From positions 30,242,335-30,306,334 of the forward strand of contig NC_088788.1 of assembly GCF_949628265.1 (NCBI RefSeq): a DNA stretch of 64,000 nt, given 5' to 3'. The DNA is from Cloeon dipterum. Taxonomy: Eukaryota > Arthropoda > Insecta > Ephemeroptera > Baetidae. Under the pieces are notes generated by a model that saw only the letters and a program-made list of their open reading frames with translations, had not been told where the DNA came from and made no database searches. Each line of letters begins with the position of its first letter. Position 1 is the first letter of the stretch. Of this stretch, positions 1 to 64,000 are shown piece by piece. Position numbers and translations under genes: made by a program.

Positions 1-14
1 ATGTTTCTTTGCAG

Positions 15-1426
15 GGCGTTTGGGGTAGTGGATTCAGCATCCTTTTGAAGCGCTTTTTCTCCTCGTGGGAAGAATTAAAAAAATCAGTAACTTCTCCACC
101 TCAAGGAACACCTGAAACTATAGAAATCGATGGATTTACATTCAACAGTTAACTTGAAATTACACAAAGATAATTTGCTGCAAAGTTTGAGTTTCACTTT
201 CAGGGTCTCAACTATTCAGCGATGATGACTATCAGCAGGATGACAGTTCCGATTCAGACATTGATTTGAGTCATGATGACGATGAAATTTCGGCTTCGGG
301 AGAAGGTGCAGAAGATTCAATCAGACTGGATAATTCTCTAAATCCATTGAGAAAGAGAGGGTTCCTCAAATTCTTGAAGTTCTCCTTGAAATCTCTGTTG
401 GCGGATAGCAACCTCCTGGAGCAACGAAGCAAACGCGCAGGGTTGGTATTCAACCCTTTAAGAGGACTGACAACTCAACAATGCTTCCCCATGTCTCCTT
501 TATCGCCCACAAATGCTGATGATGGTGGATATATTTGTCTATTAATTCTAGTTCAAGATTATAATTATTTTTCGATATTACTATAGCTATCGACTTCAAG
601 GGATTTTACGAGCAGACAAAGAGTTCGGCGAAAAGAATGCTCATTGTGGACGCCGGGCTAAATATCAACATCCCGTTTCCGGCACTCCTGCGGCCGCAGA
701 GAGGTGTGGACATGTACCTGAGTTTCGATTTCACTAACCGCGACAGTGATAGCACTCCTCCCTTCAAGGTATTGCTAACTGACCTAGAAAATTATCTTTA
801 TATTTACCCCAAATGAATTTTTAGGAGTTGAAACTCAGCGAGCAATGGGCACGTCTGAACCACCTACCCTTTCCGCCGGTGGCTGAATTGGCGACTGCGT
901 ACGAAAAGGAGGAGATGCGCGAGTTTTACCTGTTTGAGGACGAGACCGACCCCCTCTGCCCGTCAATCCTGCACTTTGTGTTGTGCAACAACCAATTTAG
1001 ACGCTGCAAGGCTCCAGGCAATCAATCTAATTTGGATCTTTAGAAAGAGTACTAATCAAAAGCGGTTGTTCAGGCGTCCCCAGGAGCACGGAAAGCGAGA
1101 CTAAATTCGCAGACTTCGCAATCTTCGACGACCCTGACGAGGTGTACTCGACTTTTAATTTCTGCTACACTGCCGAACAGTTCAACCGACTGCACGAGCT
1201 AATGGAATTCAACGTGCGACTCGCTTTGCCGGATATTAAGCAGCAAATCAAATTGGCTGTTGACAGGAAGAAAAAGTCACGAGAATCGGTACTGGGCCTA
1301 GCCTCCGATCTGATTAGTGGCGATTGTCGATACAATAATAATTGTGAAAGCACAGTTGGCGAACCACAACCGCTGTTCACCAGTCACTTGCATTTTGGAC
1401 CGCTGAAAGTGGACAAAAAATTATAA
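15..1426 (+). CDS. PLA2G4: Cytosolic phospholipase A2 (group IV), C-terminal half, 5 exons
   Basis: The product should be a Ca2+-regulated lipase that releases arachidonate-type fatty acids from the sn-2 position of membrane phospholipids. Only the 3' part of the gene is in the window (393 codons plus stop). Exons are 15-147, 204-524, 587-768, 825-1017 and 1074-1426; frames join cleanly and introns are 56-62 bp. The first exon reads GVWGSGFSILLKRFF, a stretch conserved in cPLA2-alpha. An acidic Ser/Asp-rich insert follows, then LIVDAGLNINIPFPALLRPQ, where the Asp of VDAG corresponds to the catalytic Asp of the Ser/Asp dyad. FDDPDEVYSTFNF is the conserved C-terminal block. The C2 domain and catalytic Ser (GxSGS) would lie upstream, outside the window. 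The intron after residue block KAPG uses a GC donor. A poly(A) signal lies at 1596-1601. The family call is firm; which paralogue it is cannot be told. Confidence 0.93.
1018..1073 (+). other. GC-AG intron in the cPLA2 gene
   Basis: The exon ends CTCCAG and the intron begins GCAATC rather than GT. It ends TTGTTCAG and contains a consensus-like branch site TACTAATC about 25 bp before the acceptor. Splicing here gives the family sequence A-P-G-V-P-R across the junction. No GT donor nearby keeps the frame. Confidence 0.8.
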
Positions 1427-1595
1427 TGCCGCTGTATATGTGGCGCCAAACCGCATAAACCGGGAAAACAAGAACACATTTACGACCAAACTCTTGAAAA
1501 AAGAGCAGTATTTAAGTCGTTTTAAAGTTAGCAAATTTAAAGTACTTTCATTTATTTTATGGGTTCCATGCAATTGCTTGTAGAGTTAAGCAACC

Positions 1596-1601
1596 AATAA
1601 A
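1596..1601 (+). terminator. Poly(A) signal of the cPLA2 gene
   Basis: AATAAA about 170 bp after the stop codon at 1424-1426. It is the first canonical signal downstream. Confidence 0.7.
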
Positions 1602-3545
1602 AAGCTTAGTTTTATGGTTCAAAAGGCATTTGCTTAAAATTTTGAAACTCACTAAAATAAGCTAAGAATTATGAGTAGGGCACAACCTATACTCTCTCAT
1701 CTCAAACGACGGGAAATGCGGTCGTTTAAATCACCAACGCTCATCGATCCAAATTTTATTATCCTGCCCGCAATTGCAACGAAATTTCTCTTCAAAAGGT
1801 GTCGATTGCCACAAGGCTTTTCTGCGAGCGATCTGAAGTCACGTTTCCCGCGAGAGTTCATTACGCCCGTGATTAATAGTTTTATGGTGCTGAGTCTAGA
1901 TTGGCCCTTTTGATTGGCTTCCGATGAAATAATATCAGCAGCAGCGTGCTTTTACCATCTGATCAATGCCTCTAGCGGCTGATTCGTGCGAAAGTGAATG
2001 AGCAATGATACCAAAAGTGCCCACTACTGCCGAGGGAATGACTTTTGTAGCCCTTTTATTTCTACCAATTCACTTTCGTGTGAAGCTGTGCTGAATGCTG
2101 AATGATTATGTTACTTTTTATCCAACCCGGATTTACACAAACCATCTTTTATAATAATATTGCATTTAAATATATTTTTCCTGCTGTCACACTGTATGTT
2201 TTGTAATAAATGATTAATTTAGTTAAATAATTTAGAAATTTAATTTATTTAAAAATTAATGCACCCAAAATAATAGTTTAATTTAGATCAATTAATTAAA
2301 TACTCACATATCCTTTTGAGTAGAGGCTTTTTTACTAAATACAAGTAATATGAAAAGTAAAGCAATATTACGAAATCAGAATACTCAGTTTTTCTTTACC
2401 CTTCAATTATCATAACATAGATTTTAAAACTCACCGAATAATCCGAATATGCTACAGAAATGTATCTATAAGTGTCATCGTTAATCGCGCGCAAGAATTC
2501 CTGATGTTCCTTTTTTTCGGAATATTGCCCAGCAGCCCAAATTTCCCGAAATATTAAGTGACACTTTTCGGGAAAATATATAATGTCTTGGATATGTTGT
2601 GCTATAACACACATCATCTTAAGTTAACTGTATTATAACTTGAAATAATCATTTTTACAGTCAATAGGCCATAGGGCATCTAGCTAAAAAAAACAGAACC
2701 TATGCTTTAAAGTTTTAGTTAACAAACCTGATTCAAATTTGTGTTCTTATTATGTTATATCTTCAAGACAGAAAAATTGCAACTCTTTTATCTTTAATTT
2801 TTAGCAATGTCATCAAAAAATAAATAAAAGTTCATGATACTGCACTGCATTCAAGTCATCCAAAATAATCCTAATGATAATTATGCTCTGGCCCCATGTT
2901 TGGCAAAAATGACTATGCAATATTTAGTTAATTTAGGCGCCATTAATAAGTTGATTAAGTAGACCATACCAAGCAAGAAGACCATTTCAAAAAAAATAAA
3001 CAAGTTGTGCGGTTGATATCACTTTCATTCGCATTATTTTCTTGGCTCGCGTATGAGATCATGAGATCATCCTGAACATCAATGAGAGAGAAAACAAGAA
3101 ATCACGCAGACTCACTCATACACACGAAAGCTAGTCTCCTGCTCGCAACTCACTCTGCTCTAATTATAAATTTCTCTCATTGTTGGTTCGCTAGCACGAC
3201 TAGTAGTATAACGCGTGATTATGCACAGATATATGGAGCACGCTTACATTTACGATATTTTTTTAATTATAGAATGGCTCTGCGTGGTCACGACCGGCAT
3301 GGCAGCAGCTATTTTTCGAAACCCGTCGAATCACTTTTTTTCTGCGATAAAAGTAGTTTTCACCGACTTCCTTCCTTTCCTCGCAAGATGACCGCCTGTA
3401 TAATAATCTCTTGCTATTTTAATGCAAAGTGAGAGGGAGTTATAGCTTTACAGCGGGAGCAATTTTTTTTATTTCGGAACACCACACCTCTCTCGAGCTG
3501 CTGTGCCCGCCGGAGAGGCGAGCAAAAAGACTCGCACGGCCAAGG
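1602..3545. other. Intergenic region between cPLA2 and the cuticle gene
   Basis: 1.6-2.0 kb is mixed sequence and 2.1-3.0 kb is very AT-rich. 3.0-3.5 kb is GC-richer, with GAGA-like tracts, and is the likely upstream regulatory DNA of the cuticle gene. A minus-strand open frame at 2396-2617 ends in a good donor-like GTGAGT, but no partner exon was found, so it is not called as a gene. Confidence 0.6.
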
Positions 3546-3579
3546 TATAAAAGCCTGCATGGCTCTTCCACAATCATTC
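3546..3579 (+). promoter_or_regulatory. Core promoter of the cuticle protein gene (TATA + Inr)
   Basis: TATAAAA at 3546-3552 and TCATTC at 3574-3579. The latter is an exact match to the arthropod initiator TCAKTY, and its A (+1, position 3576) lies 30 bp from the first T of the TATA box. The inferred 5' UTR is about 39 nt before the ATG at 3615. Confidence 0.85.
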
Positions 3580-3614
3580 GACTCTCGATCGACTAACTTT
3601 CAGCACTCGCAGTC

Positions 3615-4308
3615 ATGTCCGTTTTTAAGGTGAAAATCCGCAACAAAATCTCTCTTTTGAGTGCCAACTCAAAAGAAAGCTAATTCTGATACTATCATGG
3701 AATTTGTTCACTCGGCAGGTTGTCGTCCTCTTTGCGGTCCTGGTCGCCGCCGTCGCTGCCCAGGAAGGCTACGGACACCATGAAGATTACCACGTAAGTT
3801 CAACTCAACTCTATCCTATTTATATTTTCGGTTTTGGCTTGAATATTACTTTTATTCAAATTCAAATTTGACGTTTATTTTAACCTATTCAAACAAGCTT
3901 AAACAATAATTACCATTTTTTTACCAAAATATATTAACACAATCCCATATTTAAAAAATCAAACGAAATATTAAAATTTTAAACGTCGAGAAGGCGCCAT
4001 CTAGTGGATAAATCAGTGAATTAGATTTAAAACTTTCCCGTCACTTTTACCACATTACTTGCCGCCAACATTCAACGGCTCCGACAAATGCACTAATTGG
4101 AGCTATATATCCTTTTTAGGCCCACCCCCAGTACAAGTTTGAATATGGAGTTCACGACTCGCACACCCACGACATCAAGCAACAGAGCGAGCAACGCGAC
4201 GGCCACCACACTGACTCTGAATACCAGGTGCTGGAGGCCGACGGCAAGAACACCCGCCACGTGAAAATCACCGTTGACTCTCAGCCCATCCATGGACACC
4301 ACGGTTGA
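3615..4308 (+). CDS. RR-type (Rebers-Riddiford) cuticle protein, 3 exons, 92 aa
   Basis: Likely a secreted structural protein that binds chitin in the exoskeleton. Exons are 3615-3629, 3719-3793 and 4120-4308; introns are 89 and 326 bp. The first intron interrupts the signal peptide after five codons (MSVFK), the usual arrangement of insect cuticle genes. Residues 1 to about 20 (MSVFK-VVVLFAVLVAAVAAQ) form the signal peptide. The mature chain has the extended RR consensus: YKFEYGVHD, then DIKQQSEQRDG, then EYQVLEADG. This resembles the RR-2 class (DxxTxDxKxQxExRDG). The second half of the motif is degenerate: usual glycines are replaced by His or Asp and the terminal aromatic-TAD block reads ITVD. 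The mature part is His-rich. AATAAA lies at 4409-4414. The call is firm; the subclass is less certain. Confidence 0.9.
3993..4007 (-). promoter_or_regulatory. CTCF-like motif in intron 2 of the cuticle gene
   Basis: The plus strand reads GGCGCCATCTAGTGG. Its complement CCACTAGATGGCGCC matches all 15 positions of the classical CTCF core CCASYAGRKGGCRSY. The motif match is seen directly; binding is inference. Confidence 0.45.
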
Positions 4309-4408
4309 TCTAGCAAATACGTTCCTGCAGCACAAGTCTTGATATAATCGATAAGACACCCACCCTAAATGTTAAGTTTGATACAATGATGTGATTTCTT
4401 TTTTCTAA

Positions 4409-4414
4409 AATAAA
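4409..4414 (+). terminator. Poly(A) signal of the cuticle protein gene
   Basis: AATAAA 101 bp after the stop codon, followed by T/G-rich sequence. Confidence 0.75.
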
Positions 4415-7400
4415 GATTTTTGTACAAGAAAACTTGAGTTGAAACATTTAATTGAAAATGAACATAAACTTATGCAAGAGGGTTATGCAAAACTGCATGG
4501 GAATAGAATAGGACGTAATTATTTCGCAGGCAGCTCGGCGTGTAAATATTTAATGTTCGTGGTGACATTTGACACGCATACTTCCACCCTTCGCTTTGCG
4601 GCCCTTCCGAGCAAAGCAGATAGGCTCGTTTCACCAACAACAATTAGCGCTAATGGACCGGATGGCGAGGGTGCTTAGTTAGTTGGCTTATAAATAAAAC
4701 ACTCGCCGGCCAGCCCTTTTGCTCAACTGCTCATTATTCCAGAAAGTTGAGGGCCCACCAGCTGTAGTTGAAATTCGATAGATTGGAAAGAAAGTGAAAC
4801 CGACCGCAATTTGTGGCAAGGATGGAGAACATCGCAGAAAATGAGAGTTTGCAGCTCAATTGATGACACTTCAGATTTTTAGGGACTGCGCCTCTGCTCT
4901 TTTTCTTCCCCCGTAGATCAAAGGCAGATTGCAGGCAACAGCTAGGGGCAATTATTCAGGCAGCAACCGCAAGAGAAACAAAGTGAACGAGATCGAGAGA
5001 GGTACGCGAAAGCCACAAAACGCTGGACAGAACAGAGGCCCTTATTATTTACATGCTCCTCTGCACACGGGTAACGAGAATCGCAAATAAGGCTGAGTGC
5101 ACACCACTGCGAAAAAAGGACAGTGGGTGTCCGTGAAAAACAGACAAATTGCGAAACTCGAGAACCATTATTTTTACCTTTGGCTCAGCAGATAACATAC
5201 AAAGAAAAAAAATGTGATCGCTGCAGAGTGAAAAATAAACTTTTCACATTTATATAGTAAAAATAATTTACATATATGCAAAATAGACTTTATAACTAAA
5301 TATCCGCACAAATGAAACAAAACATACGTTTCAATTTCAGTAACAAACCCACTGAACATTTTCTGTATATTTTCATATTTTCACGTCTATCTTGTTTCAT
5401 ATATATATATATATACATACATATATTTTGTTTCTTGTCAATAATAAATAATAAGGCTCTTAATTTATAACAGTTTCATATATTAATCTGTGTATTTATA
5501 GCCTCCTAATAATTTGTTAATCAGGTTAATCAACTCTCAACGACACGTTTCGAGTAATTAATTTATAATTAGCAGAGCCGAGCGTTGGCCAATAAATCTA
5601 TAGAGGAGGGAATCTCTTAATAAGCCGCATCCTCGTGTTCCTGTTATTTGCTCGTCCACTAATCCGAGGTTCCAACCGTCGTAGCTAATACTGTGCCGCA
5701 GCGTACAAATAATCCGCATGCAGCACGGCGACACAAGTCCACATTGATACAACATAAATCAATTCCCTCGAGATCTTCTTTCGACGTCGATATAATTGGA
5801 CTTGCCAGCAGCAACAAAGGCTTCCTGCGAATTGTGTTTCACCCATCTTAAATAATCCGAATCGCCTTAACTTTTCTTTTCACCGCCAGATCGAAACCCA
5901 CAGCATGAACAGGATGAGAGTAATTTTTCCTTTCATCCTTTTATATCCAAAAAATCGTGGACTCTTTTACGTCGCAAAAATTGGCAAATTACCGGATTGA
6001 ATCATTGATTAATGCGCATGTTAAGGGCATTTTTTAAAGGAATAATTCTTTATTACTGTCAAAAGGTTTTGGCGTCTGGAAATAACACAATTTAGATAAT
6101 ATGCATGTTCTACAATAAATTCACGTAAAAAATACAGTTTAATTAATGTAAATTTATAAGGTTTCAAATATTCACTCTACAGTTTTTATCGATTTCACCC
6201 AGCAAAAATAACAAATTTCAATGTGAACAATATTGCTTCAACGCCTGTCACGCGTCATTTCTCGCAATCAGCGTTTCCATCTACCAATTACTAATTCCAC
6301 ACAACCGAACCCGTTCATGCAGGGGTGTGTTCGGCAGTAGCAGCGATATTAGCCGCACTCACTTTAATGCGGACGTGGGCAAAGCGATTAGCCGAATCAA
6401 GTTTCGCGCTCCAAGTCGCCGTCGAGTGGTGCATTTGCATGTTGATGGGAATATTAGCCGAATATTTTCAGCCCCGAGGAGGCAAAGCACCCCTTGCGAC
6501 CAAGCAACTCCCACGCGTTCGCCCATCTGGCGGGGTTGCTTTGCATATAGAAAGTGTGTGCAAGAACTTCAATATGTGACCTCTTACGCGCAAGTAGCTC
6601 CCTCGCCCAAAATTGCTCTTGTTGCTCTCTCACGCTATAAATTCACTTTCGTCGCCGTGCTGGCGCGATGGGGACGACAACTAAATCCAATTCGCAGCCA
6701 ATTTGAGGAGAGAAGAGACAGCTACTCTGTGCTCTTAACAACAAAACTAACTCAACATGCGCCTACAGTACAGGGCAGAACTTCCGCCTGAGATAAAAGT
6801 AGAATAAAATTTCTTAAAGTCTGCAGTTGAATTTTATTTTATTTTTATTATATATTATTAAATTTATATTATTTTATTATACTATATTATAAACAAAATC
6901 GATTTTAGTTAGTTTAAAATGTTATGAGACCAATAAAAATATAATTAAATAATTATTAATTTCTTTATTTCTCGAAAGCTATAGCAAAAGACTTAAAAAG
7001 GAAGCCTGTAAAAAACACTACCTGCAGCTAGGGTACAGTCATCCGTTGTTTTTTATGCTCAGTCAGGGGAAATATTGCTGATTTCTGCTAGTTCTATACT
7101 CGTCCTTTGTTTGTTTTGTCCCCCATCTATTAGCAGTACAATTATGTCTATTTAATGTTTTAAATATATCTTGCAATATTTAAGTTTCTAACTTATTTTA
7201 AGAATTACTAATAAGGTAAAGCTATTCCGAAAACCAAATAACTTTTTAATAAGTCATTAAAAAAAAGATTTTACTATTGCTACTCCCAAAGGCAAACAAC
7301 AAAAAATAGTGGCTAAAAATTGTAAAAATCAATAATTTCATGGATTGAAATAAGGTCAAATGGTTTTACTCTTTACTCCTTTTTTACATTTTTAAATTTT

Positions 7401-10400
7401 TTATACCATTTCTGCAATTCGGTACAGATAAATCAATGGAGGATTTAAAAATATATCTAGCTTTTCTTACATCACCCCAAATTCCTTACAGATATTTTAT
7501 ACAATGTTCTTGTGGGTCTCACATATTTATGTTCTTTACAAAGATGTGCTCTAGGCGCGGTCATTGCGTCATGCGCTCCATTTATTTGTGCTGTATACCG
7601 TATACCTTTTCCTATTCACTCGACTCTTGGCGAGGGCTGCGCAGCGCGTGTTGCCCTGGCACTGCCTCACCAATCCGTAACGTAAAAGCTCTCCTTTCTG
7701 TTATCGAATAAGCAGACGAGGAGATGAATCCGACCAGCGACTTCCACACATAATACTTAGCACCGCGAAAAGATATTTCATCACGCGTTCTTTTATGTTC
7801 AGATATGATTTCTATAATAGAGACGCGTCCACACAAAGGAGAGGGCGAGTATGGATCGAGAAAGGACCCGTCTGGCCGCACGAATAAAGCTAAGTGCAGA
7901 TATTTGAAAGAGAATAGAAAAGAATGGAGGAAGGGCGAGTGGGCAGAAATGAAAAAAATTGAACCCAAGTGTTAAGTTGAGAAAATTGAACGACTTCTCC
8001 CCTCTTTTGGTCATGGTCAGCAAATTGAGTGTGGTGAGGTCATGGAAAATAAAATTATTTGTAAGTAGTTTGAACCTTCGCAAAAACCATTTTTTTAAAT
8101 TTGTTCTTTTCTTCATCAATAATTCACAGTTGAGTTTAGCATTTAAATTAAAACCCAACAAAGTTCCACCGTCGGAGTGAGCGCTATAATGTGCTTTGCC
8201 TAGTATAAAATGCTTTTGAAAAAGCCACGCGTGATTGAGGGGATGGAATTCGCACCCCCAAACGAGCCCAGCACTCCGTGGCGCGCATGCATCTGAGGAA
8301 TTTGTCCGCAATAAAGCTCCCACTGACATGTTCATTAACCGTGGAATGTCGACCACATATTTCGCTGTGATACGTTTTTCGTCCGACGTCAGGTGATAAT
8401 TAAAACTTTTTGCCATGATCTCTCTTCTTTGAAGTGCAACTTGTGATATATGCTTTGGCATCAGTGACAGCACTGGTATATATTTCGTACCATACTAGAG
8501 CTCAAATTTTGCAATTAGAATAAATTAAAAATTTTATTACTTGATATGTATGTACTAGATATTTAAAAAAACTATTTAAATAATTAAGTGGTGCAAAACC
8601 TAATAACAAGCTGCATGATGAGAATTTCAATAAAAGCAGCTTAAGAGTGATTACGAACAGAAGTTTATGCTGCGAAAACATTACTGAGTATATAAGTTGT
8701 TCGCTGCTTTTTATAAAATAAAAAATAATCAATCCTAATTAATTTTTCAACTAATGTTTATAAATATACTTTCCACCATGCATGCTGATAAAAACTGCTG
8801 CAAATCCAACTCACCCCCGTTAGGTCGCTACGCGTGAAGCAATTATATTGACGTGCCGGAGAACCAGGCAAGCTGGGAACCAGTGACGTCACTTGGAGGG
8901 CGCAATGCTCTGGGCGTGTCTCTCCCGGTATCTGGGGGCAGATGAGTGCACAGCATCTCGATTGGTCCACCAGCGTTCCAGAGTCGATTGGAGCGTACGT
9001 GCTGGGGCGCCTACGAATCTCGTGTGCAAAGGGTTGAGTCTTTTGGCAAAATTGCAGCTTGCGCCGAGACCAGAGAGATGGATCTGAACTGGCTTGCGCC
9101 GTGGCGATCACAAAATTAGGAGTGCAACATAAACGGAAAGATGTATTTTCTTGGCAGGTTTCTCGGGGACAAATGAAAGGTTTCCTCATACTTTTTCTAT
9201 CCCACTTTTTGCTGGAAAATATCAATATTGTAACTCTTGTCATGATACCATAATCTTTGCGAGGAAAGGTATTCTAAGAAACGGAAACCAATATGAGAAA
9301 TTATATAAAATCTGGATTAGCCGGTTAAATTTTCTGAGCAAATGCAGCAAGCACGGAAATATATCAACAAATAATTTAACAATCTTTCAATTCAAGAAAG
9401 ACAGTACATATATTAAAACAATGAAAAAATATTGTAGATATTTTCGCTTTAGTTTCCCAAAAAATCTATACAAGTATTATTTCAGCCACGATTAATTGAT
9501 ATTAAATTTTCGGTTTCCCTGTCAATTATACGATTATGGTCGTTGAAATTGAAAGCCATAAATTAGTATAAATGAAATTAAACGGGTAGAGTGTTGAGAC
9601 TACTAAGTCATTTGACTCTAGAGAGCTAATGAGAGTGAATTGAACAGCAAATTAATTTTATCTAAAACTTTCTCTCAGCACTCGCGGTTGAGAAGTAGTG
9701 TGGATGAGCACGTGGCGCCTGTGGATACGGTTTCATTTGAGAGGACATCAGGGACAAACCGCACTTGTTTATGTATGTACTCAAAACAAGCGCGTGTGAG
9801 AAAATTCGAGTTCTCATGCAGCCACAAAAATCCCCGAGCGAGCGGTGGAAGCGTGGGAAGGCGGAATTTCGAGTCCCGTCGCGGCCGGGGCAGCAGCCAC
9901 CCCCGACGACGCGCGAAATCAGAACAACGGTCGCGTGGCTGCAACGACGAGCGGGAGATTGAACGAACGGATTCTGGCTCATTGTGCGGAGCAATCCCTA
10001 GGGCCTCTTCTGCATCAGAATAGCTGCAGATGTCGGCGGTGCCACCCCCGTGCGAACGGGGGGTGGGTGGGATTCGTGATGCGGACGTGCCGTTTAAAAG
10101 GCATCCCTAGTTCCCTTGCTAATGGGCAAATTGCTCGAAATTGTTGCGCGGATGATGAGAGCCGAGTCCTGTTTTTTCATAACTAGATTGTTTCGCGGGA
10201 AATGAGGATCAAAGGGTGCCGGATCGAGTTTCTCAGAAGCACTTTGAGCTGGGGAGCCATTCAATCGGAACCAAGTTTAAGCTTACGTTTGATAATCATT
10301 TAGCGAGAATTAACTAAGAATAATTAAAAATTAAAATACATATATTAATACATTCATTGTGAAAATATGAAGTTGCATAAGACAACTTTAAAAAAGAATA

Positions 10401-13400
10401 AGAGGAAAAGTATTATACACAAGTTATGCTGTTACATTATATGATAACCTAATTTACTTTGTTTCTATAATTTACTCTTTCAATGTATTTTTAAATGTAT
10501 GTTTTAAAGTTCCAATTCAGTGTCTCAAGGGACGCGTCTGAGGTTTCACTCTATTTCAAATCGGGCCGCCTGTGAAGGAATAACGTGCAAAATTTCGCGA
10601 CGCCGAAGAGCAGACGCGGCACGACACAAAAGCAATGTAAAAGCAGGGAGAATGTAGGCGGATCAGAGCGGAGGGCTCATGATTAATGCATGAAAGGAAG
10701 GAAGAAAAGCGAAGCATGTTTTTGCCATTACACGAGACAAAAAAGAGGCGCGCAGATTTAAAAGGTTATTCCTTCGAAATGCATCACGTTTTTGCTGGCG
10801 GAGCGCAGGAATGGGCCAGTTCATGATGAAAAGGAGAGTCGCAAACTGAAAAACCACTGATACGGATTCAGTACACATTTCATTCTATGAAGTTTTTACT
10901 GGTAGTGAGCTATTTGCTTTAATGTAACACAAACTGTAGTTTCAAATTATTTTATTTGGATCTCATTAGAAAAAGAAAGTAATTTTCCATTAAAATCATG
11001 CAATTTTGATCCAGAACGTAGAATTTTAAATTAAACAAATTTTGATGGCCAAACGTCACCCATTATTTAGATTTTTTCAGACATTTCTCCTTTCACAAAG
11101 TATAACAGGTATAATTTTTTTTTCAAATAACCATTCGATTTTATGATAACAATGAGTGTAGAGCTTCACGCATCTCCGTTCGATGTAGCTGCAGCAGTGA
11201 GAGCACCGCCTCCATTGCCTCTATATGTAGCACAACAGCAGCAGGTAAGCCGCTTTCCACCGTATACATATTTGATGCGATTTTAATGTGCCCGGCTGGC
11301 AGGCAACCCGCACATTCGGCGAGCATTCTGCCACAGCTATTACAGGCGCTAAGCTCCTTACGCGGCCGACGCTCGACTAACGCAGCACGGATTTCTGCGC
11401 GGCTGCTGCGTGCTGGGCGCCAACACCATCAAACAATCTGCCTTTTTATCATGCCGCTAATGCTCACACACAGTTATTTATTATTCACGGCCGTTGTTTA
11501 GCTTTCGGCACTATTTTGTCATGACAAATGTTTCGACACAGAGTGCTTGTCGATTTTGCTCTCTTTGGTGCGCTATGCCGGCAGGATTTGAATGTGGTTT
11601 TGTGGTACAGGCTACTTATTTAATCAATCGATGTTGTTTGGAAATATGTGGCTGAATGTTTGATTCGGAGTTTTTTTAAGTTTCAGATTCAATATTAAAT
11701 AATATAAAAAACGGGGGGAAATAACAATATTTACTTCTATGAGAATTCCAGTAAACCCATCTGAAGAAGGAATATCAAGGATGTAGTAAAAGAACGGACG
11801 GTTCTATCACCCAGCAAATAAAGGAAATATCAGTCGAAATATGGCCACAGCAAATAAGGGACATTAAACATTTACCACCCCAGTAGTTTGGCGCGCGCAA
11901 AAATTTCGGCCCAGTTAATCCTCTTTGCAGCACCGAAGCGTTGATCACATCTCTCTCTCTCTCCCTTCGCTCCTTCTCTCCGCGATGGAGCAGGTTTCCT
12001 ACATGTTGCAATCGCACAAAAAGACCAGAGTCCGTTAGCAAACACTTTTTGCTCTTCGAGAGCGCCGTATAAAAGATTTTCGTCTGATATCAACGCGCAC
12101 ACAGCAGACACGCTAGAGTGGGTAAATATTTTGCAGGCAGAGTAAAAATGTTTTCCCTCCACTCAAGTCGCCCCTGAGCCTGGACACACACAGAAATTGC
12201 TCTCTCAACCAGCAGCCAAATTGCAGGTCCATTTTGCTCTTCAGATTGAAGAGCCTCCGAGTTTTCTGATTGCAAATTGGCCATAGGTTTTTACGACTGC
12301 TTCAAATTGGTGTTTACAAATTGGGAAACTTGTCAAGCTTTGAACTTTTTTTGCTCTAACTTGAGGGTTAACTGAAAGCTTGCTGGCAGAAAAGAGTTTC
12401 AACACTTATTGGACCGTCATAATAATCATTCGTATGAAAATATTCAGTAAACAGTTATTCATTGAATCATCCGATAAATTAATTAAGATAAAGCATAATA
12501 CTCGATGAGGCCTGAAAATATATGTAGTACGAGATTGTTTGATTTTTAATGTTTTCCTTATTAAACAATCAATCAAAGTCACCTATTGCTTGTCAATTCA
12601 AAATATTTTGTATTTTCATATTTTTCTCTTTCATCAAACTAACATTTAGTTGAATTTAACCTAATGTTTGAATGCTTGACAAAATTAAATGTTTTCCAGG
12701 ATTTTTTTGCCAATGTCAGTTCCAACGCTGCAAATTTCCTGTGACCATTTGATTTCTTACAGATAAAAAAATCATTGTTATTCTTCAAGCAAATAGAGCG
12801 TTTTGCTCTTCTCTGTGACGTTTAGTTTTTATTTTGAGATAAAAGCGTCGCCGGAAAACTGCGCTGTCATTTCAAGGCGGCGGATCCAATCTCGTCAGAT
12901 CCATCAGAGGCACTTGAAGGTTTTCACTTCGACGGATAGAAAGACTAAATAAAAATACGTTGACGACGGCACCACGTGAAACGACAATAGATTGCGAAAT
13001 TCGCCGTACGCGTCTAGCGACCTTTTTTCTGCGTCTTCCTGCCGGTATTCTCTTGAGAGATAACATTTTTCCTTTTTACATCAACAGGAGAGCGAGCGGA
13101 AGAGCGAGGAAGCCGGAAAATGGTATTGCCTCCCTGCCAGATAGAGAGATGATTATTAGCTTTGTAAAGTTCGATTTGTGAGTCTTCGGTGAAAGCAGCT
13201 CCTGCCAAACTCCCTCGAGTTTCGGCGGCAAAAATGCCCTCAAGATCCTGTTATAGAATCGGGGAATGGGAGAAGAGGCTCGCTAAACCGACTAATGGAC
13301 CGATTTTCCGCGAGAAAGAACTTTCATAATTTATAAAAGATTCACACGCTTGGATTTCTCCACAATCTTCACATTTCTAGTCTGCTATGTAAATTTTCTA

Positions 13401-16400
13401 GATACTTTTTACATTTTCAAAACATTTACTCTTCGGTTGTTTTGGTGGGAATGCAAGATTAAAAAAAGTCAAATTATGGTTAAGGTATGATTAAAAAAGG
13501 GCTCGGTTCAATTTCAAATGAGAAAGATAATCGCCCTTCATTTTCCTGTCAATATTTTTAAATTTAGATGGAAAAATATAAAATACTCTTAATTTTTGTT
13601 TAAAAATTTTCAGAATTTTTTATTTGTTCTTTTTAAAAATGACATATTCTTGACATTTGGAAAAAAACCGTACAAGATTTTTCAGCAATGTTGCCAATTA
13701 GACTATAAACACGTTTTAATTGAGCTTAACCGATGTCTCGAAGAACCGTCTAATTTGCTTAGATAACAGCCTAAAATAATAGTCGACTATTTCCTGGAAA
13801 CAAAACCATCTAAAATTCCCAGCCCTAATAATAATTGTTGGTGTAACCACACTTTAAAAAACTTGTCAAAATAATGAATCTTACAAAATAATTACCCCAC
13901 TTAACATTGTGCAGAGAAATTTTCTTTGCTTGCAGGGGGATGTAGTGAAGTGCTTTGAAATTCGAGCGTATGCAAACCGCCGTACTGGTGAATCATGCAG
14001 GTTGCCTAGTCAGAAACGCATTAAGGCGGCTGTGACGGCAGTCAGTCGGCCGCTCAGCCCTCCAATTTGGCGGATCAGCCGCAGCGCACGAGAGCAGCGA
14101 AGAGGAGAGGTGGCCAAATTGTTTTCCATCGACGCCGATAGATAAGGGAAAATATTGATTTCGCAGCTAGAGAGGCGGAAAAGATTTTTCGTGACTGCAG
14201 CTGCATACTTTCGAGGGGAGCGCAGGCCGCGTGTCGTGCACGTGTACATTCTCTGCTTCTTTTTGTCCAACCCCATTCGCAAATACGGCAGCGAAAATGC
14301 GTCTTATCTGACGCTTGCAGCCGAGCCGATGGTGATTATTCGTGTGATCGTTATTTCACGCAGGATTTGTTCCTCGTTTGAGAATGAAAATTTAATTCGC
14401 GCCGATTGCTTTGGGGCCACTGTTCACACTTGCCGAGATGAAAGGATATCGGATTTATTTACGCAATATTCAAAGTGCAGATGAGTGCACATCCAATTTG
14501 ATTTCCTCTCGTCTGTGCTGAGGAGTGGTGAGTCGCAGAAAACGCGGCTGCAGTGAGAATCACAAAGTTTATTCCTTGCAGTCTGTTTTCTCGTTTTTAA
14601 AGTTTATTCGCCAATCACAATTTTCTCCCATATAACTTTCAAGAGTCATCCACGGTTAATGTCAGAAACAATATTGCCTCAGCTCATTAAACGCGACAAC
14701 CTATAAATTTACTTTGAAAAAGTGCAAAAAAGTTGAGTCGTGCGAGTGACAATATTTGAATCGCAACAATAAAAGCTGAAGCCAGTCTGTGGGCGGAACT
14801 TGCCTTTCGGAGCAAAGTGCGCGACATTAACAAGCCCAAGCCGCAGCTCGACGGGGAGAAAGGGTGAGTTTTGCGCCAGCCGGGGGAGTCTTTAATTGGC
14901 CTCCTACAGAGAAGCTGCTTTGATACAAGCGTGCGCACGGAGCGCAAATTAAAATTTATACACAGTGAGCACTTTAATGATGTGTCGCGCTCGGGCCGGA
15001 TGACACTCTCAGATGCCTGGCCCAGACTAATCAAATAATGGGCCGAGCCGCTCGCCGAAAGGAGTGCCAAAAGTTATATATTGCTGGTGAGCGAGAGGGG
15101 AAACCGCTGCTATGATTGTTCAAGCCGGTTCGTTTTACAACAGTGTGGTTAATTGAACTAGAATACATCATTTCATGACCCTCGTGCATACTTCTAAATT
15201 TAGACTCTTGTTGAAAATGAAATTCCCTTTTTTCGTATTAGGTATTTCTGGAATAAGGACCGGACCATTTGTAAAATATTAAGGATGCTGAAAGGGAAAA
15301 TATATTTTAAAATCGAATATGGTCAAATATAAACGCATTCTAAAAATTCCGCTCTTAAAATTTATAATTAATGAACTGTGAACTGGCGCTTATTCTCTGC
15401 GCTAAACTGATGTTCGTATTTATTTCTTCCATTTTTTTAAGAATAGCATGAGCAGATTAATCATTACTGAACCGATTCTCTTATTGATTTCTTTGGGTTT
15501 TTTTTTAATCTGAATATATACAATAAAATGGGAAACGTTTCTAATTTCATCAATAAATTTACGTTCTATTTTTTTTTGCTATTTTTATCCCTGTCTTAGG
15601 AATAGCTTTTTTCTGAAAAAGCAAATTTTTCAACCTAATTTTCACGTTTCCTACAATATCAAATTAAAATTTGGAAGGGTATAGACTTGAGCCGAGTGTG
15701 CTGATATTAATGCTGTGTTGTGCGAGTTTTCATTCAATTAAGGTGCGTATGAATAGCACGAATTTGTCTTGTTGTGAGGAGATATTCGATTAGAGAGTTA
15801 CGCGCACGTGCCCTTTGACAGCTCGCAAACTCGATTAAAACGCGATTAATCTGGCGCAAGGGATGTTACATTTGCATGCATTCATCATTCCTTCCAACTC
15901 GCAATAACTCGATTACCCTTTCGCTCCGCGTTTTGAGCTTGCAAATTTGTTTGCTCCCTGCTCTCATACACAGCCAAGTTCTGAATATGGTGAGCGTTTA
16001 AAAACGTAGTACAACAGTAATAATAAAATTATTTAATCAAGAAAATCGAAATAATTCCAATCTAAATAATTGAGATGCACCGTATAGACGGTGGAGGGAA
16101 ATAACTTTGCAAACTTGGAAATGAAAAAAAGCACACGAGTTGCACACGCAAACAAATTATAAAAATAGAGGCTAGTGCTCGCAATCTCGTCTTGCATCAA
16201 ATAAAAAATCGTTTCACATGTGTGTAATTCGCAGTAATTGGGCTGGGTGCAAGACTGCAATGCACCAATAAATTGCACACTTCCTCGACACGTTTCTTGC
16301 TCACGAGCTTTGCATTAGGATTGACCTCAGCGTACTCGTGAGCAGTTCAATCTTCAGCCGTATTATACACACGTACGGGGAGCGAAATTGGCCCGATAAA

Positions 16401-17284
16401 ACGCTCTGTTTCCATTCATTCCCAGGAATATTGCAGCCTGGAATATCAAGTGAAACATGAATCCGCCATATCGTGATCGGAATAAAAATAAGGACATGCA
16501 GCACCAGCGGAAAATCGACAGGTTGCCGACGACGTTGACTCGCAACTTTAATTTTTTATTTACAAGCAAAAGTTGACAGAATATAAAGAGCAAAATCTTT
16601 GTTTCGATCGATAGATTTATTTTCACAGTGAGAAAATATCACAATTCCTTAGCTCAACTTTGGCTAGCTCGCACGTTTGTCCTGCAAACCTATAGTTTTA
16701 AAAGAGTCATTTTGTGGAAATTAAATCAAACCAGTATTCAACTGTCCAGGACATGTGTTGTAGGCCTAATTTTTGTATTAGTTTGAGCAGAGCTTTGTAA
16801 AATTCATTAAAACATTACCAGCATCATGGATCGTTTCACGCATCTCAAAAGTCTAAATGGGCTCAGAAGACATTTTTGTCCCATGGTGTTGTTCACGTGA
16901 GCTAATGGGTCTAAAAATAGTTGTTTTTATCAAAGCGGTCACACCCATGAATGTGATATTTCCAACCTCCGTATGTTTGAATAGAGGAGCATTCAGTTCT
17001 TGCGTTGAATAAAAGCGTGTTATACGGTCCGCTAGGAATTAAAACGGCCAGTTGCTGGTAAAAAAGGTTTTCGTCGATGTAATTCTCCGGCGCAAGCTGA
17101 ATTTGAATGAAACATTAAATGATTTGAAGTGTGAAACAAAAAATACCCAACGCTGCTGCTTAAAAATGCAGTGGACCCTACACTTTATCAGAGTTGTAGT
17201 ATTATTTGGTTTAAAAACAAACGTAAAAATTTACAATATCTTCTATGCTGGATTTGACTGAAAACACACGGACATGAAAAATTT
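4415..17284. other. Long region with no recognisable gene
   Basis: I found no multi-exon gene, RNA gene or transposon here. The DNA alternates between GC-richer blocks (for example about 5.6-6.8, 7.5-8.4, 8.8-9.2, 9.6-10.2, 11.1-11.6, 12.8-13.3 and 13.9-15.1 kb) and AT-rich blocks. A short (AT)n run lies near 5398-5414. A TATA-like element (GTATAAAAG) lies near 12067 without an attached reading frame. Open frames of up to 224 codons occur but have low-complexity or unrecognisable translations. The region could hold distal regulatory DNA or untranslated transcripts. Confidence 0.6.
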
Positions 17285-17287
17285 CTA

Positions 17288-17879
17288 AATAATATGCTGG
17301 AGCATACTTGTGCTGTTTTTCGCTGATAGATTTTTCCTAAGTGTCCATCTTCTAACGCTAACAGGGAAGAAAGCGCTAAAGATGCCTCGAAAAACTGGAA
17401 TCGTCTTCCTAAGTACTGTTTGCTGCGGCGTACAAATGGCGTTTATGTTATCTGGGTACAGTTGGGGCACTTTACAGCACTGGTCCATCCGCTGGAAGTA
17501 AAATCAGGTAAAAAGCATGAGATGGAAAAATAAAAACTTTACTCTAAATAATGCAGTTGAGCAAGCGAAACCAAACGGAGCAGGACTCAATGCCACTGGA
17601 GCTGCAATCGTCACTTCTTGCCGACGAACGCGAGAGTGGATTCTCGCTTCGATATCAGATTCTTGGAATGGCATAAATATTTGGGTGAGTAATATTTGTT
17701 GAATTATAGTTGCCTATACCAATCAGAATTTTGCTCGGCTGATCTGAAATACTGGCTAGCTCCTTTATAAAATTTGAAAATGCCTGGAATTTTGATGAAA
17801 GTTGATGCTGGACTTGAATAACTCCAATATTTACCAATCCAATATAAGCTAATGCCAGAATTAAAATTAACACCTTCAT
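17288..17879 (-). CDS. Candidate small secreted protein gene (minus strand, at least 3 short exons)
   Basis: Exon 1 (17879-17720) opens with MKVLILILALAYIGLVNIGV, a typical signal peptide. It can be spliced in frame to exon 2 (17661-17543; contains PAPFGFACS), then to exon 3 (17491-17288; contains QCCKVPQLYPDNINAIC). Introns would be 58 and 51 bp, matching the short introns of neighbouring genes; the second ends in a strong TTTTACTTCCAG acceptor. A TATA box (TATAAAA on the minus strand, 18021-18015) lies about 135 bp before the ATG. The CCxxPxL...C pattern resembles part of Plus-C odorant-binding and similar secreted insect proteins, but I cannot assign a family. The 3' end is uncertain; exon 3 may splice onward before its TAG at 17285-17287. 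The plus strand is also open with usable splice sites here, so the strand is not proven. Confidence 0.35.
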
Positions 17880-18014
17880 TTTAGCTTCATTTTTGGTAAA
17901 GCCGACTGCCAAGTACACCACGGTTTGTGCTAGTTTTACTAGACCGAATGGTTGCACACCGGATGCACAACATGTTGACGATGAACGGAAAACCCCATGG
18001 GAACCAAGGTTGCA

Positions 18015-18021
18015 TTTTATA
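18015..18021 (-). promoter_or_regulatory. TATA box for the candidate secreted-protein gene
   Basis: TATAAAA on the minus strand (TTTTATA on plus), 136-142 bp before the putative ATG at 17879. An Inr-like TTCATC lies about 38 bp downstream, a little farther than usual. Confidence 0.3.
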
Positions 18022-21000
18022 GAAGGTAATATTCTGATCTATATTATATTCTTGTTTATTTTTGCTAGGATCAATACTATAAATTACATTAAATATGAAA
18101 ATTTAAAAGCATTTGTAAATTAAATGTTTTAGCATTCGTACTATATTTTTTAATTGTCACGTTGAATTTAAAGTATAATTTCATTTAAGCCATCATACAA
18201 ATAACATATATTGCAATATCTATTTAAAAGAGTAATGCGATTTTTTTTAACTTAATTCAGTTTCACAAAAGAAATTTTTAATTTGTCATCAAAAATCCTT
18301 TAGCTCATTCAATAATGGGACTTTCAAACGTGGTTATGTGGTGGCTTGTAAATGATACACGAACTGGAAATTTCCCCGCGTCTGCTGCGGCCGCTTTTTG
18401 CGACACTCTGTCGTCTGCGCTTTGCCGCGAGACACACGCGTGCCTAAGCATTGGACTGCACAGCGAGGCGCCTCGTCATTGCAGCCAGCCGAGCCAGAAT
18501 TCCTGGAGCCGCAGCGCAATGCATTCAATCACGCGAGCGAATCATTCCGTGGCCGGTGTGTCAGTGTGCCCGTTTGCGCGCGTGGCTTTTGTGTGCGCGC
18601 CTACCGCCAGCCACCGAACTATTAGCGAACAATATGTAACGAGGAGCCAAAGAGCGCCTTAATCAACCCCTTCGCAACCACGCACAACAATGTTTGATCA
18701 CTTCCCGATGGTGGAGAGTAATGAAATGCCGCCTGCACACCCTCTCCTTACTCCCCGGTAGATTTCGATCAGCGAAATGCACGAATATTGTACATGTGCT
18801 GAATTTTACTAACTGCGCGCGGATCGCATGAGGTGCACCGTGCACGAGACCACTCGCTGGCCCGACTGGATACGAGTAGTGCGTACACGGCCAGTCGTAA
18901 AACGATGATAATAATGGGCGACGGACGTCTGGCTCCAGGTGTAGAACCCTACGTCGAGCTGCAAATATCAATAAAAGCCCGACATTTATGCAACCGGTGC
19001 GTCGCGAGCGCCAAACTGCTGCCTAGATGCAAGGCTGTGAGCTCTTGGCTAACTGTATAGTTGGTGCTTGTTTTCTCATCTCGAATGAAACAAAAAATGT
19101 GTAAAGAGAAAATCACCTTTTAATCAATTTGAGGAAATAGAAAAAAATACGGGCTTGTTTTTCAACATGGTCCAATTTTTTATATTTCAAATATCTACCC
19201 AAATAATAAGAGACATTTAGCAACCCCTACATTTTTAAATAAAAAATTGAAATCAAAGTTCAGCAATTTTTTAAAATAAAAAATAGGTTTATGACATTTT
19301 ACGATTGCCTAAAATTTCTTATATTTCGTTTTATTGGCTCGGAACTTTCAATATCTATTAATTCCCCCCCCCCCTAGCAAAAATTTAGCGAATCTCAATG
19401 TCACACAAACACCTGAGGACATTTTTATCTCTGAGCAATATCTTAATATTTATTGGCTGGCCATTTTAGAGAAAATTAAACTGAAGCCGTTCTGGTCGCT
19501 TTTGAACGTCTCAGGTGTCTAGTGGGTCGTGGGTAGTTATGCATTCGTACAGGGGGTGTGTAGGACTCCCCCGCGTATACCTAAACAGGGGCGTGAGTCA
19601 TATCAAGTCATGAAATGCACGAACGGCGCCTCCGCGACTGCACGCGACCTGGCTGCGAGTGTGACTGAATTTCAGCGCCTGATTATAAATAATAACATTT
19701 TGTCGTGCTCTGTGGGTCTGTCTGGCCGGCTCGCCCAGCAGAGGCACAATTCTCGTGTTTTATATTCGCCACTCGACGGGAAATTCTCTCGAGGAATGCC
19801 GAGGGGAAAAATTACTAGAGAGAAATAGGCATGCGTGTGTGCCCGAATTCTGGCCTTTTAGGATAATCGGTTCGTCGCACACGCCGACTAATATGGCTAA
19901 TGGTGCGCGCGCGATTCCTGCTCAAAAACGTTTTGATTTGAAATTTCAATTTATCAGTATCATGAAAATTAGTCTCAACGCGAAATATAAAATGAGATTA
20001 ATCCATTAGGGAAATTTATGCAAAAATTTAATACCGTGTCTGGCGATGAGCTTAATTTTTAAACCTTTTTCTGGATATATAATATGTATGTATCTTGCTA
20101 AATGTTGTTTTTTCGGAGGAAAAAGTTTTATAGAGAGACGAATTGATTCAAAGTTGAAGCTCTACAAATATTCTCTTGGAGACACTTTGAAATTTCAATC
20201 AAGCCGATACAACGAGGAGAGAAAAGTGAATCAGTGTGTTCACCCCTCGCCCCTTTTAAAAGAGAATTCTCCTTTCACCACTGCAGTGCACTTCTCTCCC
20301 CACGTCTTCTTTTCGCTCACCTGCCGCTTGGAAAAAGCCGAAGAAGGTGAATCACAATAATAAAGTCCCCCATTTAGGAGGAAGTGCGGTGTGCATGACT
20401 CAAGGTGTGGCTGGCTGGCCGCCCGGCCGGCTCTTTTAACCCTCATCCCTTCTTCCTGTCCGCCCGAGCGAACAAACTCCCCCACAGCCATCTCATAATT
20501 TGATCCTATTTCTTCTTTTGTGCCACGACGAGCGCCAAGGCAATAGGCGAAGAACAAGTTCAATGAGCACTCTTTCGGTTAGATAGAAAAATTGAGCATG
20601 TGCCCTCGACCCTGCGCGAGCTTTAAACATTAGCAGCAAAGGTGAAGAGCGGTGAATGGGCGACGAAAGATGTTATTCAGGAACAGCATATAATGTTTCA
20701 TAGGACGATTGTGTACCTTAAAATAGTCGCGTGCGGGGAAGGAATGTGCACAATGCGACAAAAGGTTGTTGCGTTGCACCTTTTTACATCAGCCAGGGTT
20801 GCTCTTCGACGTAAATTGTTGTGATGTTTCCACCTGATTTATAGTATTTTACCTTCTATACCTTTTTGACACTTACTTGCTTAGCAATTTTATATAAACA
20901 GCTCGAAAAAAAAAATGAATTCAATTTGATTGTAGATGATAGTTTAATGAAAGGTCCAAAATCTATACCCTCAACCTCACAGCTCAAATTAATTATTATA

Positions 21001-24000
21001 GAACAACGAGCAATATTGCAGTAGCAAAATTAAACATACCTTAGTTATTTTAATGCAGGGAAATTTTATAATCAACAAACTGATATAACAAAATTTAATA
21101 TCTCACTCAAGCAAAGCTGCTGATTAATTAAGGTTTTTTTTATAATAAATCATAATTCAAAGCAGATAGGCGGAATAAATTTGCAGCTGGCCGATTAGGG
21201 ATGCAGGAATGCGTGCTGCGATCTAATCATCATAATAATCGCTGCCAATGAGAATTACCTGAGCCGGCCCACCCCTCCCTGACGCGCTATGCTGCAATAA
21301 ATAATAGTGCACACGCATTATTTTTTATCCGATGTGATGTGCCGTGTGTAAATTTTCACGTGCGTGTGCACTCCCTGCCCTGCTGGACCTAGTCTGCGTG
21401 CATTAATGAAACATGCCTGTGCACTCGGCCGACCCCGCTATACGTAATATGCGGAGGCAGATGTTCGGAAATATCTGCAATGTGTCCCGAGATCAGAGAG
21501 GTCACGCTATTCAGCTGAGGGGGTTGCGCAACTCTGGTTTCTCGGCAAGCTTTTCAATAAAATCATAATATACATTATGCAGCTCTAACAATAAAGTAAA
21601 ATGGCAAATATCATTTATAAATTCTATCAAAGAATCTCAAGAGAAAATGCAAACAGATTTACTATCTCAGCTTTTTGCAAATTTTGTAAAACTTTAAATT
21701 TAAATGTTTTGGCATTACTTTGTTTCATTCTTCATTGTGTAAAACAAATTAGGTTTTACAGATAATTTTAAATAAATATTAGTTCCTGAATTTTCGTCAT
21801 TGTTTCCATTTTGAAAATCAAGATATGGTTAATTGGAAATTATTTTGTAAAAGGATGTCTCTTACTGTATTTTAAAGAATTACAGTTTGCAGAAAATATT
21901 TTTAAATTGTGTATCATCAAAAGATTTAATAAAATATGGTTGAGTTCGGTATATATTCCTAAAAATATTTTACCCAATGAACCATAACCCCCTACGCGAA
22001 CGGGTAATATTGGAATATTAATAGCAATTCAAACTTTAATTACATGAACACAAAATGATTTTCCTAGTGGAGGTTTCCAAATTACAAAAACTACTTTTTG
22101 GTGTCTCGCAGAAAATTTACCGTCCATAATATTAATATTGTTAGAAAATTGCAGCATCATTCCCTAATCATACAATAACGAAACTTCCCATGAAATCCAA
22201 AAATGGGAACTCACAGCAACACGGTTGACCGAGTTTTCACTTGTTTCCATAGCAAAAACATGTGCCACACCATTTATATCAAAACATATTTGCCGTCATC
22301 CGTGTCGAATTGTCTTATTCCCTTGATTGCTGAGTAAAATAAATACAAAGTGTACCATCCAACACCACACCTGCCCATCAACTCGATTGCTGAATTTCAC
22401 TGCCGTGCACACGTCGAAATTTGAAAAGGGGGACCCGGGCAGCAGCTTTCGTTTTGAAAAGGGGTATAGGCAGCAGCAGAAAAGTACAAAGTATAATGCG
22501 CGCATGAATCAGCTCATTACGCTAGGTACTGTGCTGTGCAGCTTGTCACTTTCACCTCCCCTCCGCGGCGGCAGACACGCGACCACGCACGGCCAGGTGC
22601 GGCGCTCTTTGCTTTGGGGTGGTGCGACTGCAGCTGCCTTTGTGCCGAATCTCTGATCGAATGCGCGGCACAATGCTATACACCCCCCGAGCGACGCTTT
22701 CTTTTTTTGTCTCGACGCGCCGCATATTTATCCCAGGTGCTGCTCTTCTTTTCGCCGTGCACCGCTATGGAATTTTCACTTTTGGCGCGAATTTTCACTT
22801 TCGGATTGCTTCGCTGCACCTGGAATAGACAGATCCTCTCTGCACTGCTTTGGAATCTCCTCTCATTCCTGCACTGCACAGAGCTTGATTCATTCGGTGC
22901 GAATGCGGAATTGACAGTTAACTTGGAACTAAGTTAAAGACTCCTCTATTGTTGTTCCTATAGCTTTGACTTTTCCCCTTATTTTCAATATTTTAATTTA
23001 AGGAGATGTGATTAAAAAGAAATGTACTATCCCCACTATATGGGGGAAAATAATTATCTCTGTGTTGAGAAAAATAATATTGGCTGCTTATTCATTAAAT
23101 TTAGCTTGTAAAAATTCTAAGGTGTTCAATATGGAAAAATAGTTAAAAAATCCTAAAAAGGCTAAAAAATTAGTAATCTTTTATGTTATTCAAATATTTT
23201 TTCATTAATATTCTTTGCAATTTTCCCTAGTTTATGCACAATCGTCTCAAAAAAAAATTAATAAAATAAAATTTTAGAAACTCTAAAATCTGGAATTTTC
23301 AGAAAATCTGAATTTCATCCCTCACGATTCAAGTTAATTCCTCATCCTTTATTCGGCTTTCTCTCTTGTGATGTACAGGAAAGAAAAATAAGAGAAAGTA
23401 GGTCTCAAGTGTGTTTAGCTGGTGCGGAGAGTCTCTCTCAATTAGCTGTCGCGAGCGAGGAATAAAAAGTCGTGAGTACAACCTGCCGCCAAGTGAGAGT
23501 AGCGAAGGGGCTGCAGCTGGCCCATGAATGGGAGATTTGAATGGAGGGATTTGTGCCCTTCTGAAGAAAGCGAGAGCTTATTAAAATGCCGTCTCGTCTC
23601 GTCGCCCTCGCCTTTTTGTGAATGGGTCTCTTTAGGCCTCTCCCAGAGGAGCTGCAGAAGGAGGAGGAGCGACTATTCGAGTTAGTTAATGAGGTTGCAG
23701 CTGATGTGCGGTCGCAGAAGCCACACTAGTTCCTCCAGGATCAATTACCAGACAACAGGGGCACGAGACATAACCCGAGTTCTTTCACGTCCGTGTCACC
23801 AGTGCTGGACATTCGTGGACAGGAAATCGTTTGCTGGGCTGCTGAATTTCCTTTGCTCTGAGAAGCATATTTTATCCCTGAAATTGAATATCCTCAACAG
23901 CGTATCAATGTAAAATATGCTTCCTTTAATAAGAGTAAAACAAAAATCGAAAATAGACAGCAACCATAATAAATTCGAAGATTGCTTTCAAGCATGTTAT

Positions 24001-26033
24001 ATATGCAAAAATCCTAAATAAATTTTAGATACATGCGTTATATTTTGGTAGAGTGAAATGCATTTTATGTGTAGTATGAAATGGAAAAAATTGAATTCAC
24101 CAATTGGTTTGTAGCCCAGGTAAGTATACATAGAGATCTCTAGTTCAAAAAGACTCGGAGAAGAAAAGCTGTTGGTGGCAGCAAGCATATATCAGACTAC
24201 AAAGTATAAAGAGGATGCGAGATTAAATATTTTTGAAAAGAGAGTCCTCATCACCATACAATTTCGAAGAGACGAGATTTTTCCATACACGCAGAGGCAA
24301 GTAATAACTATCTGCTGGGAAATAGAGCAGCGACAGCATGGGGTCGAGTTCCCACATGTTGGCGGTCCTTTGAAGACGGATTACTGTTTGCTGTGCAAAT
24401 GTGCGTAATCTTTTTTGCTCTCTTTATGGAAATTTCCTCAGATTTGAACATGAATACGCGAATCAAAAATGATACCTACGCCGTTATGAATATGAAAAAA
24501 AATCTGATTGAAAAATGAAACCCCCCAGTATGTGTGTAAAAGCGGTGAATTACGTCCTCCATACACATTGAACATTTTTACAGCTTTCATTTGATGGTTT
24601 TCGATGACTATTTTTTGCGTGGTGTAATTTATAAGTGCATAGGGGCACCGCCATTTATTCCGATTGCAATCGCACTAACTTCACCCCTTGGAATCTCAGT
24701 AGGATTCTCGACTTGAGTGTGCATTAATACGTAAAAACCCCTTTCACACCACAGGTATCCATCCCCTAAGAGGAAAAATACCCTCATCACTCCAACTCTA
24801 GAGAGTGACACACAATAACAGAAATCCGTTTTTCCCAAGATATCAACCCTCATAGCCATAATTTGATTCTTATCGAAATAAAATTCTGTTGCGTGGTTTT
24901 CTTTTGCACAAGAGCAAAGTGATGTTTTGTAACCATCGAGTGGGTCGTTGATGCTGAATAAAAACGCGCCGTAACTCTCGTGGAAGAGAGTTTAATAACT
25001 CCGTGGAATTTTTAATAACAAAGCCGGAGCGCGTAATTACGCAGTCATCAACGTACTACTAAAAGTTTCTTTGTAGAGGTAATTTTTAATAACTTTCTTC
25101 GCTCTCGAGAAAGATACCCAAAGGAGAGTTTCAACGAGGTGCAGATAATTAAGAGCTGGTTGTTTTTGCATCAATGGACGAATTTCATTAGAACCTCATT
25201 AATAACGGTAAAATACTGAAAGATTGAGCTTTAACGAGAACATAACGCTTATAGAAGATTTTTTTACTATAGCAAAATTTCATCGTTTAAGTTTAAGAAA
25301 TTTTGAAGGAGACAACTCCTTAATATTTAAAATTACGCTCCTCTCAAAGCAATTGATAATGGTTAATAAAATATCATAATAAGGAATAAAATTTTGGCAA
25401 ATATAAAATGCTTCTTGTTGATTGTCAGTTGAGATAAAAAATTATAGCTATGAAGATTGACATAACTGAATCAGTACTGCTCCATAATGTTAAAAGGCAT
25501 GTACCCAGCATCAATAATAAATGTCATTTTCCTCATCAGTCATTCACACTCCGTAAAAGCAATTATTTGTATGTAGTTTATTTTCCCCGCGACCAACACG
25601 CCACAATATTCTTCCCTGCCCCAGGGCGATTCGAGAGTAAAAGTTGCATTATTCCGTATCCCGCCGAGCAATTTGCAGATTTCCTCTATTCCGCCCTCAC
25701 TCTCACTGTCAGAGGCGAGACGCGTGGCGCGATATTTTCTCCCTTACACGACCGAACAAAAAGTCAGAGTCACGTGGCTTACATTTATTTATTCCTGCAC
25801 TCAAGGGGCCACTCATCAAAAAATCCCATTTCGAATGGGCGGCTGGCCGAGCGGCCACATTTTGCTAAACAACTGCTGTTGAGTCAGCTGGATACAAGCG
25901 TAATTTGAAAGTTAACTTCCTAGTGCTTGTTCGCTATTGATGTTCTTGATTCGGTCAACTCTGGCAATCATTAAAATCCTTTAAGGACTTTTTCTAGTCA
26001 TACAAAGAAAAGAGAGTAAATATTTCTTTTAGC
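18022..26033. other. Region with no recognisable gene
   Basis: GC-richer blocks (about 18.3-19.0, 19.5-19.9, 21.2-21.5, 22.3-22.9 and 23.4-23.9 kb) alternate with AT-rich blocks. There is a run of 11 C at 19364-19374. I see no coherent exon series, RNA gene or transposon ends. Confidence 0.55.
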
Positions 26034-26037
26034 CAGC

Positions 26038-26855
26038 GACGATTTTCGCGATAGGATTAAGGCTAATTGTCAATTTTTTCCGACTTTATTTGCCCATCCT
26101 GAATTTTACATATGTTGTTAGGGATGTTTCATAGTGTGTAACCTGAAATTTTGAGCAAAAAATTCGGGGGCTCTTTTTGGGAAATCGCGATTTTCGAAAA
26201 TTGAAAACTTCAGATAGTAAATCCGAAATATCAAGTTATCTTCGGTCCAGATTGGAATTTTGATAAGATTTTTTCACCTCTAGACGTAACTTTTTAAGTA
26301 GAACAAGTTTGCCGTTGGTCAAAATTTTGTAGGTCAAAGGTCAAGGTCACAAATTCGCATGACAAATGTTTGGTTAAAAATATCGCAAAATACGCCCCCT
26401 CGGATTTTTTTCATGAAAACGTAAAAAATGTAGCCCTGAATGCGTAGAATTGAATGGTGAAGAGAAATCGATGGGCACTCTCATAGATCGCGAGATATAT
26501 TGAATTTAAGGATTCGTGTCGAGCGTCCGGCACGACGACAACATAATCTGGCGATTTTACTTTCGTAATTCACGTCGCAATTTGATCTGTAGCCCCACAT
26601 GTTATGCATATGATTACCTAGAAAAATAAACGAGCTTTCCAGTGGGGGGCTTAAAATTTTTCTTGGTCTCAAACTTTTCAAGTAATAGCGGCGCGCGAAA
26701 AGAAAATATAAAATTTTCAAATATTGACATTTTTGCAAATCTCAAAACTCGGGTTCTAATCATCAGAATTGCAAAAACTACCCACCGTTGGACTCGTCTC
26801 GACCTACCCTAACCAGCTGAAAGGTTTAGGGGTGCTTTTACCCCCTACCCCTAAG
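26038..26855 (+). repeat. Left arm of the foldback element
   Basis: 818-bp inverted-repeat arm, pairing with 26902-27719. Its inner end is itself a small stem: TTAGGGG and CCCCTAA flank about 15 bp. Confidence 0.85.
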
Positions 26856-26901
26856 ATGCTACACTTTTTTTACTTTTTTTGAGGGGGTTTAAGTATATAA
26901 A

Positions 26902-27719
26902 CTTAGGGGTAGGGGGTAAAAGCACCCCTAAACCTTTCAGCTGGTTAGGGTAGGTCGAGACGAGTCCAACGGTGGGTAGTTTTTGCAATTCTGATGATTA
27001 GAACCCGAGTTTTGAGATTTGCAAAAATGTCAATATTTGAAAATTTTATATTTTCTTTTCGCGCGCCGCTATTACTTGAAAAGTTTGAGACCAAGAAAAA
27101 TTTTAAGCCCCCCACTGGAAAGCTCGTTTATTTTTCTAGGTAATCATATGCATAACATGTGGGGCTACAGATCAAATTGCGACGTGAATTACGAAAGTAA
27201 AATCGCCAGATTATGTTGTCGTCGTGCCGGACGCTCGACACGAATCCTTAAATTCAATATATCTCGCGATCTATGAGAGTGCCCATCGATTTCTCTTCAC
27301 CATTCAATTCTACGCATTCAGGGCTACATTTTTTACGTTTTCATGAAAAAAATCCGAGGGGGCGTATTTTACGATATTTTTAACCAAACATTTGTCATGC
27401 GAATTTGTGACCTTGACCTTTGACCTACAAAATTTTGACCAACGGCAAACTTGTTCTACTTAAAAAGTTACGTCTAGAGGTGAAAAAATCTTATCAAAAT
27501 TCCAATCTGGACCGAAGATAACTTGATATTTCGGATTTACTATCTGAAGTTTTCAATTTTCGAAAATCGCGATTTCCCAAAAAGAGCCCCCGAATTTTTT
27601 GCTCAAAATTTCAGGTTACACACTATGAAACATCCCTAACAACATATGTAAAATTCAGGATGGGCAAATAAAGTCGGAAAAAATTGACAATTAGCCTTAA
27701 TCCTATCGCGAAAATCGTC
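26902..27719 (-). repeat. Right arm of the foldback element
   Basis: 818-bp inverted copy of 26038-26855. The spacer between the arms (26856-26901) is T-rich followed by GAGGGGG. Confidence 0.85.
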
Positions 27720-29055
27720 CAGCTTTAATCATTCTCTGGCCATGAGTGAATTTATACTCAAGTGCATCAGACGTCAATGATTTTGTATTTTGATAAAAGC
27801 ATACTCTCGCTGTTCATCAAGCACAGACTATAGAACTATAATAAAGCTCTAACATGCACCTGGTGTTTTAAAAAAAAGCTGAGCCATAACTTTCCCCTTT
27901 ACTCGGCATCTTTTTCCGCCCCCGAACGCAGCTATTACGGCTAGAGAGTGAATTTACATGCACCTTTTCAGCGTGATGAGTCATTCTCTCTTTCAACCAG
28001 GCATTGATACTATCCCTATTGTGCAATTCGGCTCTATATACCTGCAGTCAGCCTGCCCGCGGCCACGTGTCGGCCAGATAATGATAAAAATACGCGTACA
28101 CTGCATGCACGCGTGGCGTGTGCTGCTTTATTTTCTGTTTGATCTGCTTCGGCAAACAGTAAAAATAAAATGCAGCGGTGTTTAATGTGCTGCTTATTCT
28201 TTTAAGGCACGCAGCTCGCCGTTTTTCCGGCTGCATGCCCCGTGCGGTGTGTTTGTGCAGTCGAAAGTGTGTGGGAAAGCAAATAGAGAGAGATGGCTTT
28301 GCAAAAGGGGTCCCTGCTATTTACTCTCAGTCAGCCGTAATTGCGCTAAAACTCAATCGTAATTTAGATATTTCTCGCCCCCTTCATGAAGAGATTCAAC
28401 TATAATTTATATTTTTTAATCGTGTCAGACTTGGATTACGTCTTGTTGGTCCGTGAAGAAGGCACTGAACTATTTTTGCCAAAAACATATTTTTTAATTA
28501 AACATCATTCTTCCTTTACGTGGCTGGTCCCGACTTTGGGTTCCTTTATTCAATCCTGCGATGTCAAAAAGAGCCGGCTTTCCAAATTTAAAAGGCGTAA
28601 TTTCAAGTTTTTAGAGAAATTCTTAAAAAAAACAGTAAATTATACAATCCTAATGAACACCCCATATAAAGTTAAAAATTATTATTTTATTATTTTCATC
28701 ATAAAACCTGTAGTCTAAAATGTTCACTAAATTTAAAAATGGCAAGAGCAATTACCACAACCGGTTAAACCAAAATTAGCGAAATGAAAGTGACTATTCT
28801 TCGATAACCTCAAACAAGTTAATTAAAAGGCGACTAGATTAGTTTGATTACAGAATATTCAGTCGAGTTTGAACAGAGATAATTGGGCTGCACGTCTCTT
28901 TTGTTTGCCCAGAGTGATAAGGCGGACATGTGCGAGTGAGGTTGCTTCGTGCGGCTCGGCAGGCGCGCGTTCTTGTCGGACCTGTTGCTGGAAAAAGTGA
29001 GCTTATCTAGTCGCCGCGCCAGATTAGGCACTTGATCGATACGCAGACGGCTGTA

Positions 29056-29291
29056 AACCTAGATGGCGCGGTTTAAATGCCACACCACTGGAAATAATAA
29101 ACTGTTTCGGAATTTCCACGTACTCCAATTTGAAATTCAGATCGCAAAATTGGACGACATAATTTACTCGAAGCACGCCAACTGCAGAAATCAGGATCAA
29201 CTTGCGTGAGGGCAACTCGCACCTTTCAAGGTCCTTGTCCCAGACTGCTGGAACCAATTGAATTGTTCGTTGCAATTAATCAGATGGCGCT
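29056..29291 (+). promoter_or_regulatory. Pair of partial CTCF-like motifs
   Basis: AACCTAGATGGCGCG (29056-29070, 11 of 15 core positions) and TAATCAGATGGCGCT (29277-29291, 12 of 15) lie in the same orientation about 220 bp apart. Function is inference. Confidence 0.25.
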
Positions 29292-30383
29292 GGGCTGCCA
29301 AAAATATTAATTTAAGTCGCGTGTTTCAACTGCACACTTACATTTGTGCTTCAGAACGATGGAATATTTGTAATTCTGATTACTCTAAAAAAAAATTGGG
29401 TCATAATTTACAATTTGCATGCCGGCGCTCGACCCCAGGGAAAATTTTCTCGGCCGGCAACTCATTAACCAAATTGCAGCTCGTGATCGTCGACCTGTGC
29501 GCTTTTAAACTTTTTATATTTTTTGCCAGTCACGTGTCCCGGCCGATCCTCTTGGGGGAATTTTGATGGAAAACATTGTAAAGTTAAATGTGCGACGTGC
29601 AGCAGTCAATAGCCATTAGCCAAAGTGACCTCTTAACGTTTTACCTGTTGTTCCTTGGCAGGCACGACACATGCCATATAATATACGATTACTCCTTAAG
29701 TGATTGAGCCGACGTCTAATGGCTTTATTGTAATCAGCTTTAAGCAACGACCACAATCAATTGTTCGGCGAAACGATCAATTTTCCCTTTGCTAATCGCG
29801 GACGAAAATCATGCAAACGCAGCCCCCTTGCCTGACGCGATCATTTTTCACTTTGCCAACTTATTTGCCTGCTGCCTGATATGAAAAAGGAAACGTTAAT
29901 AAACAAAACCCAGCTCAGAAGTCACTTCCATAAAAATGTAGAGAGGTTTCCGTGACGACCTCCGTTTTTTATCCAACTTGAATCCGCTAATGGCTCAATC
30001 CGTCCAAGTATTTATACTGACTTTAATTGCACCAAATTCGTCAGAAATTTATTTTTAAAAAGTTTCATACTTGAAACGGGAAAATAAAATAAGTTTTCTT
30101 TATAGAATGACGTAGATCCCTGAGCTATATGACTACCTCGGGAATTCTCCTTTTCTATTTATATGCTCTGCTGCGCAAAACGCTTTTGCTTTATTATTTT
30201 TTTTGTTGATAACAACAAAACTAGGCACAAAATTATCGCATCCAAGTCATTTTTTAGATATTGCAAACTCCCAAATTGCAATAAATAAATAGCTCTTTGT
30301 TAGGAGACCTGCTATCTAAATTAGTAATCTGATGAAGAAAGCCGAAATGTGTAACAAAGTGCTATAACAACTTTATGAATAAT

Positions 30384-30409
30384 TAATTATTTAATTAATT
30401 AAATAATTA
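30384..30409. repeat. Perfect 26-bp A/T palindrome
   Basis: TAATTATTTAATT followed by its exact complement, in an AT-rich stretch. It has the potential to form a cruciform. Confidence 0.8.
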
Positions 30410-33400
30410 TTATAAATTATTCAGACATTTAAACTAATAGAAAATTTTCAGTTTTGATGTGTCAAATTGAGATGGTCAGCAATACGTTTAAGTCAAGTCT
30501 TGGCAGACGCAAACTTGAAATCGCAATAGCCACGACTGCAGTTGCGTTTTATACGTTGAATTGCTAAACTCACACACCAACTGGCACACACAGTGGGCCA
30601 AGAGAATGTCAACTGCTTAGCATGTCGGCATGCAAAACAATAATAATAACAGCGGCGCAGCGCACACCCTGCAATATAATGTGTGCTCAATGTGTCTCGC
30701 TATTATCCCGGGAAATGAGGTGCCATATTATACGGCTATATAAGTGGCGACGGAGTTCTGAGAACGGGTTAAAAGGCAGTAGTGCTGTGCCTCATACACA
30801 TAGAAAAGAGACGCAGATAAGAGCTGCCAGTGTAAAACGCTCAAGAATGGGAATGCAATAAAAAATTGGTTTTCATTTAAATTAAGGCAGGCGGTTAAAA
30901 AATTCCTTTGACCATTGCGACCTCGTATTACGAGATTTTTTTTAAATAATAAGAATTGTGTGCAGTGCATTCTTATTTGATTAGTTACAAACTAATAAAT
31001 GGCATCACTGTTATAAGAAGAAGATTTTTTCTTATCCATTATAAATATGGATCAAATATTCAAGAATTTGTAATCTCTTTGATTCAATTTAGCTATATTA
31101 AGTAATTAAATCAATAACCAAAAATTAAAAATAATCTTTTTAATCTTGGTTTATACCTTCAAAATTCCATTGCAAATTTATTTCTGGAGTGGGTTGATTC
31201 CCACCAGACTGCTGAGTGCTAGTTAAAATTATCAAATGTACAGCAGAAACTCCATTACTTAATTAAGCGTCGGCGACGAAGATTCCGAGCTCCCCGCGGG
31301 GCCGTTTTCCACCTGAACTGCCGCCGCCGGTTTGATGGATTGCGCGCCCCTCGCCGCTTTCGTGTGTATGAGTCATACAGGTGTGCTCACCCTCACCCTC
31401 CGTGTACTGCACGAAAATAATGCAACCAACAATCGCAATGTAATTACTTGTTTTTGTGTCAGGCGAATATAATTTTCAGCCTTTTAATCCAAAACTAGAC
31501 TGGGAAAAGAGCTGAGGGTTGTTGGAATTGCCTGTCACAGCTAGGAATTTCCGCTTCACTTGATGCCCCGGAGGATTGCTATTGTTAACGCGATGCGAGA
31601 AGTGTTTGAATTGGATTCTTTTCGGTGAATCACTCTCTGTCCTATTAAATACAACCACAGTAGATGTGTATTGAAGAGAAAAACTGAATTGTATTTTGGC
31701 CTTGTCATTCGATTTAAATAGATTTTTGAAATATAAACTTAAGTCTGGAATCAAAAAAAGTGTTTTGGGTTAATCGTTAATTACATCTGCAAGATTTTCC
31801 CCCAAAAGTAAGAACTAATTTAATGTCGCACAGCACACACGTAAATCGCTTTGGTTGGAAAAATAACGTAAATGTTTCTAGTATAATCATACACAACATT
31901 GGCACCAAAATTGGCAAAAATGTATGGATTTTTATAATTAGAAAATGCTCTTAGTTCTTCAATATTATTATTGATTATCAGAGCACTTAATAAAATTTAC
32001 TACCATATCTTCATGATATACTTATAAAAAAGGAACAATTAAAAACTTTTTCTCTAAAAATATTCGGAATAATTTTGTACGTTTGAACCAAAATTTGCTC
32101 CCTATAGTAGCTTGTTTGAATTTTTTAAGAGGAAAATCTATCGCAGGGAGCTGAGGGGTTGTCAATTTCGTTGCTCGTGTTTCTCTTTTCGTTTGCACTC
32201 TGAAATGAGTGTGTATATAGGCGGACGTTTTCAACGATCTTTAATTCAAAATTTTCTGCAGCTAATACTGTGGCCATGAATTTTGTTTAAAGTACTGCTA
32301 ATGAGGCCTGCGGTGCCGAAAAGCGTGTTAAATTGTTTTGTTTTTATAATTATTCAACTAATTTGCTTTTCCTTCTTAGTAATTTGCCTCAGAAAGTAAC
32401 CATTGTAAAATCAATTAATAATTAATTTTGAATGGCATGTCAAAGTCTTTTGTTAATAGGTTAGGTCGGTCTGGCGTGTTGAAGATCACCACGTCCAACT
32501 GGTTGCATACCCTTAGCAATGCGCAGGCGAACGCCTGATGCGGCATGCGAAAAGAGGAGCCGCAGCTCAGATTTAGTTTTCTATTTATCAAATTCAATCG
32601 CTGCGTGACATTCATAGGGCCGTCGACGGATTATTTTCGGAGGCAGGCAGACGTTGCCGGCGTCACGTTAGCCAAATTAAACGAGATGGCTCTTTAGGAG
32701 TTGTTAGTCTGATTAAACGCGGAAAATCGCGTCCCTAGGGGTGAAGAACGAGGTGCAGCCGAGTGTCGGGTATCGCAATGGGCCCGTGACTCATGCATGC
32801 ACCCCGGCCAGCGGGGTGGCGTGCCAGAAGGCCGGGGGCGGGAAATAAGATAAAGGAATCCGCCGCACGACAATAGAGTTGCGTACAAACATATTCGGCC
32901 AAGACCGGCGAGATAATCAAATATGAACGGAATTAATTAATTATAGTGGATGATGGTGGCAGATTTAGTTTTGATTGATGTGAGTATGTGTTTTGCGGAC
33001 CCTCTAGATCTGAAAATGAATATTGTCGACGCAGAAAAAGGAAGGTTTGGCCCTCTTGAGCGCCCCTTGGGTGGTTGTTACTTTCGTCGACGACAATTTT
33101 TATTGTGTGTGCGCAGGGCGGGAGCGCGTGTTACGCTCTTAATGAGCGAGATGAACGAGTGCTTCGTATACACACGCCAAACCAGACGCTAACTTGATTT
33201 GCCGCAGAGGAGTGCTCCAAGTCGATTACCCCGAGCATAATTTTGATTCATTGAAACGGCCACCAGTCTGTTATTAAATTTGCAGCGTGATTCATCTAAA
33301 AAAAATTCTATAACTTTATAGCAGTGATTTCCTTGTGTTATTCTGTAGTTATTATCACTTGACAATTATTACATTTTAAAAGAATTGGAAGGTTTTCCAA

Positions 33401-33472
33401 CAGTTTAAAAACAATTATATTATTTGTTTGATTAAAATCGTTGGAAACCGTGTAATTTAGAATGCCATATAG

Positions 33473-33522
33473 TGTCAAGGTTTTACCTGACGAGAATATT
33501 CTCGTCAGGTAAAACCCTGACA
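33473..33522. mobile_element. 50-bp palindromic mini-insertion with 5-bp target duplication
   Basis: The segment starts TGTCA and ends TGACA and is a palindrome of two 25-bp halves with one mismatch (A against G at the sixth base of the left half). TATAG lies directly on both sides (33468-33472 and 33523-33527), a clean 5-bp target-site duplication. The first 21 bases inward from the right end are identical to the first 21 bases of the LTR of the retrotransposon at 39602-49709, beginning TGTCAGGGTTTTACCTGACG. That element also ends in TG...CA and makes a 5-bp duplication. It therefore looks like an integrase-made insertion with two U3-type ends. A very small MITE with similar ends is the alternative. 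Confidence 0.7.
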
Positions 33523-33527
33523 TATAG

Positions 33528-36500
33528 CAATACTTATTTTCTTCCTTATAACTTTATGGTAACATCCAGCATCTTATCTCAAAAATCACATTGGAAAATG
33601 TCTGACAACAAAATTGGCTCTGGGAGAAGCAGCAAAATTCCGCTAAAGTAGATCTGTTGAATGCCTAGGGTGTCTACAAAATTGAAATCTCCATGATATG
33701 CTATATATAAGCAAGAAAATATATATATTAATTTCTCAATACTTGCATTTTTTATAAGGAACATCTTCTATACAGTTGCTGGATGGACGAATCAGGGCTT
33801 TTAAAAAAATGAAAAGAGGAAATATTTTAGGAGCAACCTTTTGTTTAAGTAAATTCAATAACAAAATCATTAAATAAACGAGGATGCACCGTAGTTATTT
33901 TATGTTATTGCCTGGCTTTTGTTTAAGCACTCATATTTAATTAATTAAACTAGTAGTAAGAAATTTTGATTTGATTGGATGTAAATCAAAACATCAAACC
34001 AAAAGTAAACCACCATAATCAATAAATTATGTTCTCGCCCTGTCAAGATTTGTATTGTTTCAAGTAACCGACGCATGTCGAATCAAGAAGCCGCAATCTC
34101 AACTCCCCCAAAACCCCACTGCACAATTAACAAAACTGCCCTCATTCCCTGCAAGTGCTCGCGGTGCGGATAATTGCCTCCAGCAGGCCCGTATACAACA
34201 ATTTTTCATTCTCGAGTGAAACAAAATCACCTGGAAGAATGATGCATAAATAGTCGACGCGCGCGTAGCATGACGTCAGCGGCGGGACGGTATCGCAGCA
34301 TCGCACCTGGCCTGCTCAAGGGTTGCTGCTGCTGCCGGAGCAAAGGGAATCCCCTCGACAAGCGAGCCACGGCCGCCCCCTTGGTGGCGAGGCCCCTTTG
34401 TCTGCGCGCACCCGGCTTGTGGGGCGGGCGCGACATTATGCACTTCCAGTTTAGCTAAGCGAAACTCGAACAGCTGCCGTTCTTGAATCAAAGCTGCGTA
34501 GCTCTACGCCAGCGATAGCAGTTTTACTCTCCTCTTCTTCGCGGGTTCCGTTTTATAGTACACACACGCGGGCAGAGTAGTAGTAGCATTGCTTGGAGAA
34601 TTTGTTCTTGAGGAGGGTCTTGACTGCTTGAATGAATGAGTTTGAATGAGCCGAGGGGCGTTGCTCCTGCCAGGGGCTCTTTAATGGTAGCACAGGTGGA
34701 ACGCACCTTATCTTGAAACAGCTGCGTTTGTCGTCTTTTGTGCGAAGAAAGGCACAAGGTGGAGCTGAGAAGAAGGTGTACCGCACCTGTTAAGTAGGTC
34801 ACTGAGGGAAACAGGTCTTTCTTTTAAAAGGACGCGAATTTTTTAATAAAAAAAATAGCAAACTAATTTTTTTCCTGTCAAATTTCTTAATTATTCGCGT
34901 TTGATATTTAACTTACATTTCATTTTTATTTAAATTCATGGAATCTTCATTGATTCTTGGTCAAATTTTTGTTATAACTCGAGTTATCATGTTTATTTTC
35001 CTAATTTGGTGCCAGTTCGAGTTTTCCCGCCATCGGATCGACAAGTAAATATTTCTGATACATTGCGATATGTTATGTATATTATTCAACTGTGGATTTT
35101 AACATCATCTCAACAGCGTAGTTAAAATTATTAATCTACAGAGGGTCTGCTGTATGAATTCCATAAAAAATCAATGCAACAAATTAATGTAGCCAGATTA
35201 CATTATTTCAGCGGTGAATGCGGGCTGAAGTATTTTCAAATTTGCAAAATCGCGAGAAAATAATATTTATCAACCTCTCAAAACATTAATATCATTAACC
35301 AGCCATTCACACAGAGCAAGGCATTGATAAACGAGGCGTGATTGGAGTTCACGGTTACTTGGCAACAATCTGCGCCGATTGCTTTCTGCCCCTGTGCAGT
35401 TTTCAGCAGCATGAGGGTATGTTGGTCGTCGGCGAGGCGCATCGGGAGAGCACGTTATTTCGGCAGAAATGCGTCAAGGGTGAGCGATAATTGGAGCTGT
35501 TTTTGTGTCGAGCCACGCGATTATGAAGACATCTGCGCTCTCATTACACCAACTTGATAATGCTCGAGCTAATAAATCCCACCCACCCCCGTCAGCACAG
35601 TGTGCAAATTGATAAGATATCAAAGCTGAAGGGGTTGCTGAGCACACGGACTCGCGGAAAATGATGCGGAGAATTGCATCATTTCGTGTGATAAAACATT
35701 AGCCGCGGATGCTCACTATTATTTGCCTCATTTTCTATGTACTTCATATGACAGATTTTTAAAATTGATAATATCCATTTTATATCCACTTGATGAAATA
35801 AATAATCCTCTTTATAACTTTTGTACATCTTTTTGGTCAGCTTGTGTAAAGTCATTCAATGGTGGCGATTACCCTTTTCAGTTGTCAAATGATTTATTTT
35901 GATGTTGTAAACACGGCCTCACTAGGAAAAGTGGCCCCTTGCCGCAGGTAAAAGGCGGACAAAGCGAAACGCTGAAAATAACTCGTTCCCAAACAAGTTG
36001 AACTCCCAGTTGGAGCAGCCGCCAGCAGCAAAGGTGAAACACGGACAACTCTTTGAATCCTGTTTCATTCCTGCACTGCCGGATTCTAAATTTAGCGCCC
36101 TGGATTGGTGCACGAACCGGCTGAACGTGTTTGCGAGGGTACAGATACCCTCGGAGCAACAACCAGACCACCGCCAACCGTCTGGTCTGGTCTAGTCTGA
36201 CCAGACTCACCCCGCCCTGCCTGAGCATCCCCCGAGCGCGTGCTGCTTTTTGTGTTTGCAGCTGATCCGCGGGAGCAATCACCAGCTGGCTGGCCGAGGC
36301 AGGTGAAGCGACAGTGTGGATGATGCGGGCATGCATTTTCATCCCCCTTCATCCCCCTGCTGCACCGAGTTGATTATTATTATTGTCGCCCGCTGCACGA
36401 TATGATAATGCTCAATAACTATGCTCTTTGACGAGCCTCTCTTTCTCTCTCTATTTTTAGTTTTTCAGCTGGAACAATGTGCGCACTTTTTTGTGCCGCA

Positions 36501-39500
36501 GCGCGATGCCACTTTATCATCTGGCCTTTTTGCATCCCGCGTCGCGAGCATAAAAGCCACTTCGATGCGATGCGCTCGACATGATTAAATACTGTGGCCG
36601 AGCAGTGAAAAGAGTCCAGCGTCATATGGCTACTTTAGTCGCTTTTTGTTAAAGGGTTGTTGAAAAAGTGTGTGATATTTTCATTCTTAAGGGGTTACTA
36701 TCTCTTTGTAAAATGCCACTGCTTTGTTATGTTGCAATTTGTGTCGACAAAGAGCGAAAGATGTGTCTGTTCTCAGTTCTCAAGCTAACTGAATTTTTCT
36801 GCGAATATTTTAGTCTAATTTTCCTGTCAATTTTGTAAGATAATGAATTCCTCTCCTAAATTAAGTTGGCATATAGTAACCAATCAGTGAATTAAGGGAT
36901 TTGCTTCAAGTATCATTTGGGAAATAAGCATCTGTAAAAATTGTACCTATTTTTTGAACAGCACATATTGTCTTAATTTAATTACTCGATTCTTAGTAGT
37001 AGTAAAAATCTTTGTTAAATTTATAGCAAAAATATTACGAGTACAATCTTCACAAAATTGCAGCATTTTTCTGAAGTGTTAAGTCCTTTAAAAACGAATG
37101 GGGTGTTTGCGGTGAATTTCGTGGGCACGTGGTACTCTACATTTTCATGGGCGGTGTCCGCTGGAAACAAAGCTCTCTGCGGCGTCCGCGGTGCAGCTGC
37201 GACGCCATCCGATACTTACATACACTCGTTCACGACAAAAGAGGTCCCCTTTGTTTGACGAGAATGAGACGGGCTCTGCATGCTTTTAATTATGTCCGGG
37301 CCAATAACGAGCTGGATTAATTGACGGTATCGTGCGATAATTGTGGTCGGCACACTTATCTCCAGTTGTGGTTCTGGGTCGAGACACTATGTGTTTGATC
37401 AGCTTTCTCCGCTCATACATTCAATTGTTGTGTTCATTAATACCTTGTGTTTGAGATTACGAATTGTACTCGTGTTTGATGAACGCAGTTATTAATAAAT
37501 TCCATAAAAGAAAAGAATAATTTTTTAATCCCCTTATTAGTCGAATTAACGCTTTCCTTTTACATTTCTATTTTAAATTCTCCATAGAATTTGAAACGAT
37601 TTATTTATTTTTTAATCACAGTTTATCGGTGAAATTAAATTTTCTAAAGAAAAATTTGAATTTGTTTTTTCAAACTGATTTGGACACTGCAGGCAAAATT
37701 TACAGTTTAAAAATCGCTCTGCCTGCACGTGCATCAGCTCTCTTCAAATTCCACCCTTTCCCTCCGTCGTTTCCCGATCGACACCCCGTTGGTGCCAAGC
37801 GGAAATATCTGCCGTGTCTCCCCAGCGTGTACTCTACTGTGCGGCTGGATCTCTGGCGTCCAAACCACTTCCTTTTCCCCGTTTCTGCGTGAAATTCTGA
37901 TAAAGCATCTACCTAACTAATCATGCCGCGCTCTCGCACAAAAAATGCACGAACCTGGCAGCTGCGTCACAATCCAACGCAATGTTTATTTTAGGCCGTG
38001 TCATTTCCGTGTGGTTATATAGAATGCAATAAAAAAGTAATCGCATTGGAACCTGACGATTCGTGCCGGTCGCTTTATAATCGTCGTGAGAGAGAAAATT
38101 GCATGTGATCTAATTAACGGTCGTAAATGTCCAGGCGGTCGTTATGGGGTCCATCTGTGCGGGTGCAGAGAAACTTTGACTAAATGCTAACATAAAAGCA
38201 TCTCAAGTACCAGCTTCCAAAATATTTACTATTGCAGTTTTTTAAATTATAAAAGTTATAAGCCTTTAGATATTGAATGTTTGATTCAACTAAAGCTTTA
38301 ACATTTGAAAATATTTTGAAAGGATTTATATTTATTGAAGAGACTGCAAAGCCATGAAAGTTGAATTGTTATTTTTGTATTATTCAGCTTAGAGATTTAA
38401 GGAACTTCATCTAATTACTAACGACATGGCTTCAATCGGTTATTGTGAATTGAATCAAGCTGAATAGTGATCGACATGTACAAGCTTAAGCGTGTTATCT
38501 CAGCGGAAGTGAGGCAGCATTCCAAGCATCAGGATATGCATGATGAATAATATGAGGGTGTGCGAGCAGAAAAACGATGTTGGTCGGCGTGTAGGGCTTT
38601 ATTTCCGATAAATTTGTCGGGAAGCCGGAGCAATGCAGGCGACAAACTCATCAACGTGCCCCATCTCAGCAAAATGCCACACACGAGTGGAATGCTCGCT
38701 TCCTCCTAGGTCCTCTCCCAATATCAACAGATCAGCACTCAAACCCTAATTTAGCAAGACCTGCCGTACGAAATCTTTTCGCTCGGTATATAGGAGGAGG
38801 GGGAAAGAAACAGGACCTCTATATTTTCACATTTTTTTTAAACACATGGGAATCACAATTGATTTTAATTAACAGTAATGAGACTGTATATTTTGCTTTT
38901 TAATATTTTATAATTGTTCGAAAAAATATATTCACATGCTTAAATACATTTTTTAGGATCAAAAGAGTGTCGTCAACGAGTTGATAGATTAAATTTGCTA
39001 TTAATTAAAGATTTTGAAGATCTTCAACATAGTTTACTGCATATACAAAACAATATTTTATTATTCTAGAATAATAACAAAAAGAACGAACCTTGAGCAT
39101 TCTGTTTGGAGGATTTTGTTAATGACAGAATTTTCACTGTCAGATTAAATACTCGTTTTGCACCTGTCAAAATGATAATTCAAGTGACACGTAATCAGTA
39201 TGACTGCGTTGCGCTAAAATTCGATGGCGTCGTTCCGGCATTTGGTGGTATTAAAATGCATCACCTGAACCGAACACGCGCGGCATTTCATTGTGATAAG
39301 GAAGGAGGAACAATTATGCACGTTTGCTGATTGAAAATTTGACGTGTTTATGGGGAATGCGGGACAGCTGGTGACACTGACTCTACGACCAAGTTCATCC
39401 TCAGAGTAAATATACCAGAAGGTGGGCGCGCGCGTGCCGCGTATGTAATTAAAAGAGGATGCGCGAGATGCGGGCGGCGGCATCGCCCTTTCATGACGCC

Positions 39501-39596
39501 GCCCGATAAGTCCTGAATGCTAATAATCGTGCCCCTTTAATATGCACCTGCACTTCCATGATTTACGCAAGCTCAAATTTTACGGCCGCCGCACGA
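33528..39596. other. Region with no recognisable gene
   Basis: Alternating GC-richer blocks (34.1-34.8, 35.3-35.7, 35.9-36.6, 37.1-37.4, 38.5-38.8 and 39.1-39.5 kb) and AT-rich blocks. A short hairpin at about 36179-36208 has GTCTGGTC pairing with GACCAGAC around TAGTCT. No coding exons were recognised. Confidence 0.55.
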
Positions 39597-39601
39597 GTGT
39601 T
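39597..39601. repeat. Left target-site duplication GTGTT of the LTR element
   Basis: GTGTT directly precedes the left LTR; the same five bases follow the right LTR at 49710-49714. Confidence 0.88.
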
Positions 39602-40044
39602 TGGCAGCGACGCGGGGCAGGGCCGCCGAATGGGCGCAGTCGGCCCTGCCGGCGCGCCTTCTCCCTATCACGAGGTCAGAGTCTTTTCTTCTGTGGCCAA
39701 AGTAGACTTTACAGGGTGCAGGGTGGATAAGAAGGGAAAATGCCCAGTTACTATACCATACCAGTTTATTGTAGATAGCAGCGACAGTACACAGCGTGTC
39801 TACCCAGAGGGACGAGCGGGGGAGCGAGAGAGTTACCCTCTTGCTCGTGTGCCGTCAGGAGAGCGAGTGCGTTGGTGCGAGCGGGTCGTGTGCTCGTGAG
39901 GGGGAGGTTCTTGCGTTGCCTTTATTGATACCTGAGTTTCTCCCTCCGCTCTCCCTTGTGGGCGCCCGAAAGTTCACGTCAATTACATATCGGTGCTGAA
40001 CAATTATTAATGCGATCGTAATATCGTCAGGTAAAACCCTGACA
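39602..40044 (-). repeat. 3' LTR (443 bp)
   Basis: On the minus strand it begins TGTCAGGG and ends GCTGCCA. AATAAA (TTTATT on plus, 39921-39926) lies about 118 bp from the LTR start and is the likely poly(A) signal that marks R. The U3 terminus holds a small stem, GTCAGG and CCTGAC around GTTTTA. The other end holds a 10-bp perfect stem (GGCAGGGCCG at 39616-39625 with CGGCCCTGCC at 39641-39650). Confidence 0.92.
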
Positions 40045-43000
40045 TCTCATTGGGGTTTGGTTTTTTGTTTTTCTTTTTTTTCTTAATTCTAACATTTGAT
40101 TTATTTCCCGTGCTTACATTTTTATTTCGGACATAATTGTGTATTCATGTGTTTGTGTTGTTTGCGTGCCCTCATTACTTCAGTTTAATCTAATTTTTCT
40201 TTCAAATCTTAACTAAGTATGTATCAATGTGTAGATGTGTGTATGTGTTTTCTAATGTGTGTCTTAGGTGTCTAACTTTCACTTTCGGAGATTTATATTA
40301 AACGTTAATTGTAATTAAATGGTAGAACACCTTCTACACCTCCAACCAGCAAAGAAAAAAATTGGCAAATTAGAGTTCGAAATTTACAAAACAATTTAAA
40401 TAAAATGTGGAGCGCATGAAAAGATGAAAAAATTCTAGAGGAAAAGTGACAGGTAAATTATTTGCTCTCAACCAAGTGAGGTAAGTGGGAATTATCGGTC
40501 TTGAACGTTTAAGACAGCTGCATGTAGGAGCATAGTTGTTGGTTGCAAGCAAATCTTGGGGCGATGCTAGATGATTCTGTGGTCGTGAGTGATATATTAT
40601 AACGGCGGCCGGATCTTCCAAGCCCTGAGGACTGAATGATGATTATGGTGTGATGTTCCATGTGTGTAATCACACACGCTGCTGTAATCAGTTGACGAAG
40701 TTTTTTCCAGGATTTTACCCAAACTTCCTCGTTCTGAGTCAAATAGAGAGCAATTCTTCACAAATCAAATTACCACTATAAATGTTTAAAGTAATGAATT
40801 GGTTGGATGGTTTCTTTTTTTTCTTGTTAATGAATCGCGATTTGAAATAAAGAAGAAAAGAAAATACTCCGATAGCAAAATGTTAATGTGGAATAAATTT
40901 AACGCTTAATGTGATATAATGTAACTTAATAAATTAAAGTATGCTAAGATCTGGCAAATGAATATCTATCTTAAATTTAAGTAAAATTAATAAGGAAACG
41001 ATATTCGCGTTGTGTCCCTTGATTGCCTAATCTGAACAAAACAAAGAAAACTTCTTGAACACGTTTGAAAGGCTGTCCGTTTTGTTACCTTGGAAAGTGA
41101 AAAAAAAATTGCTTATATCTAATTTGGACAACCGTTTGCTGAGATAGAATGAAAATGAATACAATTCTTCGTCGTTAAATTAAAGAAATATACCGAACAT
41201 AATAATATAACACTCGCGTCCGTTGCACTATGAGTAAATGTCATTGTTTTGGTTATAGCACTGCACAACACTTGTTTGTCATCTTTTCGAAAATGTCGTA
41301 CTGTCTGGGTCCATTTGTTGTGGAATGGCAGAGTCACAATAGTCTTTGGCTGGAAGGCTTCTAATTTTCCAGGGGTCATCTGTTTCAGGTACCACTTCAA
41401 AACGGACCGGGCGCGCTTGTTAAAGTTGTGGCTTCTTTGATTTTCCAGGGGTCTGCTTTTTCGTGTGCCACATCCTTATGGTCAATTCCAGAGTTTCGTT
41501 TAGGAGTTACTCTCTGTGACTGCTTCTTCGGGTTATGTGCCCATAAGTGGAATATATAGGTACAGTGGAAAGTATTTACAGGAAATGGCACTAAATGTAC
41601 GTTACTTTGTTTGTCTGTGAACTTAAAAAAAAACTTCTTACTGCTGGTGCCTTAAAATTCAAAATTTCAATTCCATCGTGAGAATAAGATGAAAAATTAT
41701 ATTATAAACAAATCGGAAAATAAAACAAAAGGAAAAAAAATTAAATGCTTGCATAAAATGATTATAGTGCAAAATCAATGTCTATCAAATTTTACTGTTG
41801 TATCCAAATTAAATAATTTGTCTTGAATATGAATTATTATTTTATAAAGCTCAACGATATACTCTTTTTTCTAAGCGTTTATATTCTTTATATCCATAAA
41901 CTTTGTAACTTAATTTGAGCAGCTATATAGCATATATGAATATTCTTGAAAATGTTGAAAAATACATTAATTTACTGCTAAATCCATCAATTCCATTTCT
42001 TTTCTGTTATTTCTTGTTTTGCTGCTTTTTGGCAAAATTAGTCATTTTGTGTAAACAAGGGTGTTTTAATGTGTTCTAGAGTAGAGTTGCTGAATTAGGG
42101 GAAAAATGTGGCATAGAGTTTAAGCCATGAAAGTGTGTGTGTTTTGTTTTGAAATGATCATTCCGTCCAATTTAACAGTGTATCATGTGATTGGTGGGCT
42201 CGTGAAAAAATATTTTTTTCTAAGATTATTTAAAATTGCCGTAATATTTGGTTTTGTTAGAAGATATAAAGTGAGAATTTGTTGATACGCAATTTATTTA
42301 ATTATGAAGGTGCGGTGTTGTTAGTTCTTTGTCCTCCGTAAATTAAAAAAAAGAACGAAATTTATTTGTGATTTTAGTGTTGATTTTATGTATTATTGCT
42401 CAAGTGTGTGTGAATTTAATTTCATATTAATTTGTCGGTTTTCTCACGTGTTGGTTTTTTTTTTTTTTGTGTCAGTGTGTTGTATTTACGTTTCTGGCAG
42501 AAACTGTGGTGTATGATGTTTGTGGAAATGTCTTCTTTTTGAGTGTTTCTATTATGTTGAGTCTATTATTTGTCGTTCCGGCGGGATTGCTATTATGGCT
42601 GAATTCAATAGGTTTATTGCACAATGTGAAAAATGATGTTATTCTTGAAATGTGGTATAATGAAAATGCAAACGAAATCATTCCAATTAAACTTAATGTT
42701 GCCAACTTAATTTGATTGTGTCTGATCAGTATGATATGGGATAATATATTCAATTATGCCAAAAAAATTAAGAATCCATTTTTTACAGTCTGAATTGGTT
42801 TTGTTTTACGCTAATCTAATTGTTGAATTAAATTGTTTTTGGATATACTTTGCAATAGCATTCTTAGAAAGGAGAAAAAAAATAATTTGCTGCATTTTTT
42901 TTTGTTTGAAAGACACAAATTTGTTGAACTCGAATTACAAGCTGCCGTTAACCGTGATCTGATTTTTTTCTTGATGGGAAACAAGTCTAATGTAGTCAAT

Positions 43001-46000
43001 ATACAATTACTGGAAACATCGTTGCGCTTCTGTAAGTTTTACAAAGTATATTAGTTTTGTTCATTTTAATGGCTGGTATTAACTCAAAATTTAATCAAAT
43101 CTTCTATTTTGTAATAAATAAAAATAGCTCATTAAATGGAAATTAATCAATTTGATATTATATTTTAAATATTAAACATCTATTTTTTTTTTCAAAAGAT
43201 AAATAACTTTAATATCTGTGCCATTGTTATACTCTTAGGTAAAATTTAAATTATCGTTGGAAATGCTCAGTATTTCGAAATTATTACTTCAACTTGATAT
43301 TTTATTTACAATAATCTGGCTTTTTAAGTTATTTCTTAAATCAATTCAACTCTCAAAACTCTTTAAACTCTAGTCTACTCAAAATTAATTCTCTACCTGA
43401 CTATTGCTTTAACATGAGCATTTCAAAGAATCCGAAAAGAATACGAAATTAAACTTGAAAATAAAATTTAATTAGAACAGAACAGGGAGTTAGGGGAGAT
43501 GCACGACTTTTCTTGTAGTAATCGTCGAGACTAATTGTTTATATTTACAAGTATTGACATTGACAATGTTGATACCCTTTATTTTTTTGAAAAAAAAATT
43601 GTAACCGTAAATTGTATTAGAAATGTGTGGTGAATTTTTGTATAATGTCACAAAAATGTTTTATGTTTGCTACACTCTGCCTCTGCGTACATTATTGCTG
43701 TTGCATGCCTAACCGGGAGTAATTTTCTATTATGTTAAACCAACGCTACCGCCGCCGCCGCCGCGTGTCTGTTTCTATTTCTCTGTCTCTGTCACTTATG
43801 TCATGCTATGCTCAAAAATCTCTCAAGATTACAAAATCTGCTTTGCTAATAACTATCTTTTTCTCTAATTATGTTTCCAATGAAATTAATTTTTCTTTAA
43901 CTGCGGTTCACTGGACTATTATTCAACTCGGCTAAAGAATAAGACCAACAATCAGTCATAATTATTACTAACTTGGCTGCTCACGCGTTGCAGTAAGTTG
44001 AAATACTTATGAGATGTTAGTAATATTTATTTGCCTTCTGCCTATATTAGCAGTCAGAAATCCTCAGGCTAAGATCTGTGTTTTGCTGGCCATGCAAAAA
44101 CACAGGACTAGATTTGCCAAGTGACTTCCAAACGTTAATAAAGTCCAGTCTCCCAAAATTTATCAAACTATGAAAATTGCAAAATGATTGAATAATTAAT
44201 ATTTTTTTATGAAAATTTAATATCTTTTAATTTATTAAATGAAGAAAAAGATAAAGGATCGTGAGTTGTTCGAATTTTAAAATTGATTTGAGTGATATGG
44301 TTTATTGAAATCGAAGTGATTCTATTAAATTATGCTAAAAGGCTTCCAATCACGGAATTGATTTGAATTAAAAGTTACGTTAGCATTGGGGTTTCGTTGA
44401 GAATTTTAATAAAATAAATTAAATTTTATTATGGCTGGCTGGCGCGCGGGAATGGGGGGGGGGGGGTAGGCGCTTTTTGTTTAACTCTCTTTTTGCTATT
44501 AAATGAATATCTGATTGCATATTCATTATAATTTCTTGATTTGAGCAGTGAGAAGGGTGTCATGTCAATACTCTATTAATAACTAAAATATATATACACA
44601 TTCCATGTTTAATTGAAGTACCTTGTCTTTAATGCTAAATCAATAGAACTCATCAGAGAAGCGATTTAATGGGATTCGCCATTTATCAGAGGGATAAATA
44701 CTTTTAGAATTGCCTTCTTTTTTTTTTTTTTTGGCTTCATGTATTCTTTCTATTCCAACAAAATAAACAGTTCTTTGCTTCAGACCTTAAGGTTTAGTCA
44801 CGTATGTATACGCCTTGTTATATTGGTGAGTTTCCTGGTGGTTCGAGGTGGATATTTTACGCTCAATTTCTCTTTTTCCTCCTTGTCGCGCTTAATACTT
44901 TGACTTTACATTCTACAAAAGTGTCCCTTTGATCGCTTTGAGAAAACTAGACTCGAGAAATATCTTTACTCATTGAGTATCATATTCATAACTTTTATAA
45001 ATTATCGCCACTTTGTTTTGAACCTTTTTCCTTTAATATCGTGAATATCTAGAAGTTCGTCTCGTTTTGTGTCTACCATGCTCACACGTACCGTTGAGGT
45101 ATATTGGAAAAGTATACCAAAAAATTAGAGTTTCGAAACACATATTATGTTCACCTTGATGGTGCAAATAAGCCGCTGCTTTTATCGCAACATACATACT
45201 CATTATTTTCTTTTTATTTTCATGAAATTCTGTGAAATTTCCATAACTCTTAATTTCCTATGCAGGGTTTAACGCAGTGATAACTCATTCTTTACTTGTC
45301 ATTTCTCTTCAATCATTATCCAAAAACCGTGTGTTTCCGAAATGTAACCAAGATATAAAAAAATTCAATTTTGTGACATACTATCTCGCTTCTGTCCTGT
45401 AAACGTCAATTGCAACCACTAATTAATAAAGAAATAAAACAGTTGACCTCTTAAAACTAATATAAAAAAATTTGCGCGCTCTTAAAATTAAGATAAAAAA
45501 TCGAATTTGAGTCAACTGCCCGATTGGCCGGAATTTTCTGCCCACGTTGGAAGATTGAGGTATTGTTAACCTCAAATCTTGACCAAGTGTGTGTCGCGTA
45601 ATGAAAAATTAAATAAAACCGCGACTAATATTTGTGTTGCCCTAGGAGTATAAACTAACAATTGGATTATCTCCTTCTTGGTTCTGAATCACGGGAAAGC
45701 TTTCTGCACTTTATTATTAAACCTAATTGCGTGTTCCTGCCATATTAATTCATTACTTAAAACTTAATGTATGGGTATTGAGTATTGTGTTCATATTAAA
45801 ACAGAGAAATAAGAGTGTGACAAAAATTAAATACATAAAGAAATCGTAATAATAGATGAAAGAGCAGAATGTATCAATGCTTCATAAAAAGATAGGAATT
45901 TTAAGCTTTGTAAGAACTTGACAATAACCTTTTGTTTTTTGTATAGAACCAAGTACAAAGGTGTCTCGTGGTTATTTGTTCGCTTGACCTTCTAAAACAG

Positions 46001-47049
46001 ATGTGTTTCGTTGTAAGAGGGCGAGCGTGAGATAAATAGAGGGTTTTCTGTGGTGGGCGGTGGTCTAATTCTTTGAAGGGGGGGGGGGGAATTTTTCCTT
46101 TTTTTTTACAACAAAAGTTTACTGTGATACAATGTCTCTTGTGCTGCTTTGATCCTCTTAAAATAGGGTTCTTTGACCTGTATGAACTTGAAGCTTTAAT
46201 GTCTTGCCGCTTTGTGGGACTTTTTAGATGTGAGGGTATTTTTTAAGGAAATGTTATTTTTTCTATGAGCAAGAAGGTGGAACCCCTGGTGATAGTTTCT
46301 AAACCTCTTTGTTGTTAATTATGTAACTTGGAAGATTTACAGAGAATTCGTGGGAAATGATTTTGAGGAAAATTGATTGACATTGGTGGTTTTTGGTGAC
46401 CTTTAGGGGAGTAGGATTTTATTATAATATTTTTTGAATAAAAATTGCGCCGCCTGTAATGAGAATTTGTGAAGTAAAGGTTTTCATGCTGTGTGCTATT
46501 GTTTGCTAACGTTTGAAGCTTTGTATTACGCTTTGTGCTGGCGAGTGAAAAGTTAAGGGACGGGGGGTTACTTGGCATTGACTTGGTTCATTGACCTGGA
46601 TTAATATAATACACATTCATGTAGAGAGATCTAGAGACCTGACCTTAAGAAATCAGTGTGAAGGAAGAAGAAAAGGAATATATACCGTCGTTTTTTTCTT
46701 TTGTGGACGTTAATTTACTTTTAAAAAAATCTGCGATCGGGACTTTAAAAATTCGATAACCTTGCGACAATCTGGATTTCATAAACGCATCATTCCGTTT
46801 TTCTTTATATTTTTACTGCGCGTAGAGGAAAATTTATCAATACTGCTTTTAGGAATATTTGTATTCCGTCATGTCAAATTTGTTTCATGTCCTTTTTTGA
46901 AAGGAAATCGTACCTAATTTATTTATTTGGAAAATCATGCACATTTTTCGAAGAAAAGCGTTTGACGTTCAAATTACTGAATGTAAATTTCACAAATCGA
47001 TATTCTAAAATTACTTTACAAGAATATTTTACATATGCAACTTCAAATG
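40045..47049 (-). other. Non-coding interior of the LTR retrotransposon
   Basis: About 7 kb between the end of gag and the 3' LTR. It is A-rich on the sense (minus) strand and scattered with homopolymers (T run near 42458-42469, G runs near 44453-44466 and 46079-46089 on plus). No open frame exceeds about 93 codons on the sense strand and none resembles a pol domain. A purine-rich sense tract (plus 40060-40083) lies 16-39 bp before the 3' LTR and is a weak polypurine-tract candidate. A plus-strand GTGTTGTTT-rich area around 42.1-42.6 kb gives only antisense frames. Confidence 0.75.
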
Positions 47050-48984
47050 TCAACCGTTCTGTGGCTTGTTCGGCAATACCTCGCTTTTCGGTATTTTGAC
47101 CATTTCGAAGTTTTTTGTGTCGTCTTGTTCGCGTTTTCGGTTAATGCGCCACTTGCTACTAAAGTTCCCAAGATTTCGTAAAAAATCTACTGTGTTCTTG
47201 ATAATGGGTTTTAGTTTCAAAGGAATTTCAAGTTTTTCCTTAATCCTGTCACTGGGAATAGTCGTATCACCGTTGTCAACGTGATTTTCGCGCTCATTCA
47301 AGTTATTAGTTTCTTGCTTAACTGCTGCTACAGTATCTACTACACATTTTCCGGGCAATGTGATGTTATTTTCTGCTGTACTGATTACCGCTTTTTTCTG
47401 CGGTTCGAACTTATTTACAACTACGCCATTTTCTATAGCAGTGTCTTTTGCAATTTGAGTTTCAGCCTTTTGCGCGTTTTTTAAATTTTTACGTTCAATT
47501 TTCCCTTGTGAATTGATCTTCTTTGGAGTTTTCTTTTTCTCAACTTGAGATCTTCCTATCTCATTTTTCACCTGAGCTGATTGGAATGACTCTAGTTGTC
47601 CAGTTATTCCGACATTCATGGTTTCCGCCAATGTACATGTATTTTCTGGAGACCTTTTTTCGGACATTAATGCACTTTGAGCTACAAATCCGGTTGTGTG
47701 TGTAACTTCTCTCTTTGGTTCGTGCAAATTCACTACTGGCTTTTGGCTTTCGTCTTGAAAATATGACAAATTGAAATACTCGCTTGAACTTGATTTTCGC
47801 ACTGATGAGAATGGTATTTGGTTAATCGCGTGCTTTTGTTGTTGCGAATTACCCTTTTCCGAGGGAACTGAAGACTCGGCTTCTTTGGAGGAAATGGAAT
47901 TTACAATATTTACATGAGTTCGTTCCCTGGCGAGGTTTTGATTTTGCGTGATTGACGATACCCCTTTTTGATTCTTCTTTTCTGGGTTTGCTGCTGATTT
48001 GGGTGCATAAACCGTCATGTTATGGAGTACCTTTCGCGTTTGAGTCGAGTGCGCGTTCTGGTGAAAAATCGCGTTTGGTGGATTGCCGCATGTCGTTGCC
48101 GGCTGAGATGTTATATGGCCGTGCGTGCGCGAAGAGTAATTTTGTCTCCTATTTCCGCGATGCGCATCTCCTACGCGTGATTTGCATTGTTTTCTAATGT
48201 GTCCACTGCGGTTGCATTTGAAACAAATTTTGGGGACTCGGTATGGGAAAAATTGCTGTTGTTCTGACTGGGGTGCCGTTTGGTAGGCAGGTGCGAAATC
48301 TGGTGGTGGGTGTATTTGGTACGACGGGTACTCGGCTGGGTATTGGTAAATTGGGAAAACATGCTGTGGTTGCGGCTGAGGAAGGATTTCCACGAACTGT
48401 TGTTGTATAGGTAGCGGGGTTTGCATGAGTACATAATTAGTATGAGGTGAAGTTAACACGTATGTGTTTTGTGCGGTGCAAGGTGCCACTTGAAGAGTGC
48501 GCAATTGCTCTTCTTTTTGTTGCAACTGTTTGAGGAGGAGTAAAATTAGTTCATCTTTTTCCTCCTTTTGTGTTTTTGATTTTTTCTTACGGTCTCGGCT
48601 GACTCTAAAGGTGTAATCTGTCTCAAAATTATCGGTAGATTGATCGCTATCTGAGAAAGGGGAAGAATCTCGCGGCTCGCTATGTTTTCTCGGGTTATTA
48701 ACGTAGTACGAGTGTTTGAAATCATTGTGCCAATTTTTCAAATCGTTCAAAAGTTCATCAAGTCCCTTATTTACATTTAATGGGTCACATTCCCACTGCA
48801 AATGCCAGTTTTTTGCGTGTCCTTGTAATTTGCCTGCAAGAACATCAAGCGTTTCCTCTTCTGTCATTCCAGAGAGTTTCCTAATTACGTGTAAGTCCTG
48901 TAGGAATAATTCAACGTCCTCTGTACTTTCACCGAAAAATTCATCGAGCAACCGGCGTCCGATTTGCATAGATTTACCGTCCAT
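47050..48984 (-). CDS. gag: Gag-like polyprotein of the LTR retrotransposon, 644 aa
   Basis: Structural protein expected to assemble the particle and bind element RNA. Residues about 12-90 resemble a retrotransposon gag/capsid domain (EFFGES..DVELFLQDL, LAGKLQGHAKNWHLQWE). A charged, probably coiled-coil stretch follows (about 135-165), then a Pro/Gln/Tyr-rich region (170-250). A single CCHC zinc knuckle spans residues 254-267 (CFKCNRSGHIRKQC, C-x2-C-x4-H-x4-C). The remaining roughly 375 residues are basic and Ser/Asn/Lys-rich; I see no protease D-T/S-G motif. The ATG at 48984 is about 280 bp from the 5' LTR, and the frame is open to a TGA at 47050-47052 with no break. The long tail after the zinc knuckle is unusual and no pol frame follows. 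Confidence 0.85.
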   Translation of the reverse strand: MDGKSMQIGRRLLDEFFGESTEDVELFLQDLHVIRKLSGMTEEETLDVLAGKLQGHAKNWHLQWECDPLNVNKGLDELLNDLKNWHNDFKHSYYVNNPRKHSEPRDSSPFSDSDQSTDNFETDYTFRVSRDRKKKSKTQKEEKDELILLLLKQLQQKEEQLRTLQVAPCTAQNTYVLTSPHTNYVLMQTPLPIQQQFVEILPQPQPQHVFPIYQYPAEYPSYQIHPPPDFAPAYQTAPQSEQQQFFPYRVPKICFKCNRSGHIRKQCKSRVGDAHRGNRRQNYSSRTHGHITSQPATTCGNPPNAIFHQNAHSTQTRKVLHNMTVYAPKSAANPEKKNQKGVSSITQNQNLARERTHVNIVNSISSKEAESSVPSEKGNSQQQKHAINQIPFSSVRKSSSSEYFNLSYFQDESQKPVVNLHEPKREVTHTTGFVAQSALMSEKRSPENTCTLAETMNVGITGQLESFQSAQVKNEIGRSQVEKKKTPKKINSQGKIERKNLKNAQKAETQIAKDTAIENGVVVNKFEPQKKAVISTAENNITLPGKCVVDTVAAVKQETNNLNERENHVDNGDTTIPSDRIKEKLEIPLKLKPIIKNTVDFLRNLGNFSSKWRINRKREQDDTKNFEMVKIPKSEVLPNKPQNG

Positions 48985-49246
48985 TTTAAATTTACGTATG
49001 TCTTAGCGTGCAAAGAAAAAATTAGATCGCCTAATGTGCACCTGACATATTTTAAATTATACAATATTTACAAAATTTGCCTGACGCGTACGTAAGTTCG
49101 ATTTTACATGTCCTTTAGGAGGAAATTACGCGCTTGTTGGGGGGGTTTCGGGTCAAAAAAATTTGGAGGGCTGGGTTTGGGAGGGCACTTTGGCAACAGA
49201 AAAAAAACTCTTTGCTCATGAGGGCTGACATATCAACTTACGGGTC

Positions 49247-49264
49247 ATCTCGCCGGTGCCTCCA
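49247..49264 (-). other. Candidate primer-binding site
   Basis: Two bases past the 5' LTR the minus strand reads TGGAGGCACCGGCGAGAT. It begins with TGG, as expected for pairing to a tRNA 3' CCA end, and implies a tRNA with discriminator U. I could not match it to a specific tRNA. Confidence 0.45.
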
Positions 49265-49266
49265 CA

Positions 49267-49709
49267 TGGCAGCGACGCGGGGCAGGGCCGCCGAATGGGC
49301 GCAGTCGGCCCTGCCGGCGCGCCTTCTCCCTATCACGAGGTCAGAGTCTTTTCTTCTGTGGCCAAAGTAGACTTTACAGGGTGCAGGGTGGATAAGAAGG
49401 GAAAATGCCCAGTTACTATACCATACCAGTTTATTGTAGATAGCAGCGACAGTACACAGCGTGTCTACCCAGAGGGACGAGCGGGGGAGCGAGAGAGTTA
49501 CCCTCTTGCTCGTGTGCCGTCAGGAGAGCGAGTGCGTTGGTGCGAGCGGGTCGTGTGCTCGTGAGGGGGAGGTTCTTGCGTTGCCTTTATTGATACCTGA
49601 GTTTCTCCCTCCGCTCTCCCTTGTGGGCGCCCGAAAGTTCACGTCAATTACATATCGGTGCTGAACAATTATTAATGCGATCGTAATATCGTCAGGTAAA
49701 ACCCTGACA
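49267..49709 (-). repeat. 5' LTR (443 bp)
   Basis: Direct copy of 39602-40044 with a constant 9,665-bp offset. The translated frames inside the two copies are the same, supporting identity. It should carry the promoter; I see no clear TATA box in U3. Confidence 0.92.
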
Positions 49710-49714
49710 GTGTT
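49710..49714. repeat. Right target-site duplication GTGTT of the LTR element
   Basis: Copy of 39597-39601 directly after the right LTR. Confidence 0.88.
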
Positions 49715-54483
<4,769 letters not shown>

Positions 54484-55614
54484 ATGCCGAGGGGCTTTCT
54501 AGTCAAGCGGCAGCCGGAGCAGCCAGACCCTGGCTACCACAGCGACCACTCGGACGACACGCCACACGACCTGAGCAAGAAGTCCAGCAGCCACCAGGTA
54601 CTACACCCGACGGCGGTGATCCACCCGTACCCGCCGCCGGGTCTGTTCGCGCCCCATCTACACCCGATGGTGGTAGAGCGGCTCCAACACCATTTTTACC
54701 CTCCGAGCGAACTGTACCCTGAGTACTACCACCTATACCAGCCGCTGCGGCCGGTGCAGCCGCCCGTGCAGCCGGCCGGCCTGCTGCTCGACCTGACCAT
54801 CAAGGCAAGCACACCCATCACCCCTCCGGCCACCCCTTCGCCGGTCAGCGCCGCACTCACCACTAACAGCCACCACCACCAGCAGCAGCAACAGCAGGGT
54901 GGAAACAGCGGTGCCAAGCGCAAGTTGGATACCCCCGGCAAGGCGGCCGCGGCGGCCAGCCCCAGCAAGAAGCAGAAGGCGGCCACCAGACGGCTGCACT
55001 TTGACGAGGACAAGAGCTCGCCGGTGTCCGGCACCATCATCAAGGAGCTAAACGCCGACGACCCGCCCCTGGTGGTGCGCAAGGGTGACATCGACCCCGC
55101 GTTTAACGTGGTCGAGGTCACCGAGGAGGCTAAGGCCGAGCTGGCAAAGATCGAGAACCGCATCGGCGACTACATCTGCAAGCTGTGCTGCGAAATGTAC
55201 GACGACGCCTTCATGCTGGCGCAGCACCGCTGCTCGCGGATCGTCCACGTCGAGTACCGGTGTCCCGAGTGCGACAAGGTCTTCAACTGTCCGGCCAACC
55301 TGGCGTCGCACCGGCGGTGGCACAAGCCACGCCAGCCTCCCTCCGGCGAGCCCGTCGACCTGGCCAAGAAGGCTTCCAGCTCTGACAGCTCCTCAGAGCC
55401 GGAAGACTCGTCCGAGCAGCAGTTCCCCTGTGATGTGTGCCACAAGCGCTTCCGGCGGCAGGCGTACCTGAGGAAGCACCAGGCCACACACGGCCCGGCC
55501 GCCACCGCCACCGCGTCCTCCGTGCCAGGCCAGACGTCCCTCTGCGCCGCCGTGCCCCACCTTTCGGCCTTCCAGCCGCTCATCAAGCCCGAGACGATGG
55601 TGCTGGCCGACTGA
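54484..55614 (+). CDS. nerfin-1: Nerfin-1/INSM1-family zinc-finger transcription factor, single exon, 376 aa
   Basis: Expected to be a nuclear repressor controlling neuronal differentiation and axon guidance. It starts MPRGFLVKR, the SNAG co-repressor-recruiting motif of the INSM/GFI family, which fixes the start at 54484; no in-frame ATG lies in the 33 bp of open frame upstream. A Pro/His/Tyr-rich region, an H/Q run (residues 130-138) and KRKLD follow. The family-specific block VVRKGDIDPAFNVVEVTEEA (198-217) leads into three fingers: C232/C235/H248/H255 (atypical), C260/C263/H276/H280 and C316/C319/H332/H336. YRCPECDKVFNCPANLASHR is nearly invariant in the family. The gene is intronless and GC-rich against AT-rich surroundings. 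The length and three-finger count suit insect nerfin-1 rather than vertebrate INSM1. Regulation is probably strongly post-transcriptional (see the 3' UTR array). Confidence 0.95.
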   Translation: MPRGFLVKRQPEQPDPGYHSDHSDDTPHDLSKKSSSHQVLHPTAVIHPYPPPGLFAPHLHPMVVERLQHHFYPPSELYPEYYHLYQPLRPVQPPVQPAGLLLDLTIKASTPITPPATPSPVSAALTTNSHHHQQQQQQGGNSGAKRKLDTPGKAAAAASPSKKQKAATRRLHFDEDKSSPVSGTIIKELNADDPPLVVRKGDIDPAFNVVEVTEEAKAELAKIENRIGDYICKLCCEMYDDAFMLAQHRCSRIVHVEYRCPECDKVFNCPANLASHRRWHKPRQPPSGEPVDLAKKASSSDSSSEPEDSSEQQFPCDVCHKRFRRQAYLRKHQATHGPAATATASSVPGQTSLCAAVPHLSAFQPLIKPETMVLAD

Positions 55615-55698
55615 CACAGGCACCACTACTGGACTGCCTTCTGGCACCACCACCACCACCAACAGCAGCAGCAGCAACAACAGAAGAATTTGCTTTGA
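55615..55698 (+). other. Candidate stop-codon readthrough extension of nerfin-1
   Basis: The stop is TGA followed by C, a leaky context in insects. The frame stays open for 27 further codons to the TGA at 55696-55698 and encodes a His/Gln-rich tail (five His, then seven Gln) resembling the H/Q run inside the protein. A chance CAN repeat in the UTR is the alternative. Confidence 0.3.
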
Positions 55699-55739
55699 GG
55701 TGAAGTCTTGGTTTTACAATCTCCCACGAAAACATTTGC

Positions 55740-57035
55740 CTAGTCTGTCCTCTAGTCATGTATAATTTTAAGAAAAGGGCCAGTTGCTAGTCACTTTTAC
55801 GTAACCGATGCTAGTCGCTGTATTGTTTAAAAAGATGAGTCTCTCTTTACCTGATGCTAGTCAAAGCTTTAAGTCAATTAGTTACGATTAAGGTTTGCTT
55901 TTTTCAAAGTTTTATTTGTTTTGAAAATTTTCTAGTCATTTGTTGAAGTCAGTTTTGAAGAAAGCTTTCTTAAGATCTCGAAATGTAGTAGTATATTCGC
56001 GTGAATCTAGTCAGTTTTCTTATATTAGGACCCGATCTCAAATATAGAGTATATTAGTCAGTCGATTCTAGTCTCAAGATCTCGTTTCTCGAACGATCTC
56101 ACTCAAAATTCAGTCATTGAAATTCCCCTAGTCCCGCTTCTAGTGTAATCGTCACATCAGCCATAATGATCTCGTACCATGAAAATATGTAACAGCTCTT
56201 TAGTCATTCAAATTAGTCATTTGAATTTTCTAGTCAATGAAGTTTTATCTCAACTAGTCAAGCAATTATAAAATTTAATCTTTATTTTTCATTCATTCTA
56301 GTCCAAAACGAAGTAAATTTTAACCTGATAAAATATTTCGCTGATGTGCCAAATTTCAATCGAATTTATCGACCAGCGTCGAAATCTAGTCCTAAATTTT
56401 AGTATTTTATCTCGCGGGAGCGCCTGTGCCTCGTCCGCGATGCCACCTGCGGCACGGCTGAGCGCAACTGGTTGCATACTTTCCGCGCTCGCAAGCGTTT
56501 CTCCGCAGTTGTTGCTTTATAGTAAAGGATTATTTGGAAAAAATCGATCCGTGCCAGAAAGAGGCGACCAAAGAGTTACAAAATGAATATATTTAAAGTT
56601 TGCTTTATAATTGAAATGTTGCGCGTCTAGTCGACAATTTTAGTTATAAATCTATTCAAGTGTAATTAAAGTAAGTGTATTAATTTTCAGTTTATCTTAT
56701 TTTGAGTTCAGTGGTTTTGCCGGTTTTCGCTGCAAAAGCGAAAACAGAAAACCGTGGATCTAAGCTGCCATGACATTAATTTTAATTATCATGAGAGGTG
56801 GTAAAGTTAGTTACCATGAAGCTACACGCGCATCTTAGTAGATTGCTGTCAAGTGTAAATTGTCAGTTTGATTCCTGCAGTGTTAAGTACTTAAACTACA
56901 CGCGAGCCATGTCCGGTCATTGGATGTGCCAATTGTCTTTCAAACTAGTCACGTAGGAATATTATGCATAGGATTTTTTAATTGCAATTTCGACATTTAT
57001 TTTCTCCGTTCTCCAATCGATGAGTTCTCTAGTCA
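55740..57035 (+). promoter_or_regulatory. Array of 16 miR-279-family target sites in the nerfin-1 3' UTR
   Basis: The insect miR-279/286/996 family has seed GACUAGA, so targets carry UCUAGUC(A). The UTR has 16 CTAGTC cores. Full 8-mers TCTAGTCA start at 55751, 55931, 56006, 56229 and 57028. 7-mer-m8 sites start at 56067, 56297, 56395 and 56626. 7-mer-A1 sites start at 55787, 55857, 56254 and 56945. 6-mers start at 55740, 55811 and 56128. Three further TTAGTCA copies (56054, 56200, 56213) differ by a G:U wobble. In Drosophila, miR-279 is known to repress nerfin-1. A given 6-mer is expected about 0.3 times in 1.3 kb. Confidence 0.85.
56723..56745 (+). other. Strong hairpin in the nerfin-1 3' UTR
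   Basis: GTTTTCGCT (56723-56731) pairs perfectly with AGCGAAAAC (56737-56745) around loop GCAAA. A nearby GAAAACCG can compete for pairing with CGGTTTTC. Confidence 0.7.
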
Positions 57036-57066
57036 GAAAACTTCAGTCAGTTGAGATCAGCCAAAG

Positions 57067-57093
57067 TACCAGAAATTTTCAGACTTTCTGGTA
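57067..57093 (+). other. Second hairpin in the nerfin-1 3' UTR
   Basis: TACCAGAAA (57067-57075) pairs perfectly with TTTCTGGTA (57085-57093). GATCAGC and GCTGATC flank it as a possible outer stem. It lies just after the last miR-279-type site. Confidence 0.6.
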
Positions 57094-57773
57094 TTTACAA
57101 ATCGAGAGCTGATCAACGATCTCAGTCTGATGTGCGTAAATGTCTAAGAATCTATTTGTAAATTAATGGTTAGTTATTCAATATAAAATAAGGCCCAAAA
57201 AGGAATTGCCGTCACAGATTTTGTTGTAAAATATAATATGTCACCCCCACCAAAACGCATTGTGTAATATACTGTAACTCTTTACCATTCGTGGCATTTG
57301 TGCTAAACAGAAGTGTTATTGTTGTAAATTGAAAGTAAAATATTTGTGAAGGCTGTATAAAAAGGCAAGAAAAACCAAGACTTCTCCTCGAAAATGTGTT
57401 GTAAGTTTAACGCATTGTTCATCGCATATAATTAAAAAGATTGTGCTAAGTGTAAATACAAAAAAATTCCCACTATTATCCTTAATGTACTAAAATGTGT
57501 AGGGACTCTACAACCTCGTAATTTCATTTCTGTATATCTGCTGACAACGATTGCAATTGAATTGCTTTATATCACACCGTCTTTTGATTTTAACTTTAAT
57601 ATTGTACTGCGTATGAATTTTCGATACTTTAATAAGGTTGTGTTGGACATTGTTTTCGTGCTGCATTTTACAAAAAGAAAAGATTGCACATATTGTTCAC
57701 CTTTATATTTATTACGAAAAAATTTTGTGTGCTATCTCTTCCGCTTTTTAACAATTTTTGTGTTCGTAGAGAA

Positions 57774-57779
57774 AATAAA
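57774..57779 (+). terminator. Likely distal poly(A) signal of nerfin-1
   Basis: AATAAA, the first canonical signal I find after the stop. It implies a 3' UTR of about 2.2 kb. ATTAAA near 57434 is a possible proximal variant. Confidence 0.5.
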
Positions 57780-59356
57780 ATGAACATTCTTCATGTAATT
57801 AAGAATTCTTTAATTTATTTTCATCGCAACTAATACCCTTTCTAGCAATACAACAACGACATAAACTTAATACCCTCGAAAATTAATTTCCTGGGAAATA
57901 TAAAGAAAAATATAATCAGGATCATTATTATATTATAAATAATTTGACCATACGCGAATGCATTTATTACATAAATAAAAAAATTAAATATTTCAAAATT
58001 AATACCAGAGAGAGCCTGTTCTGGAAAGTTTACGCAATTCCAAAGGCTTACGATCACAACAGAAAAAATAATTACAATCCTAGTTTACAAGAAAATTTAT
58101 TTCAAAAACGCTTTTAGGAAGAGAGAGATCGATGTGAAATATATTTTTAAGATTTTTAAGATTTTTAAAAATAAAAGTCGAAAAATACTCAAGCTCGCAA
58201 CGTAACAACCGCCGCTAGTGTAAGCACAATATGCACTCGAATTTTAGCTACTTCGTCCGACTGTCGGCAGGGGGAGACTACGATGGACCACTGCGGTATA
58301 CATACGCCACATACACCGTGTAGATGGCACTGCCTGTTAGCTACATCTAGCTACATCCACGCTCACATGCTTCGACACATCGACACTGACGCCACCACCA
58401 CGGACACACTCCATAGTGACGCACTGGCATGACTCGTGTTCTATCATAAATCGCTCGCGATAAAATGTAAACATCACCGCCTTTGTTTTTATCAATATCA
58501 ACAACGTGACGAGGGAAACAAGCCTGGGACGGATCGCATTCGAAACTAAAATTCAGTATTCGCTATTGGAGTTAGCGCCCATCGAATACTGTGCTACATA
58601 TTTGTAAGTTTCGCCATTCAATTGATGGAAAAGCTACAGTTCTCGCCGAATTTACCGTTAATGGTAAAGTTACAGTTTCTGCCGGGTTATACACATCTCG
58701 CGAGAAGTTCTTATGAGAATCACATGTTAAAGTAGGGGTGGTAAAAACTGTAACTCGGCGGCGAAAATTGTAATTTTGCCATACTTAATTATGTATCTTC
58801 GTGTAGTATTCTGAATGGGGTAGGAGGGTTCTTTTGATCTATTTGCACCATATTTAGGTGCGAACACAGTTTTCTTATGTCGGAAACAAGGAAATCAAAA
58901 TAATGTACGAAAATTAATATATTTTGAAACCGATAAAAATAGTTTTGGAAGAGGTCGGTAAACAATGTACTGCTATAGACAAATATAAATAATGCATAAA
59001 TTGTGAACACACGACGTGTCTGTTTTCTGCTTTGAGAAAGTTCTAATTTTGGTTTCGTGAGCAACCACAGTATCCTGAGGGCTGTCGATTACCTTGTTTT
59101 TGCAGAGCACATTATTTTGTTTGTTATGGTCTTGATTCAGAACATGGCAACTCTAAATATGAGACTCCTTAAGTTATCTATGTACTAAAATTCTCGACAT
59201 CGATGATCAAGATTCTAACGCAACTAACTCTCTCTCAATCTGAGCGTCTGCTGAAAAGGCGCGTAAAACATTTATTTTTTCATGAGCCCTGTTCTGTTTC
59301 AGATTTCAGTGACAGTTAGAGGATGATCTAATCACCCTTCTTGAGTTGATATAAAT
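57780..59356. other. Intergenic region and probable 5' region of the SANTA-domain gene
   Basis: AT-rich to about 58.2 kb, then mixed. It holds a CTCF-like motif (58317-58331), the palindrome TCTCGCGAGA (58696-58705) and three copies of a TTACARTTTYCGCCG-like motif (58634-58648, 58670-58684 and, on minus, 58759-58773). A 9-bp inverted pair CAGTATTCG/CGAATACTG lies near 58553-58591. A TTTCAG acceptor-like site near 59297-59302 may join a 5' UTR exon to the start codon region. Confidence 0.45.
58317..58331 (+). promoter_or_regulatory. CTCF-like motif between nerfin-1 and the SANTA gene
   Basis: CGTGTAGATGGCACT matches 13 of 15 positions of CCASYAGRKGGCRSY. Binding is inference. Confidence 0.3.
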
Positions 59357-62300
59357 ATGAGAGCATCGAAAGCCCCCAGGCGGGTGTTTATTCAAGTGGA
59401 TGCTGATTCTCCACATCGCGACCAGACGATGTTGAAATTCGCTCGTAGAGATGCGGATATGGAGATGAGGCGAAAAAGAAATGACATGAAAATGCGTGCA
59501 CCAACTGTCTCTGAACCACCGTGTGTGAGTAGTACAGCAAAAAGCACCAAGCACGAGGTTAACAAACCTCAAGGAGTTTTGACTGCTAAAAGTGATGATA
59601 CCTACAACCAGTCATCCATTTTCGCATCATTGCAAGAAGACATCAGTTTGTCTTTTGGAAGAAACAATAACATGGTAAATCGGTCTCTGAATGCCAGTTT
59701 TGTTTCTTTGGGCCAGCTAGATTTGAACTCAACTCTGGCAGCACTTCCAGAGGTATATCGAAATGTCTTGTCTGTTGGAAAGTAATTAAATTGTTTCATT
59801 CTTGTTCCCAGTGGTTTGCTGATGTGCATAGAAAGCGGAATACGGGACCTTCGGTAATATACTGACGATACAATGAACCGACCCATTAATAGTTTTTCAT
59901 TTAATGTTTTCAGCAAATTAAAGCCAAAGTGGAGTACAAAGCTACCGTAAAACCTGACAATGAAAGAACAACCGCTGATTCAGCAGACAGCAAACTAATG
60001 CCTCCTCCTCTTGCGCCTTCCTATGAGAAGAAGATAAGAATCCAGGATACCGCTGATAGGTGTCACAAAATCCAAAACTGGTACCTTGGGTTTTCAGCTA
60101 ATGGCGCTGCTGTAATTCAAGGCTATGACACCCAGTAAGCTAATTAACTTTTAATGATTGGAAGTCTTATCAGATCTTCGCCTCTTTTTATAGGCTGCAA
60201 ATTTTTAAAAATTGTTATCTTTTTCAAGCTTTAATTCGCTGAAAATCGAATAAATTTAATTGTTGGTTGTTTTGATCCTTACATTGTCGTTCATGATATT
60301 ATAAGACCAATTTCATCTTCTTAGTTTGTTTCAATTCATTATTTAATGAAGGAAAAACGTCCACAATCGTGCAATTTTTGATTACTTTATAATATCTCTT
60401 CAGGAAAGGGAAGAACATCAAGAGCACAGATATTGTGGCTGTGAAGAACCTAAGAGAAATCTTGACGACTCGCAGTACCTATGTACTTGTTGGAAATTTG
60501 GATAGACGGAAGTGGATCAAGCAGCTTCCGATCCAATCTGAGAGTTACTTCAAAGATGGGTTTCCAGATGATTGGAAGGTGGTTGTCAAAATGATCAAAA
60601 CACGTGAGTTGCTTTTAATCACAGATCAGATAGCTTTGAATAAATTCTACTGTATTTCACAGAGCTGGATGCTGCGAACCAAGTGGACACGGAGAGTGAC
60701 GCTGAGAATGATCAAGGGAATTTCTATGAAATCCCTAATGTGTCAGAGAGTAACAGACGTATTGGAACTAAGCCAAGTAAATTGCAAGTGGATGCGTTCC
60801 AACCAAGCTTGGCTATCAACAAGGTAATAAATTATTTAAAAAAGATAGGCGAGTACTGCATTAGATATTGGATATTAAAAAAAGGACCGAGGATTAACTT
60901 TTGTGTTTTAGGTGGACCAAAGCAAAAGTGATGAGAAAGTACAAATCATTCGTCTAGAGAACTGGACCATAATTCTGGCTGGAAGAGGAAAACATGCTCA
61001 ATTCAAGCTGGCTGACACCATGGCAAAGTTCGTTAAAATCTAAGATTTAAAAACCTAGTTAACATTACTTTTCAGTGTGAGTGGCCACATAGAGACAAAA
61101 TTTGAAATATCTTTGGACCAGATTGTCATGAAGAGCAGCCTCTGCTTCGTGAGCAAAGACAAACCAATTGAATATCACTTGATTGGCTTTGGTATATTTG
61201 ATGAAAGTAAGTACTTTTGATCCTCATTTGTTGTGACTGGCATGTGAAAACCATAGGGCCTTTAATGATCAGGTCCATTCTAATTCTCTCTAATTGGCAA
61301 ACACAATTATACTTTGCTCCGTGGCTGCAATCTTTCTGTTTTTATTTTTTAATTTGCTAATTTTTGACTAACTTCCAATGAAGCATGTTTTTAATTCTCA
61401 GAATGGTTAATGTAAATTTTTATTTTAGACACACCAGAATTTGTGAAACAAGAGTTTGCTGACGGTTTTCCTCAACACTATCAACTGTTCCTGGAGAAGT
61501 GGAGGGACTACGATATGAGTAAATTTGCTGAATCCTCGGCAACGCGATCTGGACGGTTTCCAAAACCAACTGAAAAGAAAACTGGTATATAGCTAAGTGG
61601 AACTTTAGACTTTGAATAATTTTCCATCCTCTAGAACTTATCAACCAAACTCCAAGAGAACAAATAGCAAGAAAAAAGGTGCCGAACAACATAGCAAACT
61701 TGAAGTTGACAAAGCAATATCAGAAGTCATCAGCAGACCAGATGCCTCTCTCTTCCAATGATTTGTCTTCCAGTATGTATTGTGTCTTTTCCTTTGAACT
61801 TAAAAATTTATGCTTGCTTTTGAAGGTGATGAAGATATGACGAAAGCAACTGGCAATACTAAAAAGGCTGCAAAAGTAAGGGCTGATATCAAGGAGAGAC
61901 TGAAGGAGTCAGCGACATATGCGGACGATGACTTCTTCTTCCGTGCAGACGCTGAATCTCCTGCTGAAGATGATTTGCATGAAGTATGTTTAAATTGTCC
62001 TGATGCTATGCTGCTATAAGAGTCGTTTCCACAGATATTGCAAACTCCTGTGCAAAAATTGAAGGCAAGAACTAAAGTTATGTCCCCAATGGCTGCATTC
62101 TTGGCAAGTCAACATGAAGAGCATCAGGAATCAGAATCTGACCAAGAAGAGCAGGAGGAAGAAGTAAGGAGAGACAAAAGGAAGGAGAAGGCAATTGAAA
62201 AATTTGTATACCACGAGAAGACACAGAGGTTGAAAAGAAAAGAGCCACAAAAAAATGTGGCATCCAAGATCCGGAAGTTGACATCTAAGTCCAAAGATAT

Positions 62301-62406
62301 GCAGTTAATGGAACAATTTCTACAACGAGAATTGACCCGGAAGAATAAAATTGACCAGAAGTTTATATTCGGAGAAGACTCGGACCCGTCAGATATCTCT
62401 GATTAA
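59357..62406 (+). CDS. Mis18bp1: Mis18BP1/KNL2-like protein with two SANTA domains, 10 exons, 682 aa
   Basis: The SANTA domain is characteristic of Mis18BP1/KNL2, which licenses deposition of the centromeric histone CENP-A. Exons: 59357-59752, 59914-60134, 60404-60603, 60663-60823, 60912-61027, 61076-61206, 61429-61584, 61635-61772, 61826-61983 and 62035-62406; all junctions are GT-AG and keep frame. SANTA-1 spans residues about 180-265 (IQNWYLGF, then ILTTRSTYVLVGNLD, then FKDGFPDDWK). SANTA-2 spans about 337-433 (LENWTIIL, then EYHLIGFGIFDE, then FADGFPQHY). The N-terminus is basic (RRDADMEMRRKRND). The C-terminus is acidic then Lys-rich and lacks tryptophan, so no SANT/Myb domain follows as in vertebrate Mis18BP1. 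Poly(A) signal at 62481-62486. The domain call is strong; the cellular role is inferred. Confidence 0.75.
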
Positions 62407-62480
62407 AATTTTGGTTTTCTGTATTAGATGTTCATTTTTTTAACCGCTTAACTTAACTTGTGGAACAAATCTCTTGCCAC

Positions 62481-62486
62481 AATAAA
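62481..62486 (+). terminator. Poly(A) signal of the SANTA-domain gene
   Basis: AATAAA 75 bp after the stop codon. Confidence 0.75.
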
Positions 62487-62514
62487 TTGATATAACTTTT
62501 GCTTAGCAGTAAAA

Positions 62515-62520
62515 TTTATT
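62515..62520 (-). terminator. Poly(A) signal of the MPLKIP-like gene
   Basis: TTTATT on plus, AATAAA on minus, about 130 bp past the stop at 62649-62651. The two convergent signals lie 28 bp apart. Confidence 0.65.
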
Positions 62521-62648
62521 TGAATTTGAACATTGTACCCTTGTCCTCACAATTTATAATTTTTGGTAGGCCGTACAAAACCTAAGACCTGGCATAAAAT
62601 TTAAGATCGTAAGCAGTCGGAAAAACGTTCACACAAAATGGCACCAAC

Positions 62649-63453
62649 TTAAGCAGTGTCTGAGGAAGCAGGCTCTGCTTCAGACTCGTCACTTGCAGAG
62701 GCACCTCGTCCCTTTTCGAGATCGTCAGAGTCACTCAACTGCAGAGCTGTACGAGTTGGATTGGCCGCAGCTCTGCTCGCAGTAATAGCCAAACGGTGCT
62801 CCAATGGAGCCCAAGGGTCTTCAACCATTGAATGTTTATAAAACAGTGAAACATCTGCCATTGGCGAATTGTGGCCAACGTTACTAGGACCACCTCTTCT
62901 CTGAAACTGAACAAATTGGATTTTTTTTTACCAATGAGATGCATTTTATAGGGAAATGTCAAGTCAAACATACCCTTCGTCTAGGGGAAAACGAATTTCG
63001 GCTGTTGCCATAAGGGGACAGTCCAGAACCAAAGCCACTGTATTCACCAAAGTTGTTGGCACCACCACTGTTGTTGTTGAAACTCATGTTGGACTGCTGA
63101 TAAAACCGTTGCTGCACTGTCCATTTTCCGCGACCTCTGCCCCGGAAGCGAGCGCTTGGAGCTGAGGATGGATTGTTTCCAGCGCTGGGACTGCTAGAGC
63201 TTAAGGGGATGAAGTCAACGTTGCTGCGAGGCGAACTTTTAAACAAAGGCGACATCGGGCTACCAGGTTGAGACGCGTCGCCGCAGTGCGAATTTTCCGT
63301 GCTGCTCCACGGACCTGACTCACTGTTGGACTGGGCGCTCATGATCGGCGAATATTTTGCAAAGCTGGTGTTGAATTTCAGGCCTGAATTGGCAGGGCTG
63401 CCCTGTCGGTTCGAGGTCAATCTGCCAAAATTCGGACTGGGAAATCCACTCAT
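62649..63453 (-). CDS. MPLKIP: MPLKIP/TTDN1-like protein, 2 exons, 243 aa
   Basis: MPLKIP (TTDN1) is a nuclear protein tied to mitotic Plk1 signalling and, in humans, non-photosensitive trichothiodystrophy. Exon 1 is 63453-62974 and exon 2 is 62900-62649; the 73-bp intron has a GTATGT donor and a TTTCAG acceptor and the junction keeps phase 0. The N-terminal part is disordered, rich in Ser/Gly/Asn/Pro, with many Ser-Pro pairs (PGSPMSPLFKSSPRS) and an RGRGRGKW stretch. The diagnostic block lies in exon 2, SLFYKHSMVEDPWAPLEHR, matching the conserved MPLKIP C-terminal motif (Y/F-K-x-S-M-x-E-DPW-x-x-LE). A further acidic Ser/Asp-rich tail is longer than in the human protein. The start codon is the first ATG of the open exon. 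The family call rests mainly on the one short motif plus composition. Confidence 0.8.
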
Positions 63454-64000
63454 TTTCTAGCCTGGTGGTTGCGACTGTTTAAATAGCGATTTCATTCGTG
63501 TTGTTCGTGCGTTTGGACGACAGGCGGCCCACTGGTTGATGAAACTAAGTAAGATTTCTTGAGTTTTACAGATGATATATTGACAGGTGAAATTTTCAAA
63601 GATATGCTGCACTTTTTTCAATCGAAATAAAAATTTAAAATGCCTGCTGAATTTAGTGTACTTGCCTAGCAAACAATCACTCTAGCCACATAAACAATAA
63701 TTCTTACTCTTGTCGAATCTTGCAAAATTTTTGCCTCTACATGTATGAATATCATTTCAAAATTGTTTTCAAATGTCCATATTTTAATTTTTTTTAAATT
63801 TATGTTTTTTCATAATAAAAGATTTATTTTTTTGTAAAATTTACTTCAATAATATTTTGCTACTGTTGGTAGTGGTTGGTAGTGTTTGAAAATGCAAAAG
63901 ATATGTCACGCCCCCACATTTGGTCGTGCATCGACTGCATCGAGTCCAGTCCAGTCTGTCGTGTATGGGAACAGATGATGTTAAGCTATGTACATTGTAC
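63454..64000. other. Upstream region of the MPLKIP-like gene
   Basis: Presumed 5' UTR and promoter of the minus-strand gene next to its start, then AT-rich DNA and, at 63.9-64.0 kb, GC-richer sequence with ATCGACTGCATCGAG and tandem CCAGTC. No gene is recognised up to the window edge. Confidence 0.5.

Follow-up and report, generated by a model that had tools for sequence, protein, structure and literature searches.

A dense array of predicted miR-279-family sites in the putative nerfin-1 3' untranslated region of the mayfly Cloeon dipterum

Introduction

The regulation of nerfin-1 by miRNAs of the miR-279 family is best described for Drosophila. Fly nerfin-1 was the top-scoring gene among all single-miRNA predictions made with PicTar in 2005, and two anchor sites together with 'many additional' scattered miR-286/279 sites were reported for it (PMC1183519). 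Another method yielded three sites each for mir-279 and mir-286 (PMC1180435). Loss of miR-279/996 results in massive derepression of nerfin-1 in adult heads (PMC4456407), which agrees with the statement in a first-pass annotation of the sequence analysed here that miR-279 is known to repress this gene in Drosophila. In the presence of miR-279, a reporter carrying the fly nerfin-1 3' UTR decays via CCR4-NOT; its half-life of 31 min is extended to 182 min by catalytically inactive POP2 (PMC3510486). Among isolates from the fly larval brain, those of glia have high levels of miR-279/996 and those of neuroblasts lower yet still substantial ones, while almost none can be detected in neurons (PMC12064045).

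Conserved predicted miR-279 sites have been described for Tribolium nerfin-1 (PMC6961396). This beetle has five miR-279 members (a–e) with the sequence GACUAG, and mir-279e is clustered with mir-2944 (PMC4691753). Five miR-279 members are also listed for Daphnia magna (PMC6828783).

The miR-279/nerfin-1 circuit and the presence of many sites in fly nerfin-1 were, accordingly, known beforehand. Mayflies are among the oldest lineages of winged insects. Here, we describe the nerfin-1 gene of the mayfly Cloeon dipterum, located in a 64-kb stretch of genomic DNA (hereafter, the window), and its predicted regulation by miR-279-family miRNAs. As far as searches of the open-access literature reach, the following features are new: the array of sites in a mayfly, a cluster of predicted miR-279 genes only together with a total of ten seed-intact hairpins, and a predicted stem enclosing the array. 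No paper combining Cloeon dipterum and nerfin was found in this literature.

Results

The nerfin-1 gene and its putative 3' UTR

The gene upstream of the array is a single open frame of 376 amino acids (54484..55614, plus strand; ATG at 54484). The encoded protein begins with MPRGFLVKR, which we take to be a SNAG-like motif, followed by C2H2 zinc fingers of the INSM type, and it matches the Pfam profile zf-C2H2. Its best solved relative is INSM1 (E 2.4e-32). The protein shares 99% identity with a Cloeon dipterum protein, 87% with 'insulinoma-associated protein 1b-like' of Neocloeon triangulifer, and 59% with a relative from Ephemera danica over 90% of its length. By these identities, the genome almost certainly belongs to Cloeon dipterum or to a species very close to it. 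The N-terminal motif, the type of zinc fingers and the best relatives, named INSM1, are those of a nerfin-1/INSM1 orthologue. Judged by its encoded protein, the gene is nerfin-1/INSM1, and the profile match, the INSM1 relative and the Cloeon dipterum match confirm the name given to it in the first-pass annotation.

The likely poly(A) signal is the first AATAAA past the stop codon (57774..57779, plus strand), from which the end of the 3' UTR was placed. The putative 3' UTR (55615..57800, plus strand) is ~2.2 kb long. Since the first AATAAA is located at 57774, the array lies within this region, and all 16 sites are probably part of the 3' UTR. The words ATTAAA occur in it at 56665 and 57431. 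Use of the proximal one (56665) would retain 14 sites and remove two. The first-pass annotation had asked whether the transcript ends upstream of the array; this end was judged here by poly(A) signals.

Elsewhere in the window, a single open frame of 644 amino acids is present on the minus strand (47050-48984). It has a CCHC zinc knuckle scoring just under the Pfam cut-off and appears gag-like by eye. The Rfam scan of the 64-kb window at gathering scores gave no matches.

Array of miR-279-family seed matches

The seed match CTAGTC occurs 16 times between 55740 and 57035, always in the sense orientation (plus strand); no copy of GACTAG, its antisense counterpart, is present in 55614-57800. The words start at 55740, 55752, 55787, 55811, 55857, 55932, 56007, 56068, 56128, 56230, 56254, 56298, 56386, 56627, 56945, and 57029, with start-to-start spacings of 12, 35, 24, 46, 75, 75, 61, 60, 102, 24, 44, 88, 241, 318, and 84 nt. 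Five of these are parts of 8-mer sites (55751..55758, 55931..55938, 56006..56013, 56229..56236, and 57028..57035), four of 7mer-m8 sites (56067..56073, 56297..56303, 56385..56391, and 56626..56632), and four of 7mer-A1 sites (55787..55793, 55857..55863, 56254..56260, and 56945..56951); the remaining three are weak 6-mers (55740..55745, 55811..55816, and 56128..56133). As in canonical targets, 13 of the 16 seed matches are 7- or 8-mers above background in a presumed 3' UTR. The variant TTAGTCA is present at 56054, 56200, and 56213. Our recount reproduced exactly the number and orientation of the sites given in the first-pass annotation, as well as its breakdown by site type and its three TTAGTCA variants.

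One more 8-mer (54498..54505, plus strand), the 17th miR-279 seed match, is located in the nerfin-1 coding sequence. It lies within codons F5-L6-V7-K8 of the SNAG-like motif, spelled TTT CTA GTC AAG, and had been overlooked earlier. The chance that FLVK is spelled as a miR-279 8-mer was calculated by hand as ~2.6% from codon counts that include the codons of this 8-mer itself, so that the spelling is suggestive only.

Comparison with background sequences

In dinucleotide shuffles of 55740-57035 (n=2000), CTAGTC occurred 0.36 times on average and three times at most, versus 16 observed. It is the most over-represented 6-mer in the 3' UTR among those occurring at least four times. The forward strand of the genome (10 contigs, 190.1 Mb, with the window on contig 3) contains 12,246 copies; this rate corresponds to 0.083 expected per 1.3 kb and a Poisson probability of ~2e-31 for 16 copies. 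For the five 8-mers, the genome rate of TCTAGTCA (1,481 on the forward strand) gives P ~8e-13. Genome-wide, CTAGTC is ~2.5-fold rarer than the reversed control word (12,246 versus 30,038, forward strand). The array stands out more because the word is generally scarce in this genome.

Homeobox genes served as a further background. Thirty loci, cut from 101 homeodomain-exon matches with overlapping loci kept, contained 0.048 CTAGTC per 1,296 bases on both strands and at most one in any segment of this length; loci that had been selected because of the motif or a miRNA, or because they were ends of contigs, were left out. Within the window, the maximum per 1,296 bases was two on the plus strand outside nerfin-1 and one on the whole minus strand. 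The word is, in other words, not equally common elsewhere, which was a check proposed in the first-pass annotation. Two snail-family genes, considered as candidate escargot-like targets, showed no array in the stretches from the finger end downstream (one CTAGTC in 3.5 kb and two in 3.0 kb, respectively).

TTAGTCA was mildly enriched in the 3' UTR (3 versus 0.39 expected, P 0.012). One-mismatch forms of the 8-mer were not in excess in this region (2 versus 0.87, P 0.21). Decayed one-mismatch sites were rejected as a sign of site turnover, as there was no excess apart from TTAGTCA.

Pairing, accessibility and sites for other miRNAs

The sites showed no excess of supplementary pairing with miRNA 3' ends (sum 73 versus 67.7, P 0.29), and the energies of site–miRNA duplexes were no better than those of controls (P 0.32). 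We therefore rejected supplementary 3' pairing as the organising principle of the array. The exception is the 8-mer at 57028, which has the longest extra 3' pairing of all sites, namely 8 nt (GATGAGTT) to a cluster miRNA with a duplex energy of -23.7 kcal/mol. Predicted accessibility of the 16 sites was not raised (P 0.19). Neither raised accessibility nor supplementary 3' pairing thus characterizes the array; in canonical targets, both features are supportive and not required.

The 3' UTR also contains six copies of GATCTC, which we take to be the bantam seed match (55974..57123, plus strand; starts at 55974, 56034, 56078, 56095, 56168, and 57118), versus 0.32-0.36 in shuffles of the 3' UTR. 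One of the six has the m8 match and three have the A1. A single strong bantam locus with TGAGATCA is present in the genome (C3:20342304-20342386). Words for miR-9/79 are weakly raised: GCTTTA (4 versus 0.93) and CCAAAG (2 versus 0.68). The presence of bantam and miR-9/79-like words suggests combinatorial control of nerfin-1.

Inverted repeat around the array

All 16 miR-279 sites and all six bantam words are enclosed by an inverted repeat with arms of 22 nt that are 91% complementary to each other (55694..55715 and 57371..57392, plus strand). The duplex energy is -31.7 kcal/mol. Scored among gapless repeats whose arms are separated by 300 nt or more, this repeat reached 16; the maximum in 200 shuffles of the 3' UTR was 14, and none of the 200 was as good. 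The minimum-energy fold of the whole 3' UTR includes 21 of the 22 stem pairs. The 14-base core of the repeat has five occurrences in the genome (three for the reversed control), two of which are the arms themselves. As the core is found only five times, the inverted repeat is not a mobile one.

With the stem predicted by this folding, the array would form part of a single loop, and the end at the stop codon would come nearer to the poly(A) end. Possible roles are packaging, binding of a double-strand-binding protein, or poly(A) proximity.

The miR-279 family in the genome

The search of the genome with the Rfam mir-279 model gave 13 matches, six of them above the gathering score. One match is the antisense of a hairpin already counted, which leaves at least 12 distinct loci; this number is a lower bound, as the search scored the best candidates only. 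The 3' arm begins with TGACTAGA in 10 of the 12 loci. Of these seed-intact hairpins, six belong to one cluster, one is located at C2:2.04 Mb, two are separated by 0.2 kb on C3, and one is found on C5. The pattern TGACTAGANNNNNNCTCATC was found in nine places of the genome, all of them inside mir-279 hairpins, and the reversed control in none. The first-pass annotation had called for a miRNA with the seed GACUAGA in this species, and the ten predicted hairpins would supply it.

The cluster contains eight hairpins in 5.5 kb (C2:27064735-27070191, minus strand). Six of them have an intact seed, and the other two carry the altered seeds GACAAGA and CACTAGA. A search of 15 kb at the cluster revealed no miRNA family of Rfam other than mir-279, and a Pfam search of one ORF adjoining it found nothing. 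In a DNA search of the same genome, one cluster copy matched itself, the seven other members and the copy at C2:2.04 Mb (78-92% identical), but not the copies on C3 and C5. The cluster therefore seems to have expanded locally.

The fold of the hairpins is preserved: a double change is seen in at least one of the 12 sequences at 12 of the 26 consensus pairs, with some pairs broken in one to three copies. Judged from these predicted loci, the mir-279 family is visibly expanded in the genome of Cloeon dipterum.

At C2:2.04 Mb, the intact hairpin is located beside two apparently decayed ones, one of which keeps TGACTAGA in a poor fold, the other being seen by eye. This place looks like a duplicated block of the cluster. 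Doubled TTAGG telomere repeats were present in none of the 13 stretches from contig ends.

Discussion

Predicted targeting and alternative explanations

We consider it highly probable (roughly 85%) that miRNAs of the miR-279 family target the 3' UTR of mayfly nerfin-1 at multiple sites, as predicted from the number, type and orientation of the seed matches and from the matching hairpins. The same words could, however, serve as a DNA element, such as a transcription factor or enhancer site, or be bound by an RNA-binding protein, the seed match being a coincidence. Short words clustered in this way can indeed be enhancer or RNA–protein motifs. A DNA element would not need to have all 16 copies in the sense orientation, downstream of the stop codon and ahead of the first AATAAA, as is the case here. 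Also, if words belonging to CTAGTC or to the CAC repeat close to the stop codon are excluded, the next enriched word is the bantam match, i.e. another miRNA seed. We regard such a coincidence as very unlikely. A similarly low probability is assigned to the array being a by-product of local duplication, a birth of repeats that was later partly used or left unused. Five of the 16 sites do occur in imperfect direct repeats (14-28 nt), which form three pairs, namely 56386/56627 (28 nt, 75%), 55811/55857 (15 nt, 87%), and 55787/55857 (14 nt, 86%), so that part of the array may stem from local duplication. The other 11 sites, however, fall outside the six families of direct repeats that were reported, and the one-mismatch remnants that duplication might have left are not in excess. 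Tandem Repeats Finder revealed only the CAC run and a 13-nt unit in 2.2 copies (55934-55960). Since no tandem array accounts for the sites, a tandem-repeat origin of the whole array is not supported.

The first-pass annotation had also raised the idea of a natural sponge, i.e. a transcript that mainly soaks up miR-279-family miRNAs and thereby frees their other targets. One 3' UTR with many sites for one seed family does resemble the layout of a sponge, but nothing beyond the number of sites speaks in favour of this idea. The transcript is not mostly non-coding; it carries an intact coding sequence for a transcription factor with close relatives in other insects. As a sponge, it would have to titrate the products of ten predicted miRNA genes by means of an mRNA whose own destruction the miRNA brings about, and the known phenotype in flies is repression of nerfin-1. 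We regard the sponge explanation as very unlikely. The intact coding sequence and the ten miRNA genes favour repression in cis, that is, targeting of nerfin-1 itself.

Proposed mechanism

Both the repression of nerfin-1 and the expression of miR-279 in the mayfly are inferred, and the cell logic outlined below is carried over from Drosophila by analogy. In progenitors, glia, and non-neural cells that express miR-279-family miRNAs, several Argonaute complexes would assemble on one nerfin-1 transcript and recruit the deadenylation machinery, by which Nerfin-1 would be kept off. Neurons with low miR-279 would translate nerfin-1. Bantam, and perhaps miR-9/79, may add repression via their own sites. 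The enlarged miR-279 family could represent dosage on the opposite side of the circuit, and sixteen sites combined with ten miRNA genes may make the switch steep where little of the miRNA is present.

A more far-reaching reading is that of a co-amplified switch, in which 16 sites (17 with the one in the coding sequence) and ten hairpins, with their tandem cluster of mir-279 only, were multiplied together, the array is held in a loop closed by the 22-nt stem between the beginning of the 3' UTR and the part preceding the poly(A) signal, and the core of the circuit predates the split between mayflies and other winged insects. We offer this as a tentative proposal that may well prove incorrect. 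If true, neuronal differentiation would be under the control of a miRNA switch that is packaged by RNA structure.

Significance

Cloeon is in experimental use (PMC11597413), and the dosage logic of many sites versus many miRNA genes is therefore directly testable. The circuit described for flies and beetles appears to be very old, and to be strongly reinforced in the mayfly. An array in a mayfly, together with a matching miRNA with many predicted copies, suggests an age of hundreds of millions of years for one of the best-studied miRNA switches of insects.

Comparison with known systems

Sponges of miRNAs, such as the circular RNA CDR1as for miR-7, are non-coding and decay-resistant. Mayfly nerfin-1 shares with CDR1as the dense sites for one seed but differs in that its array is located in a presumed mRNA 3' UTR behind an intact transcription factor gene. 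A second multi-site system is hid/bantam of Drosophila, in which one miRNA likewise has several sites in a cell-fate gene, five of them conserved anchor sites (PMC1183519); the number of sites is smaller than in mayfly nerfin-1, and both the miRNA and the gene are different. Tribolium nerfin-1 with miR-279a-e resembles the mayfly in having predicted sites and a GACUAG family, but the beetle cluster includes mir-2944, whereas only mir-279 matches were obtained from the 15-kb cluster region of the mayfly. For Drosophila, three loci with this seed are named (PMC4456407), versus ten seed-intact hairpins in Cloeon dipterum; the enclosing inverted repeat was searched for in the mayfly only. The system formed by Drosophila nerfin-1 with miR-279, miR-996, and miR-286 shares with that of the mayfly an orthologous target, the same seed family, and many sites per 3' UTR.
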